A stretch of 64,000 nt of DNA from Anaeramoeba flamelloides (lineage: Eukaryota; Metamonada; Anaeramoebidae). Every line of letters begins with the position of its first letter. Within the stretch, counting starts at the first letter, position 1. Below are positions 1 to 64,000 of the stretch, piece after piece. The stretch lies in assembly GCA_027625915.1 (NCBI GenBank), contig JANTQA010000070.1:8871001-8935000 (forward strand), in the 5' to 3' direction. The translations under genes and the position numbers were made by a program. The notes under the pieces were generated by a model, which had not been told where the DNA came from, searched no databases, and was given only the letters and a program-made list of their open reading frames with translations.

Positions 1-1650
1 TCCAAGGAGATCCATTTATTATCTATTTTATTTACTCTTATCCAACAATTTCTTTTATTGAAAATAATAATATTAACAAAACATTTTAAAATTTTTATAG
101 ATGATAGAATCTTAATTATAAAAGGAAATAAATATTATTAAAATAAAAAATTAAATTCAATATATTAAATTATTATTCAATTTCTATTAAAACATAATAA
201 AGATAAAAAAACCGTATCAAAAGATTTTAAAAAAAATTAAATATTTAGGTATTTATTTTGAAAAAATATCAAATATAGTTTATAATTTAAAAAAATCAAA
301 AAGAAACATACTACTCTAATCAATTATTTAACAACAATTTACTTCACAATAACTTATAAAGAAGATTATTAGAATCTTTTATATTAGGCCAGTTAACATA
401 TGGTTTAGAAATTTTTAATTATGAAATAACAAACCTTAAATTACTTAAATTCTTGGATTAATTCATATATCACTGAAATGTAAAATAAACCGAAATACAC
501 CAATTCTTATATACAAAACAGAATTTAAAATTGAAAATATAGTAATTTCGGTTAATAAAAAACAATTCAAATTCAAAAAAAAAAAAAATAAAACATTATC
601 TCTTCCTTATTTAGAAAAATTAATAAAATTCAATCAACGAACAAACAACAAAATCAATTGGAATCCAAAAGATTTAATGTAATTGAAAAAACAAATTCAT
701 AAATATACATTTAATGAATTATTGAATTCCAAATACTATAAATAACGTTAGGTTTACCAAAATTCAAAAGAATTGAGTAAAATCAAAGATTATGCTCAAT
801 TCTTTTAAATGTTTCGAAAATCACTATTATTTTTTTTTTAATTTCAGAAATTAAAAGAAAATTTTTGAAATTTTCTTTTTATTTCAAATTTAAAAAAAGC
901 ACTGGTAGGTTTTCTTGAGTTTTCTGTTTATTTAGAAAATCAATGAATTTTCGTTTGGTTTTTTTGAGTTTTCTATTTGTTGGGAAAATTGATGGATTTT
1001 CGTTAGGTTTTTTTTTACTTTAGAAATAAACCGAAAATTTATTAAAATTTTTTGTTTATTTCTAAGGTAAAAAAAACTCAAAAAAACCTAGAACACTTCA
1101 CAAATAAAATAGAAAACCTCAAAAAAACATAGAACACTTAACAAATAAAACACAAAATTTCAAGAAAACCTAGGAATTTGTCGACACTTGACTACATTTT
1201 ACTTCACCCCACAAAAATATTTCACAATAATAAAATATCAAAATTTTTTATTTAAAACTCAAAAATATTTAAGTTATCCATCAAGTTCAACAATCCGAAA
1301 ATTCAGAACATTTACTAATTGCCTAAATAGTTATTTTTCTCCAATAGATAAAAAACCAAACAAATTTTGCCCTGTATGCATAAAGTATGAACAGAAAAAG
1401 AAACTCGAAAATATTAATCATTTATTATGGGTAACTGTTCTTCTTATGAAAAAAATAGATTAATTTTTCTCAATAAATTAAAAGAAATAAATCTCAACGA
1501 ATAGATTTTAAACTGTGATAGTTTGAAATTATTTTCATTCATTATTATTCTGAAAACTATGATCTTACGTTTACATTTCTAAAAGGTAATTCAAGTCTAA
1601 AGGCAACTATAGTGTAATTTACACTTCATCAATAATAAAAAAAGAAAGAA
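1..1650 (+). mobile_element. LINE fragment, copy 1 (3' part, enters from left edge)
   Basis: This is the 3' half of a non-LTR retrotransposon whose 5' part lies outside the window. Around 240-300 the reading resembles KYLGIYFEK plus YNLKK, the palm segment after the catalytic motif of the better copy at 35641-37125. Near 1260-1460 it encodes a Cys/His finger (CPVC, then NINHLLW) typical of the C-terminus of LINE reverse transcriptases. The 3' end (about 1500-1640) matches the ends of the three other copies, finishing in an A-rich tail after 'cttcatcaataat'. Many stops interrupt it, so it is long dead. It carries an inserted multi-hairpin repeat at about 748-1193, at the same site as copy 4. 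Confidence 0.8.
748..1193. repeat. multi-hairpin repeat, copy i, inside LINE copy 1
   Basis: A run of consecutive palindromes interrupts the LINE. One hairpin pairs the two arms of 'aattcaaaagaattgag', a second pairs 'tttctttttatttc' with its complement, and a third is built from 'gagttttctatttatt' and 'aaataaaccgaaaattt' with their complements. The same modules recur at 21524-21905, 39734-40168 and 55335-56065. The outer edges resemble 'gacacttgacta', seen in other copies as 'gtcaagtgtagtcaagtacc'. There is no coding potential. Confidence 0.65.
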
Positions 1651-2704
1651 TTTTTTTTTTTTTAAAAAAACAAAACAAAAATTTGAAGAATTTTGAAAAA
1701 ATGATTCTGATCATAAAATCTAAAAATTTAATTTGAAAAGAGATTAGGATAAAACCACTCAAAACATTTTATAATGGGTTTATAAAGTAAAACAACATTT
1801 TTTTTAAATAATTTATAATGAAAAATTACAATTTAGATCAAAAAATAGTTTATTTTTCTGATTTTTACTTGATCAAATTTTAAAAGTTTCCCCTTTTTAA
1901 TGAGTTGGGTTGGTAATGATCCATTAGCTAATTTAACCATTTTTTTTAAAAAATTAATTAAGACTGTTTTTTTTCATTGAGAATTTTATAAAAATTACAA
2001 TCAAAAGATATTAAGTATTCAAAAGACTCAAAATTCCCTTACCAGTTGATATGAAAAAACGTATGTTGACCTATCACAAGTCATCATTAATTTTACGCAA
2101 TTTTTGAATTTATAAACTTTACTAATAAAATTGAAAGAATAAATTCATTTAACACCAATTAATTTTAGATTTTATACTTTCCTTATTATATTACTTTCGA
2201 AAATTTTTTAATGCCCTGGTTTAATTTCTAAAGTTTTTTTTTTTTTTTTTTTTGATAATATAATTTTTTTTTGGTTGTACAAAATTAACAAAACATTAGA
2301 AAAAAGAAAAGGATGTAAAAATATATTATATTTTTATTATAAAATTTATTCTTATTGTTATGTATGTTAACTGACATATTAAAACATGGATGAATATAAT
2401 TTAATTTCCTTTGTGTTTTTTTTTTTTTTTGATATTATTATTATTGATTTTTAATTATATTTATCAATATAAATAAAAGTATTTGTTGAAAAAAAAAAAT
2501 CAAAACAGTAAATATTATCAAAAATATATTGAATCATTTGTTTTTAAAATTAATTCCAAAGTAAGATTTAAAAAATAACAAGCCCCCGAAAATAAATAAA
2601 AACGAATATATAAATATATCTATTATTAATTTTCGAAATAATTATTTGCATTAAAGAAAAAAATGATTGATAAATAATTCATTATAATTTTGATATTATC
2701 TGTT
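1651..2704. other. intergenic, nothing recognised
   Basis: AT-rich DNA with long T and A runs (for example about 2231-2253). No credible exon, RNA gene or repeat-family member was seen. Confidence 0.5.
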
Positions 2705-3268
2705 TTAATATGATTCGGACTCGTCAGGATTTAAATTTATATTGAGAGAATTATCGTATTCTTTATTTTTAAATCTATTTTGGTTTTTAAATATCAAAAT
2801 TATTAATGATAGAGAAGGGAAAAGTTGAAACATATTATTTATAAAATATGGCCAGATGGTGTATTTGGAAGATAACCATGCTAATCGTGAATTATCACCA
2901 ATCTTTTTACTAATAATAAAATATAATACAAACAAACAAATCAATATCAATATTACTCCAACCAAAATTAATACATTGATAATCCCCCTTACAATTTTGG
3001 CAATATCTATATCAGAATTCACTGGGAAATTTTTTTTAAATCGATAAGCTAATCTAAAACTAAAAACTGCTGTGACCAAATCGAAAATAAGTATCACTGA
3101 ATCGGCAGTGCCTATAAAAATTCGCTGTGTTTGATTTTGAGTTTCAATCATCGCCATAGTTAAACCTATCAAGATAAAAAAAAAAAATCCAATAACTATA
3201 CCACATCTCACCCATAATTTTTTTATATTTTTTTCATCATAATTTATATCTGATAAACTAAAGTACAT
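2705..3268 (-). CDS. partial THH1/TOM1/TOM3-like multi-membrane protein (C-terminal half)
   Basis: The 187-residue reading frame holds four hydrophobic segments at about residues 21-43, 52-74, 88-118 and 142-160, followed by a short polar, acidic tail (NLNPDESESY). The order of segments and loops (a basic FRLAYRFKKNFPV loop, then two more membrane segments) matches by memory the second half of the seven-helix THH1/TOM1/TOM3 (DUF1084) family, membrane proteins of endomembranes. The first three helices are missing. The frame begins just after a T-run and a possible AG acceptor, so it is probably a last exon rather than a complete gene. A related N-terminal half lies upstream at 5475-5908. The two overlap in the family's fourth helix, so simple splicing of one to the other would duplicate that helix. 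They may be two separate gene remnants. Confidence 0.5.
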   Translation of the reverse strand: MYFSLSDINYDEKNIKKLWVRCGIVIGFFFFILIGLTMAMIETQNQTQRIFIGTADSVILIFDLVTAVFSFRLAYRFKKNFPVNSDIDIAKIVRGIINVLILVGVILILICLFVLYFIISKKIGDNSRLAWLSSKYTIWPYFINNMFQLFPSLSLIILIFKNQNRFKNKEYDNSLNINLNPDESESY

Positions 3269-5474
3269 TTGATATCTATTTTTTTTTTTTTTTAGATTTG
3301 AAAAAGTGAAAAGAATGAAAAGAAAGAGAAGAATAAAAAGAATAATAAGTTATAAGTAAATACAATTTTTAACTTTGTTTGTGGCATTTTAGATTAAACC
3401 TAGGATAAAACTGAACATTTAGTTTTAAAGATCAAATTCACAATGAAAAAAAAGAGAAAGAAAAAATTTTAAATGAAAATTATAAATAGAAAATTCGATT
3501 TTTTCATTTATTTAGTCATTAAATAAGAAAAATGTAGAATATTCCAAGCAATTTCCCAAGTAGATAATTCGAAATAAAAGATCAATTATTAATGTTTTAT
3601 TGTTCTTTAAATAAAAAAATTACTGTTTTGGAATAAACTTTATAAAGAAAAAAAATTCAAAACTTATAGCTAAAATCACCTATTTTTCTCATTTTATTTC
3701 AACTGTTTAAAAAAGTTTTCAGAATCATTATTTTAATTAATAATTCATTGGTTTTTTTTATCTTACAATGAACTGTATTTATAGGAATAAAGTTATTTTT
3801 TTTGAAGGATAAGCTAATAAAAATGATCAAAAATTGCCACTTTTCTCAGAATATTTATTTTGGTTATTTCTTGAAAAAAGATCTTTCGTTAATAATACTC
3901 TACTTATTTAGAGTATTTTTGAATTTTATTTTTTGTTTTATCATGTAAATGGCCCATTTCTTGAAAAAGTCTCGAAATATTAAAAAAGGAAGGGGCAGCT
4001 GGATAGAAGATATGCGAATTTTCTCTAGAACAAATTTGGAAAGTTATTAATTTTTTTAAAAAAAAAATTGGTGTTTTAAATCGATTGTTGTTAATTTGAA
4101 AATTTATTTTGAGATTTTAAAAGGGATGAGGAAATAACTTTACAAAAATGTTTTTTTAGTTGGAGGCAATTACCTTTAAAATTTTTATTAAGAATTCAAA
4201 AATTTGTCTAGCTAGAATGATCCAAACTGAATAAAAAAAACTTTTCAAAGAATTTTTTTTATTTTATTTTTATATTGTAAATTAATTTTTTTTCCTTAAA
4301 TATCCTCACAATTTCAACGAAAAATAACAAATACAATTTAACTCATTGCTTCTAAAATGGGAGATAGATTTTTATTTCTGGGTGTTATAAATATCTGCCG
4401 ATCAAGAAAAATATATTACCATTCGAGAAAAAAAGTTCAACACAATTTTTAATAGGTAACCTTATTGAAAACAAAAAGTAAAATCAATTAAAAAGAAGAA
4501 ATTAATTAGCTTCAAAGAATAATTCATTAGATTATTTTCAATTGACTAAATAAAACAAATTTAAATCCCCTTGAATTAAAAATCCCAATGTTCGGTTTTG
4601 GGGATTCTCAAAAATACTGCTATTTTCCAATTAATAAATGAAACTTTTTATTTTAATTTTCAAGAAGAATCTTATTTATTATGTCTACAATCAAATCTGC
4701 AGAGATAAAATTTTGTCTTAGAGTTAATTAAGGAAGTTTAATTTGTTGTCTAAAAAAATAATTTCTAAACGATGTTGTAAAAGATCTTTGGATTTTCTTC
4801 AACTTATAAACGAGAAAAATATTTGAAGAATGTGAACTAAAAATTTTCAGTTTTTAATTGGAAAATAAGAGTAGTTAATTTTTTCAACAAAATTTTCATG
4901 ATTGATCAATCAAAGAACATCCCTATTACCAAAAGATAGTACTAGAAAAACTGTTATTGTGCAGATACCTCCATTTTGTCTTGAACCATTGATTTTGTCT
5001 TTTATTAATTCATCTTATTTTTGGTTTTCAGGTTTTTTAATGTTCCCAATTAAAACCGGTGTTGATCTTTTTTTCACGAAAGGTTGCTTCTTTTCTCAAA
5101 TTCATTTAAATAACTGCCGATAACCAATCAACAATTTTTTTTTAATCAAGAATTCTTCCTTGATCGTCACCCGATATCAAACAAAAACAGTTTTGCTTTA
5201 CTTGAAAATTTGTATTTTTCTTTTCTTTTTTTTTGTCTGCTAATAATAGAATGAAAAATCTAAAGTTTGATCAACTTAAATCTTGAATAGGATTTAATAG
5301 GAAATTGAATGGCTTTAGAATCGTTTTTTTGGTAGTATTTTTTTGGGTTTCTTTATTTTTATCATTTGCCTTTCGACAAAATCTTTTTGATTCGAACAAT
5401 ATTTTTTTTTGTTGATTTGAAAAAAGGAAAAATATTTTGAGAAAAGAAGAAAAAAACAAGGAAAAAGAGGTTAC
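3269..5474. other. intergenic or long intron, no clear exon
   Basis: About 2.2 kb of AT-rich DNA separates the two THH1/TOM1/TOM3-like pieces. A diverged segment at about 4260-4440 resembles 11740-11900 (shared core 'ataaatat' followed by 'aaaaatat' motifs), suggesting an old dispersed repeat. Short open frames at 4902-5123 and 5271-5459 show no recognisable domain. Confidence 0.4.
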
Positions 5475-5908
5475 AAGGAAATTAAGATCACAAGAAACCC
5501 TGAGTTAATAAAAAAATCTGATAACCCGCCACACATAAAGGTTGAAGGTTTCATCTTATCGGAATTTGGCTTTTTCGCTTCAATAAGTATTATTATTTCC
5601 AAAAGCACAAAAAAAAAACACCCACAGATCATGAAAACATAAACAACCTGATAGGAAAATTTGTTGTTCAAATCAAAAATGTCAATAATTTGGGAAAAAA
5701 GAAAGTAATTGAATAACAAAATAAAAAAAGTTTAATGGTGGGGAATTAAGAAGGAAAAGAAAAGGAAAAAAATATTTACAATACGGTGATCAAAAATCAG
5801 CTTCTTTGCTAATTGAATAAGTTGTGACAAGCAGAATATTAAAAAAATAGCATACAAAACCAAGGAAATTATTGAAAGTGCTATTGATTGGGCGAATAAG
5901 GTGTCCAT
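5475..5908 (-). CDS. partial THH1/TOM1/TOM3-like multi-membrane protein (N-terminal half)
   Basis: Two pieces read as one frame. The first (5780-5908) starts MDTLFAQSIAL and contains one membrane helix. The second (5475-5647) contains two more helices and the loop KKPNSDKMKPS, placed like the charged loop between helices three and four of THH1/TOM1/TOM3 proteins. Between them an in-frame TAA occurs, and a possible GT-AG intron of 132 bp (5648-5779) would remove it. Removing that stretch also removes a hydrophobic segment that would be helix two, so either the gene is a pseudogene with one nonsense codon or the intron model is wrong. A donor-like GTAACC follows at 5474. I start at ATG 5908 because upstream sequence has only a TTG. 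The rest of the gene is not obvious unless it is the piece at 2705-3268. Confidence 0.45.
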
Positions 5909-7747
5909 AACTTTTGAGGGTTTTGGGTTGTTCAAAAAAAAAAGTTAAATCTCAAAAAATGAAAAGAAAAAATACAAAAATGAACTTTCTGTGAAAAAAA
6001 AATAATTAAAGTTAGGAAAATCGTCTCACTAATTACAATTGTTTTTATCATTTTGTTATTTTTTTTTTTGTGAAAAAATTCATTTTTAGTTCCTTTGAAC
6101 CTTATTAAAATCTTGTTCAAGATTTAAAAATTATTAAAATTTTCGTTTAAAAATTTAGAAAAAAGAAATATTATCGTTCACTATTTGAGAAGATACTCTG
6201 CAAAAAAAAGTATTCGTCTCTCATACAATACCCAACCAACCAAAATTTCAAACATCTTTTTTGTGATCTTTGAAGTTTTGTAAAAAAAAATATCAATTTC
6301 GAATAATAGACGAATATTTTTGTGCTAAAGGTAAGTTATTAACATTTCTTGTTTTGATATTGTTCTGTAAAAATTACCTTCATTTAAGGTAGTTGATTAC
6401 AAAAAGATATTTTACCTTTTAAACAAAAACTGGAGGGAACACATAATTTTTGAAATCTCTTCAGTCTCTTACTTGAAAAGTCTTTGAAAAAGAAAAAAAG
6501 AAAGTTTCGGAAAATTGTGTAACAATTTTTTCGAAAGTATTTTCTAAATACGGATAAAATTTATAATTTTCTTCAATCTTTAAGCTCCCCCTCTTGATTG
6601 TTTATATTGTAAACTTTAGTCATGTGAACTCTTTAATTTAACTATTTCGAGAAGTAGGTTAATTCATTTCAATTAGTCTTAAATGATGAAATCTATCCTC
6701 TAAAGCAAAAGAATTATTCAATAAAAGGTAACTTATTAACTTTTTTAAAAAAAGTACTTTTTTCTATCGGTCAACATAACATTTAAGGACACCAATAAAA
6801 TAATTATTTCACCTCTTTATTTTAGGAATAGATTGATCTTGGAGAGAAAAAGTATCAAAATCAAATTTTGTACTTTTTTTTGATGAATTTTTATGATTTT
6901 ATTTTCTTTTTTTCCCTCACATTTGTAAGCTTTTGATTTAACTTCTAGGTGTATGATTTGTTTGGTTAATAAATAAATATAATCTCTGAAAAGGAAAAGT
7001 TTTTTCAATTTTAAAAAAAAGAAACAAGTGTACTGAATGATTTGATTGAAATTAATAATTTCAATTGTATAAAAATTTTTAATACTCATCAAGAATGAAA
7101 AAACAATTGTTAAAAAGATTTTAATATAAAACAGAACCAAAAGGGAAAAATTTTGAAAATTTTATTATTCTCATATTTTTCTGATCAATAGGGATTCAAA
7201 ATTAGGATTTTTCAAAATAAACTCCATTTCAAAAATTGTGACTCACCTGAAATAATAAATTGAAAAAAACAAAAAATATAGTCACGAGTATTCAAGAAAA
7301 ATTAATATGTAAATCTAATTCATAATTCACTTTTAAATTATTCTACATATATAAAAATCTGGTATTTTAAAAATTAAAAAAAAAAAAAATCAAAAAACAG
7401 GAAAAAAAGTTAGTCAAATTTTTGAAATGAGCATTATTTATTTTGTATAACTGGACTCTCAATGAAAAAGAGTTATAAAAAGATTTTTTTTTTCACAATT
7501 TAGGAATTCGGGCAAACAAGAGGAACTAAAAACTCCTCCCTAAAACAATAAAAAAAAAAAAAAAAGATTTTTTTTGTGAATTTATAAATTCATTTTAAAA
7601 GACATTACACAGTCTCAATTTTCTTTATAATTATTTTTCTTTTTAAAAATCTTTTTTTTTTTGTCAAATTTTATTCTTTAAAAAAAAAAAGTATCAAAAA
7701 AAAAAAAAAAAAAAGAACAAGAAAAAAAAAAAACTAAAAAAATTTCT

Positions 7748-7781
<34 letters not shown>

Positions 7782-8039
7782 ACAAATTTGAAAAAGCAAA
7801 ACAAAAATTTACAAAATTAGAAAAAATGATTCTGATCCTAAAAATTGATTATAAACTCTATTTAAAAATGATTGGCCGATTTAAAATCAAATTTAAAAGA
7901 AAAATATTACAAATAATTGAATAAATCTATGATAATATAAAAATTTCGATTTTAATATTCAGTACTATACTCAAGAGATATTTATTTTTTGTCTAAAAAT
8001 AAAAGAAAGAAAAATAAAAAAAAACTGTTAAAAAAAATT
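5909..8039. other. intergenic, A/T-tract rich
   Basis: No domain-bearing frame was found. The 107-residue open frame at 6817-7140 (minus) is almost entirely Phe/Ile/Lys/Leu and looks like a chance frame. From about 7370 to 7790 the strand is dominated by long A runs, including an uninterrupted tract near 7750-7780. Confidence 0.5.
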
Positions 8040-8357
8040 GGGCCATTTATTATGAAAGAAGCATTACATGAAAAATAGAAATTTTAAAAAAGTAATAAAA
8101 CCCATTTATCGATTCTCCTCCCATTTGAAAAACGAAATCTAATCTCTTTTTCATATTTGAAACCATTTTTTTCATTAATTTATCTGATACTTTTTTCCAA
8201 TTTTTCATTTTCATTTTCCATTTGAACAAAATACTCTGGAAAAAATAACAAAGAGAAAAAATGATTTATTTTCAAACTTTTCATTTTGAGGGAAAATCTT
8301 CAAGACAATACAAATACAATTCAAAATTTAAATATAAATGGGACATTTATTATGAAA
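8040..8357 (-). repeat. about 320-bp element with direct terminal repeats, copy B
   Basis: This segment is close to the reverse complement of 46215-46533, with similarity over the whole length. Both ends carry the same 18-bp direct repeat: 'gggccatttattatgaaa' at 8040 and 'gggacatttattatgaaa' at 8340. Inside, on the minus strand, a short frame ends GGESINGFY and then runs on. The matching frame in the other copy ends at the same Tyr. Differences between the copies fall largely in first and second codon positions, so the frame does not look protein-constrained. The size and direct repeats do not fit a hairpin MITE. Confidence 0.7.
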
Positions 8358-8953
8358 TTTAGTTATTTTTTTAATAAGAAATTGTCACAAACCCTCAAAA
8401 TAACTTCCATTGGCACCATAAAGTTAGTTAAAATTTTTGAACAATTTTTTAGAATTAATACATGTCACACAAATTTTATAGTTAATACCACTTGAATTGA
8501 AAAAAAATAAAAAAAAAAATAATAAACAATCCAAAAAAAATTTTTTTTTACAAATAATAACCATTAAAGTCAAATTATTGTTGTTTTGATTATTTCTAAA
8601 TTTGGTATTTATGGTTGTATTTTAATTTTAAAATTCCAGACCAATTTCAATTTGGATGTTTATTTTAAAATAGAGCATAAAATAGTAATTAGATGAGAAA
8701 ACAACATATTTTACTACCGTTTTATCATTTTAATCTATTTTTAACATTTCTTTCCATTTGTAATTTTTCTCTTCAAGAAGGGAAAATTAAGCATCCCCAC
8801 TACTTAAATTTATATTACAAATTTTAGAGATATCTAATTCATAAGAAAATATCATTTGAAATAGAAAAAAAAATAATTTACTTTTTTGGAAATATCTTTT
8901 AACAAAAAAAAATAAAAAACCAAATTATAAAAAAATAGATATATTGGGTTAAT
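8358..8953. other. intergenic downstream of the VPS9 gene
   Basis: AT-rich 3' flank of the minus-strand gene at 8954-11161. Several AATAAA-like strings are present, but none can be singled out as the polyadenylation signal. Confidence 0.4.
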
Positions 8954-11161
8954 TTATTTTAAAGTTTTTAAATGTTCAATTGCTATCGAAAAGGAAACAA
9001 AATAATATCCATATTCGTTTTGCATTTCGGTTTTATCGGAAAAAGCTGTTAAAAACTCTGCTTGTGATTTCAAGTTTGTGATCTTACTTTTGATCATTAC
9101 GAATTCCAATATGGGTAAGAAATCGTCTGCAGCTAAATACATTTCCTTGTTTGGCTTGCTACATTCGTCTTTCACTGTTTGGAAAATTGAATTTGATGTT
9201 TTGAGTATCACTTGGAATTTTTCAGAGGGCAATTTTTTCGCATTCAACGAACTTAAAATTTGGGAAGAATGGCAAAATTGTGATTGTGGTTGGAATTTTT
9301 TGGGGATTTGAAAGAAGTCCTGGCGCTTGTTGGACAAATTTTGGATGGACTTATTAATGATGTTATCCAACCCCTGGTATTTAATTTCAAACTTATTAAT
9401 AATTTTCTCATAAAGTGGCTCAATTATGATTTTTTCCAATGTTTCATTGATCGATCTTTCAATTTTGAATTTCAGCGATCGTTCTAATTTGGCTTGTGAA
9501 TCGCGGTTGTCTTTTTTCCCCTCGGTTTGGAGCAATTTTTCAAGGATTTCGTTGCCATGTTTCCGGATAATGTATTCCCGATATTGATCGACACCTGCCC
9601 GGATGCTTTTAGCAAATTTTTCCACATTATCAAGTTTTTGATTGGAAACAAAGCTGTTGAGTTTCCTTAAAGCCAAAGATTCGCCTTTACTAAAAATGGC
9701 GTTTTTGACTTCGATTTTTAATCTCTCACCTATTTCACGGTTTGTTAACATCAGGATTGTCCGATTAAGAGGTGTTTGGTTTGTCTCGTTTTCTTTTTTG
9801 AGATAGAGTTGAATGTTACTTAATGACTGCCCCTGAATTGGCAAATTTGTTAAGGTTTTCACAAAGGTATTATTAATTTCAAAGTTATTTGTATTTTGAA
9901 AAATGTTCTGATTTTTGTTTTTTTTTAGCAAGATCCTTTTTTTTTTCTTTTGTTTGTTTTTTCGTTTCATAAAGCTTCCTTTAATTGGAAAACTTTTTTT
10001 GGACTTTTTTTGCTTATTATTTTGTACATCTTTTTCCTTATCTTTATTTTTCTTTTCTTGTTTTTGTTTTTGTTCTTGTTTTTGTTTTTGTTTTTGTTTT
10101 TGTTGTGTTTTATGCTCTTTTTCCTTGTTTTTTTTTTGATGAGACAATTCTTCTGAATCAGAATCCAAGTCGTCACTTGAACAAAAGTATTCGCTTGAAT
10201 GAGAAACAGACTTCTTTCCAGAAATTAACCAACCTTCTTCTTCGTAGTCATCCCCATAATCCAATCCCTTGATGGGCTTCAATAGACTATGGCCAAAACT
10301 CCAAGAGTTGTCCTCTTTAGCCTGATCGGTTTTACTCTTCTTCTCAGAATCAGAATCAGAATCAGAAGTAGAACTCTCGCCACTGAAGTTACTCTCTAAT
10401 TTTTGATTAGTGCTTTGCTCTGTTACACTCCCCTGACTAGATTCGTCTTCGCTGTATTCACTATCTTGACTATCTTCACTAGACCCACGAGAGTCACTTC
10501 CACTCTTGACAAAATAGCCAAAGCCCTCAAAGGTTGTGTTTATTAAATTTGTCATACTTATCCTCTTTGTTTCAACTTCAGGTTCAAATAAATCAAGGAA
10601 GGTGTTGCTCAAGGAAAAATTTGAGAAATTTGCAAAATCTTGTGAAAATAATTGTTTTTTTTCGCTTAATGATGTGGGGTTTAATTTCGCCTGGCACCTT
10701 TCTCCAATTTCAGTGGCTAAGTGCATAACAGTATAGTCGCCATTTGACTCATAGGATTTTTTGATATTGTCAATGTAAGTCAAGCTCAGAACAGATTGCG
10801 AAACACACACTTTTTGGATCTGGTCGTAAAGATGTAATTTCTTCAAAATCCGTTTGTTCACTCGTTTGCTGTTCCTCGGCTTATCTCTGAAGTCTACCAA
10901 GCCTATCGGCTTTAAGAGCAAGATTCTTTTTTGTGGCTTACGAACAGTCGCGTGCTTTAAAACAGGATACTCGACATCACCTATCGACTGAAGAATTGTA
11001 GTGTGCTTATTTCGTAATTTGATAGTTTCTTTGTTTTTGATCTTCTGTTGGTTAGTTCTTGAAAAAATTACCCACTCCATTACCAAAATGTAAAATTTGC
11101 TTGAGAAAAAATAAAAACAAAGATTTTGAGAAAATAATTGATCCTTGATGTATTGCGCCAT
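8954..11161 (-). CDS. VPS9-domain protein, probable Rab5-family guanine nucleotide exchange factor
   Basis: The 735-residue protein ends in a VPS9 domain. The helical part at about residues 560-640 includes IIIEPLYEKIINKF, and the core at 674-735 begins MYLAADDFLPILEF, with the family's Asp (D679/D680) and Pro (P683). The last helix is EYGYYFVSFSIAIEHLKTL. VPS9 domains catalyse GDP release from Rab5/Rab21 GTPases on early endosomes. In Rabex-5 the last helix carries Tyr and Thr contacts; here the Tyr pair is kept but Val stands at the Thr position, if my recalled alignment is right. The middle (about 225-410) is Ser/Asp/Glu-rich and then Lys/Gln-rich low complexity, probably disordered. No second domain (ubiquitin-binding finger, Ras-association, SH2) is recognisable. 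The frame is uninterrupted. The start at 11161 is the first Met, though a later one (MEWVIF, about residue 28) could be used. Confidence 0.8.
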   Translation of the reverse strand: MAQYIKDQLFSQNLCFYFFSSKFYILVMEWVIFSRTNQQKIKNKETIKLRNKHTTILQSIGDVEYPVLKHATVRKPQKRILLLKPIGLVDFRDKPRNSKRVNKRILKKLHLYDQIQKVCVSQSVLSLTYIDNIKKSYESNGDYTVMHLATEIGERCQAKLNPTSLSEKKQLFSQDFANFSNFSLSNTFLDLFEPEVETKRISMTNLINTTFEGFGYFVKSGSDSRGSSEDSQDSEYSEDESSQGSVTEQSTNQKLESNFSGESSTSDSDSDSEKKSKTDQAKEDNSWSFGHSLLKPIKGLDYGDDYEEEGWLISGKKSVSHSSEYFCSSDDLDSDSEELSHQKKNKEKEHKTQQKQKQKQKQEQKQKQEKKNKDKEKDVQNNKQKKSKKSFPIKGSFMKRKNKQKKKKRILLKKNKNQNIFQNTNNFEINNTFVKTLTNLPIQGQSLSNIQLYLKKENETNQTPLNRTILMLTNREIGERLKIEVKNAIFSKGESLALRKLNSFVSNQKLDNVEKFAKSIRAGVDQYREYIIRKHGNEILEKLLQTEGKKDNRDSQAKLERSLKFKIERSINETLEKIIIEPLYEKIINKFEIKYQGLDNIINKSIQNLSNKRQDFFQIPKKFQPQSQFCHSSQILSSLNAKKLPSEKFQVILKTSNSIFQTVKDECSKPNKEMYLAADDFLPILEFVMIKSKITNLKSQAEFLTAFSDKTEMQNEYGYYFVSFSIAIEHLKTLK

Positions 11162-12449
11162 AATTCATTAAATAAACAGCTATTCAATTAAACTAAGTTG
11201 TTGGGAAATTTTGACGGTTTACCCTTTTAAATCAAAGTTCTTTTTTTGTAACTTTTCCTTTTTACATAGTTTATCATTTAAAAACTGAAAATTTTATTTT
11301 TAAGGATGGATGTTCGAAATGAATTGTTAAGACACACTGTGAATACCATCTTTTCATTTTAGTTAACTCTCTTATCATCTTTAATCCAAGCTAAAAATAA
11401 ATTCTTATTTCGAAAAATGTTTTTTTTTTCGCGGTTGATTTTTTTTGTTCTACTTTAAAATTTCACTTATCAAGTACTCAGAAATATACCCAAGAATACA
11501 AACCCAATGGAAGTTTTATTTAATTCAGTTATTAGCACCAAAGTACTATTCATTTTATAAAATTTATTTATTTTTTCAAAAAATCAATTCTGCCCCCTTA
11601 CTACATTGTGGTAAGAGGATATTTTTGAATGAATAAAAAACGAAAAACCTAAAAAAGCTATTTTTTATAAAAAAGTTATTATTTTTTTGAAACCTAAGCT
11701 AAAAAAATGAAAAGAAATAACCATTTTTCTAAACATATTTATATTGGTTATTTTTGTCATTTTTTTTTCCTGAAGATCTTCAAATTTCAACAAACAATAA
11801 CTCATTAAATCTGGCTCATTTTTTCAAAAACAAGCAAAATATTTTTCTTTCTCGGTGATATAAATATCACCCGATCTAGAAAAATATTTTACTTATTTCC
11901 TCAACTTCGTACAAATAACGACAGATATATTTTAATCTTTTAATAAGGAACCCTAGAGAATTAACACAAATTTAAAGAGAAATATTCGTAGTGTATAGAG
12001 AATTTATTTCGAACATCTGTATTTAATTCTTTGTTTTTTTTAGAATAAACCCCTTTTGAGATTTCTTTTTATTCTGTTTTCAGTCTTTTTATTTTTTAAG
12101 AATATTTAACGGAGTAGCAGATATAAAGTTATAATATTCACTTTTTTAAAAATTTTTAAATCTTGGAATCACCAAAGAAAATTTTCTACCTTACCTATTA
12201 CTCATTTATTTTTATAAAATTAATTACTTCCTTACAATTATTCATTACATTTTTTTCAAACATATAGTAGATTGTCACAATATAATGTAAAATTGATTAT
12301 TCAAATCTATTTTTGGAAACTTTAAATAATTCACCTTTGATTTTTATTTAAGAATTTCATTTTTATATTTTCTTTTATATGTATAAAAATGATTTTATAT
12401 AATAACACTGTTGATTTGTTTGATTGGGAAACAACCACCTTACTATGTG
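11162..12449. other. intergenic, 5' flank of the VPS9 gene
   Basis: Contains the likely promoter of the minus-strand VPS9 gene next to 11162. The stretch at about 11740-11900 resembles 4260-4440 and may be an old repeat. No other feature can be supported. Confidence 0.4.
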
Positions 12450-12890
12450 ATGATTTTGACATTGAAGAACAAAAAATATGATATTGTTCGAAATGATATA
12501 AGATGATATTGGGGAGTTCGAAAACTAATAATAAATATCAACTAAGCACTAGAACAATATCATTATTTTGAGTCTGTAAGGAGATTCAAAACCAAGAATT
12601 ATAAAAGAATACTATTGAACAAATGAAACTTTGACAGTTGCTAGATATTTTTTAACTCAGGTCCCTAACTACAACTCTAAAAAAAAAAAAAAAAAAAAAA
12701 CAATTAATTTGTAATTTTTTGAAAGTACTTTGAAGAACTTCTTCTTCAAAGGATCTTTTTATTCGAACTGAATTATGGAAAATATTGAAGTTAAATTTTG
12801 AATTTTCATAATTGGGTACAAAACTTTTAATAAATTTTATTGAGAATAAACTATATCATGTAACTTTCCAATAGTCTATTTTTTCTTTTA
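12450..12890 (+). repeat. single arm of the foldback family at 30190-31660
   Basis: About 440 bp match the right half of the foldback at 30190-31660 in the same order: 'gatattgttc', 'gagtctgtaaggag', 'gaacaaatgaaac', then 'cttcaaaggatcttttt' and 'tgaagttaaatttt'. The copies are clearly diverged with small gaps. The opposite arm is not present here, so this is a solo half-element. Confidence 0.65.
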
Positions 12891-14329
12891 TTCCCTGTTA
12901 GTCAATCAATTTCCAAAAAAAACTTTCAAACAATAAAATCTGTGTGTACCAAACATTCTTATCAATGTATTATATTGAACATTCCTCCAAAATTTATTGA
13001 CTTTACATAGGGAAAAAAATGGAACAAGCTCTTGTTTTTGGAAATTCTTTAATAATGAACCCTTTTTTGATAAAATTTTATATGTGATTTTTTTATCCCA
13101 AATACTACTAGAATTATAAGAATAAAAATGACAGGACTTTCTGTTCTTCCAAATATAAATTAAAGGGTGTTTATTAGAAAAAATTATCCCAATTCCCAAA
13201 TCTCAAAAAACATCCTATAATTTTTATACTTAATTTTTCTTAAATAATTCATTTTTATATACCAAGTCAACTTCACTAAAGTAGAAATCATTTTGAGTCT
13301 TTTAATTTTTTAAAATTTGATTATTAAATTTTAGTTAGCAAATTTAAACCTTTTTTAATTATCAAATTAATTTTTGATAAATAAAAAAATTCAAAAGAAA
13401 CTAAATTTTCACAGATTCACAATAAAAAGAACCCCCAAAACTCATAATGAACAACAACTATTTAAATATTGTTTAAGTTTTGAAATATTTTAAAGATGTG
13501 AAGAATTATTACAGAATTAAGAAACACTAAACAAGTAAAATAAGAGAATTAATATGTTTGGAAAAAAAAAAAAACAAAAAGTTATTACTTTTTCTGATCA
13601 ACTCATTAAAGAGTAAAAATTGTCCCAATTATTTTTTTCTTAAAAAAAATGATAAAATGTTTCCATCAACCTAAAAATGAAATCATAAATTTTTAATCGA
13701 GGTAAATTCAATGTTTTTATTGATTTATTTTACTTAAATTTGTAGATCCCCCACCCCCCTCTGAAATTCTACTTATTAATGATCTCTCTCTTTTCTTCAA
13801 AAAAGGAGACCAAACAATTTATTTTTTTGTAAAAAATGAGATTGATTTCTTTCTACCAAAACCAAAAACCATTTTTAAAATTTGACATTCTTTTTAAAAA
13901 AGAAATAGAATTTATACCATTTTCAAACAGTACATATTAAATGGTGGACTTTTTTTTCAACTCTATTTGGACTAATAATTTATTAATATGGGCAAATTAT
14001 GTGTTCAAAGAGACTAACAGTTGAGATGAGATACCCTTTGGTATTATGAGATTTAAAGGACCGAAAAAAATTAGATAATGTGTTCTAAAATTACTTGTAA
14101 TAACATTACAACAGGTAATTTATTAACAAAATACCTCTTATTTCATTGAATTATAATTCCAAATCAGAAAACATCAAAAAATTTTGCAAATTTACTTAAT
14201 AACGAAATGATTTTAAAAAATCATTCCAAGATAAACTACAGTGCTCTATTGACCTTTTTTGAGAAAAAATAACTTTTCTTATTCTGGATTTATCAAAATT
14301 TTTTGACTTAAATTGTCTCAAATAAAATG
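12891..14329. other. intergenic with one unassigned open frame
   Basis: A 97-residue minus-strand frame at 12906-13199 is longer than expected for this base composition and is less biased than most chance frames (it contains Trp, His and Cys), but it has no recognisable domain or start context. It could be a relic of a mobile-element protein. A C-rich patch lies at 13748-13762. Nothing else is supported. Confidence 0.35.
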
Positions 14330-14485
14330 TTATGGTTTAATATATATATTTATAATAATAATATTAGGTAACTTGAACCTCATTAAATATTATCTTTGGA
14401 AAAATAAATTAAATTGGGTTTTATTTTCTATATTTTTGATTTTGGGTGTTTCAAATTTTTTGGAATTGAGTTTGTTTACTTTTAA
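14330..14485 (+). repeat. end fragment of the 'ccaaatttttgg' TIR element family
   Basis: This piece matches the right end of 53707-54240: 'attaggt', 'aaattgggtttt', 'tttttgattttgg', then 'tttcaaattttttgga'. It is truncated on the left. Confidence 0.55.
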
Positions 14486-14534
14486 TTATTCAAATTGCTG
14501 ATAAAAGGATATTTTTAAGATTTATTCAACAAAT

Positions 14535-14935
14535 TAAAAATATCTTTTCAAGTAAAACTGAATGATTTTATATTAGTATAATTTAAAAATTTAAGAAAAA
14601 CTTTATCAAATTATTTTTTAGATTAACTTTGTATTTAATTTAATAAAATAGATAATCTGCTTAAATTTATGTCACACATATTACTTCTTTTTTTATAATT
14701 TCAATTAGAATTTACATTCCTAAAAAGATTGGAGTCAATTTATTAATTTTAGATATTATATCCCTAACAAAAATAATTTTGAAACATCATAGGTAGAATA
14801 TTTCTTATTATTTTTTGTAGGAAATAAATAAAAAAAAAATATAAAAAACTGAAAAAATAAATCTGATAAAGTTTTTCTTAAATTTTTAAATTATATTAAT
14901 ATAAAATCATTCAGTTTTACTTGAAAATTATTTAA
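14535..14935. repeat. inverted repeat, arms about 75-80 bp
   Basis: The arm at about 14535-14615 ('caagtaaaactgaatgattt' and onward to 'aagaaaaactttatcaaatt') pairs with its reverse complement at about 14860-14935, leaving a loop of about 245 bp. Few mismatches are visible. There is no coding content. It may be a small foldback or MITE-like element. Confidence 0.65.
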
Positions 14936-15158
14936 GTTTGTTTAAAAAAAAAGTTTATGAAATTTCAAGAAATAAAATTTATTTTAAAAAAAATATAACA
15001 TGTTGAAGTAAATGGTTTATTTATAATTTGGAATTTTTTTTTGGGGAGATGTCTCTAAAATTCTGATTGAAAAAAGAAAATTTTTGTGAAAAATAAAAAA
15101 AAATAATAATAATAATTTGTTTTAAAAGATGAGAAAAAAATTAGAATTTTAAAATAAA

Positions 15159-17288
15159 TTAATTTTCTTCTTCTTTTTCTTTTTCAATTTGGATATTTTT
15201 ATCTTTTTTTTCATCATCTTTTTCATCTTTTTTTTCATCTTCTTTTTCATCTTCTTTTTCATCTTGAATTGGTATTGGTAATCCAAGATTTTTGTTAAGG
15301 AAATTTTGAATACTTTGATAATGATTCTTTTCTAATTTGAAATTATCACGGTTTAGAATCGTAAAGGCAATTGTAGGGTCTAATATTTGGGCTTGGTAAG
15401 ATTGAACTAAGTCCTTTTGTGATGTGACTGATTTGCAAATTGTGTTTATTGAATTCGATGGAAGTGAAATCTTTTTAAGTGATGTCTTTAAGATTTTTTC
15501 AAGATAATCTTGTGTTTTGTTTGCAGTTGCTGTTGTCACGATTTTCATTTGTTGCGATAAACTGCTTCCAACAACATAATTTCTGGATAAAGGTTGGTTA
15601 TATCGTTCGTAGTTTTGTTTGACCTTGTCTTTCGCCATTGTTTTTCTCCAATGCTCGCTGATTCTTTCGTTAAGTTGTGTTTGCCATTCTTGATTTTTGT
15701 TTCGATAAATGATTTTTTCTTTTTCTTGGATAAGTTTGTTCACATAAGGAACGCAGAATTTTTCAAAAATGGTTCCAATTTCCGGACAAAATTCTTTGAT
15801 TATAAACACTAAAAAGTCTGAAACACACCCAACATTGCCACCAAAGCATTCAAATAATAAAAACGAACAATCCATCAATCCAAATGTGAATATTTTTCTG
15901 ATTTGCTTTGAAGATAAAATTGCTGAGATCTTGACACGAAGGAAAGTGAATAATCTTCGAAGTAAAATTCTCAAAACATCAACAAGAATGTCTTTTGGTG
16001 AATTTCCCTTTTTTTTGATATTTTTGGTTATTTCTTTGGGAATTTCAATCTGAGACAAAATGTGTCCAAATTGGAGCGCAATAATGGAGGCAGTTTCTTC
16101 AATAGACCTTGATGAAAAGTCTCTTTCTAATAACTTGTTTTTTAATACTTTTCGAAAGTTTGGAATCAATTTTGCTAACCATTCGAGGTTTCCTTCAGAA
16201 AAACTTTTAAAATCATTTTTATCAACACTAATGTTTATTGTTTTTATAATCAACGAAACAATTTCTTCTTTTTTTGTGAATTTATAATCAATTTTTTTTG
16301 AACTTAATGGGAAATCAACTCCATGGAAAAATTGCGAATTTTCATCACTTACAAGAACCTCTTCATCTGATAGATCATCCATATCAACAATTTCTTTTTT
16401 CGTTTTCTTTTTATGAACCTTTTCTTCAAGCTCTCTTCTATCAATAACCTTTTCTTTTTCTTTTTCTTTTTCATTTTCATTTTCTTTTTCTTTTTCTTTT
16501 TCTGTTTCTTTCTCTTTTTCTGTTTCTTTCTCTTTTTCTTTTTGTTGATTTGAATTTTGCTGACTTCCAATATTTATACAATTTTTTTGAATTTGAACAC
16601 TCTTCAAAATTGTTGAGATATGCAATAAAATGTATCCAAATGTTTTCAAAATATCACTGTTTCGACTTAAACTGTTTTGTCTTTCTTCAACATCTCCTTC
16701 AACACTTCGGATACTTTGTGAAATTTTTTCAACACTTGGAATTAAAAATTCAAAATTTGAAATTAATTTATCAAGTGAATTTAATAATCTTTGTGTTTGT
16801 TGCTCAGTTGTTTCATTGCCCATATTATTTTCATTTTCAATATTCATATTTTCATTTCCATTTCTTAAATTTTGTTCAATTGTGTTGAGTAATCTTTCTA
16901 CTCTATTTAATCCTTGACTAATTTTTTCAGTTGTCATTTTTGGTGTTGTTTGGGTTTGCTGGGTCTGCTGCGTTTGTCTTTGTTGAGTCTGTTGGGTCTG
17001 TCGAGTCTGTTGTGTTTGTTGGGTTTGGTTATTTTGTTGATTATTCATCCCTCCAAACATTTGGGAAATCCCTTGGAACATTTGTCCCATATCTAATTGG
17101 AATGGGTTGAAAGCAAACGTATTTGGCTGATTGTTTTGGTTGCTTTGATTGTTTTGACTGTTTTGATTAGTTTGATTGTTTGGTATTCCAAAAGAAGAAA
17201 AAATTTGTTGAAATGGGAATTGTGGCGCTTGTTGATTTTGTCCTTGGTTTTGTTGTGATTGTCTGTTTTGGTTTTGGTTTTGGTTTCG

Positions 17289-17326
<38 letters not shown>

Positions 17327-20043
17327 GGTTTGTTGTTGTTTTTTTTTTTGGTTTTTCAATTAAATGAATTGCTGTTCCATCAACAATTTCTTTTGGTTTT
17401 TTAAAAATATAAAAAAAATTGATAGAAAAATCAAAAAGTATTAATGTATTGTTTCTTAATTGTTATGTATTACTTGTTTTTTTAAATTATTGGCGTTTAT
17501 TTTATCACAGCTGTTTTAAAAAATTGTTGGGTAAAAGTTTGAAAAGCTGTGGTTCAAATTGTTTAAAAGAGTGTGTCAAACAGTTTGGATAACACTTTTG
17601 AAAACTTTTTGTTCTCAATTTTTTAAAATAGTTGTATCAAAACTTTATCGATCTTTTAGAATCCAATCTGGTATTGAGAAAAATGGTTTTTTTTTTTTTT
17701 AATTAATTGTTTTTGTTTAACAAACTGTTTTGGAATCAAAATATCTTTATTAATCTAAGATATAATTATTTGGATATATTTATTTTAAAAAAAAATAATT
17801 CATCAATGGTTAACATTTTAGATTTCTGAAATTGAAGAAAAAATGAAATGTTTTTGGAAATTTTTGGAATTTTAATTAAAGTTGAAAAATAACATATATA
17901 CAGTTTGTAAAAATTCAAATTTGGATGAATTTGTTATCAAAATTTTTTTCTGTTTTCTGATCTTTTATGATTTTTTTTTTGAAATGGGATAATATTGGAA
18001 TAATTTTCAAACATTTGAAATTTATGAGATAGAATGCAACAATTCCCTCATAATTATCTTCAATTTTTTGTGATTATTCATTCTAAAAAAAAAAGCCAAA
18101 GTAAAAAAATATTAAATGAACAATTCCTAAGATTTATTATGAAATAAATAAAACATCCAACTGAGATTTATTCAATAAAATTAATTATATTTGTTTTGAG
18201 AAATATATATATTTTTTGTTATTTAGAAAAAATAAAGGAAAATCTTTTATGAATTAAAAGAAGAATAAATTGTATCTACAATTGAGTGAGATTCTCAAAT
18301 TTTTAAAATTATCTGAGATCAAAACATTACCTTAAAATGATTAAAAATAAACTTTTATTGATTCAAATAACTTTTAGAAAAAGAAAAAATTTGTTAGAAA
18401 AAATGTTTTATTCTCAATAAAAAAAGTTTAATTTTAAACAAAACAATCAATCTTCTATTTCTTTTTTATGAATTTTTTTCAGTCTTTTTTGTTTTTGTTT
18501 CTTTTAAACCTTTTATGTTTTTTTTTTTTTAAAGAAGAACGAAGGGTTTTAAAGAAAGGGATTTGTTTCTGTATTTTCAAAACATTTTTTTTAAAGATTT
18601 TTCAGAAACTTTTCCTTGATTAAAAAAGAAAAGTTTCTGAAAAATCTTTAAGGGTCGAGTCATTACGGTGAAACTTTTTTTTCAGAAATGGATTAAAACT
18701 TTTTAGTAATTTTTATGAGGACCTAACACCAATCAAAAACCAACCAACCTATGATGTACGATCGATCTCGAAAAAATCAACAACTAAAGATGAGGACATT
18801 TTTAGAAAAAAGTACCAAAAAGCGACACTCAATTTCCAATTAGAATCGTTAGAATATACAATTTTGAAAACAAAAATGTTCAGTTTTGAAGTTTCGCTCT
18901 TTGGCGCTTTTTGAGATCTCGGTGATTTTTTTTTCTTTTTTTTCATTTTTCAAATGAGTTATTTTTATCGTAAGAATATTACCTAATCCTTACTTAGTCA
19001 AATTTAGAGGGTTACAAAATAACCACAAATCAGACTAAATCGAATTAAATTGATTGCGAACTTCAAGAAAGCAATTTGTTTTAAATTAAAGAAATTTAAC
19101 CATTTGGAAATAGAAAATGAGAAAAGATGAATTTGTTTTTTTAAATTTTGATTTTTTGAAATTGAGAACTCTTTTAAACTTGAATTTTTTAATAATTGAA
19201 TTTTTTGTAAAAGATGATCCAATGAAAATTTTTTTTTTCAGTTATTTGAATTTTGTCAATTGAAAGAAGGGCTATTTCACAATACCCTTTTTGATGGCAG
19301 GTCACCCCTTGATTATGGAGCAAATTCACGATAAATGACTAGACCCTTAAACAAACATTTTGAAAATTCAGTAGAATATGACTTTCTTTTAAGCCTTTAT
19401 TCGTTCTTTAAAAACAAATTTTTTCAAAAAGTGAGTTGTGTTTGTTTTGGTATGATCACAACTATTGTAAATTAAGATTTTTTTCTTTTTCAAGTAATTA
19501 TTTTATCTTTAATTTTTTTCTTTTTGATTGTCTTGGATGGTTTTTGAAATAAATCAAAATTCTAAGATCGACGTGTGGGAATTATAATTTTATGAGTTTG
19601 TTGTTTTTAGAATTTGTGTTTTTTCTTCTTTAATTTTGGTTTTCTTTATTCATTTTTTGGAAACAAAAAGAAACAAAAAGAAACAAAAAAAAAAAAAAAA
19701 AAAGGATAAAAAAGTTTTACTGTAATCAGAAAGTCTCTTTGTATCTTCAAGTGCTTTTCCTCCAAAAATAATTCTTTGGTTTTCTGCTGCAATATTTGTG
19801 ATTGATGCTAATTGAAGTTTGAAATTTTTTATCATGACCTTTTGATTGCAAAAAAGAATTTGTTTCACAAAGTGTCAAAAAGAAAAGAAAAAAAAAAAAA
19901 AAATAAACAATTCTATTTTAGAGAAAAGAAAGAATAAGGGTGTTGAAATAAAAATAAAAAAGAAATGGATTTACAGTAGAAGAAGTTTTCACATTATAAT
20001 TCTTTCCTTTTAAAGTTTTGACAACTATGTTGATTTCGGTCAT
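15159..20043 (-). CDS. ubiquitin-like-domain protein of BAG6/Scythe-like architecture, three exons
   Basis: Exons by GT-AG rules are 19975-20043, 19721-19838 and 15159-17389, giving about 805 residues in a continuous frame. The first 75 residues form a ubiquitin fold: INIVVKTLKGKNYNV, then NIAAENQRIIFGGKALEDTK, RLSDY, and TAIHLIEKP. No terminal Gly-Gly is present, so it is a non-conjugated ubiquitin-like domain. A Gln/Asn-rich stretch follows (CAA run plus NQ repeats), then a helical region around SVEKISQSIRSVE, a Lys/Glu tract, and a long helical domain (about 430-640). The tail is Asp/Glu/Lys-rich. An N-terminal ubiquitin-like domain followed by long helical regions resembles BAG6/Scythe, a chaperone for tail-anchored and mislocalised proteins. 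No UBA domain is visible, which argues against ubiquilin. The BAG6 assignment is inference; the ubiquitin-like domain is firm. Confidence 0.75.
17288..17330 (-). repeat. CAA microsatellite coding poly-Gln
   Basis: About a dozen CAA units read as Gln in the frame of the ubiquitin-like protein, just after the KPKKK that closes the ubiquitin fold. The repeat is expected to vary in length. Confidence 0.85.
18592..18650. repeat. perfect 23-bp hairpin inside the long intron
   Basis: The arms at 18592-18614 and 18628-18650 are exact reverse complements ('taaagatttttcagaaac' and onward) with a 13-base loop. It is followed by 'agggtcgagtcattacgg', which resembles 'gacccttaaac' near 19345 and 'taacggcttgaccct' near 41500. 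Confidence 0.85.
19228..19355 (+). repeat. dispersed about 120-bp repeat, copy 1
   Basis: The core 'tttcacaataccc' is flanked by 'gttatttgaatttt' on the left and 'ggagcaaatt' on the right. It is shared with 34713-34815 (same strand) and 40755-40868 (opposite strand). No terminal inverted repeats were seen. The class is unknown. Confidence 0.55.
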
Positions 20044-20399
20044 TGAAGAAGAAATAAAATTTGTTGTTATTTGGATTGATAACGAAAATTGAAGAATAAA
20101 AAAAAAAAAAATGAAAAGTAAACACAAAGATATTATTTTGGAACATAACTTTTTGAGAAACGGAGAAAATAATGTAAGATCTGGTTTTTTTGATTTTGTA
20201 TCTTGGTTAGTTTATTAAAGGTTAAGAAATACAGTATTTTGGATAATCCTTGTTTTTTTTTCATAGTTTTTTTAAACAGAATTCCCAAAACAGATTCAAA
20301 AAAACTTATTCAAACTCCTTGTCTCAATCTTTTAAGCTTTTTTGGTGATACTTTAATTCATTTTAAAGAACTCATCTTTTTTTAAGGATTATGATTCTT
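20044..20399. promoter_or_regulatory. 5' flank of the ubiquitin-like gene
   Basis: This is the likely promoter and leader of the minus-strand gene starting at 20043. No specific motif can be named with confidence. The short open frame at 20203-20385 has no domain. Confidence 0.3.
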
Positions 20400-21297
20400 T
20401 TCAGCTAAAAAAAAAGATTATCTGTATTAATGTGTAAGGGTATATTATTTTGATTGTTGATCTTCGGCTTTATATAAATTTTAAAAAAGGTTCCAAAATG
20501 AACTTTTTGTATTTTTTTTTTTTTTTACTGAAATCCAAATCGACCAGTCTAAGGCTAATAGATTAGAAGGTAAGCTAATATAAAAATGTGGTTTTTTTGG
20601 TTGACAATTGAAAATTCGTTTTCTTATCACCATCATGAAAAAAATTTTTTCAAAAAAAAATTAAACATTTGCTAATCTTTTAATAAAAAATTCCTAAAAA
20701 AGTAAAAAAAATATACAAATTCGGGTACACAGTACCCCACTTTTCGGAGTCGTGGAATACTAATTTATTAATCACAGTTTGTTGAATCTTATTTATTAAT
20801 AATCTTTCTATCGGGTTTTTACTCCTCCTATTTCAGGACCTGGATAATTTTTAATTTGTTCATGTAAATGATATAATATTTTTTTAATTTAATGTTTTAA
20901 TTATTTTTCTTCTTCTCTTTTTTTATTTAGTAAATTTTCTTTGATTACTCCTTTCTCACAATAAATAAACATTTGCTAATTTTTCACATTTTGATAACTT
21001 CACTTATCATAAACACTATTGGTTAAGAAAAGATCTTGGATCAAAAATTATTTTTTAAGATATTTTACAATTTAAGTTCGAAAATCCAATTTCCCAGGTT
21101 CTATGAAGATTTTTTTCAAATTTAATTGTAAAAAATTTGAATATTATTTTTTTCACAGTTAAGAGATTATAATTATATATTTTAAAAGTATTTTAAATTT
21201 AATATATATATATATATATCTGTCAAATAGGATGACTAATTATTTGGACTATTATGTAATTATTTATTGATATAAATGTAAAAAACTATTTTTTTTT

Positions 21298-21510
21298 CCT
21301 TCCTATAAAAAAGATACATTAATTTTTCTGAAAAAGTTAAAAGAATTAAATTTTAATGAAATAATTTTAAATTATATTTTAAAATTATTTTCGTTAATTA
21401 ATAATCGTGAAATCTATGATTTTACGCTTTGATTTCTGAAAGGGAATTTAAGTAAAAGGGTACTTAGAGTATAATCTACACTTCCTCCTTAATAAAAAAA
21501 AAAAAAAAAA
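21298..21510 (+). mobile_element. LINE copy 2, extremely 5'-truncated, with target-site duplication
   Basis: Only about 210 bp of the LINE 3' end are present: 'tcctataaaaaagat', then the shared tail 'ctacacttcctccttaat' and poly(A). The sequence 'aaaaactattttttttt' precedes the 5' end (about 21281-21297) and follows the poly(A) (about 21506-21523). This fits a target-site duplication made by target-primed reverse transcription. The sequence is very close to copy 3. Confidence 0.8.
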
Positions 21511-21523
21511 CTATTTTTTTTTT

Positions 21524-21905
21524 ACAGAATTTTCCTTTTGGTTTTTTTTAATTTTTGAAATAAACAGAAAATTTCAAAAATTTTCGGTTTATTTCAAAAA
21601 GCAAAAAAACTGCCATTAGGTTTTCCAGAATTCAAAAGAGTTGGTTAAAATTTATTTGATTTTAATACATAAAAGATTTTGAATTCTGGAAAATTTAGAT
21701 CTTGACAGGCAATTTCGTTATGTTTTATAACATTTAAAAAAATTGAGTAAAATCAAAGATTTTTCTCGATTTTTTTGAATTCAGGAAAAGCGCCGTTAGA
21801 TTTTTTTAATTTGAGAAATAAAAAGAAAATTTTGAATAGTTTCTTTTAATTTCTTAAATTAAAAAAAAGCTAGGCACTTTGCGGTACTTGACGGGCACTT
21901 TAAAT
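21524..21905. repeat. multi-hairpin repeat, copy ii
   Basis: Consecutive palindromes are built from 'aaataaacagaaaattt' and its complement, 'ggttttccagaattcaaaag' with a partner about 50 bp on, and 'aatttgagaaataaaaagaa' with its partner. The right edge reads 'aaaaaagctaggcacttt' followed by 'gcggtacttgacggg', mirroring the left edge of copy iii. Confidence 0.65.
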
Positions 21906-22610
21906 AATTATCATTGTTAGTAATTATTTTTCTCTGTTTCAGTTTTATTAGATGAGTACAATGTTTTCAAAACTATTTGTTATTGTCTATCAAAGTAAAT
22001 ATCTACAAGTTGAATTAAACAAAAATTTATTCTACACTTTATTTGGAATTATTTACCCGAAAAAAACCCTTTTTTCTAAAATAGAGACTTTTAAAAAAGT
22101 TGATTATATTAAAAACAATAAATAAAATTCAATAGCCTCATGGATTTAAAGTTCTGGAATTTTGATTATATTGTGAATAAACTTTATTATTAGAGATGAA
22201 AGGTTATGGAATGATGTAGTTTTGTCTTACTTTTTTTTATCAATTTTATTTTTTCAGGCTATTGGTTGTTTAATTAACAAATAAAAAAAAAAAAAAACCA
22301 AAAGTCACAAATAAAACCAAACTTAAATAAAATTTACAATTGTCAACCCAAAAAACACATTTTTATATTAATTTAACTGTTAATCTATTAACCTTAAACT
22401 GGTCAATTTGGATTTCAGTAAAAAAAAAAAAAATTGTGAAAAATTAATTTTTGAACAAACGATCAAAATTTATACAAAGTCGAAGATCAATCATCTAATA
22501 ATCAAAATAACATCCCCTTACACACTAATACAAGATATTTTTTTCTTTTATTATTCTCCAGGGATAGTAATCCTTCATGTTGCTTTATGTAATCAAATTA
22601 GCTTTTAAAG

Positions 22611-23880
22611 GGGTTGCAACTATGATAAAAAAAAATTAATATTTTTGAAATAGTAAAGAGTTCAAAAATCAGAATTATAACTATTGGTATAACTCATCAA
22701 TTATGAACTTGTAAACCGCATTTTTCATTTTTTTTAAATTTAGTAAAATAACTTAATATTCAAATCAAAATTTTGTCAAATGCCGAAGAACTTAACAACT
22801 TTCCAATTTAATGAAATAATGATTTATAATCTCTCATCTAAGACACCAACAATAAACCCTAATTAAATACGGTCTTGGTTTCTGAAAGTCCAATTATTTA
22901 AAAAGAAATTTTAAAAATAAAGGATCAAATTGCCAAAGTTATATCTAAAAATAGAGTAAATTTTGAGAAAACATTTTTGTCTAATAAAATTTAATCAAAA
23001 AAGTTTAAGAACTACGTATAGGATTTACCGATTTGTATAAAAAGCTTTTGGTTCAATTCGATTTGAATTGAAAAGTTAAGATCTTTAAAATATTCTTCAA
23101 TTTGGATCAAAAAAAATCATTTTATGTCATTTTTTTTATGAAAAATGAAAAAGAAATTTTGAGATACGTGAACTTGAACACCTTGTTAAGGATTGTAAAA
23201 ATGAAAAAGAAAAATACTCTCGATTTTTTTACATTAAAAACAATTAACAACAAACATCTTTGTATCTAAATGATCATATTGTCAATGATTTTTTGATCAT
23301 TAAGTTGCTTTGAATTATTACATTGTCTCTACAAAGAATTAATCCTTTCCAACCCTACTGTGAAAATTTATAAGAAATAGAAATTGGTTATTTATAATAA
23401 AATTGTGTTTTTCAAAATAAAGAATTCAATTTCTATCATAAGATAAAAATTTCAACTTCTATTCCTTTATTAGAGAAATTTTTTTTTGTAAAAACAAAGA
23501 CAAAAATTAAATTTTCATAAGAAAAGAAACCATTGAAACCACAGAAACCATGGAAACTTGAAAGTTCATATTTCGATTTTTTTTTTAAAATTGTCAAGGT
23601 TGGAATTTTAATAGTTTTGGGAATTGAAGATCCAAATTAGTGTAATTATTTTTAAACAATTTGTTTTTCAATTTCCAAGACCAAAGGAACCAAAGGAACC
23701 AAAGGAACCAAAGGAACCAAAAAATGGATAAATTATTTTTAATCTTGTATTATAAATTTTATGGTTTATGATGAGCGTTAATAGCCCTTTTACTGTTTGT
23801 TGTACATGGATAAAATTTCCGAATAGAAAATCAATTTCAGGGTATTATAAATATTCACGGTAGGAGCAGGAACGGTTGTA
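22611..23880. other. intergenic with a 9-bp minisatellite
   Basis: At about 23681-23722 the unit 'ccaaaggaa' repeats about five times. Shortly before it (23530-23560) lies a looser run of 'gaaacca'. Otherwise this is AT-rich DNA without recognisable genes. Confidence 0.6.
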
Positions 23881-24448
23881 TTATTTATTACAAAGAGAGT
23901 GTGATTTTGGCTTATTTTGTTTTTGGTTCTTTTTGTTTTTCCAAAAATTAAATCTCCCAAACATGGCTAAGAGGGGTGTGTCTCCCCAAATTGTTTGTGG
24001 AACAACATAATCCATGCCAAAGGTACTTGGCATTTTTAATGGGCTTTTTTGATAAAATTTTTTTTTTTTTGGATGATTTCTCTCAAAACCCAATTTGTTG
24101 TATCAAGACTAATTGGGTTGAGGGTATGTGGTAAACGTTTTGAAGTTATTTTAATTCAAAGGATCTTTTCGAAATTAAATTTGTAAAAATTAGTCAGTTT
24201 TTGTTTTTAAAAAATAAATTTCTTTGTCATTTCAGAAAAAATGATCTTTATATTTTTTTGGGAATTGGGAATTTTAGAGGATTTGATACAATACCAAACA
24301 CTTTATGGTAGACATTATTCAAAAAATATCTTGATTGTAAAACAACAGACTTTTTCATCAAAAATTTTTCACTTTCCGAATTTTTGATCTCTTCCAACAT
24401 TTTTTGAAACCTTCTCCTCTTAACTCCATAACCAAAAAAAAAAAACAT
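23881..24448 (-). CDS. possible small two-exon gene, unrecognised
   Basis: Two short frames of unusually GC-rich, protein-like sequence sit head to tail. The upstream piece (24248-24448) starts MFFFFGYGVKRRRF and includes KSVVLQSRYFLNNVYHKVFG. The downstream piece (23881 to about 24070) includes MPSTFGMDYVVPQTIWGD and LLAMFGRFNFW and ends in a Lys/Asn-rich tail. A donor-like GTATTG or GTATCA near 24280 and acceptor AGs near 24085 could join them, but the junction is not certain. I recognise no family. A small organellar or membrane-associated protein is possible; that is a guess from size and aromatic content only. Confidence 0.3.
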
Positions 24449-25742
24449 TGAAACGTACCAAAAAAGTGTAAGGGCTTTAAAAATTGTTCTAAAAAGTTAT
24501 TTTCTCAAAAACCAAATTTTGCCAACATTCTTTGTAATTTCGAGATATGAGGAGACTAAAAATTATGCAAAAAATGCCATTTTTTACTACTTAGATCTCA
24601 CCATTTCAAATTTTGTGAGAATTACCAAGGCCTAGAACCTGATTAGAACATATTTAATCTTGAATTTCAATGTGAAACGTAGTCCTTAAAAAAAATATAC
24701 AAGTAAATTGCAAAAAAATTTGAAAAAAATTTCATCCCTAATATAAATTTTACTTCAAACTATCAACAAGTTTACTTTCAAAATTTATTTGAATTTAGGT
24801 ATACTATTGAGTTGTAGATTGGATGTTACCTTTGAACAAGAAGAAAAAAAAGCACATTTTCTATTTTGAAACACAGATTATAGACATTGTCAAGAATTCT
24901 TCTGATTCCTGTAAATACTGTTTTGATCTTTATTGGTAAATAATTCCAGGAACATAATTTCAGATGCTAAATTTGTTGAGGTGAAAATCTTTGAAGACAA
25001 CTTGGTAAATCAGACAACTCATCGATATTGTATATCAATTTGAGAAAAATCAAAATAATTTTAAAAAGTGCAATTTTTGATGTATATTTGTATCATTTGG
25101 TCAACAACACAAATTGGTTTTTGTTTCTAGTTTTCAAAAAACCAAATCCTTTAAAACACTCTTTTTCCTAAAATATGTTCTTTGGGTATCTACCCTTTCG
25201 AGGCAAGGAATTCTTACCGATTTTTTATTGAAAGTTATCCGTTAAAATTATTATTAACTAATAACAAACGAAAGAATTTGGAATTGAATTGATCTTGAGG
25301 AAAGGTTTTAATGAAGAAGAATTGTTTTGATTTACATTGGGTATGCTGCATCATTTCGGAAAAATATTTTTTTTGTTTTTTTTAAATTTGGTTATTTTGT
25401 GTTTTAATTAGGGTTTTTTAAAATTTTATTGAGATACGTTAAGTAGGAATATTATATCGGATTAGATTACTTTTTGTATCGTTACCTAGCCTAACCCTAT
25501 CAGAACTATACCACGTACCCTACCCTAACCTAACCTAAGCTAACCTACCATACCCTAATTATACCATAAACCACCATAAAATTATTATAATACATTTTTT
25601 ATTTGGAACTAAAGTTCTTTTCATCAAAATGAAACCAAACAATGAAATAAAAGGTGTTGATCATTGATTTAAAAACAAGTCTATTGAAAAAAAAGTAAAA
25701 AAAATTCAAATTTAAAATATCCAAACAATTTGTTTTATTTAA
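24449..25742. other. intergenic
   Basis: AT-rich DNA without supported genes. Its right part contains the telomere-like stretch described separately. Confidence 0.45.
25478..25560 (-). repeat. interstitial telomere-like repeat
   Basis: The plus strand carries degenerate units of 'cctaa' and 'ccctaa' in a row, best at about 25510-25545 ('accctaccctaacctaac' and onward), read as TTAGG/TTAGGG on the minus strand. Units are interrupted by substitutions ('agctaacctacc'). The stretch is conspicuously C-rich on this strand compared with its surroundings. Confidence 0.6.
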
Positions 25743-25943
25743 ATTCAGTTCCACTTTTAAGGCACAAACTTTCAAAAAAATGAAAGACACAAAAAAAATC
25801 TCAAATTAAGGCACAAAATTTGTAATTTTATTTTTTTTTACAATTTATTTTACTAGAATCTGAATTTTGTGCCTTAATTTGAGATTTTTATTGTGTCTTA
25901 AATTTTGTTGAGATTTTTTACCTTAAAAATGAAACTGGCTGTA
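25743..25943. mobile_element. palindromic TA-site MITE, copy 1 (most diverged)
   Basis: About 200 bp fold back on themselves. The left arm reads 'cagttccacttttaaggcac', then 'ctcaaattaaggcacaaa'; the right arm is the complement ending 'gaaactggctgta'. This copy has lost the outer bases on the left. It lies about 520 bp beyond the 3' end of the protease gene, as the outer left boundary of the transposon neighbourhood. Confidence 0.8.
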
Positions 25944-26234
25944 TTTAATTAAATAATAAACCTTTTAAAATATTTTGATCTAAAAAATTCATGAATAAAA
26001 ATCAGAGGAAAAATACAATAATAAATAAATAAAAAAATTTTAAAAAATAGAATTTTATTTCTCAAATTAAAAAATAGAAGTATTAATATTATGATAACTA
26101 ATGTAACAATATACCTTGATTGAGAAATTTTGATTTTATTGTTAAAGATTTAATGTTTAAAATAACATCTGATCTAATAATAAGGGACTTTTAATAAGCT
26201 GGATAAATAGTAAATATTATTAACTTTTAATTAA

Positions 26235-26461
26235 TAAATTGTCGCTTGAGTTTTTTTATGAGTGGATCGAAATTTATATTATTTATATCAATTTGGTAAA
26301 AATAATCTTCCAATTTCCTTATATCTGTCATTTCTAAACTACTGAGAAGTCTTTCAGTTGATTGAATTCTTGCACTATATTTTCATTAGAATCGGGAAAG
26401 AAAAAATTTTTACCATATGTTTTCAAAAGATTATTATATTTTTCTAAATCTTGTGTGTATT
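26235..26461 (-). pseudogene. out-of-frame C-terminal continuation of the Ulp1-like protease
   Basis: Minus-strand sequence directly after the stop reads well in another frame (TQDLEKYNNLLKTYGK) and then in a third (ERLLSSLEMTDIRKLEDY), ending at TAA near 26237. This helix-like C-terminal extension, 80-90 residues long, is separated from the main frame by at least two frame changes. Confidence 0.55.
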
Positions 26462-27790
26462 TTACAGTTTTTCGTTTGATGAAAATTTTATTTGTAATTT
26501 TTGGTTTTTTTTTGTATAAAAAATAATAAAAAAAATATCTTTACGAAAAAAAGGTCCACATTCTTTAGAGCATATTTTTAATACACGATCAATTGGAATT
26601 TTTTGAAAACATAATAGTTCGATAAATAAACAAACAAAACTACCACACGAAGAACCATCTTCTTGTAAATTACTAATTCCATTATTAAAATAATATTTTT
26701 GTGTTTTAAGGTTTAATTTTTTATCCAAATTATTTAAGAAATTTTTCAATTTTTCAACTCTTTCCTTAACTGTATTTGGATACATGGTTTCTATTGAATC
26801 TAAACTATATATACTCTTTGTATTAAAATCAGCTATAATTAAAAAATGGTGATAATAATAAGTAATAGTCCAGACTATTTTTGAAACTTTTTTCCTTAAA
26901 ATAGCATTTTTGATTTGATTAAAAATAATTCGATTTTCTTGAATTGTGTTATTATTAATTAGAGTACCACCGGTATGATTACTAATTATCCAAATATTAT
27001 CTAGAGAAATAATTGATCTTTGGGAAAATAATCTGTACTCTTTAAATTTACAATATTGTTCGATATCCGATGTACTTAAATATTCATTATCCGTTAAAAT
27101 CCTAAAAAACCAACTTTTCTTTAAAAGTTGTACATTTAATGGCATACTTTTCCGAATTTTAGAAACAATGTTGTTCAAAATATCAATTGAAGTTATTTTT
27201 GAATTTATATTTAAAACAAAATAATTATTTCTACCTCTTATACGACCAACACTACCTGATTTGATATTTGAAAGTATACGTATTATTTGATCATCATTTT
27301 GGATTATATCTAATTTTTCTTTATCTTTCGTATTTACATTATTCTTTTTTTTAAATCTATTTAATTGTGTATTCTGTAGATGATTATCTTCAGAACTTTC
27401 AGATTCATTGTAACTATCTTCAAAATAAGTTAAATCAACTATCGGTTTTTTATTATTATTGGTGTTGTTAGAAATAGATCGATTTTCCTTACTTTTTGAT
27501 GATGTGGTATTATTATTAATTTTCTCTTGACAATTACCATTCAAAAATAGGATATCTTTACGTGAATCATCCGAACTAGTTAAGATTTTTTCTTCTACCG
27601 TTTTTTTAGTACTGTTATTTAAAGGATTTAAATCAATACTATTACACCAATATTGTTGTACTAATTTTTTAAGAATTCTCAGATCATCTTTCTCAACAGC
27701 AACACCCCTTTTGTGTAAAAATTCGATATAATGATTCTTTGTTAATCTAATTGAATATTTACTGATAATGCCTTCCCGGATCATCTTCAT
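26462..27790 (-). CDS. transposon-associated Ulp1/C48-type cysteine protease
   Basis: The 442-residue frame contains the C48 core in its last third: His315 in YYYHHFLIIAD, Asp331 in YSLDSIE, Gln376 and Cys382 in NLQEDGSSCGSFVC. These have the family order His-Asp-Gln-Cys of SUMO/NEDD8-type isopeptidases. The first half (about 60-170) is Asn/Ser/Lys/Glu-rich. Sequence past the stop at 26462 (to about 26235) stays codon-like in other frames, with strings such as KYTQDLEKYNNLLKTYGK and RLLSSLEMTDIRKLEDYF. The original protein was therefore longer, and an A-run near 26510 probably shifted the frame. Ulp1-like proteases are known passengers of several eukaryotic DNA transposons, and the position between palindromic termini fits that. 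A host deSUMOylase is the less likely alternative. Confidence 0.75.
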   Translation of the reverse strand: MKMIREGIISKYSIRLTKNHYIEFLHKRGVAVEKDDLRILKKLVQQYWCNSIDLNPLNNSTKKTVEEKILTSSDDSRKDILFLNGNCQEKINNNTTSSKSKENRSISNNTNNNKKPIVDLTYFEDSYNESESSEDNHLQNTQLNRFKKKNNVNTKDKEKLDIIQNDDQIIRILSNIKSGSVGRIRGRNNYFVLNINSKITSIDILNNIVSKIRKSMPLNVQLLKKSWFFRILTDNEYLSTSDIEQYCKFKEYRLFSQRSIISLDNIWIISNHTGGTLINNNTIQENRIIFNQIKNAILRKKVSKIVWTITYYYHHFLIIADFNTKSIYSLDSIETMYPNTVKERVEKLKNFLNNLDKKLNLKTQKYYFNNGISNLQEDGSSCGSFVCLFIELLCFQKIPIDRVLKICSKECGPFFRKDIFFIIFYTKKNQKLQIKFSSNEKL

Positions 27791-27859
27791 CTTTATTAGA
27801 TATGGTGATGGACATCGGTAAAAATTTTCATATTTTTTGATTATTGATTTATCCTCATA

Positions 27860-28061
27860 CAGTCAGTTCCACTTTTAAGGCACAAACTTTCAACGAAATT
27901 TAAGGTACAAAAAAAATCTCAAATTAAGGCACAAAATTCCGATTCTAGTAAAAATAAATTGTAAAGTAAAATATAAAATTACAAATTTTGTGCCTTAATT
28001 TGAGATTTTTTTGTACCTTAAATTTCGTTGAAAGTTTGTGTCTTAAAAGCGGAACTGACTG
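27860..28061. mobile_element. palindromic TA-site MITE, copy 2
   Basis: This is a complete 202-bp palindrome from CAGTCAGTTCCACTTTTAAG to its complement, flanked by TA on both sides (27858-27859 and 28062-28063). The arms pair over almost their whole length around an AT-rich centre. It separates the protease and transposase genes. The last codons of the transposase (QFRF and stop) are read from its right edge. Confidence 0.9.
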
Positions 28062-28963
28062 TATGTTGTTTGAATTTTATTCACTCGATATAACCTACGT
28101 GTCCAATTACATAATTTTGCACACGTATCAATCGCAAGAATATGGTTTCCAGGGGTTAGAAAATTCGAATGTGTTGCTATTTTCCATGCCTTTAAAACAG
28201 CGAAAGCACATTCAACAACAGCACGGGATCTTGAATGTAAAGTATTATATTTTTTTGCATCATTAAATTGGTCTTTATTTATCCATGGTTTTCTGATTGG
28301 TTTAGTGACTAAAGGGCCATAAAATCCACCATCGGTTAATAATAAATTGTTCGGTCCTAATTTTTGTTGTAAATTATCTAAATTCCAAACATTTTCATCA
28401 TTTAAATGGCCCTTATATCCTGTTTTAAAGTATAAAAACAGACCATTTATATCAACAACAGCTATAGACTTTTTCGTATGTGCTTTTTGTTTACCTGAAT
28501 ACAATAAACGTTCAAATCATGTACATCGATTTCTTTTATGCTCGGTAATATCCAAAGCACCAACAATATTACTCCAACCCAATTTACCCCATTTTTTAAT
28601 TTTAATCTGAATTTCTTTTTTATTTGGCCATTTGATCACATTTTCTAACTTTCTATTTAACACCCCTATGACATGAATAACTTCACGGGATACTGTGCTA
28701 TTAAGTACACTGAAAAAAAAAACAAGTACCCTGTAAGGCAACGATAAATGTAACCACATTAAAGTCATCAATAATCGATTTTTTGAAGATAATTTTGAAG
28801 GGTGATATTTTTTTTGGGAATGAAAAATATTTTTTTTCCTTGATTTATATGACCTTGGTTCTGAAATTGGTTCTTTAACCAAATTATGTAATTTATTAAA
28901 TTCTTTTAAATTTAAACCACATAACGATATGCAAATTTCAGGCTCTATATACCCCAATTGCAA
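28043..28963 (-). pseudogene. IS5/Harbinger-like DDE transposase (DDE_Tnp_4 type), one in-frame stop
   Basis: Two open stretches in the same frame (28517-28963 and 28043-28504) are separated by a single TGA at about 28517. The first has a helix-turn-helix-like segment (LSLPYRVLVFFFSVLN, TVSREVIHVIGVLN) and the first catalytic Asp in VGALDITEH. The second has the conserved YSGKQKAHTKK, VVDINGLF, GHLNDENVW, the second Asp in LLTDGGFYGP, and the catalytic Glu in SRAVVECAFAVLKAW. This order defines the DDE_Tnp_4 fold of IS5-like and PIF/Harbinger transposases. TA target duplications differ from the three-base sites usual for Harbinger and are nearer to ISL2EU-type elements, though that is from memory. 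No ATG begins the frame; it opens after a TTG, so the N-terminus may come from the adjacent small frame. Confidence 0.85.
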
Positions 28964-28971
28964 AATATTTA

Positions 28972-29220
28972 TTATAGGTGTATTTTTTCTTTCTTTTTCC
29001 TGTTTCTTCTTCTCTTTCTTCGATACAAAACGTCATTACATTTATAGCATATCCCTCGATCACATTCTTCAGAATATTTATGATTCAGCTGTTTACACAT
29101 TTTAATATCTCTTTTATATTTTTTTGGTCGTCCTCTTTCTCTCTTTTTATTTTTACTTTCTGATCTTGTTATCATATGCTTTTGAAAGCAAAAATTAAAA
29201 TTAAGTAGTTTATTCTCCAT
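28972..29220 (-). CDS. small zinc-ribbon/AT-hook protein of the transposon
   Basis: The 82-residue frame starts at ATG 29220, only 42 bp inside the right palindromic terminus. It carries GRPKKYKRD, an AT-hook-like minor-groove motif, then Cys-x4-His-x6-Cys and Cys-x2-Cys spacing within CKQLNHKYSEECDRGICYKC, and a very basic end (RRKRRRNRKKKEK). Its stop lies 9 bp before the transposase frame, which is shifted relative to it. It could be a separate DNA-binding accessory protein or the original N-terminal domain of the transposase, parted by a frame change. Confidence 0.6.
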   Translation of the reverse strand: MENKLLNFNFCFQKHMITRSESKNKKRERGRPKKYKRDIKMCKQLNHKYSEECDRGICYKCNDVLYRRKRRRNRKKKEKIHL

Positions 29221-29261
29221 TACTATATTTTTTTGAAACTAAAAAATTGAATATATATATA

Positions 29262-29458
29262 CAGTCAATTTCACTTTTAAGGCACAAACTTTCAACGAAA
29301 TTTAAGGCACAAAAAAATCTCAAATTGAAGTACAATTTTTTTTGAATTTTAATTTTCACAAATTATTTTACTAGAATTTGAATTTTGTGCCTTAATTTGA
29401 GATTTTTTTGTGCCTTAAATTTCGTTGAAAGTTTGTGTCTTAAAAGTGAAACTGACTG
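29262..29458. mobile_element. palindromic TA-site MITE, copy 3
   Basis: A 197-bp palindrome flanked by TA on each side. The left end is CAGTCAATTTCAC and the right end is the complement of CAGTCAGTTTCAC. It forms the outer right boundary of the transposase unit. Confidence 0.88.
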
Positions 29459-30189
29459 TAGAACATCAAAAGTTTAGGATAGTATTGTAGACATTGTGAA
29501 AATATTTTGGGAAATCTTTTATTTATTAGGTAAAGTTTTGAAAATTTTATATTCTTTAAACTTCCAATTGAATTTAGATGAACTGTGAAGCTTTTTATTA
29601 ATAAATTCCATTTTAAAAATGTAATTTATTGTTATTTTAGAAATGTTTGAAAATTTAATTTACGACATTCTTTAATCTCATAAATCCCAAAATTTGCCGC
29701 GCTCAAGGATTTACGACAATGGAAAAGTAGTTTAGTTCAAGCCAATCAATTATTTGACCAATAGACTACAAAGAAATAGGCCCATCAGTTTTCTGTTAAG
29801 GTTGGAAATTGAACGAATTCTCTTTCGTTTTTTCTAAATAATAGCTAATACTAACATATTTTTTATTTTTACATTCAAAAGAAATCAATCTAATTTTCAA
29901 AAATAATAAGTTTGGAATCATTTTCTTCAAAAAAAGACAGAAAAGACCATTTAATATTAATATTTTGAAAGTGTGAAAAATAATTTACAAAATTAAGAAA
30001 TTGGAATAAAGTCATTTTATTTTAATACGTCAAGTCAAGAAATTTTGGTTAGGAATGCTGAAAATCAGCAACTTTTAAGAACACATGATATACATAAGTT
30101 TTATGTTTAATCGACTTCGGATGTTTCTTACCAAGCGTAAAATAAAAATGGTAAATAGAAACTCATTGAAATTGGCAGTCTAATTTAGC
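29459..30189. other. intergenic
   Basis: AT-rich DNA between the transposon and the next foldback. No gene or repeat-family member was recognised. Confidence 0.45.
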
Positions 30190-31660
30190 TCTGTGTGATT
30201 TTAAACCAAGTTTTATCCTTAAAATATGAAAATATAAACTTTAACTTCAATTTTTTACAATGACCCCATTGGAAAAATAGAAAAGATCCTTTGAAAAAAC
30301 AAGTTCTTTAAAGTACCATTAAAAATAACCAATTGGTTTTTACTTGTGTATAAAATGAATATTTGTTTTAGTTTGTTCGTTTTTATTTTTTATACCAGAG
30401 TTAAAAAATAATAAGAACATCATATCGTTTTATTTGTTCAACAATCATCTTTTGTTTTTGTTTTTTTTTCCTTTTTCTCCTCATTGAATTTCCTTTTTAT
30501 TGGGAAGAATAGTTACTAAGGAGAAAAATCAAGTGGTTACCTACTAATACTTGAAGGACAGAAACTATTTGGTATGGATAACTTCTAAAAAAAGAAAAGA
30601 CAACAACAAAAACTGGAAAGATCAAAAAAGATTGGATCAAAAAGAAAAAAAATGACAGCTACTAAATAACTACCTCTCAACTAAGCATTCGCGATTTCTT
30701 AGAAATAATTTATCGACAAAATTTTAAACAAAATGATCGTGACTGTTTTAATGAGTTTTCTTGATAAAAATGAACAGTTGGCTTTTTTTTTTTGATTTTT
30801 ATCAACTTCCTTTTAAAACATATTAATTTTTGTTTTCTAACTTGATTTTTTTTAATTTTTTTCTATTTTTAATTTTTCTTTTTGTTTTTTCAACCAATAA
30901 AAATTGGAACCTGCCCGATTCCAAAAAAAAAAAAACGTTTTTTCTTTATCTTATAAATTACTAATTAACCACTAATAATCAGAGTCGTAAGAGGATCTTT
31001 GATCACCCCTTTCAATCAATAAAAAAATAATAACCGTTTTTAATTCTTCGTTTAATTCTAATCCCAGACTCAAAATATGATATTGTTCTTGTGCTAAGAT
31101 TATATTAATCACCGTTATTCGAACTCCTCAACATACTCTTAAATCGCTTGGAACAATATCAACTTTCTCGTTCTTTATTGATTCGATTTGCAAAAAATCT
31201 CCTTGTTATGTCACGATTTTGACCAGAAAGAATGATAAATATGATATTGTTCCAAGCGATATAAGATTATGTTGAGGAGTTGGAAGAAAGATGATTAATA
31301 TAATATTAGCACTCGAACAATATCATTCTTTTGAGTCTGGAAGGAGAACCAAAAAGAGTAAACATAAAAGGTGATTTTTTTGAACAAATGAAACAATATG
31401 AGGCGCTATTTATTTTTTAATTCGGGATCTAACTCTACACATCAAAAAAAACAAGCGAAAACAAACAAAAAAAAAACTAATTTATTATTTTTCAATAGTA
31501 TTTTAAAGAACTTTTTCTTCAAAGGATCTTTTTTTTCCAATGGAACGATTGAAAACAATGAAGTTAAATTTTACATTTTCTACATCGGTGATAAAACTTG
31601 GTTTAAATTCATACAGAGACAAACCAGATAGTTGAATTTTCCAATGAGTCTCTATCTCCA
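30190..31660. repeat. large foldback element with asymmetric left arm
   Basis: The inner arms (about 31066-31175 and 31225-31345) pair around a short centre: 'gactcaaaatatgatattgt' on the left against 'acaatatcattcttttgagt' on the right, and 'cgcttggaacaatatc' against 'gatattgttccaagcg'. The outer arms (about 30195-30440 and 31390-31650) also pair: 'gaaaagatcctttgaa' against 'ttcaaaggatctttttt'. The left side has about 600 extra bases (30440-31065) between inner and outer arm, probably a later insertion. A solo half-copy sits at 12450-12890. Confidence 0.65.
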
Positions 31661-31679
31661 GTTTTTATTTTTCAGTTTA

Positions 31680-31870
31680 CAGTCAGTTTCACTTTTAAGG
31701 CACAAACTTTCAACGAAATTTAAGGCACAAAAAAATCTCAAATTAAATTACAAAATTTATATTCTAGTAAAATAATTTGTCAAAAAATTCCAAATTTTGT
31801 ACCTTAATTTGAGATTTTTTTGTGCCTTAAATTTCGTTGAAAGTTTGTGCCTTAAAAGTGAAACTGACTG
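31680..31870. mobile_element. palindromic TA-site MITE, copy 4
   Basis: A 191-bp palindrome from CAGTCAGTTTCACTTTTAAG to its complement, flanked by TA (31678-31679 and 31871-31872). It begins about 20 bp after the foldback at 30190-31660. This is a solo copy with no transposase nearby. Confidence 0.9.
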
Positions 31871-33369
31871 TAGTAAAATACTTCTTATTTTACCCAAATA
31901 GAATTCAAAAAAAGAAGATCAGAAAATTTCCAAACTTTGCCTTATTACTAAAGGATTTCCCAAAATCTTTCCACAGCGACTACAATACTATCCTAAACTT
32001 TTTTTGTGAAACAATCACTTTATTATAAGTAGTTGTTTGGAATTATATAGTTGAATTTTTACAAATAAAATGCTTGAGATAAAAAATATTATTAGATTAT
32101 CCATCGTTATTTCAGACCAAACTAGTAACACAACAAGGAGATTGATTCCAAATCAAAACAATAAAGGCAGTTATACTCTTTTAACTTAATTTTTGACACA
32201 TCTAAAAAACATAAGTTAATACAGGAAATTCGAACTCGCTTAAAAACTATTTAAAGGGGATTCAAAAAAATCTGTAATTTGTACTTTTCTACGACTAATT
32301 TCGTTGAAGTTTGTACATTTTAAGCTGAGCTAACTGTTTTGAAACTTGTAAACCAAAACGCCCTTCATTACTCTATTTATGAAAAGAAAGCGAACCCAAA
32401 TAATTCAAAGTTAATTCGTTTTTCGGTTTTTTGATTTTTGAAACATATTTTGATCATATTTTTGGTTTTATTAAATTAAGTTTTGGATCTAGAAATGTAT
32501 TTTATTGAATGGGTGAAATTAAACAAAGAGCAAACCAAAAAAGTAAACTTGAAAATGTGTTTATTTGAAATTAATCTTTTCTTTACGAAGACATAAAACA
32601 AAAGACTAACTTTCCAAATAAATTTGTTGAAATCAAGAATGAAAAAAAATCGAGAAAAGTCTATTATCCAAGATTAGTTTTCTTTATCTTCTTAATTTTT
32701 GTGTATACAAACTATTTTTTTCCTTGATTTTCTCGACCCATTACTATTTATTATTATTTTAAAAAACTGATTGTATTAATTCTTTTTTAAAATATTGTTA
32801 TCAAACAATAAGACAAAAAAATATCATGATTCAAAAACTAAAATATAAAGGAGTTGAATTCTCTAAATGAAACAAGTTATACAACATTCAACTCAAAATA
32901 ATTGAAAATTTTAGTAAAAATTTCAATTATATTCAGAATTTGTGTAGTTCTCATTTTAATAGAAAATAAATAATTATAAAATAAAACAAATTCATCCAAT
33001 AAATACTTATTTATGAAGAGGAATTTAATAAAATATACTATTTTCTTTGAACAAATCTGGATTTTGATGAATTTTAATCAAAATAGAGGATTTTTTGATT
33101 CATTTTGGAAATTCTTTGTAAATATAAAGTAATTTGTTTTTCAAAAATTTTAAAAATAAAATTATTCTCATAAAGAATTACAAATAAAACAAAATAAAGA
33201 ATAAGTAATTGTGTAAAATGTTATGGATAAGATTAAGTAATAAATGATTTTTATTTATTTTTTTTGATGAATTTTTTCATTTTTTTTATTGCTTTATGTT
33301 TTTTTGTTGGTATGAAAATATATTTATTAGAATATATTCCACTTTCTGTATTTATTGAAATAACAATGT
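31871..33369. other. intergenic with a MITE relic
   Basis: At about 32299-32337 the string 'tttcgttgaagtttgtac' followed by 'taactg' is the worn right end of a palindromic MITE; its left half is not recognisable. The rest is AT-rich without supported genes. Confidence 0.5.
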
Positions 33370-34470
33370 TAAGCTCATTCCTAAAATTTGGACACATCAA
33401 AAATCAAACATAAGCAAAAGAAAACTCAATTTATTATATGATTTCCAAACTTAATATAAAACCTCATTTAAGTAACTCCCAGTATTAATGTTTTAATAAG
33501 TAATCATTTTTATCCAAATAAAAAAATACAATATAAAACCAAAAAATAAAAATTGGTATGTCCTAAAATAATGAAAAGAGTGGATCAAAAAAATATATTC
33601 ATAAATTTGTTGAAATTTCACAGATAATTATTGATCGATCAAATGATTAGATACCATCAACTCATTGTATGTGCTTTTTCTATTCAACAAACGTAGCACT
33701 AATCTTCTAATCAACCATCGGAAAAATTTTAGATCTAAGGAAACAGATTACTTAACTGGGAAAAGGGAAATGAATACAAAACAAAAATGGCAACATATGA
33801 AACAAGTTGTAGAATCAAAATTCTTCCTAAACTCCATTCCACAAAACGGGTTCCGGTTAAAATGAAAAAGTCACTTATTGTAAAGAATCAACCAAACTTA
33901 GATTTTTTAGAAATACTGGAAATAATAAACTTCGTATTAGAGTCGATCATCAAAAAAGAAAAGCCAGAACAAACATTCATTTCCAATTAAAAAAAATGTT
34001 AAAAATTTTTGGGCCCCTTTCATTGGAACGTCTCATATAAATTCTCAATTTCTTTCTGAAATTAAAATTTTTGACAATCAGATTTTTTTTCTTGTAAATG
34101 TATTCATTTTAAAAGAACATACAAACCCTAACTTTTATTATTATAAATATGGAGTTTCAAGTATCTCTTTTTTCAAATTAACTTTTCAAAAAAAGAAAAG
34201 AAAAAAGAAAAAAAAGTTAAAATAAAGACAAAAAACAAAAAAAAAAAAGGGGGCAAAAATCAAAAATAAAAATAAAAAAAATCGAAAAAATGATTAATAT
34301 TTAAAATTTAAAATTTTATTTTGAGTAGAATAACGAATTAAACTCATAGAATGTCTTCCATTTCTTCAATAAAACTGGGCCCTTTGTCTGAAAAGGGGTT
34401 TAAATTGAATTTAAAGTGAAGTATTTTTATTCTTTCAACTATTTAATTGTGTCCAAATTTTTAGAATATA
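33370..34470 (-). mobile_element. 1.1-kb TIR element ('ccaaatttttgg' family), longest copy
   Basis: The left edge 'cctaaaatttggacacatc' (about 33380) and the right edge 'gtgtccaaatttttagaa' (about 34450) are inverted. The first 290 bp are the reverse complement of 53960-54240 with moderate divergence. The interior (33665-33990) is richer in G+C and contains two short overlapping plus-strand frames (KRSTNLLINHRKNF, NQPNLDFLEILEIINFVLES). They may be decayed element coding sequence, but I cannot assign a transposase family. Confidence 0.55.
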
Positions 34471-34712
34471 ATTTATTTGGTTAAAGAAATGATTCGAAGA
34501 ATTCAGTTTCACATAATTGATGATACTCGATATTTGAAAAATGAACTTACACCCTTAAAGAAAAAATTTTGTTTTAAAATGAAGTATGTTCAACACTTTG
34601 GAAATTTTAAAAAAGAAACGAGTATTTTTTTTTAATTAGATTTTTTTATGAATTGGCAATGAGTAAAACTTTCTTTTTTAACTCGAAATTTTTGTAAAAT
34701 ATTCAATCAGAA

Positions 34713-34815
34713 CTTTTTTTTGGTTATTTGAATTTTTTTCAATCAAAAGAAGGGCGATTTCACAATACCCTATTTAGTTTTAACACCACTCATTGAGTAT
34801 GAAGCAAATCCTCTT
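34713..34815 (+). repeat. dispersed about 120-bp repeat, copy 2
   Basis: Shares 'ggttatttgaattttttt', 'agaagggcgatttcacaata' and 'gagtatgaagcaaat' with the copies at 19228-19355 and 40755-40868. Confidence 0.55.
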
Positions 34816-35101
34816 AAAAATGAACAAAAATAAATAAAAAAAAACAAACAAAAAAACAAAAAAAAAACAAACAAACAATCAAAAGCCTCGTTTATTCAAA
34901 AGCCCTGTTTCTAATAAAACCCAGCAAAATTTAAGCAGAAGAGCCAATGTAAATACTTTTCTCTTTAAAGCAATTACAAAAATCGTCAACGAAGCCACTA
35001 AAAAAAATGATCATTTTTAAAATCATTTTCATTTTAATTCAACCTACAAGCTATACTAAACATTTGAAAGAAATTTTGTTCAATGGCTTTTTAGATCCAA
35101 A
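34816..35101. other. intergenic, A-rich
   Basis: Begins with alternating 'aaaaaacaaac' runs (34830-34880). No gene was seen. Confidence 0.4.
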
Positions 35102-35640
35102 CCATTGTGAAAAAAATTTGGGCATTAAAAAAAATTGGGTCAGTCAAAAATTTGTTTTTGTTTTTTAAATAGTATATATTAGCAAAATGGTTTTTGATCA
35201 AAGTAAAATTTTATGAACAAATCTTACATTTAATAAAAACCAAAGTCATTATCAATAATAATTTTCAAATGCAATATTAAATTGTTGCATTTTAACCTTT
35301 TGGAATTACTGTGGAACTCTAAAAAACAAAAATTTATTTTTTATTGTAAACTTTACTAAAAATGTTAATTTTTTTTTAATTAGAAAACATTACAAGATCA
35401 AGTTAATTATTGTTTGGGAAGACCAAAAATTAATAACAGTTTTAAATTAAGGTTTGTCTATGAGGATTTTTAGAATTTAAATGGTTTCTGAAATTTTGAT
35501 ATTTTGGTATTTTGAAGTTTTGATTGTAAACATTAGTGGAAAACAACCTCTTTCGAAAAAATATCTTTTTTGGAAGAATTTATGATTCAATTTGGTTTAA
35601 AAGGATATTTAAGATTAACCGTGATAAATTTGCGTTTATT

Positions 35641-37125
35641 TTTTTTTTTTTTATTGAGGAGGAAGTGTAGATTACACTCTAAGTGCCCTTTTACTTAAAT
35701 TCCCTTTCAGAAATTTAAGCGTAAAATCATAGATTTCACGATTATTAATTAACGAAAATAATTTTAAGCTATCATAATTTAAAATTATTTCATTAAAATT
35801 TAATTCTTTTAACTTTTTCAGAAAAATTAATCTATCTTTTTTATAGGAAGGACATACCCATAAAAAGTGATCAATATTTTCTATTATTTCCTTATGTTCA
35901 TATTTTAAACATAAAGGACAAAATTTATTTGAATTTTTATTTATTACATAATAATATCTATTTAAGCAGTTGGTAAATGTTCTGAATTTTAGAATTGTTG
36001 AACTTGATGGATAACTTAAATATCTTTGATTAATAAATAAATTTTTTTTGGTTTTTAATTATTGCGAAATATTTTTGTACCTTCCAACTGGTAGAATTCA
36101 ACAACTCATTATAATTATAATTATAAATTTCCTTTTTAAGAAGGTTTAAACTCTCCGACTTCCAGTTAATTTTATTGTTTATTCTATGATTAAATTTTAT
36201 TAATTTTTCCAGATAGGGTAGAGATAATTCTTTTTTAATTTATTTTTGAATTTGAATTTCTTTTTTATTGATTGATATTACCAAATTTTCGAATTTAAAT
36301 TCTGTTTTATAAATAAGAATTGGTGTGTTTCTGTTTATTTTGCAGATTTCAGTAATACATGTATTAATCCAAGAGTTTAAATAGTTTAGGGTTGCTATTT
36401 TATAATTATATATTTCTAATCCATATGTTAATTGACTTAATATAAAAGATTTAAATAATCTTATTTTTAAATTATTTGTTAATAAATTATTATTGAATAA
36501 TTGTTTAGAACTATTATAAGTTTCCTTTTGCCTTTTTTAGGTTATAGACTAAATGTGAAATTTTTTCCAAATAAATTCCCAAATATTTAATTTTTGATAA
36601 ATCTTTAGTAATTTCTGTTTTGTCTTCATTAGGTTTTAATCCAAATTGGACAATTACTTGATATATAGCATTTAATTTTTCATTTATTTGATTCATATTC
36701 CCTTTTATGATTAAAATTAAATCATCTGCAAACATTTGACAATGATTTGTTAATGGTATTATTTTTAATAATAGAAAATGTGAAATAAGAGCAAATATAA
36801 TCGGTGATAAGGGATCCCCCTTGGAATATACCGAGTCCTTTTCCTTGATAATATTTTACTAAAAATTTTTGAATAATTGTATTTAAAATAAACTTTTTTA
36901 TTGTTTTCCTAATTATTTTAAAACTGATTGAGTCAAAGCATTTTGCTATATCAATCATTATAATATGAGTTTTATCATTTTTATTTTCATTATTTGTTTT
37001 TATCTGATTGTAAATATTTAAAAAGTTTAATACCGCAACACGAGTATCAAATTTTTTTCGAAAGCCAAACTGCGCTTTATGAATAAATTCCCAACAAGGC
37101 TCAATAAGTTTATATAGCATTTTAA
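35641..37125 (-). mobile_element. LINE copy 3, 5'-truncated, flanked by an 18-bp target-site duplication
   Basis: A non-LTR retrotransposon lies on the minus strand. The sequence 'gataaatttgcgtttatt' occurs at 35623-35640, next to the poly(A) end, and again at 37126-37143, next to the truncated 5' end: a perfect target-site duplication. Coding remnants run from the reverse-transcriptase fingers (37120) to a C-terminal Cys/His finger (CPLCLKYEHKE, IDHFLWVCPSY) near 35850-35970. It sits in the loop of the foldback 35102-37468 and is the best preserved of four copies. Confidence 0.92.
36514..37120 (-). pseudogene. LINE reverse transcriptase fragment
   Basis: Two overlapping frames (36722-37120 and 36514-36735) carry the reverse-transcriptase motifs in order: HKAQFGFRKKFDT, motif A in MIDIAKCFDS, a degraded motif B in IFQGGSLITD (usually PQGSPLSP), the catalytic FADD in MFADDLILI, motif D-like GLKPNEDKTE, and KIKYLGIYLEK. 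The two frames meet just before the FADD box, so at least one frameshift separates motifs B and C. The upstream endonuclease domain is absent because of 5' truncation. Confidence 0.88.
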
Positions 37126-37468
37126 GATAAATTTGCGTTTATTAACAATGATAAATATCTTATTGAATTAATAGATTTTAATATTTCCTATTAAATAGTT
37201 CTCTTATTTTTAGTAAAGTTTACAATAAAAAATAAATTTTTGTTTTTTAGAGTTCCACAGTAATTCCAAAAGGTTAAAATGCAACAATTTAATATTGCAT
37301 TTGAAAATTATTATTGATAATGACTTTGGTTTTTATTAAAGGTAAGATTTGTTCATAAAATTTTACTTTGATCAAAAATCATTTTGCTAATATATACTAT
37401 TTAAAAAACAAAAACAAATTTTTGACTGAACCAATTTTTTTTAATTCCCCAAATTTTTTTCACAATGG

Positions 37469-37882
37469 AAATAGAAGTTTTTTTATTATTTTTCCGACAA
37501 ACAAATTCGGAAAAATAACTAAAAAATGAAATTCTAAATTTTCCTATTTCTAACCATTTCCTCAAATAAAAAACAACTTCAACTATCATAATCTTCAAAA
37601 AGTATTCTTTTCTCTTCTTGAATTGAGATTGAATTTCCTGAGTTAAGAATAAAGGTTGAAACCAAAAAAGTCAAAAAATCAGAACGAGTTTTGAAAACTT
37701 TCTTCAAAAAAAAAAAAGTATATTTCTATGTTTGGTCATCATTTGAATTAATAACCAACACACACTCATGCCGTTTTGTTCGAAAGTAGACGTTATACAC
37801 CAAAACTATTCCAAGGGAACAAAAAAAAAAATGGTGCAGCGTTCCCATTTTTTTTAACTTTTTATTCTCAATCTTCTCCCAA
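37469..37882 (+). promoter_or_regulatory. 5' flank of the Ran-like gene
   Basis: About 400 bp separate the foldback arm from the first ATG. The last 60 bp are T- and C-rich ('ttctcaatcttctccc'), plausible leader sequence. No specific motif is claimed. The minus-strand open frames here are unconvincing. Confidence 0.3.
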
Positions 37883-38985
37883 ATGAGCTTTGCTGATGTA
37901 AGTATCTTACCTTTTATTTCCAAAAATTTTCCAGTAATAATTCATAATCTTTTGATTCTTTGTAAATAGCAAACCGATAATACCCCAAAATATAAAATTA
38001 TTGTTGTTGGTGGCAAAGGTGTTGGAAAAACAAAGTTCGTAAAAGCCTTTTCAAGTGAAGAAGGATCAACCGTACAGGATGGTAACATTCTTTTTCTTAT
38101 TACAGCTTTTTGTTTGAAAGAAATGCTTTCTTTTTGTTTGAAAGAAATGCTTTCTTTTTGTTTTTTGTTTGAAATTCTTTAGAGCAAATACCCGTGCTTT
38201 ATTCCAGTTTTCATTTCTTTTGGTTTGTGCTCTTTTTCTCAGAAAGTACACAAAACATCAAGACTAAAAAAAAAAAAAAAATAATCAAGTGTTTAATCCA
38301 TAATATAACAAATTTTTCTTTTGATCTAATTTCTATCCAATACTCGCAAATAGAAACACTTAAAGCTGAAGTAACTTCGGTAATTTGTAAAACATCATTT
38401 GGTCCTATTTGTTTTGAAATTTATGATCCACAAGAGGTAAGCATTACAAAATTTCTTTGATCTTTGTTTGTCACCTAAAAGACACCAAAAAAAAACAAAA
38501 AAAAACAAAAAAAAAACCAAACCTAAAACAAAATATCCTCTTTTTTTACAATTTTAACTCTACAGGAGCAACCAAACGACAATTTTTTTCTCAAGGCAGA
38601 TGCTGCCATTCTTATGTTTGACGTAACATCAAGGGTTTCATATAAACAGATACCCATGTATTACCGATACGTTATTAGTGTCTGTGATTCCATTCCCGTG
38701 ATTTTAGTTGGTAACAAAGTGGATATAAAAGATCGCAAGGTTCATCCAAAAAACATTATGTTTCATAGGAAGAAAAATCTTCATTACTTCGATATTTCTG
38801 CTGTTAGCAATTACAATGTATCAAAACCATTTCTCCAGATTTTAAAACGATTAACTCAAAATCCTAATTTAGTGTTTGAGACTCCCTCTGAGTTGACTAA
38901 CAATGTTACATTTCAGACATATGAACAACAATTTTCTGAATTGAATAAAATACAACTATCAGACTCTGAGGAAAACGACTTTTAA
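37883..38985 (+). CDS. divergent Ran-like small GTPase, four exons
   Basis: Exons by GT-AG rules are 37883-37897, 37970-38081, 38354-38436 and 38566-38985, giving 209 residues (Ran is about 216). The P-loop is GGKGVGKT (19-26), the switch I Thr is T44 in ETLKAEV (Ran TLGVEV), and the Mg-binding Asp of G3 is D67. G4 is NKVD (120-123) and G5 is DISAVSNYN (Ran DISAKSNYN). Strings such as MFDVTSRVSYK and FHRKKNLHYFDIS are almost diagnostic of Ran, the nuclear-transport GTPase, and the acidic end SDSEENDF echoes Ran's DEDDDL tail. The oddity is switch II: DTAGQEKFGGLRDGYY of Ran is replaced by DPQEEQPNDNFF, about four residues shorter, and it falls on an exon junction. GTP hydrolysis and effector contacts are probably altered. 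It is likely a paralogue, not the housekeeping Ran. Confidence 0.88.
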
Positions 38986-39296
38986 ACTGTTGTTAATTCC
39001 GTTTCAGTTATTGCCCTTGACTAACGATCCTGGACACATTTAATTTTTCATGAATTTGCTTCACTCTAGCTTAGAACAAACGAAGAAGAATAAAATTTTC
39101 AGATGTTTTCACTTTTTTTATTGAATTTTATTTTTCTTTTCTTTTCTTTTCTAAAATCATGTTGGTAACAATTTTTTGAGTTCAGGACTATTCAAATTTT
39201 ATTCTCGGCAAGAAATGAAATACAATGTAATAAATAGAAAAAACGGTTGAAAAGATTCTTTATTAAAGGAAAGTCAAAAAAAAAACAATTTTTTTT
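38986..39296. other. 3' flank of the Ran-like gene
   Basis: Short intergenic stretch with 'gaataaaattttc' about 100 bp after the stop, a possible polyadenylation region. Nothing else was seen. Confidence 0.35.
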
Positions 39297-40490
39297 ATTA
39301 TTATTGAAGAAGTGGAAATTACACTCGAGTTGCCCTTAGACTTAAATTACCTTTCAGAAATTTCAGCCAAAATCATAGATTTCAGAATTATTAATGAATG
39401 ACAATAATTTCAAACTATCACAGTTTGAAGTTTTTTCTTTAAGATTTATTTCTTTTAATTTATTTTTGATAAATTAATCTATTATTTTTCAGAGGAAGGA
39501 AAGTTACCCATAAAAAATGATCTAATATTTTCTATAATTTCCTTCTGTTTAATATTTTAAACTTAAAGTACAAAATTTATTTGAATTTTTATTGATTACA
39601 TAGTAATATCTATTTAGGCAGTTCGTAAACTTTGTGAATTTTAGAATTGTTAAGAATTAAGGATAACTCAAATATTTTTGAGTTTTAAATAAAAAATTTT
39701 GATATTTTTAATTATGATGTAATATTTTAGTTGAGTCCCGTCAAGTGTAGTCAAGTACCGTAGAGTGCCTAGCCTTTTTTATAATTTTTTTCTTTTATTT
39801 GTTAAGTATTCTAATTTTTTTTTGATTATTTCTATTTTATTTGTGAAGTATTATAGGTTTTTTTGAGTTTTTTTTTTACCTTAGAAATAAACAGAAAACT
39901 TTAATAAATTTTCAGTTTATTTCTAAAGTAAAAAAACACTAACAAAATTCTATTGATTTACTAAATAAATAGAAAACTCAAAAAAAAACAAACGAAAAAA
40001 TATTGATTTTCTGAATAAACAGAAAACTCAAGAAAAACTAATAGCACTTTTCCAGGATTTAATATAACACCGAACATTTAAGAAATTTTCTTTTAATTTC
40101 TTAGGTTTTCTTTTTATTTCTTAAATTTTCTTTTTATTTCTTGAATTAAAAAGAAACCCAAAGACACCCCCAACATATAGAATTCAGCAAATCATTATAT
40201 GTATATTATATATTTCTTTTTTTAGTTCGATAAAATCTTTTAAATTCCAATTGATTTTTTTATTTATTTGTTAAATTAATTTTATGGATTTTTCTAAATT
40301 AGCAGAGATAAATTTCAAAATTTATTTTTGAATTTGAATTACATTTCAATTTATTTACTGACATTATCACATTTTCAATTTGAAATTTTGTTTTGTAAAT
40401 AAGAATTGATACATTTTTGTTTATATTGCATATTCTAGTAATACATGAATTAATACAAGAAATTAAATAATTGTTAGTTTTTAATTAACA
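39297..40490 (-). mobile_element. LINE copy 4, truncated and diverged
   Basis: The 3' tail on the minus strand (the complement of 'attgaagaagtggaaattac') and the following 350 bp match copies 1 and 3, as does 40170-40490. In between lies the multi-hairpin repeat, inserted at the same internal LINE position as in copy 1. Divergence and many stops show an old copy. No target duplication was identified. It is 5'-truncated within the segment after the FADD region. Confidence 0.75.
39734..40168. repeat. multi-hairpin repeat, copy iii, inside LINE copy 4
   Basis: Begins 'cccgtcaagtgtagtcaagt' then 'gtagagtgcctagcc'. It continues with palindromes made of 'gaaataaacagaaaactt' and its complement, 'ctattgatttactaaat' and 'gagttttt' modules, then 'tttctttttatttct' repeats. 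The left edge is the inverse of the right edge of copy ii ('gctaggcacttt', 'gtacttgacggg'). Confidence 0.65.
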
Positions 40491-40754
40491 TAATGTACGA
40501 GTAAGATTTCAGAATTGCGATTAAGAAAGATGGGTCAATATTATTAATTATCACTGTTCATATTTCTAACCTATAAGATCTCCAAATTTATACTTATCAT
40601 CATAGTTTTATGACAGTATATTCTAGTTTATCTAAATAAAAAAATGAAAAAAAAAAAAAAAAAAAAAACACCACAAATATATAAATAAGTCCATAGAATA
40701 AAAATATCAATTAAAAAATCTACTAAATTATTTTTTATTGAGTTTACGGCTCAA

Positions 40755-40868
40755 GCCATTTATCAAGGATCTGTCCATACTCAAGGATCCACTTGAAACC
40801 AAAAAGGGTATTGTGAAATTGAGCCTCTTTTGAATAACAAAATTGAAATAATAACCAAAAAAAAAAAA
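40755..40868 (-). repeat. dispersed about 120-bp repeat, copy 3
   Basis: The reverse complement contains 'caatttcacaataccctttt' and 'gagtatggacagat', matching 19228-19355 and 34713-34815. It ends near 'ggcttgagccgtaaac'. Confidence 0.55.
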
Positions 40869-41992
40869 AAATTCATATAAGATCTATATTGAAAAAAAAT
40901 CAAATTTTTATAAAAGTAAATAAATCTGAAATTAATCAATTAGCCAAAAAAAGCATTCATTTATAATATCATTACTAAAAAACCCAATAAAAAAAATCAA
41001 AGAAATTCCTAATTATAAAAAACTAAAATGTTATCAACAATTATTTGTTTAGTATTTATAAATTTCAAAAGGGTTAAATTACTTCAATTTAAAAAAAAAT
41101 GTTTTCTAAAAGTATACACTCAATTTGATTCGATTTAAACTAATTTTTTGTTATTTTATAACCCTCTAGATTTAAGAAAGTAAGAAATTTGTACAAATTT
41201 AGTGAAAAAAACTCATTTGAGTAATGAAAAAGAAACAAAAATCGTCGATTTCATCAATAGATTAGAAGGGGTCATAATTCAAGACTAAAGCAGTTGTTTT
41301 CAAAGTTATATATTCTTACCTTCAAATAGAAAATCAAGTTTTGGTCTTTGTTGATTTTTTCTAAAAATGTACCCCTTTTTGATTTTGATTTTTGGAGATC
41401 GAATGCACTTCACAAGTTGATTGGTTTTTAATTGATATTAAGTACTCATAAAAATTATAATGTTTTTTTTCTTCCAGTTCAGAAAATTATTTCTTACTGT
41501 AACGGCTTGACCCTAAAATTATTCTTTTTCTTCAGGAATTTACTTGTTGAAAAAATTAAAATACAGAAACAATTATCAAAAAGTTAAAAATTAAGATTGC
41601 CGACTAGACACTTGTCATCTTTAATTGAAGAAATTGAAAAAATTCGGAAAGTGATAGTAAAAATAAGTCATATTATTTTCCCATAGTTCACATAAATTCA
41701 ATATTCACAAAAAAATTTGATTTGTAAAATCGTAATAAAAGTTTATCTAATCAATTAAAAATTATCCTTATATTCAACAAAAAAAATCAAGAATTTTGAG
41801 AATAAAATCTGTATTTCAAGATAAATCATCAGAAGCCTTATTATCAATATCCACACTTCAAAATTGCAAAAGATCTTTCTTATGGGTGTATGTTCTAAAT
41901 CAATTCTCCAGATATATCAAAGGCGTCTTTCTTTAATTGTGGTGAATATGATCTTTTATCCAGCGGTTAGATTATTTTTTATACTTATAATA
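40869..41992. other. intergenic
   Basis: AT-rich DNA. 'taacggcttgaccctaaaa' near 41500 resembles edges of the 120-bp repeat and of the hairpin at 18592, so another decayed repeat may be present. No gene was seen. Confidence 0.4.
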
Positions 41993-42186
41993 CAATCAAT
42001 TCCACTTTTAAGACACAAACTTTCTACGAAATTTAAGGTACAAAAAATTTCTCAAATTAAAGCACAAAATTCAGATTCTAGTAAAATAAATTGTAAAAAA
42101 AAATTACAAATTTTAAACCTTAATTTGAGATTTTTTTGTGCCTTAAATTTCATTTAAAGTTTGTGCCTTCAAAGTGGAACTGACTG
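41993..42186. mobile_element. palindromic TA-site MITE, copy 5
   Basis: A 194-bp palindrome with left end CAATCAATTCCACTTTTAAG and right end the complement of CAGTCAGTTCCAC, flanked by TA (41991-41992 and 42187-42188). Its left arm is more worn than its right. Solo copy. Confidence 0.88.
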
Positions 42187-44624
42187 TATCATTTTCTATT
42201 TTGGTTTTCTTGTTTTATGTTCTATTACAAAAAAAAGCATTACCTGCATAATATTAATGAATAGTAGTATTTATTTATCAGTAAATTATTACTTTTTACC
42301 AAGTTTCAAGTATAAACGTGCTAATATCTGACTTGAATAAGAAATCAATTGGTTAAAAATTTTCTTAAGTTTATTTCTTTGGAATCTGTAATTGATTTTT
42401 TCGAAGAGAACAAAAAAAAAAAAAAAAAAAAAAATACAATTTGTACACATTAAAAAATATCACATAAAATTGTGATCTAAAATTTTTGATAGTTTTTTTT
42501 TGAATAGTAAAGATACACACACACATACAAAAGAATTGTTATAAAGAAAAAAATTAGTACAAAAGAAAATTTTGGATATTTAATTAATTTATTCAGAAAT
42601 TATGTTTGATGAAGTTATTTAAATAGAGGTGTGTTCTTACTTTTCTGAAATTACAAAAAATTATAACTTTTCAATTATTTTTAAAATAAAAATGACAATA
42701 TAACTATTTATTTTTTCTTAATTCATAAGAAACAATTTATCTAACTCCTTTGATTTAAAAAAAGATAATTTTTTTTTTATTTTTAAAAAGACTCGACAAT
42801 CAAGTCAGTTGATATTCTGAGTGTTTTTCAAAATTATCACTCTATTATTGAATAATTATAAAAATACACAATTATATAGTACTGGAATGGATTTTTCTGA
42901 GATCTAGTATCTCTAAAAAAAAAAAAAATTCAACCTGATAAAAAATATAAAATTTGATTCCCTAAAATATTTTTTAAATATACTTGTAAAAATGGAATAA
43001 GTCGAACTTTCATCAAACATATTCACTGTACCATTAAAGCTGTTTGAAGTAACACTTTTTAAAACTTTACGTACTTACTTATGTAAAAAAGGTTAAACAC
43101 TGGTATAAAAATTCTAAAAAAACACCTGGCAAGAAAATAATCACCTACAAGATTTTTAGATGTTAATAATAGGAAAAATTTTTGTGTAATTGCAAATATT
43201 TTAGATCAAATCCTTTTTAAAAATCACTAATTTTTTTTATGAACCTAGTAAAAAACCTACCTAAATCTCATTAAAGTGGGGGTGTCTAAATACTCAAGTA
43301 ATTGTTTGATAGCCTAAGTAGATCATCTTTTTTTTGAAAAACAATCAAAATTTATTGGGGTTTTCTAGAAGTTTAGAAAACAATAATTTTTATTCTTGTT
43401 TTTTGATTGATTGAATATTTTTTTGAATAAGATTAATTTCATCAATTATCATTCTAATAAGTGGGCGATTTATAATTTTAAATATTTGATTCTTAAAAAA
43501 AAGGATTTGGATTTTAATTTTTAGAAATAACACAACAATTTTCCTAATATTAACAATTAAAAATCTTGTCAGGGATTCTATTTAGGTTGAGTATTTTTTT
43601 CACTTATTGTAATAAAATAACAAATCCAAAAAAACTTTATTTTTATTTTCCTAACTTTACTTAACAAACCATTTTTACAATTGTGTAAATCAACCATATT
43701 AACAACCTTTAACACATTACAAAAATTTAACTCACGTTTTTTTTTCAGACTTGGGTATTTGAAGAATTGAATAGACATACATATATTTTTGGTTCATATT
43801 TAAATTGACTTTAGAGGTTAGATCTTTGATTAATCGAAATGGTTCAATAATATTAAACACTTTTGTTTTAAAAATTTTCACAAATTTTCAAAAATTTGCA
43901 AGATTAAATGATTTTTTTAAAAAAAATTCCAAAAAATAAAATTGTCATTTATTTTTTTGTCAAAAAATTACATTTTAATCTTCCAATATCTTCATAATTC
44001 TTTTTTAAATTTTATTTAAAGAACCCTATTTTTTGTTTAGATACTGTTTTCATCCCCATTGATTTGTTTCTTTTATTTCTAAAGTCAGCCAATATTTTTA
44101 TCATAAGATTAATTTTTAGTAATGGGTTAAAATAAAAAATTCAGGTTATTTACTCCACTGTAGTATTAGAGTTTACCAAAGAAATTGATTACATTTTCTG
44201 TTCTCTAATTATTTGGATGATCCATTTTTGATGTTTGTATTGGAAAATATTGGGTGTAGAAATAACCCAAAATGAAAGGAATTTTGATGAAGTGAAAAAA
44301 AGAAAATCAGAAAAAATTTTTTTCCCTTTTTAAATATCAAATAATAATAAATATCTTATTTTTAATTCAAAGTTTTAATTTTCATACAATTGACACTCTA
44401 TGAATTTGTTCGTTCACAATGTATTCTAAAAAGGATGATTCCTAAAAAATTTACTTGACGCCTTTGTCAAAACAAAAAAAAAAAATATCAAATCTTCTTT
44501 CAAAATCAAACAATATTTATTTAGGAGTGATTTTATTTAGCGACACAAGCCGTTTGATCAAGAAGAGATTGGTTATTGAATCTTAAAGAAGATAAAATGG
44601 TATTATAAATCATAAATACAAAGC
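42187..44624. other. 2.4-kb intergenic stretch
   Basis: AT-rich DNA with homopolymer runs (42410-42434) and a short CA run near 42520. No convincing exon; the frame at 43578-43778 has no domain. The last 100 bases are the 3' flank of the rhomboid gene. Confidence 0.45.
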
Positions 44625-45557
44625 TTAATTTTTAAAACGGTTTCTTGTGACTGTGCCGATGAGTATAACAAAAAGTACAGTTAAAAGGCTCAAAAAGACG
44701 TAACCAAAGATTTTTAATTTTTTCTTTTTGGTTGGTTGGTCGTAGTTTTCGGCAAACAAAACGGAGGACACCGCAATTCCATAAAGGACCCCACCAAAGT
44801 GCGCACCAAAATCGATGGAGCCGATCAGTCCTATCACAGTTACCAAAATAAGGACTAGCACACATTGAATAAGATTAATTTTTCTGATTTGTTCTTGTGT
44901 TTTGTTCCATGTAACTATAATTTCAATAAGCCTTGCACCAAACAGCCCACAAATGGCACCGGATGCGCCTACACTGATGTACTCCCATCCCATAATTGTT
45001 GAAAGTAAATTCCCACCAACGCCAGAGACAATGTAAATTATTGCAGTGTTCTTTGTTCCCCACACTGTTTCAAAGGCAAAACAAACACGCACCTGGACAA
45101 ACAAATTAAAAAAAATATGAATAAATCCAGAGTGCATAATCACTGGTACAATTAATCGATAAACGTGGCCAGAAACGATCTTTTCAGAGTCCCTTGCGCC
45201 GAGATCGTTTAAGCACGATGAAGGAGGGCCAAGTGTTGCGTTTTTGCTTGGGCTTGCAAAGCCACAAGCAAACAATTCGATGACAAAATAAATGAGATCT
45301 ACTATGGTGACCCAAAACATGAACAACTTTTTCATTTTTTGAAAATCATTTTTCCTTTCTTCCGATCTGCATGGACCCACACAACATGGGCAACAAACTA
45401 ACCCAAATTTTTGGCCATTTGTAAGCTCCACATCTTCGCCAATATTACGGCTCCAAAAAGGATCTTTGATGACCATTTTCCTTTCGACGATATACTCACC
45501 ACCGCTATCAGAATTTTGATTATTGTTTGGTTGTGAACTCATTTTTTGAAAACTCAA
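44625..45557 (-). CDS. rhomboid intramembrane serine protease
   Basis: A 310-residue single-exon protein with the full rhomboid signature: His142-x4-His147-x3-Asn151 in MHSGFIHIFFN, the nucleophile Ser199 in VGASGAICGLFGA, and the general base His253 in DFGAHFGGVLYG. These imply an active Ser-His dyad that cuts transmembrane helices within the membrane. Membrane segments lie at about 78-101, 133-155, 170-187, 195-213, 229-246, 250-270 and 284-304, consistent with the secretase-type seven-helix layout with a helix before the six-helix core. The N-terminal cytosolic part contains CCPCCVGPC (55-63), a possible palmitoylation or metal site. Base composition is clearly higher in G+C than the flanks. 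The localisation (plasma membrane or endomembrane, not mitochondrial) is inferred from the absence of a presequence. Confidence 0.93.
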   Translation of the reverse strand: MSFQKMSSQPNNNQNSDSGGEYIVERKMVIKDPFWSRNIGEDVELTNGQKFGLVCCPCCVGPCRSEERKNDFQKMKKLFMFWVTIVDLIYFVIELFACGFASPSKNATLGPPSSCLNDLGARDSEKIVSGHVYRLIVPVIMHSGFIHIFFNLFVQVRVCFAFETVWGTKNTAIIYIVSGVGGNLLSTIMGWEYISVGASGAICGLFGARLIEIIVTWNKTQEQIRKINLIQCVLVLILVTVIGLIGSIDFGAHFGGVLYGIAVSSVLFAENYDQPTKKKKLKIFGYVFLSLLTVLFVILIGTVTRNRFKN

Positions 45558-46214
45558 TTGATAGAATAAAAAATGAAAAATTTCATTTCACAAAGATCAG
45601 TAAAGCCCATAAACAATGAGACACAAAACATAAAAACGAAATCATGTCAACAAAAATTAATTATTACCTTTTCTTATTTATCAACAAAAGAATTTTTTTC
45701 TCAATATTTCGAAATTTAACCCCATGAAAAGTTTACAAACCCAACCACACAATGCTAGTTTTTTCAAAAAAAAAAGCCTTTTGGTCAAAATATTGCCTTT
45801 TAAAATCTCGAAAATTTTGTTGGGTTGGAATAATCAAATTCTTTCTTTATTAAAGTTTACTTCTTTGTCTATTAAAAATTGAGAAAATTGCAAATTCAAT
45901 TCCAATTTAATAATCAAATCAAACCAGTTGGAGTTTACCTTTAAAATTGATTTCAACCTTGATATATTACTACCTGTTGGGTTAGGTACTTCACTGAAAC
46001 AAGAAGAAAAAACAGTACATTCTTTGTTAGAGTTTGGATCTCACAAAGGGAAAAAATTTCAATTGTTTTTTTTTTTTCAATATTTGATATCTTGAATTTC
46101 CTTTAATTTATTCGTTCATTCAATATATCTCAAATTTCCCGAATAATAAAGGAATAACAAAATTTAGAACACAAATTTCAATCTATTTCTTTGGTGAACT
46201 CTAATAAACTAAAA
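45558..46214 (-). promoter_or_regulatory. 5' flank of the rhomboid gene
   Basis: Intergenic DNA upstream of ATG 45557. No specific promoter motif was recognised. It is bordered at 46215 by the direct-repeat element. Confidence 0.3.
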
Positions 46215-46533
46215 TTCAAAATAAATGGCCCACCTTATATTTCAATTTTGAATTGCTTTTGTATCGTTTTGAAGTTTTTCCTCTCACAATGAAAAGTTTG
46301 CAAATAAATCATTTTTTCTCTTTTTTATTTTTTCAAAAGTGTTTTGTTAAAATGGAAAATGAAAATGAAAAATTTGAAAGAAGTAACAGATGAATTAATG
46401 GAAAAATTGGTTTCAAATATGACAAGGAGATTAGATTTAGTTATTCAAAGGGAAGGAGAATCGATAAATGGGTTTTATTAATTTTTAAAAAAATTTTTTT
46501 TCATGTAATGCTTCATTCAAAATAAATGTCCCA
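46215..46533 (+). repeat. about 320-bp element with direct terminal repeats, copy A
   Basis: Direct repeats 'ttcaaaataaatggccca' (46215) and 'ttcaaaataaatgtccca' (46516) bound a segment similar throughout to the reverse complement of 8040-8357. It contains a 40-codon frame at 46359-46481 (MKMKNLKEVTDELMEK and onward to GESINGFY). The copies share 'caaataaatcattttttctc', 'agattagattt', 'gaatcgataaatgggtttta' and 'catgtaatgcttc'. The frame is not length-conserved between copies, so I treat it as part of a non-coding repeat. Confidence 0.7.
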
Positions 46534-47762
46534 ATTTTTTTTAAAATTTTTTTTTAACTTTTTTTAAACTATTTTTTGAAGAAAGACAAAGACCCCTGGA
46601 GTAGTGAACCAAATACTAAAATAAAAATTTTGATATTATAATAGATAACTACAAGTATTAAAAATATTTTTCTTTAAATTTTGATTTTTGATGGGCCAAT
46701 GATTTTGAATGATAGTTTACTACAATTCATTTGCTACAAAAAAAAAGGAGAATGAGAAGAGAAAATTTTTTTACCATTTATTATCCAGCTAATAGTGTGA
46801 AATGTGCGAAACAACTCGAAGCAATTTACCACTTTGAAACTACACAAAGTTTTTTTGGGGAGAATAGTTGTCACTGTTAATAGAGCTTTCAAAAATAATA
46901 TTTTGCTTCAAAAGTCCAACTTTCAAAATACTCAGTCATTTAATTTCTAAAAGTACCCTAATTCACCAAATAAAAAAATTTATTCAAATAAATTTTTCAG
47001 AAGCAAACAAAACATCAAAAAGTCACTCTCAAACAGCTTTTCCAAAAAAAAAGGATAAATTTCAATAAATGATCTACAGTGGGTCAAATTACCTGTGTTC
47101 AGATCAAATTACTGGTATCTCAAATTAAAACTCTTCTTTTTGATTCTTATTATAATTCTGATACAACGTCTAGTTAAGAATCCAATAGTATACCTATGGT
47201 AAATTATATTTTGAAAACCACGAGATTATTTTGAGAAATTTTTAAATTATTTAATTAATTTGTTTTAATTTTTTCTTAATTTTTAATTTTCTCTTTAATT
47301 ATCTAAAAGTTTCTCAAATATTATCTCTATTTTTTGAGAAATATTTTATCTTTCTTGATTTGATCCTTTATTTTCAGAAGACTTTTTAATATCCTACAAC
47401 TTTGAAAAACCAATATGGTATTATCTTATTCTTTACTGTCAATTTCGTTGATCATTTGATCCTATAGGCTTAAAAGTAAAAACAAGCATGGGTTATGTTT
47501 TGAAACATGAGTTTACACTCTCTGCATGGATTATTTCGGTAACAATAAAGAAAGAATAACCACCTATCAAAATAAGATTCTCTCTTTTTCATAAAAGTAT
47601 TGTCTAATACAAGACGAAAGATAACAGACTGTTTATACACACTCTCACATGGAAGTGTGATGAAAAAAACGATCCTAATTCAAAAAAGGAATTCAACAAA
47701 GAAGAATTTCGATCGTCTCAAAAACTCTCATTTTTTGGATTTGCGTTTCTTTTTTTTTTTTA
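46534..47762. other. intergenic, 5' flank of MON2
   Basis: No gene was recognised. The last 25 bases before the MON2 ATG include a T-run immediately upstream of the start codon. Confidence 0.4.
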
Positions 47763-50700
47763 ATGAATAAACTCTCAATTCTTTTACAAAACGATCTTAG
47801 AAAATTAGCAAAAGAAACAAAAAGAGAAAGTGAGGAACATATTGCGTGCGAAACAGCACTACTTGAACTTCGAAAATTAAATCTCATTGAACCAGATCAA
47901 GTCCCAAAACAGTTTATTCATGGCAATAGCAAAATACTTGGGACTTTTTTATTATTTTGCTTCTCAAGTAATGAAAAGAATTGCCTTCTTGCCATTAATT
48001 CAATATTCCAACTAATTACAGAGCATTTATTGGATTACGAAGCATTAGGAAAAGTGATTAAAGTCTTTATGAAACTTTCAAAAAGAAAATCCTCGAATCA
48101 AAAGCACCCTACAGTGCAATTCAAAATCTTACAAGGTATGATCACTATTGTGACAAATTATAAAAATGAGATTCATGGCGAGTTGTTAGCTGGGATATTT
48201 CAAAATGTTTATTATCTTTATTCTCTTGACGAAGATATACTGAAAGGAACTTCAGCTGCAACTTTGAGACAAATATGTAATAACGTTTTCGAAAGAATCC
48301 AGTCCATAGAAGAAGAAAAAGAATATGAAATTAACAATCCCAACGAAAAAGAAAAAGAAAATGAGAAAGAAAAAAAATCATATACAATCCAAAAAACAGA
48401 AGAAGAAGAAGAAGAAACAGAAGAAAAAGAAAAACAAGCAGAAAAAGAAACAAAAAAAGAAACAGAAAAAGAAACAGAAAACAAAAAAAAAGAAGAAAAA
48501 AAAAAAGAAAAAGAAAAAGAAAACGAAATCGAAACAAAATACAAATTACCAGAAAAAACTCTTTTAAGACTAGGAAAGCAATACCAACCACCAAGCGATT
48601 TATCCTTCCCTTATGTTGATGCTTATTTATTGTTTCAAGATTTTTGTTTATTGTCTGACGGTGAATTGCCTGTGTGGCTAAATTTGGAGGAAAATAAGGA
48701 TTTAAATAAATTATCAAATCTGTGTTTAGATTTATTAGAAAGCATTTTAAATACTCAAACCAAGCTGATTAATACACACAAAGATTTTATTACTCTAATT
48801 CGGAATCAATTATTTCCAATAATTTTGGCATTTTTTTCTTTACCAAAGGATTTTTCAAGGAGCATTCGGATTTTACGAATAATTGCTGTCTTGATTATCA
48901 AAATATCTGATCCTTTTAAAATGGAATTAGAGATCATTTTAAAAGATTTGATACAATTATTAATTTTACCATCGAAGCAAAAACAAAAAAAGAATTTCAA
49001 GACCGACCACGATTTATACCACACACCTATTTGGTTAATTTCCTCAATCCTGGAAGTCTTAAGAGAAATTTTTTCCAATCCAAAAATCATTTATTGGATC
49101 TATCGGGGATATGATCAAAACGAGAGTAGTACCCAAATCTTTTCAAAATCGATCACTAGTATAAAAGAAATTATTGTAGGTCCTATGTGCAGCCAAATTG
49201 CCAATGAAGATAATTTTAAGCATATCAATATTCAAAATTCGAAAAAAAAGCCCATTTTATTGAATAGGTTAAATACCAATACTAACGAAATCATGGTTAA
49301 AAAGGAATATCCAATTACACTTTCAATTGAAGCAATTGTTTTACTAATAAGTTCACTTTATCATGAAGCAAATTTATCAAAAGAAATATTTGAAAAAAAG
49401 AATACTCTGGATCAAAATGAAAATGAAAATGAAAATAAAAATAAATATGAAAATGAAAATGAAAATCAAAAATCAAATGAAAAAGAAAACAAAAAAGAAA
49501 ACAAAAAAGAAAACAAAAAATCAAACAAAAAGGTTGATTCAATGGAGATAAAGAGCCAAGGGGAGAAAGAAAAGTATCAAAAATTAATCAATCTTTTTCA
49601 AAAAAATAATAAAGATATTAATGAAATTTGTGAAAAAATTTGGCATTGTATCTTAACAGCATTTACATTTATTATTGATCATTCGGAAAATAATCGACTA
49701 ATCCAAATGATTCTTCATAGTTACCAAGCATTCATTGGGATATGTTGTATAGTTAAATGTGATGTAGCACGTGATGCCGTGCTAATGTCATTAATAAAGA
49801 ACTGCTCCTCACAGAAAAATGTCATTTACGGACCTCGGACATTATCAATTAATAACGAAACAACGTCATCATCATCTTTTAATTTTTCATTAGATTTTGT
49901 AACAAATACCAGACTAAACGAGCACCCATTTTTAAATAATAGGAATACATTAGCTTTAAAAATGCTATTCAATATAGCGCAAATTTTTGGCTCCTATTTA
50001 GGTGATTCTTGGCTATTGTTACTCCGTGCTTTTCAATTTATGAAAGAAGAAATAAATTATTATCAAAGTATGAAGAAACAAAATAATAATTTGTCCATTA
50101 ATAATGAAACTTTAGACATTGAAATACAATTTTTGCATGAAAGTTTAGATCGGTTTTTTAATTTAATAAATTCACAAAAATCTGATAAGTACTTTCTTGA
50201 TTTATCAGAGGCATTAATTTCCGTTTCTCAGGAATATTTAATACATTATTTGAATACATTCAATAAGAAGAATATGAAAGAAAAAAAGGATGTAAATGAT
50301 AATTTTACAAATAAAAAGCATCCTAGAAGTCCATTAATCAAGCAAAACTTCGGGTTATATTATTTAAATATCATAATTCAAAATAATTTTTATAGAATTC
50401 ATTTAATTTGGAAAAAAAAATTATTTAACCATCTATTAGAAATTTATGCTCATGAAAATATAGGAATACGTTTACTTGGTTTAAATTTAATTATTAAATA
50501 TATTAAAGCATATTTCGATTATCAAAATCATAAGAATATCAATGTTAAGAAGGATGAAGAAAAATTGAATGATAATGATAATTTACCAAAAAATGGAATT
50601 GTAAAAACAATGGAAACCACAAAAATAAATTCTGAAGATTTCCTATTATTATTATTAAAAATAATAAATTTAAATTTTCTTGAATATCATGAGTTTATTA

Positions 50701-53438
50701 TTAATAAACTTTTTGAATTTATTCAATCTTATGGCCAAAAATTTAAAAATGGCTGGGGTGTTGTTTTTGATATAATTCTAAAAATTTCAGAAATGAAAGA
50801 ATCCCAATCAAAATTACTTTCTATAGGGATTAAATCTTTAACCGCTATTTGTACTGATTCAATTTCTTCAGTTCCTATTATATTTATTCCAAAATTAATC
50901 AATATATTAATCTCTTTTGTAAAACAAAAAATAGATACTAACATTACTTTAATATCAATTGAATTAATTTGGAAAGTTTCGGATTATGTTTCATCAAATA
51001 AAGAAATTTTAAATGATTTAAATAAATTATTTAAAGAATCAAATATTAATCAAATAAATAATACGAATACTAGTAATCATAGTAGTAATAATAATAGTAA
51101 TAATAGTAATGATGATGAAGATGATGATTCCCAAGATAATATCTATCAAAGTATTTGGGTTTTCATTTATATGAAATTTTTAGATTTAATAACAGATTTA
51201 CGCTTTGAAGTTAGAGGATGTTTATTAAAAACATTTTTTTCAATTTTTACTACTAATTGTAAGCATTTGACAGATGAAGAATTAAATATTATTATTGATA
51301 ATGTATTAATCAAATTAATTTCATTAATTATTCAACAACACAACGAATCTAGAAATATTTCAAAGGATAGAAAGCAATTAATAATTCCCCAATTGGGAAC
51401 AGAACAATCAACTGGTAAAGAAATACCACTAATAATCCATTATTCGAGAAATACACAGGAAAAAAAATTTTCCGGTACATTAAAAGAGGCAATTATAGGA
51501 TTAATTAATATATTTGAACAATTTTTTGAAAATTTTTTTAAAGCCAAAAGTTATAAAAAATTTGTTGATTTTATTTTAAATATTATTATAACCATTTCAA
51601 ATGATCATTCAGAGGAGCTTTGTTTAACGGGAATTGAATGTTTTAGTAATTTATTTATATGTAATATAAAAAGCCATCAAATATACATCAAGCAAAATGA
51701 AATTGAACTGAATAAAGAAGAAGAAAAGGGAATGAAACATAAAGAAAAATCAAAATCAAAATCAAAAAAGACAAAGAAAAGGAAAAGGAAAAAGAAAAAG
51801 AAAAATAATTTAAACGATATCGAAGAAAAGAAATCGAAAGAAGTTGAAGAAAAGAAAATAAAATATCTTGATAAATGTTGGGATGATTTTGAAATATTGC
51901 ATAGTAATTTCCTTCAATTGTCACCATCGTTTTACCAAAAAATATTAATTTCTTCGATCAAAGTATTCAAGACCGTATTATCAAAAATTAGTTTGGATCA
52001 ATTTTCTTTAAAGCAATATAAAAAAATGTGGAATTTAATCAATTTATTTTATAAAAATGAAAAACAAAATATCAATCAAAATAATAATTTCCCAAAATTT
52101 CCGAAAATTCCTTTTGGAATTATTGATTTAATAACTGTAATCAAACCATTTCAAAGTACAAAATATGTTAATTTGATCTTTAATTCCTTAATACATCTAA
52201 TTATTGAAAAAAATCAATCAAAAAATAATTTCTTTTTTGATGATTATTTTCAAAAAAATGAAATCATTAATTTTAATAATTTATCAATCAATGATTTCCG
52301 ACTAAGTGATAATATTTCAATAATAAATAAAACAATTGAAACTTTTTCTACATTACTTTGCAATATACTTCCCAAAAATTCTTCAATAATAATGTGTCCA
52401 AATTTCTTTAATTTTTTATACTTAATAATCAAGTCAAACATCTTCAATAAAACAAAATACATCACCGTTAGAACTTCGATAATTCAAGGCTTTATTAATA
52501 TTACTAAATTTCTTTTTCTAAATAATACAATAAAAATTAACAGTAACAATAACAATGAAGATGGGGATGGAGATTATGATTATAAAAATAAAAAAAATGG
52601 GTATAAGGATAAGAATAAAAATAATAATAAGAAGAAGGATGAAGATAATGAAAACAATAAGCTCAATATTGAAAAAGATAAAATTAGGGAATTGATTTTA
52701 AAAATATTATTGTATCTGTTGCAAAACAATAATTTAAAACAAAAAGAAATTGAAATTGATCCAGAATATATAAAATGCATTCAATTAATTGATTTCTTGA
52801 TTTTAAATGATTTTAAATTTTCTCAATTTGAATATAAATCTCAATTAATTGGACTATTATTTAATGGCTCAATCCTTGCCACTTCCGAAAAATTACAATT
52901 TCAAAGAAAATTTGGCACAATAACAACTATTGATGAGTACATACAACAATGTTTAAATTCAATATTTACAACTTTAAATAGTAATATAAGTGATAACGAA
53001 ACAATCAAATTAGGTCTTGAAAAAATTCTTCAATTAACTTTTATTATTTTAGAAAATTTCCTAAAATATGAAAAGAGAGGTATTAAAAACAAGAAAAAAA
53101 ATAAATTAAAAAAACAAAATTCAACCAAAAAAAATAAATTAAAAAAACAAAGCAGAGAAAATTCCAACCAATTAGTTCAACACGCTTTTTTATTATTACA
53201 TTTATTATATGAAAGCGAAATTGAAAAGAAAATCTTTATTTCCGTAATCAATGAAAATTTTTTACAAAATATTCTAAAAAAAAATTTGAAAATTAACAAT
53301 TATTATAATGGAAAGAAAACACATTTAATTTCTCTTTTCCCTTTTTTTTGTAAATTTTTTGGTATGAAATCAAAAAAAATACAAAAACAGATTCAAAAAA
53401 TATTTCTTCTGATTTCTTCTGAATTAGAATTAAAGTAA
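47763..53438 (+). CDS. MON2: MON2 homologue (Sec7-family-related scaffold of trans-Golgi and endosomes)
   Basis: A 1891-residue, apparently intronless frame. The first 180 residues match the MON2/Sec7 DCB region: LLQNDLRKLAKETKR, TALLELRKL, KILQGMITIVTNYKNE, and the strongly conserved SAATLRQICNNVFERI. Residues 275-400 match the following HUS-like region: PYVDAYLLFQDFCLLSDGEL, PVWLNLEENKD, and the helical ILRIIAVLIIKISDPFKME. The rest is armadillo-like helical repeat, as expected for MON2 (human about 1717 residues). It lacks a catalytic Sec7 domain, as MON2 does. MON2 works with Dopey at the trans-Golgi and endosomes in retrieval traffic. Extra length comes from charged insertions at about 182-260 (Lys/Glu), 551-592 (Asn/Glu/Lys), 1096-1122 (Asn/Ser/Asp), 1322-1362 (Lys) and 1590-1625. 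Confidence 0.88.
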   Translation: MNKLSILLQNDLRKLAKETKRESEEHIACETALLELRKLNLIEPDQVPKQFIHGNSKILGTFLLFCFSSNEKNCLLAINSIFQLITEHLLDYEALGKVIKVFMKLSKRKSSNQKHPTVQFKILQGMITIVTNYKNEIHGELLAGIFQNVYYLYSLDEDILKGTSAATLRQICNNVFERIQSIEEEKEYEINNPNEKEKENEKEKKSYTIQKTEEEEEETEEKEKQAEKETKKETEKETENKKKEEKKKEKEKENEIETKYKLPEKTLLRLGKQYQPPSDLSFPYVDAYLLFQDFCLLSDGELPVWLNLEENKDLNKLSNLCLDLLESILNTQTKLINTHKDFITLIRNQLFPIILAFFSLPKDFSRSIRILRIIAVLIIKISDPFKMELEIILKDLIQLLILPSKQKQKKNFKTDHDLYHTPIWLISSILEVLREIFSNPKIIYWIYRGYDQNESSTQIFSKSITSIKEIIVGPMCSQIANEDNFKHINIQNSKKKPILLNRLNTNTNEIMVKKEYPITLSIEAIVLLISSLYHEANLSKEIFEKKNTLDQNENENENKNKYENENENQKSNEKENKKENKKENKKSNKKVDSMEIKSQGEKEKYQKLINLFQKNNKDINEICEKIWHCILTAFTFIIDHSENNRLIQMILHSYQAFIGICCIVKCDVARDAVLMSLIKNCSSQKNVIYGPRTLSINNETTSSSSFNFSLDFVTNTRLNEHPFLNNRNTLALKMLFNIAQIFGSYLGDSWLLLLRAFQFMKEEINYYQSMKKQNNNLSINNETLDIEIQFLHESLDRFFNLINSQKSDKYFLDLSEALISVSQEYLIHYLNTFNKKNMKEKKDVNDNFTNKKHPRSPLIKQNFGLYYLNIIIQNNFYRIHLIWKKKLFNHLLEIYAHENIGIRLLGLNLIIKYIKAYFDYQNHKNINVKKDEEKLNDNDNLPKNGIVKTMETTKINSEDFLLLLLKIINLNFLEYHEFIINKLFEFIQSYGQKFKNGWGVVFDIILKISEMKESQSKLLSIGIKSLTAICTDSISSVPIIFIPKLINILISFVKQKIDTNITLISIELIWKVSDYVSSNKEILNDLNKLFKESNINQINNTNTSNHSSNNNSNNSNDDEDDDSQDNIYQSIWVFIYMKFLDLITDLRFEVRGCLLKTFFSIFTTNCKHLTDEELNIIIDNVLIKLISLIIQQHNESRNISKDRKQLIIPQLGTEQSTGKEIPLIIHYSRNTQEKKFSGTLKEAIIGLINIFEQFFENFFKAKSYKKFVDFILNIIITISNDHSEELCLTGIECFSNLFICNIKSHQIYIKQNEIELNKEEEKGMKHKEKSKSKSKKTKKRKRKKKKKNNLNDIEEKKSKEVEEKKIKYLDKCWDDFEILHSNFLQLSPSFYQKILISSIKVFKTVLSKISLDQFSLKQYKKMWNLINLFYKNEKQNINQNNNFPKFPKIPFGIIDLITVIKPFQSTKYVNLIFNSLIHLIIEKNQSKNNFFFDDYFQKNEIINFNNLSINDFRLSDNISIINKTIETFSTLLCNILPKNSSIIMCPNFFNFLYLIIKSNIFNKTKYITVRTSIIQGFINITKFLFLNNTIKINSNNNNEDGDGDYDYKNKKNGYKDKNKNNNKKKDEDNENNKLNIEKDKIRELILKILLYLLQNNNLKQKEIEIDPEYIKCIQLIDFLILNDFKFSQFEYKSQLIGLLFNGSILATSEKLQFQRKFGTITTIDEYIQQCLNSIFTTLNSNISDNETIKLGLEKILQLTFIILENFLKYEKRGIKNKKKNKLKKQNSTKKNKLKKQSRENSNQLVQHAFLLLHLLYESEIEKKIFISVINENFLQNILKKNLKINNYYNGKKTHLISLFPFFCKFFGMKSKKIQKQIQKIFLLISSELELK

Positions 53439-53706
53439 TTTGTTATAAATTGACATTTTTGTTTGTTTTTTTCGAATTTTTTTTTGTATGTACCTTTTTT
53501 CTTTCTACAATTTCTTTTTAGTTAATAATTTAATTATAATTATAACCTTTTACCATTTTTAAAATTATTAAAACAGTTGTTATCAAGTAAAAAAAAAAAA
53601 TTTACATTTTAATATTTAATTCCAATTTTTGCCGAAATTGGTTTAATGAGAGATTGAGTAAAAATTCATCTTATTTTGTTTTTTATTATAATTTTCTATT
53701 TTGAAA
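53439..53706. terminator. 3' flank of MON2
   Basis: T-rich sequence follows the stop at 53438, with no clear single polyadenylation signal before the TIR element begins at about 53707. Confidence 0.3.
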
Positions 53707-54240
53707 TTTAAACTAGAATCCAAAAATTTGGACACAGTTTAAACAGTGAAAAAAACATCATTACTGCACTTTAAATTCAAATTGGAAAGAATTTTGATTG
53801 TAAAAACAATTTCATTTTTTGTCTTTTTTGTTTTGTTTTCATTTCCTTTTTTTACAGTTATGTAATCTGTTTCGTTAGATCTCGAAATTTTTTTTCAATG
53901 ATTGATAGAAGGTTAGTGTTGAGTTTGTTAAATTAGAAAATCACATATATTTGGTAGATGGTATCTTAACATTTGATCGATCAACAATTGTTTGTGAAAT
54001 TTAAACAAATTTACGAATACATTTTTTGTTCTGCTCGTTTCATTATTTTGGACACTCTCGTTTTTATTTTTGAGTTTTAAATTTTTTTCTTTTATTTGGA
54101 TTAAAATTGTTACTTATAAAAATACTAATAATGGGTAACTTAAAAGTGGTTTTATATTAGGTTTGGAAAAATACAATAAATTGGGTTTTTTTTCCTATTT
54201 TTGATTTTGGTGTGAGTCCAAATTTTTGGAACCGGGTTTA
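53707..54240 (+). mobile_element. 534-bp TIR element, 'ccaaatttttgg' family
   Basis: The left end 'tccaaaaatttggacacag' (about 53718) and the right end 'gtgagtccaaatttttgga' (about 54205-54230) are inverted. Related copies are 33370-34470 (minus, longer), 63491-64000 (plus, cut by the window edge) and 14330-14485 (end fragment). Shared internal strings include 'gatggtatct', 'catttgatcgatcaa' and 'aaatttaaacaaattta'. No coding content; a non-autonomous element. Confidence 0.65.
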
Positions 54241-55334
54241 TATTATAAAAAAATCATTGAAAAATCAGTATTAGATATTATTTCTGAAAAAAACAATTTA
54301 TAAGTTTTTTTTGTGAAACAGAAAAAAATAAAAAAAATGAAGTAAAAGAAATATTTTTGAGAAAAAAATACAGTTTTATTGTATATTTATTCTGGTTGAT
54401 TCTAAAAAAACAGAAAATTTTGTATCTTTGCTCAAATTTCTTTTTTTATTATTTTTTTTTGGATGAAAATAAATACGACATTGTTGATACTGAAAAAAAT
54501 TCAAAATTTTTTCTAGTATTTCAATAACGAAATTTATTTTTCACACTATCCAATTGTTCTTTTAAAATTTTAAAATCTTTGACAAAGGTGGTTTTCTGAT
54601 TAAAAGGTATTACTAAATAAATATATTCTTATTAATATTGTTTTTTTTTCATTTTTTGCTTTTTCTTTTTTTTTTTTAACTTTGTGGAAAAGATTAACTG
54701 GAAAAAAAAAAGAACTTCAAAAAAAAATTAACCACAAGAAAAATGCAGTTATGTGAAGTATTTTAAAATGTGTATATTTATCACCAATAAATCTTCTTGA
54801 TACATTTTTTTCAGTGAAATGGCGGTAATAAAATATCCTTAATGCTCCATTTAAAAATTTTTATTTTTATTTTTTTTTAATTTTTTTTTAATTTTTAAAG
54901 GATCAGGATTATTTATATCTATAATTATTTAAAAATAGATTTATAAATCAGATTTAATAATTATTTTACCTGAATTCTAGAGAATATATCTTATTTCAAA
55001 ATTTATTTTTTCGAGTGGGCTGCAATTTTCGAAAAAAAGAGTTTATAATCTCAAGGTTTGTAATTCCAATCCTCCTAAAAACTTTTTTTATAATTATTTG
55101 TGCTCTTTTCAAAAGCCCCCAAGAAGTAGTTTCAAATAAAAATCTTGCTTATACTTCATAGAGCATCTAATTCCTTGAATAGGTAGTCTAACAGTTTTTT
55201 GGTCAATTATAAAAAAAGAACCATAATATAAATCAGAACATAATCCCACTTAATTTCATTTAGTTAATCCCATTTTGGTGAGATCCATTTAAATTCACAA
55301 AATTTAGTCTTTCAAAAAATATGTGTACGAAGAT
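54241..55334. other. intergenic
   Basis: AT-rich DNA with long T runs and no supported genes. The right edge leads into the multi-hairpin repeat. Confidence 0.4.
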
Positions 55335-56065
55335 ACGAGGTACCGTCGAGTGCTTTGGTTTCCCAGAATTTAAAAGAATCGAGTAAAATCGAGATTTAAC
55401 TCTATTCTTTTAAAATTTGGAAAAACTAGGCACTTCACAGCACTTTTCGTTTACTTTTCCAAAATTAAAAATAAGATCTTGAAATTAAAGATTTTACTCA
55501 ATTCTTTTGAATTATGGAAAACCTAATGGTGGTTTTTATTTAATTTTTAAAATAAACTGAAAAAATCAGAAATTTTCTTTTAATTTATCAAATAAAAAAA
55601 TGCATAACGGCGTTTTTCCAGAATTCAAAAGAATAAACTGAAAATTATGTCTATCGAAGCAATTTTGAATTTAAAAGAATCCTGGAAAATCTAACGGAAA
55701 GTGTCGAAGGTTTTTTTAACCTTCTAAAATAAAAAGAAAATTTCAAAAATTTTATGTTTATTTATTAAATTAAAAAAAACCTAACGGAAGTTTTCGTGAG
55801 ATTTACTGTTGTTTTTGTACTATCTATTGATTTTCGTTAGTTTTTTTTTTGAGTTTTCTATTTTATTTGTGAAGTGTTCTGTTTTTTTTGAGTTTTTTTT
55901 ACTTTGGAAATAAAGAAAAAATTTTAATAAATTTTCGGTTTATTTCTAAAGTAAAAAAAACCTAACAAAAATCTATTGATTTTCCAAATAAATAGAAAAC
56001 CTCAAAAAAAACCTAGAACACTTCACAAATAAACAGAATACTTAAAAAAACCTAAAGACTTTTTT
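55335..56065. repeat. multi-hairpin repeat, copy iv, longest
   Basis: Starts 'cgaggtaccgtcgagtgctt'. At least five palindromic modules follow: 'gaatttaaaagaatcgagta' with its partner, 'tttggaaaaactaggc', a pair of 'gaataaactgaaaa' type, and the largest one around 55850-56030 in which 'gattttcgttagttt', 'tctattttatttgtgaagtg' and 'ggaaataaag' are mirrored in reverse order by 'ctaacaaaaatc' and 'cacttcacaaataaa'. This copy is not inside a LINE. Confidence 0.65.
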
Positions 56066-56651
56066 TTTTAACTTGTTTTTGTTTAGAAAATATATATTTT
56101 TCTTCTATTCAAAATAAAAATTAAAACAAATCCAAAAGGCACTTTTCAAATATTTAATTTTATTTAATTAAATCATTGATTTCATTAAATAAATTTAAAG
56201 TCAAGAAAACCTAAAGGTAAACAGGTGAACTTTTAAACACACTTTTTAATGGAAAAAAAAAAAAAAAAATATTTTTTTTTTTTATAGATTTTACCTATAA
56301 AAAGTAAAACGGATTTTATTAATAAATATTAAAAAAAATAAAAATTAATTTAAAAAATTTTGTATATTCGATAAATTTACAAATATTTTTTATGAATATT
56401 TTTCTTCAAAACTTTAATTTATAATAATTTCAAAAGAAAAAAAAAAAAAAAAATTATTTGGAATCGTTGAAAAGATTAAAATTGGTATATTACATAATAA
56501 ATAAATAAATAACGTAAAAAATACATTGGTATCTTTATGTAATAAAACAATTAAAACGAATTACTGATCTCCATAAATATCCTTTACCTTACTCTATTTT
56601 AAATCATGTCTTATATCTGCTTACCATTTTCAAAATAATATTGTTGATATA
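56066..56651. other. intergenic, 3' flank of the 1411-residue gene
   Basis: Very AT-rich with A-runs (56262-56270, 56437-56453). No gene was seen. Confidence 0.4.
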
Positions 56652-59600
56652 TTAATTTTCGAATTGGGACATTTTTTCAATAAAAGTTTGGTAATGTTGA
56701 GGGAATAATTTTGAAGAGATGGGAGTAAACACCCGATTATTTAATTTGCCGATTAAATTAAAAATTTTTGGAACTTTAATTTTATTGGTGTTGCAGTGTT
56801 TACATTCTGGATCAAAACATTTTTTGAACGATAATAAATATTTGGATTGTTTGGTGTGCTTTTGGAAGAAATTGTATTCTTCAATTATTTTGAAAAATTT
56901 GGGGTTTTGGAAAAATAATTGTCTATTGGATGAACTAAAAAAAGAGCAAGTGTTAGTATAATCATTGTATGGCTTTGGGGGTTCGTCAATTTCAATGGGA
57001 AAGCAATTAATAAATTTCTTATCAAACTTTATCGAAGAAAATAATCCTGACATTTTTTTCAAATCCTTATTTAAATTTTTTTGAATTTGTTTGTCACTAT
57101 AACTATTATTTTGATAATATGTATTGGGCATTTTGCTTTTTTTGCCTTTCTTAATATTTCCTTGCCCCCCATTCTTGTGAACATTATTCTGGTTCTGGTT
57201 GTGATCATGATCATGGTTGTCTAAATTAGTTGAATCTGAATCTGCTTGAATATTATTTAATTTCATTTGTAAAAACTTGCTTAATCTATTAATTGGATTT
57301 AAATTATTTTGATTTGGAGAATATGATATTATATTTAAGATATCTAAATTCAAATCTTTCCAAATTCTGCCATAATATAATAAAGAAATTTGGGAGGTAA
57401 TTTCCATTTCCAAATCTATCGAGTTGATCATTATTGAAACAACGGGCTTTTTATTTGATTTTAATATTTGATACAAGTCATTTGAATGTGATTGTAAAGT
57501 CGGGAAATTAGAATTTACATATCTTAAAAAAATATTTAATTTGCTTTTATTTTGTAGGTTTAAATGCTTTCTGTTCAATTGGTCGTAAGAATATTGCCTT
57601 TCTTTTGGAAAGGTTAATGTTAAATAACTTGCCGGAATTATTAAATTTTCATTCAAAATTTTATCCTTATTCTTCTTCTTGAATTTTGTGTTTTCATAAT
57701 CATAATTATTATTTTGAGAATGTTTTTTTTTTAATAGTTTAATAATATCAGTATCTGGCTCCACAAAATATTTTTCTGGGTGTAAATAATTTAATTTACC
57801 ACAGCAAATGATCTTGCAATATTTGGAATAATAATTCGAAAACTCAAATAATAGTGTCATTTGAGTATTTGAAAAGCATAGATCAGGGTGGCCATATAAT
57901 GGTAATAATATTGGATCATTTGTTATTTTTTCTAATTTGTCATTCAATTCAATCTGTACATTCTTTAAATATTCATTACCCCTCTTAGAATTTTCATTAT
58001 TTTCACCATGAAATGCTTTTTCATCATCAACATTGTAGTTATTATTGCTATCATCATCATCATCATCATCATCATTATTGTTGTTGATGTTGTTAATGTT
58101 GTTATTGTTGTTATCAGTATTATTATTAAAAGTGGTGCTGTTGATGATGTTGCTGTTATCTTCGTAGTCATCAATACCAGAAAATTTATTCTCCTTTATG
58201 TCGTTAATTAAAAAAAAATCTTCAATTTTACCATTTTCATCCGAATCATTCAAATAATTTTTTTTTTCAAGATTATTAAAAATTTTATTATTAAATATTT
58301 TTAATTTATAAAATTGGGACTCTTGGCAAATAAATATAAGCAATTCTTGTATGACGTCGGGGTATTCTTCGATTGCATCTATTCTCTTACTTATTTTCTT
58401 TTTCCAATCAACCCAATCAAAAAAAAAATTTTTTGTCAAATTTAAACTTTTTTGTTTTTTTTTATCTCTTTTTTGAAAAACATTCAAATAAAATTCAAAT
58501 AATTGTTCTGTTTCATTATGAAGATTTTGTTTTTCGAATTCTTGGTTATTCATTGGATAATTTAAAAAATTGAAATTATTTTCATTCTTTATATTAAAAT
58601 TATTCTGTAAATTTTCTTGAAAAAAATTTTCTTTATTACCAAGATGATGATTAAGAATCAAATTATTATGGATTTCTTGTTCAATTCTTTGGCTCTCATT
58701 GTGCCCCAGCTCTAGTTCCCGATCGAGATCCATATTTGTGTTTGTTTCCGTAACTGTTCCTGTTCCGTGTTTTTGTTCTTTATTGACATTATAAATATCA
58801 TGAACGTGATCATGAACATCTACATGATCATCATGGCTATGAAGACGAACGTGATCATGATTATGAAGATCAACGTGATCATGGCTATGAAGATCAACAT
58901 GATCATGTAGATGAAGAGAATCATGATCATGGTGATGGATAATATTTAGATCATCTCTTGGCAATTCTTTCACTTGATCGGAATCAAAATTTAAATCTTC
59001 ATCCAAGAATAATAAGCTTTTTAAGAGCTCCGATTCATTAAGCTTATGGACATCAACAATTGCAGAATCGTTATCTTTGATTATTAACAAAACTGGAAAA
59101 GTTTCCAAAAGCTGATACTCAACCATTTCCTTTTTATCTTCCCCCAATTGAAATCGTTTCATAAGCTCGTTGATGTTCAAAATATTTCTTGATTGGACTT
59201 CGTAGTATACGATGCTCAATTGATGGAAATTTAATGGTGTGAATTGTTCTCTTTTGTTGCGTTCGGAGATTAAATTTAGCCCAAACTCATCCCAATATCC
59301 TAAATTTAAACATAAAATATAAAAATTTGCATCAGAATCTTCTACTTTGTGCTTATTAAATAAATTGATATTAGTTACATCATCATCATCTTCTTCTTCC
59401 TCCTCCTCCTCCTCCTCTTCTTCTTTATATTCGTCAATTAAATTGGCATTTGTATTTTCATCAATTCCACAATAGGTGTTGTTTAGAGTTGCTTTTTTTT
59501 GTTTTGATTGTGGACTTTTGATTTTTGGAGAATTATCTATGGTGTTGTTTAATTTGTATTTTTTTTGAACAAAATTTCCTTTTTGTTGATCATCATTATT

Positions 59601-60887
59601 ATTGTCATCATCAATATATTCCATACCATTGAACAGATGCTTTCTTTTTCTCTCAAGTTGAGATTGTACTTTTTTGTCATCAATTGTTTTTTTACTCCTC
59701 AATTTCATTTTGTAGCCCGAATTTACTCCTGCCCCGATTTCATGATCATTCTCAAATGGATTACTATTGTTCTCGTGTTCAATTTGAAAACTTGAATCCA
59801 TCTGTTCACTTTCATTATTTTCTCCAAAATTCTTGTCTCTGTGTGTTTTCTTAATTTTGATTTTGAATACTTTATTTGTTTTTTTCTTTTTCTTTTTCTT
59901 GCTCTTTTTCTTTTTCTCTTTCTCTTTCTCCTTCTCCTTCTCCTTCTCCTTCTCCATCACGTTAACTTTCACTTTCACTCTCCCTTTTCTTTTTTTCTTC
60001 TCATTGCCCTTTTGATTATTCTGTGTCTTGGCCTTGTTCTTGGTTGTTTCTCTTCTTGGTTGTTTGGTATTTTTGTGCTTTTCTTTAACTAAAGCCCTTT
60101 GGCGATATATTCTTTTTCTTAGTCTTGGTTTAACTTTTTTTGAATTTTCAAGAAACAATTTTAATTTCTCAAGGCACACCTCCTTTAATTCCTGCTCATG
60201 GGTGTGGGTTGTATTTTCTTTTTCTTTTCCTTTTCCTTTTCCTTTTACTTTTTCGGTTCCATTTCCGTTAGATAAATTAAATAAATCTTGGAGATAGCTT
60301 TTAATTTCTTTCAATAATTGCTCAATTTGATCTAAAATCTGTGCCAATAAGGAGGTGCTTTGTGGTTTTCTTTTGAGCCCTTCAACATAAATTGTAAATA
60401 ACTCCGAAATTTCTCCCCAAGAATGAATCGAATTGATTAATATTTTATGAAATGACTCTTCTTTTTGAAATATCTTTGGCAAAAAACTTAAATTGAAAAA
60501 CCGTTCATAAAACCACTTTTCAAAATTTACAAAACGTTCGTTTTTGTATTTTTTAGAGAACACCCTCGAGTCAAAATTGGGATCAACTTTCTCCTCGTTG
60601 AGATACAATAATGATTTTTTTCTTTTTGAAATCTCAAAGGTGGTCTTTTTTGTCTTTGTCAAACTTGTTAGCTGATCGTCGATGGTCTCTTCTTCTTTCA
60701 AACAACCGTTGATGTATTTTCTTACCTTCTCCTTTTCCTGCTTGATCTCATTCCAGCTCGTTTGTGCCTTTACGAAGACTTGATCTCTCGATCCTAAATG
60801 CTGATTATTTGAAAAAAAGCAGTTCACATACAATTCATACAGATTTGCAGGCTTGACATATATTTTTTTTATTTGCTCTTTGCTCAT
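56652..60887 (-). CDS. large protein of unknown function with His/Asp repeats and a C-terminal Cys cluster
   Basis: A 1411-residue single frame that I do not recognise. The N-terminus (about 10-65: ANLYELYVNCFFSNNQ, SWNEIKQEKEKVRKYI) is helical and faintly like an HMG box, a weak impression only. Basic low complexity (about 280-345) could be nuclear-targeting, and an acidic Glu/Asp run lies near 480-500. At about 645-695 an eight-residue His/Asp repeat (DHVDLHSH, DHVDLHNH, DHVRLHSH) offers a dense metal-binding surface. Asn/Asp tracts surround 950-980. From about 1000 the sequence is more globular (LPLYGHPDLCFSNTQ, CGKLNYLHPEKYFVEPDTD). The end has a Cys cluster, KKCFDPECKHCN (Cys1357, 1362, 1365), then VPKIFNLIGKL and FPQHYQTFIEKM, suggesting a small zinc-binding module. 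Structural or chromatin roles are possible; no catalytic motif is seen. Confidence 0.75.
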   Translation of the reverse strand: MSKEQIKKIYVKPANLYELYVNCFFSNNQHLGSRDQVFVKAQTSWNEIKQEKEKVRKYINGCLKEEETIDDQLTSLTKTKKTTFEISKRKKSLLYLNEEKVDPNFDSRVFSKKYKNERFVNFEKWFYERFFNLSFLPKIFQKEESFHKILINSIHSWGEISELFTIYVEGLKRKPQSTSLLAQILDQIEQLLKEIKSYLQDLFNLSNGNGTEKVKGKGKGKEKENTTHTHEQELKEVCLEKLKLFLENSKKVKPRLRKRIYRQRALVKEKHKNTKQPRRETTKNKAKTQNNQKGNEKKKRKGRVKVKVNVMEKEKEKEKEKEKEKKKKSKKKKKKKTNKVFKIKIKKTHRDKNFGENNESEQMDSSFQIEHENNSNPFENDHEIGAGVNSGYKMKLRSKKTIDDKKVQSQLERKRKHLFNGMEYIDDDNNNDDQQKGNFVQKKYKLNNTIDNSPKIKSPQSKQKKATLNNTYCGIDENTNANLIDEYKEEEEEEEEEEEDDDDVTNINLFNKHKVEDSDANFYILCLNLGYWDEFGLNLISERNKREQFTPLNFHQLSIVYYEVQSRNILNINELMKRFQLGEDKKEMVEYQLLETFPVLLIIKDNDSAIVDVHKLNESELLKSLLFLDEDLNFDSDQVKELPRDDLNIIHHHDHDSLHLHDHVDLHSHDHVDLHNHDHVRLHSHDDHVDVHDHVHDIYNVNKEQKHGTGTVTETNTNMDLDRELELGHNESQRIEQEIHNNLILNHHLGNKENFFQENLQNNFNIKNENNFNFLNYPMNNQEFEKQNLHNETEQLFEFYLNVFQKRDKKKQKSLNLTKNFFFDWVDWKKKISKRIDAIEEYPDVIQELLIFICQESQFYKLKIFNNKIFNNLEKKNYLNDSDENGKIEDFFLINDIKENKFSGIDDYEDNSNIINSTTFNNNTDNNNNNINNINNNNDDDDDDDDSNNNYNVDDEKAFHGENNENSKRGNEYLKNVQIELNDKLEKITNDPILLPLYGHPDLCFSNTQMTLLFEFSNYYSKYCKIICCGKLNYLHPEKYFVEPDTDIIKLLKKKHSQNNNYDYENTKFKKKNKDKILNENLIIPASYLTLTFPKERQYSYDQLNRKHLNLQNKSKLNIFLRYVNSNFPTLQSHSNDLYQILKSNKKPVVSIMINSIDLEMEITSQISLLYYGRIWKDLNLDILNIISYSPNQNNLNPINRLSKFLQMKLNNIQADSDSTNLDNHDHDHNQNQNNVHKNGGQGNIKKGKKSKMPNTYYQNNSYSDKQIQKNLNKDLKKMSGLFSSIKFDKKFINCFPIEIDEPPKPYNDYTNTCSFFSSSNRQLFFQNPKFFKIIEEYNFFQKHTKQSKYLLSFKKCFDPECKHCNTNKIKVPKIFNLIGKLNNRVFTPISSKLFPQHYQTFIEKMSQFEN
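58790..58935 (-). repeat. tandem 24-bp repeat coding His/Asp octads
   Basis: Units of the type 'gatcatggctatgaagatca' recur with few changes and code for DHVDLHSH-like octads within the 1411-residue protein. Nucleotide similarity between units indicates recent expansion or homogenisation. Confidence 0.8.
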
Positions 60888-63130
60888 CGATTCAAATTTA
60901 CTTTAATTTTTATTTTTTTTTTGATTTGCTTGTTTTTTTGAAGGTTCGGTTTTTTTGTTTTTGTTTTATTTTTGTTGTGTTTGTGTTTTGAGTTCTTTAG
61001 GTTTTGCTTTGTTTATGTTTGTGCTTTTGTTTTAGCAAATTGCAAAAAATGATGAGTTATTTGATAAAAAATAAATTTTTCAGTCATGATCTTCTGTTGA
61101 ATTAAACATTTTTCAAACCAATCTTATCAAAAAGGAGTCATAGCTGCCAGGTGCCAAAATAGTTTAGTGTTCGAAAAATAATCAATTTTTCTATTATTTT
61201 TTCAATCAAAATTCTAAATTTAAATTTTTGAAGAGAAAAGAAATTAATTTTGTCTAAAAAGTGATAGGAAGACTCCAAGTCACATAATAATTTACTAATT
61301 AAACAAATATTAAAAACTTGTTCTTTCGAACATTCTTTCTATTTTTTTTTTTATTCCAAAAGTTTCATTAAAATATAATATGAATCCAATCACTTCAAAA
61401 CATTTTTTAAAAAATCAAAATGTTCTTGATTTGCTTCAATCATTAAACGAGAAAAAATCTGAATTTTATTCTTGCCTTAAAATTAGTGCTGAAATCTTTA
61501 TGTGTGTAATCAAAAAAATTGACAGAATATTGAAGAAAAAAAATGAAACCTGATTGGAATTGGGAAATTTAAGGACGATCCGAAATTTCTTACCATTTCA
61601 GATTATTTTTTTAGGGTGTAAGTTGTTTATTAAATTTGAAGGACGGTTAAGTCAAGGAATCTTGTTAAAATTTAGGGAATTTTTTTGACAATTCTTTTTA
61701 TCTCCATTATATTTTTGGTAGATATTTTACTTCTTTGTGATTTTTTCACAACAGTTCATGGCTCCGATCATTAAAAAATATAGAATTTCTTTCCTTTCTA
61801 ATTTTCTAAATTGGGTTCTATATTTCTGAATTTTCTTTTTGAATTTAATTTTTAATATGGTTTAAAAATGGAATAGTTTATATTTTCATTTTTTTGAGTT
61901 TTTTGTTTTTTTGTTTAACACTACTTCGAATACCAATACCATAAGAGACTTGTCTAATTGGAAAATGCATTTAGTTTATTTTGATAATTACATAATTTTT
62001 TTTTTATGATAGGAATATTAAAGATAAGGGATATACATCAAATTGAAGAAAAACCACTTGTTATTTTATGCTATAAATTTTTTTTGAAGATTTTCTCTTA
62101 TTTTTTTTTTTTTTTTCTATAGACGAGTAATCGAGATTTTTCTTATCATTTTTCAGATTTTTTATGTGAATTTAATTATTGAAATATTCTCTAATAGGAG
62201 CAAAAAGTATTGTATATTAAGAAATCAGATTTTTTATAATTGTGTTGTGGTTTGGAATTACTATGTACTATTTCGTTATGTACATAAGTTTGAAAGATAT
62301 TAATATTATTTTTTAACATCAATTCCTAATATAAATCTTTATAATCCCTTTTAGGTTGTTAAATTTTAAATTCTAGGTTACATACTGGATAGGTATACCA
62401 GAAGTTTTTTCATTACAGATATAAACCGATCCTGTACATTTTTCAAATGATAAAACTTGGTTGATTCATTACTCTTACAACCAAATGATATAAAAAATCA
62501 AATTTTAGTTTAATTATTTTTTCTTTGGCTAGGATTTAGTTTTTTTTTTCTCAGAAAAAAAAAAAAAAATTGATATTAAAAATGAGAAATTATAGTAAAA
62601 AATAATGAGAATTTTGAGAAATAATTCGGAAAAAAAAAAAATTTAAGGAAAAGAATATAACAGGTTTTTGATATGTTCGAAATTCATGTTTAATTTTTTT
62701 CCCCTTTCCATTTACATAATATCTAACTAAATAACTCACAAAATAAAATAAATGAATTATGCAAAGGTTATTACACTTACTTACCAATTACTCTAGAGTT
62801 TTGGGTGAAAGTATAAATATATTTAAAAATAAAGTTTAGTAATAATTTCATAAGTGATAAAAAAAGATAAATGATTTAACCTGAATTTTCCAATATTTCA
62901 CAATATTTCTATGATCAAGAATTTTTTTTGATACAAAACCCTCTAAAATTCTAAAATTATGAATTTTTTAACTTTCAATTAATTTATTATTTTTTCAAAG
63001 ATTTTTTAGTATTAATATATAGTATTACCATAATTTCTGATCTAAAAATTATGCCATCTCATAAATCATACTAAACTAAAATTCAAAATTTTCCACACAG
63101 CTAAAATGTTGTAAAGAATCACAATAATAC
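60888..63130. other. intergenic, 5' flank of the 1411-residue gene and beyond
   Basis: The first 150 bp upstream of ATG 60887 are T/G-rich ('ttttgttttatttttgttgt'), likely leader and promoter. The rest is AT-rich. The frame at 62590-62787 has no domain. No RNA gene was recognised. Confidence 0.4.
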
Positions 63131-63490
63131 AGCAGTTTCAAACTTGGTGTGCAAGATTTAACTTTACTTTAAATTTCAATTTTCATTAAACTTTCTTTGA
63201 ACTTAAAGACCCATTAAAACTAAATTAAGATTTTAACACCAAAACTCAAGAATGCATGGAATGGTAATCTTCGTAAACAACTTATCACTTTTTCTTTTAA
63301 ACTTTTTTGAAATTATTGAAAAAAAAAATGATTTTGTAATGGGATATTGGATATTAAGGACAATACAAGAATATTTGAGTCCAAAATAACAATATTTCAT
63401 TTCAATTGAAAGGGGTTTAAAGAAAGTTTAATGAAAATTTAAATTTTAAGTAAAGTTAAATCGTGTACACCAAGTTTGAAATGGCTGTAC
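63131..63490. repeat. inverted repeat, arms about 75 bp
   Basis: The left arm 63131-63205 ('tttcaaacttggtgtgcaag', 'atttaactttactttaaatt', 'cattaaactttcttt') pairs with 63414-63490 ('aaagaaagtttaatgaaaat', 'aagtaaagttaaatcgtgta', 'accaagtttgaaa') around a loop of about 210 bp. Only a few mismatches are visible. It directly abuts the TIR-family copy that follows. Confidence 0.75.
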
Positions 63491-64000
63491 AATTTCATTC
63501 AACTTTGAAATAATTTTGATTATTGAAAAATATGAAAATCATTTTTTCATCTTCTAGTTTTTTGTTTTCATTTCATTTTTTACAACGATGTAACTTGAAT
63601 CGTTTGATAAAAAATTTTTTCAACAATTTGGTATTATATTATAGTTGATTTGTTCCAAATAGAAGAACTCAAATGTAATGAATTGGTACTATCTAACCAT
63701 TTGATTGATCAATATTCCTAATAGAATTTAAACAAATTTACTAATGTATTTTTTAGTTTTGCTCTCTCCAAAATTTTTAACACACCCTTGATTAATGTCT
63801 ATTGATAATTATTTATTTTTTGTTTGATGAGCATTGTAATTTATAAACAAGTGTTAAAAATACAATTAGCAAATTGTTCTAATTTGGTATTTCTTCTTGA
63901 ATTGATTAAATCGGTTTTTTTTTTTCACAAATTGAATTTTGTGTGCGTTAAAAATTTTGAATTGGGGTTTATTTTTTACTTTTTTGATTTTGACCGTGGA
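63491..64000 (+). mobile_element. TIR element, 'ccaaatttttgg' family, cut by the window edge
   Basis: Matches 53755-54200 in order: 'ttttgttttcatttca', 'gatgtaacttgaatcgtttg', 'ccatttgattgatcaat', 'gaatttaaacaaatttacta', 'aattggggttt', 'ttttttgatttt'. The right terminus lies beyond base 64000. Confidence 0.6.

Follow-up and report, generated by a model that had tools for sequence, protein, structure and literature searches.

Three palindromic MITE copies in and around a broken single-copy gene, probably for a transposase–C48 protease protein, in Anaeramoeba flamelloides

The locus lies in a 64,000-nt window, by which the whole stretch of DNA that was analysed is meant, and consists of coding parts on the minus strand and of palindromic units of about 200 bp, three of which (U1 to U3) lie in or near the coding parts. 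Its features, with positions in the window, are the following:

24155-24170, plus strand: left copy of a 16-nt inverted pair, an uncertain lead, perfect match to 30280-30295
25740-25943, no strand: U1, palindromic MITE copy, diverging by 9.5% from the consensus of 56 units and more decayed than U2 and U3
26462-27857, minus strand: C48 (Ulp1-type) protease part, open from the edge of U2 via the ATG at 27790 to its stop
27858-28063, no strand: U2, palindromic MITE copy that starts and ends with TA, within the probable transposase–protease reading frame
28064-28504, minus strand: C-part of the transposase, DDE_Tnp_4, with TDGG and VECAF as second Asp and Glu (by eye), its C-terminal end cut by U2
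28517-28963, minus strand: N-part of the transposase, HTH_Tnp_4 followed by GALDITE, which by eye supplies the triad's first Asp, ending at an in-frame TGA
28972-29220, minus strand: 82-aa ORF, to the eye AT-hook-like and rich in Cys and His, in a frame different from that of the other transposase parts
29260-29460, no strand: U3, palindromic MITE copy, separated from the start of the first ORF, downstream of it, by about 40 bp
30280-30295, minus strand: right-hand member of the same inverted pair, an uncertain lead, partner of 24155-24170
31678-31872, no strand: U4, a further palindromic MITE unit of this family, solo, beyond the region first described
41991-42188, no strand: U5, like U4 a solo unit of this family, also beyond that region

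An IS5/Harbinger-like transposase and a C48 protease on one strand had been recognised in a preliminary description of this DNA, and both are supported by domain matches above the Pfam cut-offs: DDE_Tnp_4 (PF13359, E 8.9e-17) and HTH_Tnp_4 (PF13613, E 2.7e-8) in the transposase, which also matches pfam01609 (E 1.3e-6), and PF02902 in the C48 part (E 1.5e-5, 25.4 bits against a cut-off of 20.7, the match covering positions 89-203 of the 217 in the profile; 27.7 bits when the genome was scanned). The motifs GALDITE, LTDGG and VECAF were located in the transposase and assigned by eye to the D, D, E triad, and candidate H-D-Q-C residues are present, again by eye, in the C48 part. A single-sequence structure model of the latter (pLDDT 45.9) is too weak for use; Foldseek with this model gave no match at E 0.001, SENP5 ranking seventh (E 0.32), and a PDB sequence search with the protease returned no SENP and one chance-level match. 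The transposase is interrupted by an in-frame stop (TGA 28517-28519), and the 82-aa ORF lies in another frame. This ORF had been read as a zinc-ribbon/AT-hook protein: an AT-hook-like segment can be seen in it by eye, as can Cys and His residues at intervals, but Pfam gives only a sub-threshold RING-like match (E 0.091), and the ORF probably represents the N-terminal end of the transposase. Transposase and protease have one close copy each in the genome, and none of 41 pattern matches to relatives of the transposase C-part on viral contigs was confirmed.

The three self-complementary units are found where they had been noticed, with arms of 86 nt (U1, 83% complementary), 60 nt (U2, 97%) and 76 nt (U3, 93%) and with TA at the start and end of each. 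Folded as single-stranded DNA, U3 reaches –73.4 kcal/mol, while its shuffles average –18.1 (z –17.95; 0 of 200 shuffles equal), and an Rfam search of the window gave no matches. The units are 84.4-88.4% identical to one another, and their closest relatives elsewhere in the genome are at 93.0% (U1), 95.5% (U2) and 97.5% (U3), so that the outer palindromes U1 and U3, at 84.4%, are not each other's nearest kin. U3 is 96-98% identical to 39 other copies scored (the best of 882 candidates) and diverges by 6.0% from the consensus of 56 units. The unlikeness of the three units suggests that they landed at different times.

The family to which they belong is very large. With up to two mismatches, a 34-nt arm has 5929 forward and 5966 reverse matches, 11,895 altogether, in the 254-Mb genome, the reversed-pattern control giving 0. 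Unit length is 198-203 bp in 46 of 56 units, and the consensus, which agrees with its reverse complement at 92.8% identity, has arms filling nearly the whole element, the end sequence CAGTCAGTTYC and three copies of the motif TTAAGGCACAAA per arm. TA is found at both ends in 49 of the 56 units, a figure biased towards TA because the unit ends were set by a 12-nt motif containing it. Insertion is seen at empty sites: for at least 8 of 54 units tested (L051_471, L051_1064, L054_1303, L055_1886, L056_1305, L026_1359, L012_2980 and L013_1181) a paralogous locus reads across with one TA instead of the unit, the best match of each being at 96.7-99.6%. Units also interrupt unrelated transposase genes at L051 (Harbinger) and at L029 and L034 (DDE_3 loci). 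The proposal that the palindromes are able to stand alone as MITEs is thus borne out by solo insertions with TA duplication, U4 and U5 being solo copies within the window.

Stowaway-like MITEs of the Tc1/mariner type, known from plants, are non-coding elements of about 200 bp with long inverted hairpin arms, TA duplication and thousands of copies. The family described here shares these features, combining TA target duplication and short hairpin arms without a transposase gene with high copy number and solo insertion into unrelated genes, and differs in that its arms fill nearly the whole element and carry TTAAGGCACAAA three times each. The DNA transposons of Pandoravirus salinus offer a further comparison for MITEs of the Tc1/mariner type, as far as the consulted part of that source goes (PMC4495683). 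The palindromes are, in short, an ordinary yet very successful MITE.

Such units also occur in groups near other transposases. Three full units are present at 4 of 35 transposase places not picked for palindromes (L029, L041, L055 and L059), a count that omits L024-L026 (picked for a transposase relative or for palindromes), L012-L023 (several being the same places as L027-L043), L053 (the window itself) and L063 (the same place as L061). Full units number 16 in 91 kb at DDE_3 loci, 14 in 61 kb at DDE_Tnp_4 loci (with L061 and L063 counted once; 15 in 64 kb if both are counted) and 1 in 35 kb at C48 loci, densities that describe chosen locus classes rather than an unbiased random sample of the genome. 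The higher density near transposases than at C48 loci points to some link to transposon-rich DNA.

The units had been placed at both ends of the genes and between them, which holds for their positions, but the middle one is embedded in a reading frame instead of separating two complete genes. Removing U2 so that a single TA is left between its flanks restores a frame without stops all the way from the TGA (28517-28519) to the end of the C48 part. This continuity suggests that the gene before U2 was probably one transposase–C48 fusion, now broken. The open frame may be due to chance: when the 112 nt between the two domains are shuffled, 89 of 2000 versions remain open, which after a factor of one third for phase gives about 1.5%. 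As the gene is single-copy and offers no paralogous empty site for U1, U2 or U3, frame continuity is the one line of evidence for the insertion of U2. Two separate genes, with U2 between them and the frame across its site open by chance, would account for a protease ORF that has its own ATG at 27790 and encodes 442 aa by itself, and the chance estimate is small but above nil; this reading is nevertheless unlikely, because 37 codons stay open between the end of DDE_Tnp_4 and the protease ATG when U2 is left out, and because transposase–protease fusions are on record in the part of the literature consulted (PMC2836005).

A second question is what moved the palindromes. The window transposase could have done so even if they are not its own ends here, and a full or partial unit does occur at 8 of 18 distinct DDE_Tnp_4 places; this is improbable, however, as units are just as often present at DDE_3 loci (10 of 17), and as the units duplicate TA whereas two DDE_Tnp_4 families of the same genome, of Harbinger type, have single-arm AGAGAT ends and 3-bp duplications, a comparison that is indirect, these families being no close relatives of the window enzyme. 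TA duplication is typical of Tc1/mariner.

The least tenable reading is the transposon type with mobile palindromic ends put forward in the preliminary description, in which U1 and U3 are complete terminal palindromes of an element carrying transposase and protease, and U2 a later or internal copy: although the coding region is bracketed by U1 and U3, the units of the family are mobile with TA duplications and a single-copy gene has no paralog that would directly exclude it, it is highly improbable, since U1 and U3 resemble relatives elsewhere more than each other and have decayed unequally from the consensus, 11,895 arm matches face one close gene copy (so that the palindromes do not accompany the gene across copies), units insert alone, triples also surround unrelated transposases, each of U1, U2 and U3 starts and ends with TA, and copies of both AGAGAT families have had palindromes inserted into them at a later time, the pattern which that description had itself set against palindromic ends.

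High copy number, solo insertion at TA, closer kin elsewhere and triples at other transposases argue that U1 to U3 are not the ends of one transposon. Very probably they are independent TA-targeting MITE copies in or near a single-copy gene that probably encoded a transposase–C48 protein. The other possibility that had been raised, a composite of MITEs around a transposase, comes close to this, but there was no sign that the group moves as one composite. In DNA so dense in MITEs, caution is needed, for three copies can mimic the ends of a new transposon type.

According to the reading as independent MITE copies, an element of about 200 bp, almost wholly made up of its two arms, would have moved as double-stranded DNA with a transposase supplied in trans, probably of the Tc1/mariner type, which would recognise the CAGTCAGTTYC end and perhaps also the TTAAGGCACAAA motif. 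TA would be duplicated on insertion, as shown for copies elsewhere, and U2 would have entered the coding frame, U3 the DNA just upstream and U1 that downstream of the transposase gene. Judging from the continuous frame, the protein would have had the order HTH, IS5-type DDE transposase and C-terminal C48 deSUMOylase before U2 arrived, and by analogy with other transposons its protease may have deSUMOylated the transposase, or else repair factors present where excision takes place. In its present state the gene is broken.

As in IS5-like, PIF-Harbinger and ISL2EU elements, the window gene has HTH_Tnp_4 and DDE_Tnp_4 with DDE residues visible by eye, and it differs from them in being single-copy and followed by an apparently fused C48 protease. 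In Trichomonas vaginalis, the protein XP_001314237.1 joins a transposase_11 (DDE, pfam01609) to a Peptidase C19 (PMC2836005, in the part consulted). Both combine a DDE transposase matching pfam01609 with a protease of the ubiquitin/SUMO pathway, C19 in Trichomonas and C48 in the window, and the window fusion appears as a variation on a known theme. The consulted parts of the literature also describe an Ulp1 domain borne by transposons, C-terminal in the transposase of Ginger1 (PMC2836005) and in CACTA and MULE elements (PMC2528002), but the transposases are there Gypsy-integrase-like, CACTA and Mutator, respectively, and here IS5-type. Among the open-licence PMC papers listed, and in the parts consulted of PMC2836005, PMC3212892 and PMC2528002, no C48 protease was found together with a transposase of IS5 or Harbinger type. 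The window gene adds this pair to the transposases joined with ubiquitin- or SUMO-pathway proteases.

A transposase at C13:15888315 is 43% identical to that of the window, and motifs suggest that the protein encoded after it is possibly a C19-like protease; relatives of this protein, at 48-49%, lie at C48:25928-26602 and C62:6515-7177. This partner has no match to Pfam UCH at E up to 1, is absent among the 121 scored of 302 UCH candidates and has no PDB match; compared with an ORF in L034 that by eye looks USP-like, it gives E 5e-4 in blastp (one-protein search space, without composition correction) and E 0.05 in phmmer. That one IS5-type transposase lineage of this genome swaps its C-terminal partner between a SUMO protease (C48) and a protease of ubiquitin-specific type (C19-like), removal of a ubiquitin-like tag being built into transposition whatever the tag, is a speculative and rather doubtful idea; if true, it would allow a direct test of what tag removal does in transposition.

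Regarding the ends of the gene itself, the best inverted pair outside the units (23001-26461 against 29221-33000, units masked) is the perfect 16-mer at 24155-24170 and 30280-30295, with a score of 21, which is reached by 1 of 100 shuffles, so that a chance origin is possible. Across the genome 15 copies of the 16-mer were counted (control 0), the other 13 lying outside close inverted pairs, and the flanks of the pair share AA at most; as the putative ends of a 6.1-kb element it is a weak lead. No pair of the AGAGAT ends known from the other Harbinger families closely brackets the gene.

The mobiliser of the MITE was sought at DDE_3 loci, for which 150 of 268 candidates were scored. Among the pairs listed for the 17 loci L027-L043 and for L074, none marks an autonomous Tc1/mariner element with the MITE end; these loci being a fraction of the total, such an element may exist. 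In 31 stretches searched for terminal pairs, those with the MITE end were, among the matches listed, whole MITE units. At L041, unpaired MITE arms (2115-2186 and 4898-4970) flank a DDE_3 ORF, and this mariner was considered as the autonomous partner and rejected: it has its own TAAAC...AATTCAAAATTT ends, and its relative at L074, which matches 2214-3684 only (97%), has its own TAAAC ends without MITE arms, so the L041 mariner seems to have been placed in or beside old MITE remains. One stretch, L014:392-723, is left over from the search for an autonomous partner.

In the window, whose GC content is 24% (the whole genome comprises 254 Mb in 76 contigs), three palindromic units accompany a transposase and a C48 (Ulp1-type) protease on one strand, in agreement with the preliminary description, and two further full units lie beyond them:

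25740-25943, palindromic unit U1
26462-27790, minus strand, Peptidase_C48 ORF, last in 5'→3' gene order
27858-28063, palindromic unit U2
28043-28504, minus strand, DDE_Tnp_4 ORF, third in gene order
28517-28963, minus strand, HTH_Tnp_4 ORF, second in gene order
28972-29220, minus strand, 82-aa ORF, first in gene order
29260-29460, palindromic unit U3
31678-31872, full palindromic unit U4
41991-42188, full palindromic unit U5

The HTH and DDE ORFs share one frame and are separated by a TGA at 28517-28519, and the 82-aa ORF is read in a different one. Directly outside U1, at 25480-25560, a CCTAA-rich degenerate stretch resembles by eye an interstitial telomere-type repeat, and at 36722-37120 there is an ORF fragment, reverse-transcriptase-like by eye, similar to ORFs in another locus (L025:6014-7472).

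The palindromic units are MITEs, and look like a candidate new family of the Stowaway-like kind. A 34-nt arm pattern, allowing up to 2 mismatches, gave 5929 forward and 5966 reverse matches in the whole genome and none for the reversed control. Among 56 distinct full-length units, including the five of the window, 46 are 198–203 bp long and 49 have TA at both ends, the ends being set by a 12-nt motif that itself contains TA. Their 200-bp consensus matches its reverse complement at 92.8% identity and has TTAAGGCACAAA three times per arm, and the fold of U3 has a z-score of –17.95. Full units number 5 in the 64 kb of the window, 16 in 91 kb of DDE_3 loci and 14 in 61 kb of DDE_Tnp_4 places (both chosen for their transposase), and 1 in the 35 kb of ten C48 loci. 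Three units in a row are not rare: they occur in stretches of 3.3–5.5 kb at 4 of 35 places selected by their transposase rather than by palindromes (17 DDE_3 loci plus 18 separate DDE_Tnp_4 places), namely L029, L041, L055 and L059, while a locus picked for its palindrome (L005) holds four full units within 1.4 kb.

These units move alone, in line with the preliminary description's view that each can stand by itself as a MITE. When both flanks of each of 54 units were joined at a single TA and searched against the collected loci and the window, a paralogous locus matched straight across the join for at least 8 (L051_471, L051_1064, L054_1303, L055_1886, L056_1305, L026_1359, L012_2980 and L013_1181, named by locus and position), the best match of each being 96.7–99.6% identical; the count is a lower bound, and weak or repeat-driven matches were left out of it. 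Two of the eight share one copy of a Harbinger-type family, of which six further copies (L048, L049, L050, L052, L056 and L060) match across both joins. The Harbinger-type transposase ORF of L051 is interrupted by units reading into it, and units likewise read into a DDE_3 ORF (L029) and into an ORF upstream of one (L034). Two DDE_Tnp_4 families, ordinary elements of the Harbinger type, could be delimited in the genome. Family B starts with AGAGATATTC and ends, in reverse complement, with AGAGATTTTC, and family A has the ends AGAGATTTTACG and AGAGATATTC; a 3-bp duplication was seen by eye in 7 of 7 copies of B and 3 of 4 copies of A. Transposases with single-arm ends therefore exist in this genome and carry the palindromes as insertions, the very situation that the preliminary description had named as refuting its proposal, although families A and B are not close kin of the window gene.

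The proposal that complete palindromes form the ends of the window transposon was not borne out, and, judged by sequence comparison, U1, U2 and U3 do not form a set of their own here. Their mutual identities are 88.2% (U1-U2), 84.4% (U1-U3) and 88.4% (U2-U3), against 93.0% between U1 and L004_1496, 95.5% between U2 and L008_1501 and 97.5% between U3 and L026_1359, their closest relatives among the 56 units. The best window unit ranks 23rd among the 55 others for U1, 32nd for U2 and 12th (U4) for U3. Genome-wide searches, with 40 copies scored for each, gave the same picture: the best other copy is 91% identical for U1 (of 2673 candidates), 95% for U2 (of 2329) and 98% for U3 (of 882). Divergence from the all-unit consensus is 9.5, 5.5 and 6.0%, respectively, and U3 is presumably younger than U1, because the 39 other scored U3 copies are 96–98% identical to it. 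A search around the gene revealed no ends of the family A or B type bracketing it closely. The best inverted pair there is a perfect 16-mer (24155-24170/30280-30295), whose score was reached by 1 of 100 shuffles; the word occurs 15 times genome-wide (control, 0), with this as its sole close inverted pair. The pair may be the former termini of a 6.1-kb element, or due to chance.

No mobiliser of the MITE was found among the transposase loci examined. A mariner-like gene flanked by unpaired MITE arms (L041) was rejected as its partner, having its own ends and a relative (L074) without arms: homology between L041:2214-3684 and L074:233-1726 (97%) is confined to the 1.5-kb element, which is bounded by TAAAC...AATTCAAAATTT ends and includes no MITE arms. 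In L041 this mariner apparently lies in or beside old MITE remains. A longer variant (L014:392-723), in which 176 bp separate a pair of MITE-like arms some 80 bp long, could lead towards the autonomous partner. Other elements encountered were a DDE_3 family whose 1.3-kb members have TATAGTCTACGAC ends (at L040, at the single place covered by L016 and L030, and at that covered by L019 and L032) and L017, with long arms containing repeated subunits (2.6 kb).

As to the gene itself, its transposase and its protease each have one close copy in the genome, that of the window. When the flanks of U2 are joined at one TA, the frame is stop-free from the TGA at 28517-28519 through DDE_Tnp_4 into the C48 part, up to the C48 stop. 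The linker, U2 left out, is 37 codons long, and the chance of its being open and in phase is about 1.5%, since 89 of 2000 shuffles stayed open and one phase in three would fit. It is thus likely, we infer, that the gene was originally a transposase-C48 fusion. By eye, the DDE triad motifs and the His-Asp-Gln-Cys site motifs of C48 are present. The fold model of the protease (pLDDT 45.9) is too weak to add information, and Foldseek with it listed SENP structures non-significantly (SENP5 foremost, at rank 7, E 0.32). Elsewhere in the genome, four similar C48 proteins (L064-L067) with open frames of 573–633 aa at separate places may be a gene family or mobile.

In the available text of the published accounts, Ginger1 transposases bear C-terminal Ulp1 or OTU domains, Mutator elements likewise contain Ulp1, and in Trichomonas vaginalis one protein combines transposase_11 (pfam01609) with Peptidase C19, a role in transposition being proposed for these domains (PMC2836005); Ulp1-like regions are present in CACTA and MULE elements (PMC2528002) and C48 in Cryptons (PMC3212892). 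No report of an IS5-type or Harbinger transposase with C48 was found in the open-licence PMC literature, as far as its texts were available.

Lasting interest attaches to the probable fusion and to its relative, which hints at an exchange of the protease. The sole other genome match to the DDE part lies at C13:15888369 (43% over 85 aa), where the HTH part also matches (39% over 71 aa). This transposase and the protein downstream of it, on the same strand, span L024:4133-6404 (C13:15888132-15890403). The downstream protein, in two overlapping frames, contains a GFIWHDNICYLNSLLHLF box and later a CPEC...HF stretch, and is possibly a C19 (USP)-like protease, a candidate reading left unconfirmed by follow-up tests. 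Two relatives of this downstream protein, 48–49% identical, lie elsewhere in the genome, on contig C48 (25928-26602, near its low end) and at C62:6515-7177. UCH (C19) genes are very many in this genome: scoring 121 of the 302 candidates already gave 123 matches above the cut-off, and many of these lie in open frames 2,500–3,100 aa long.
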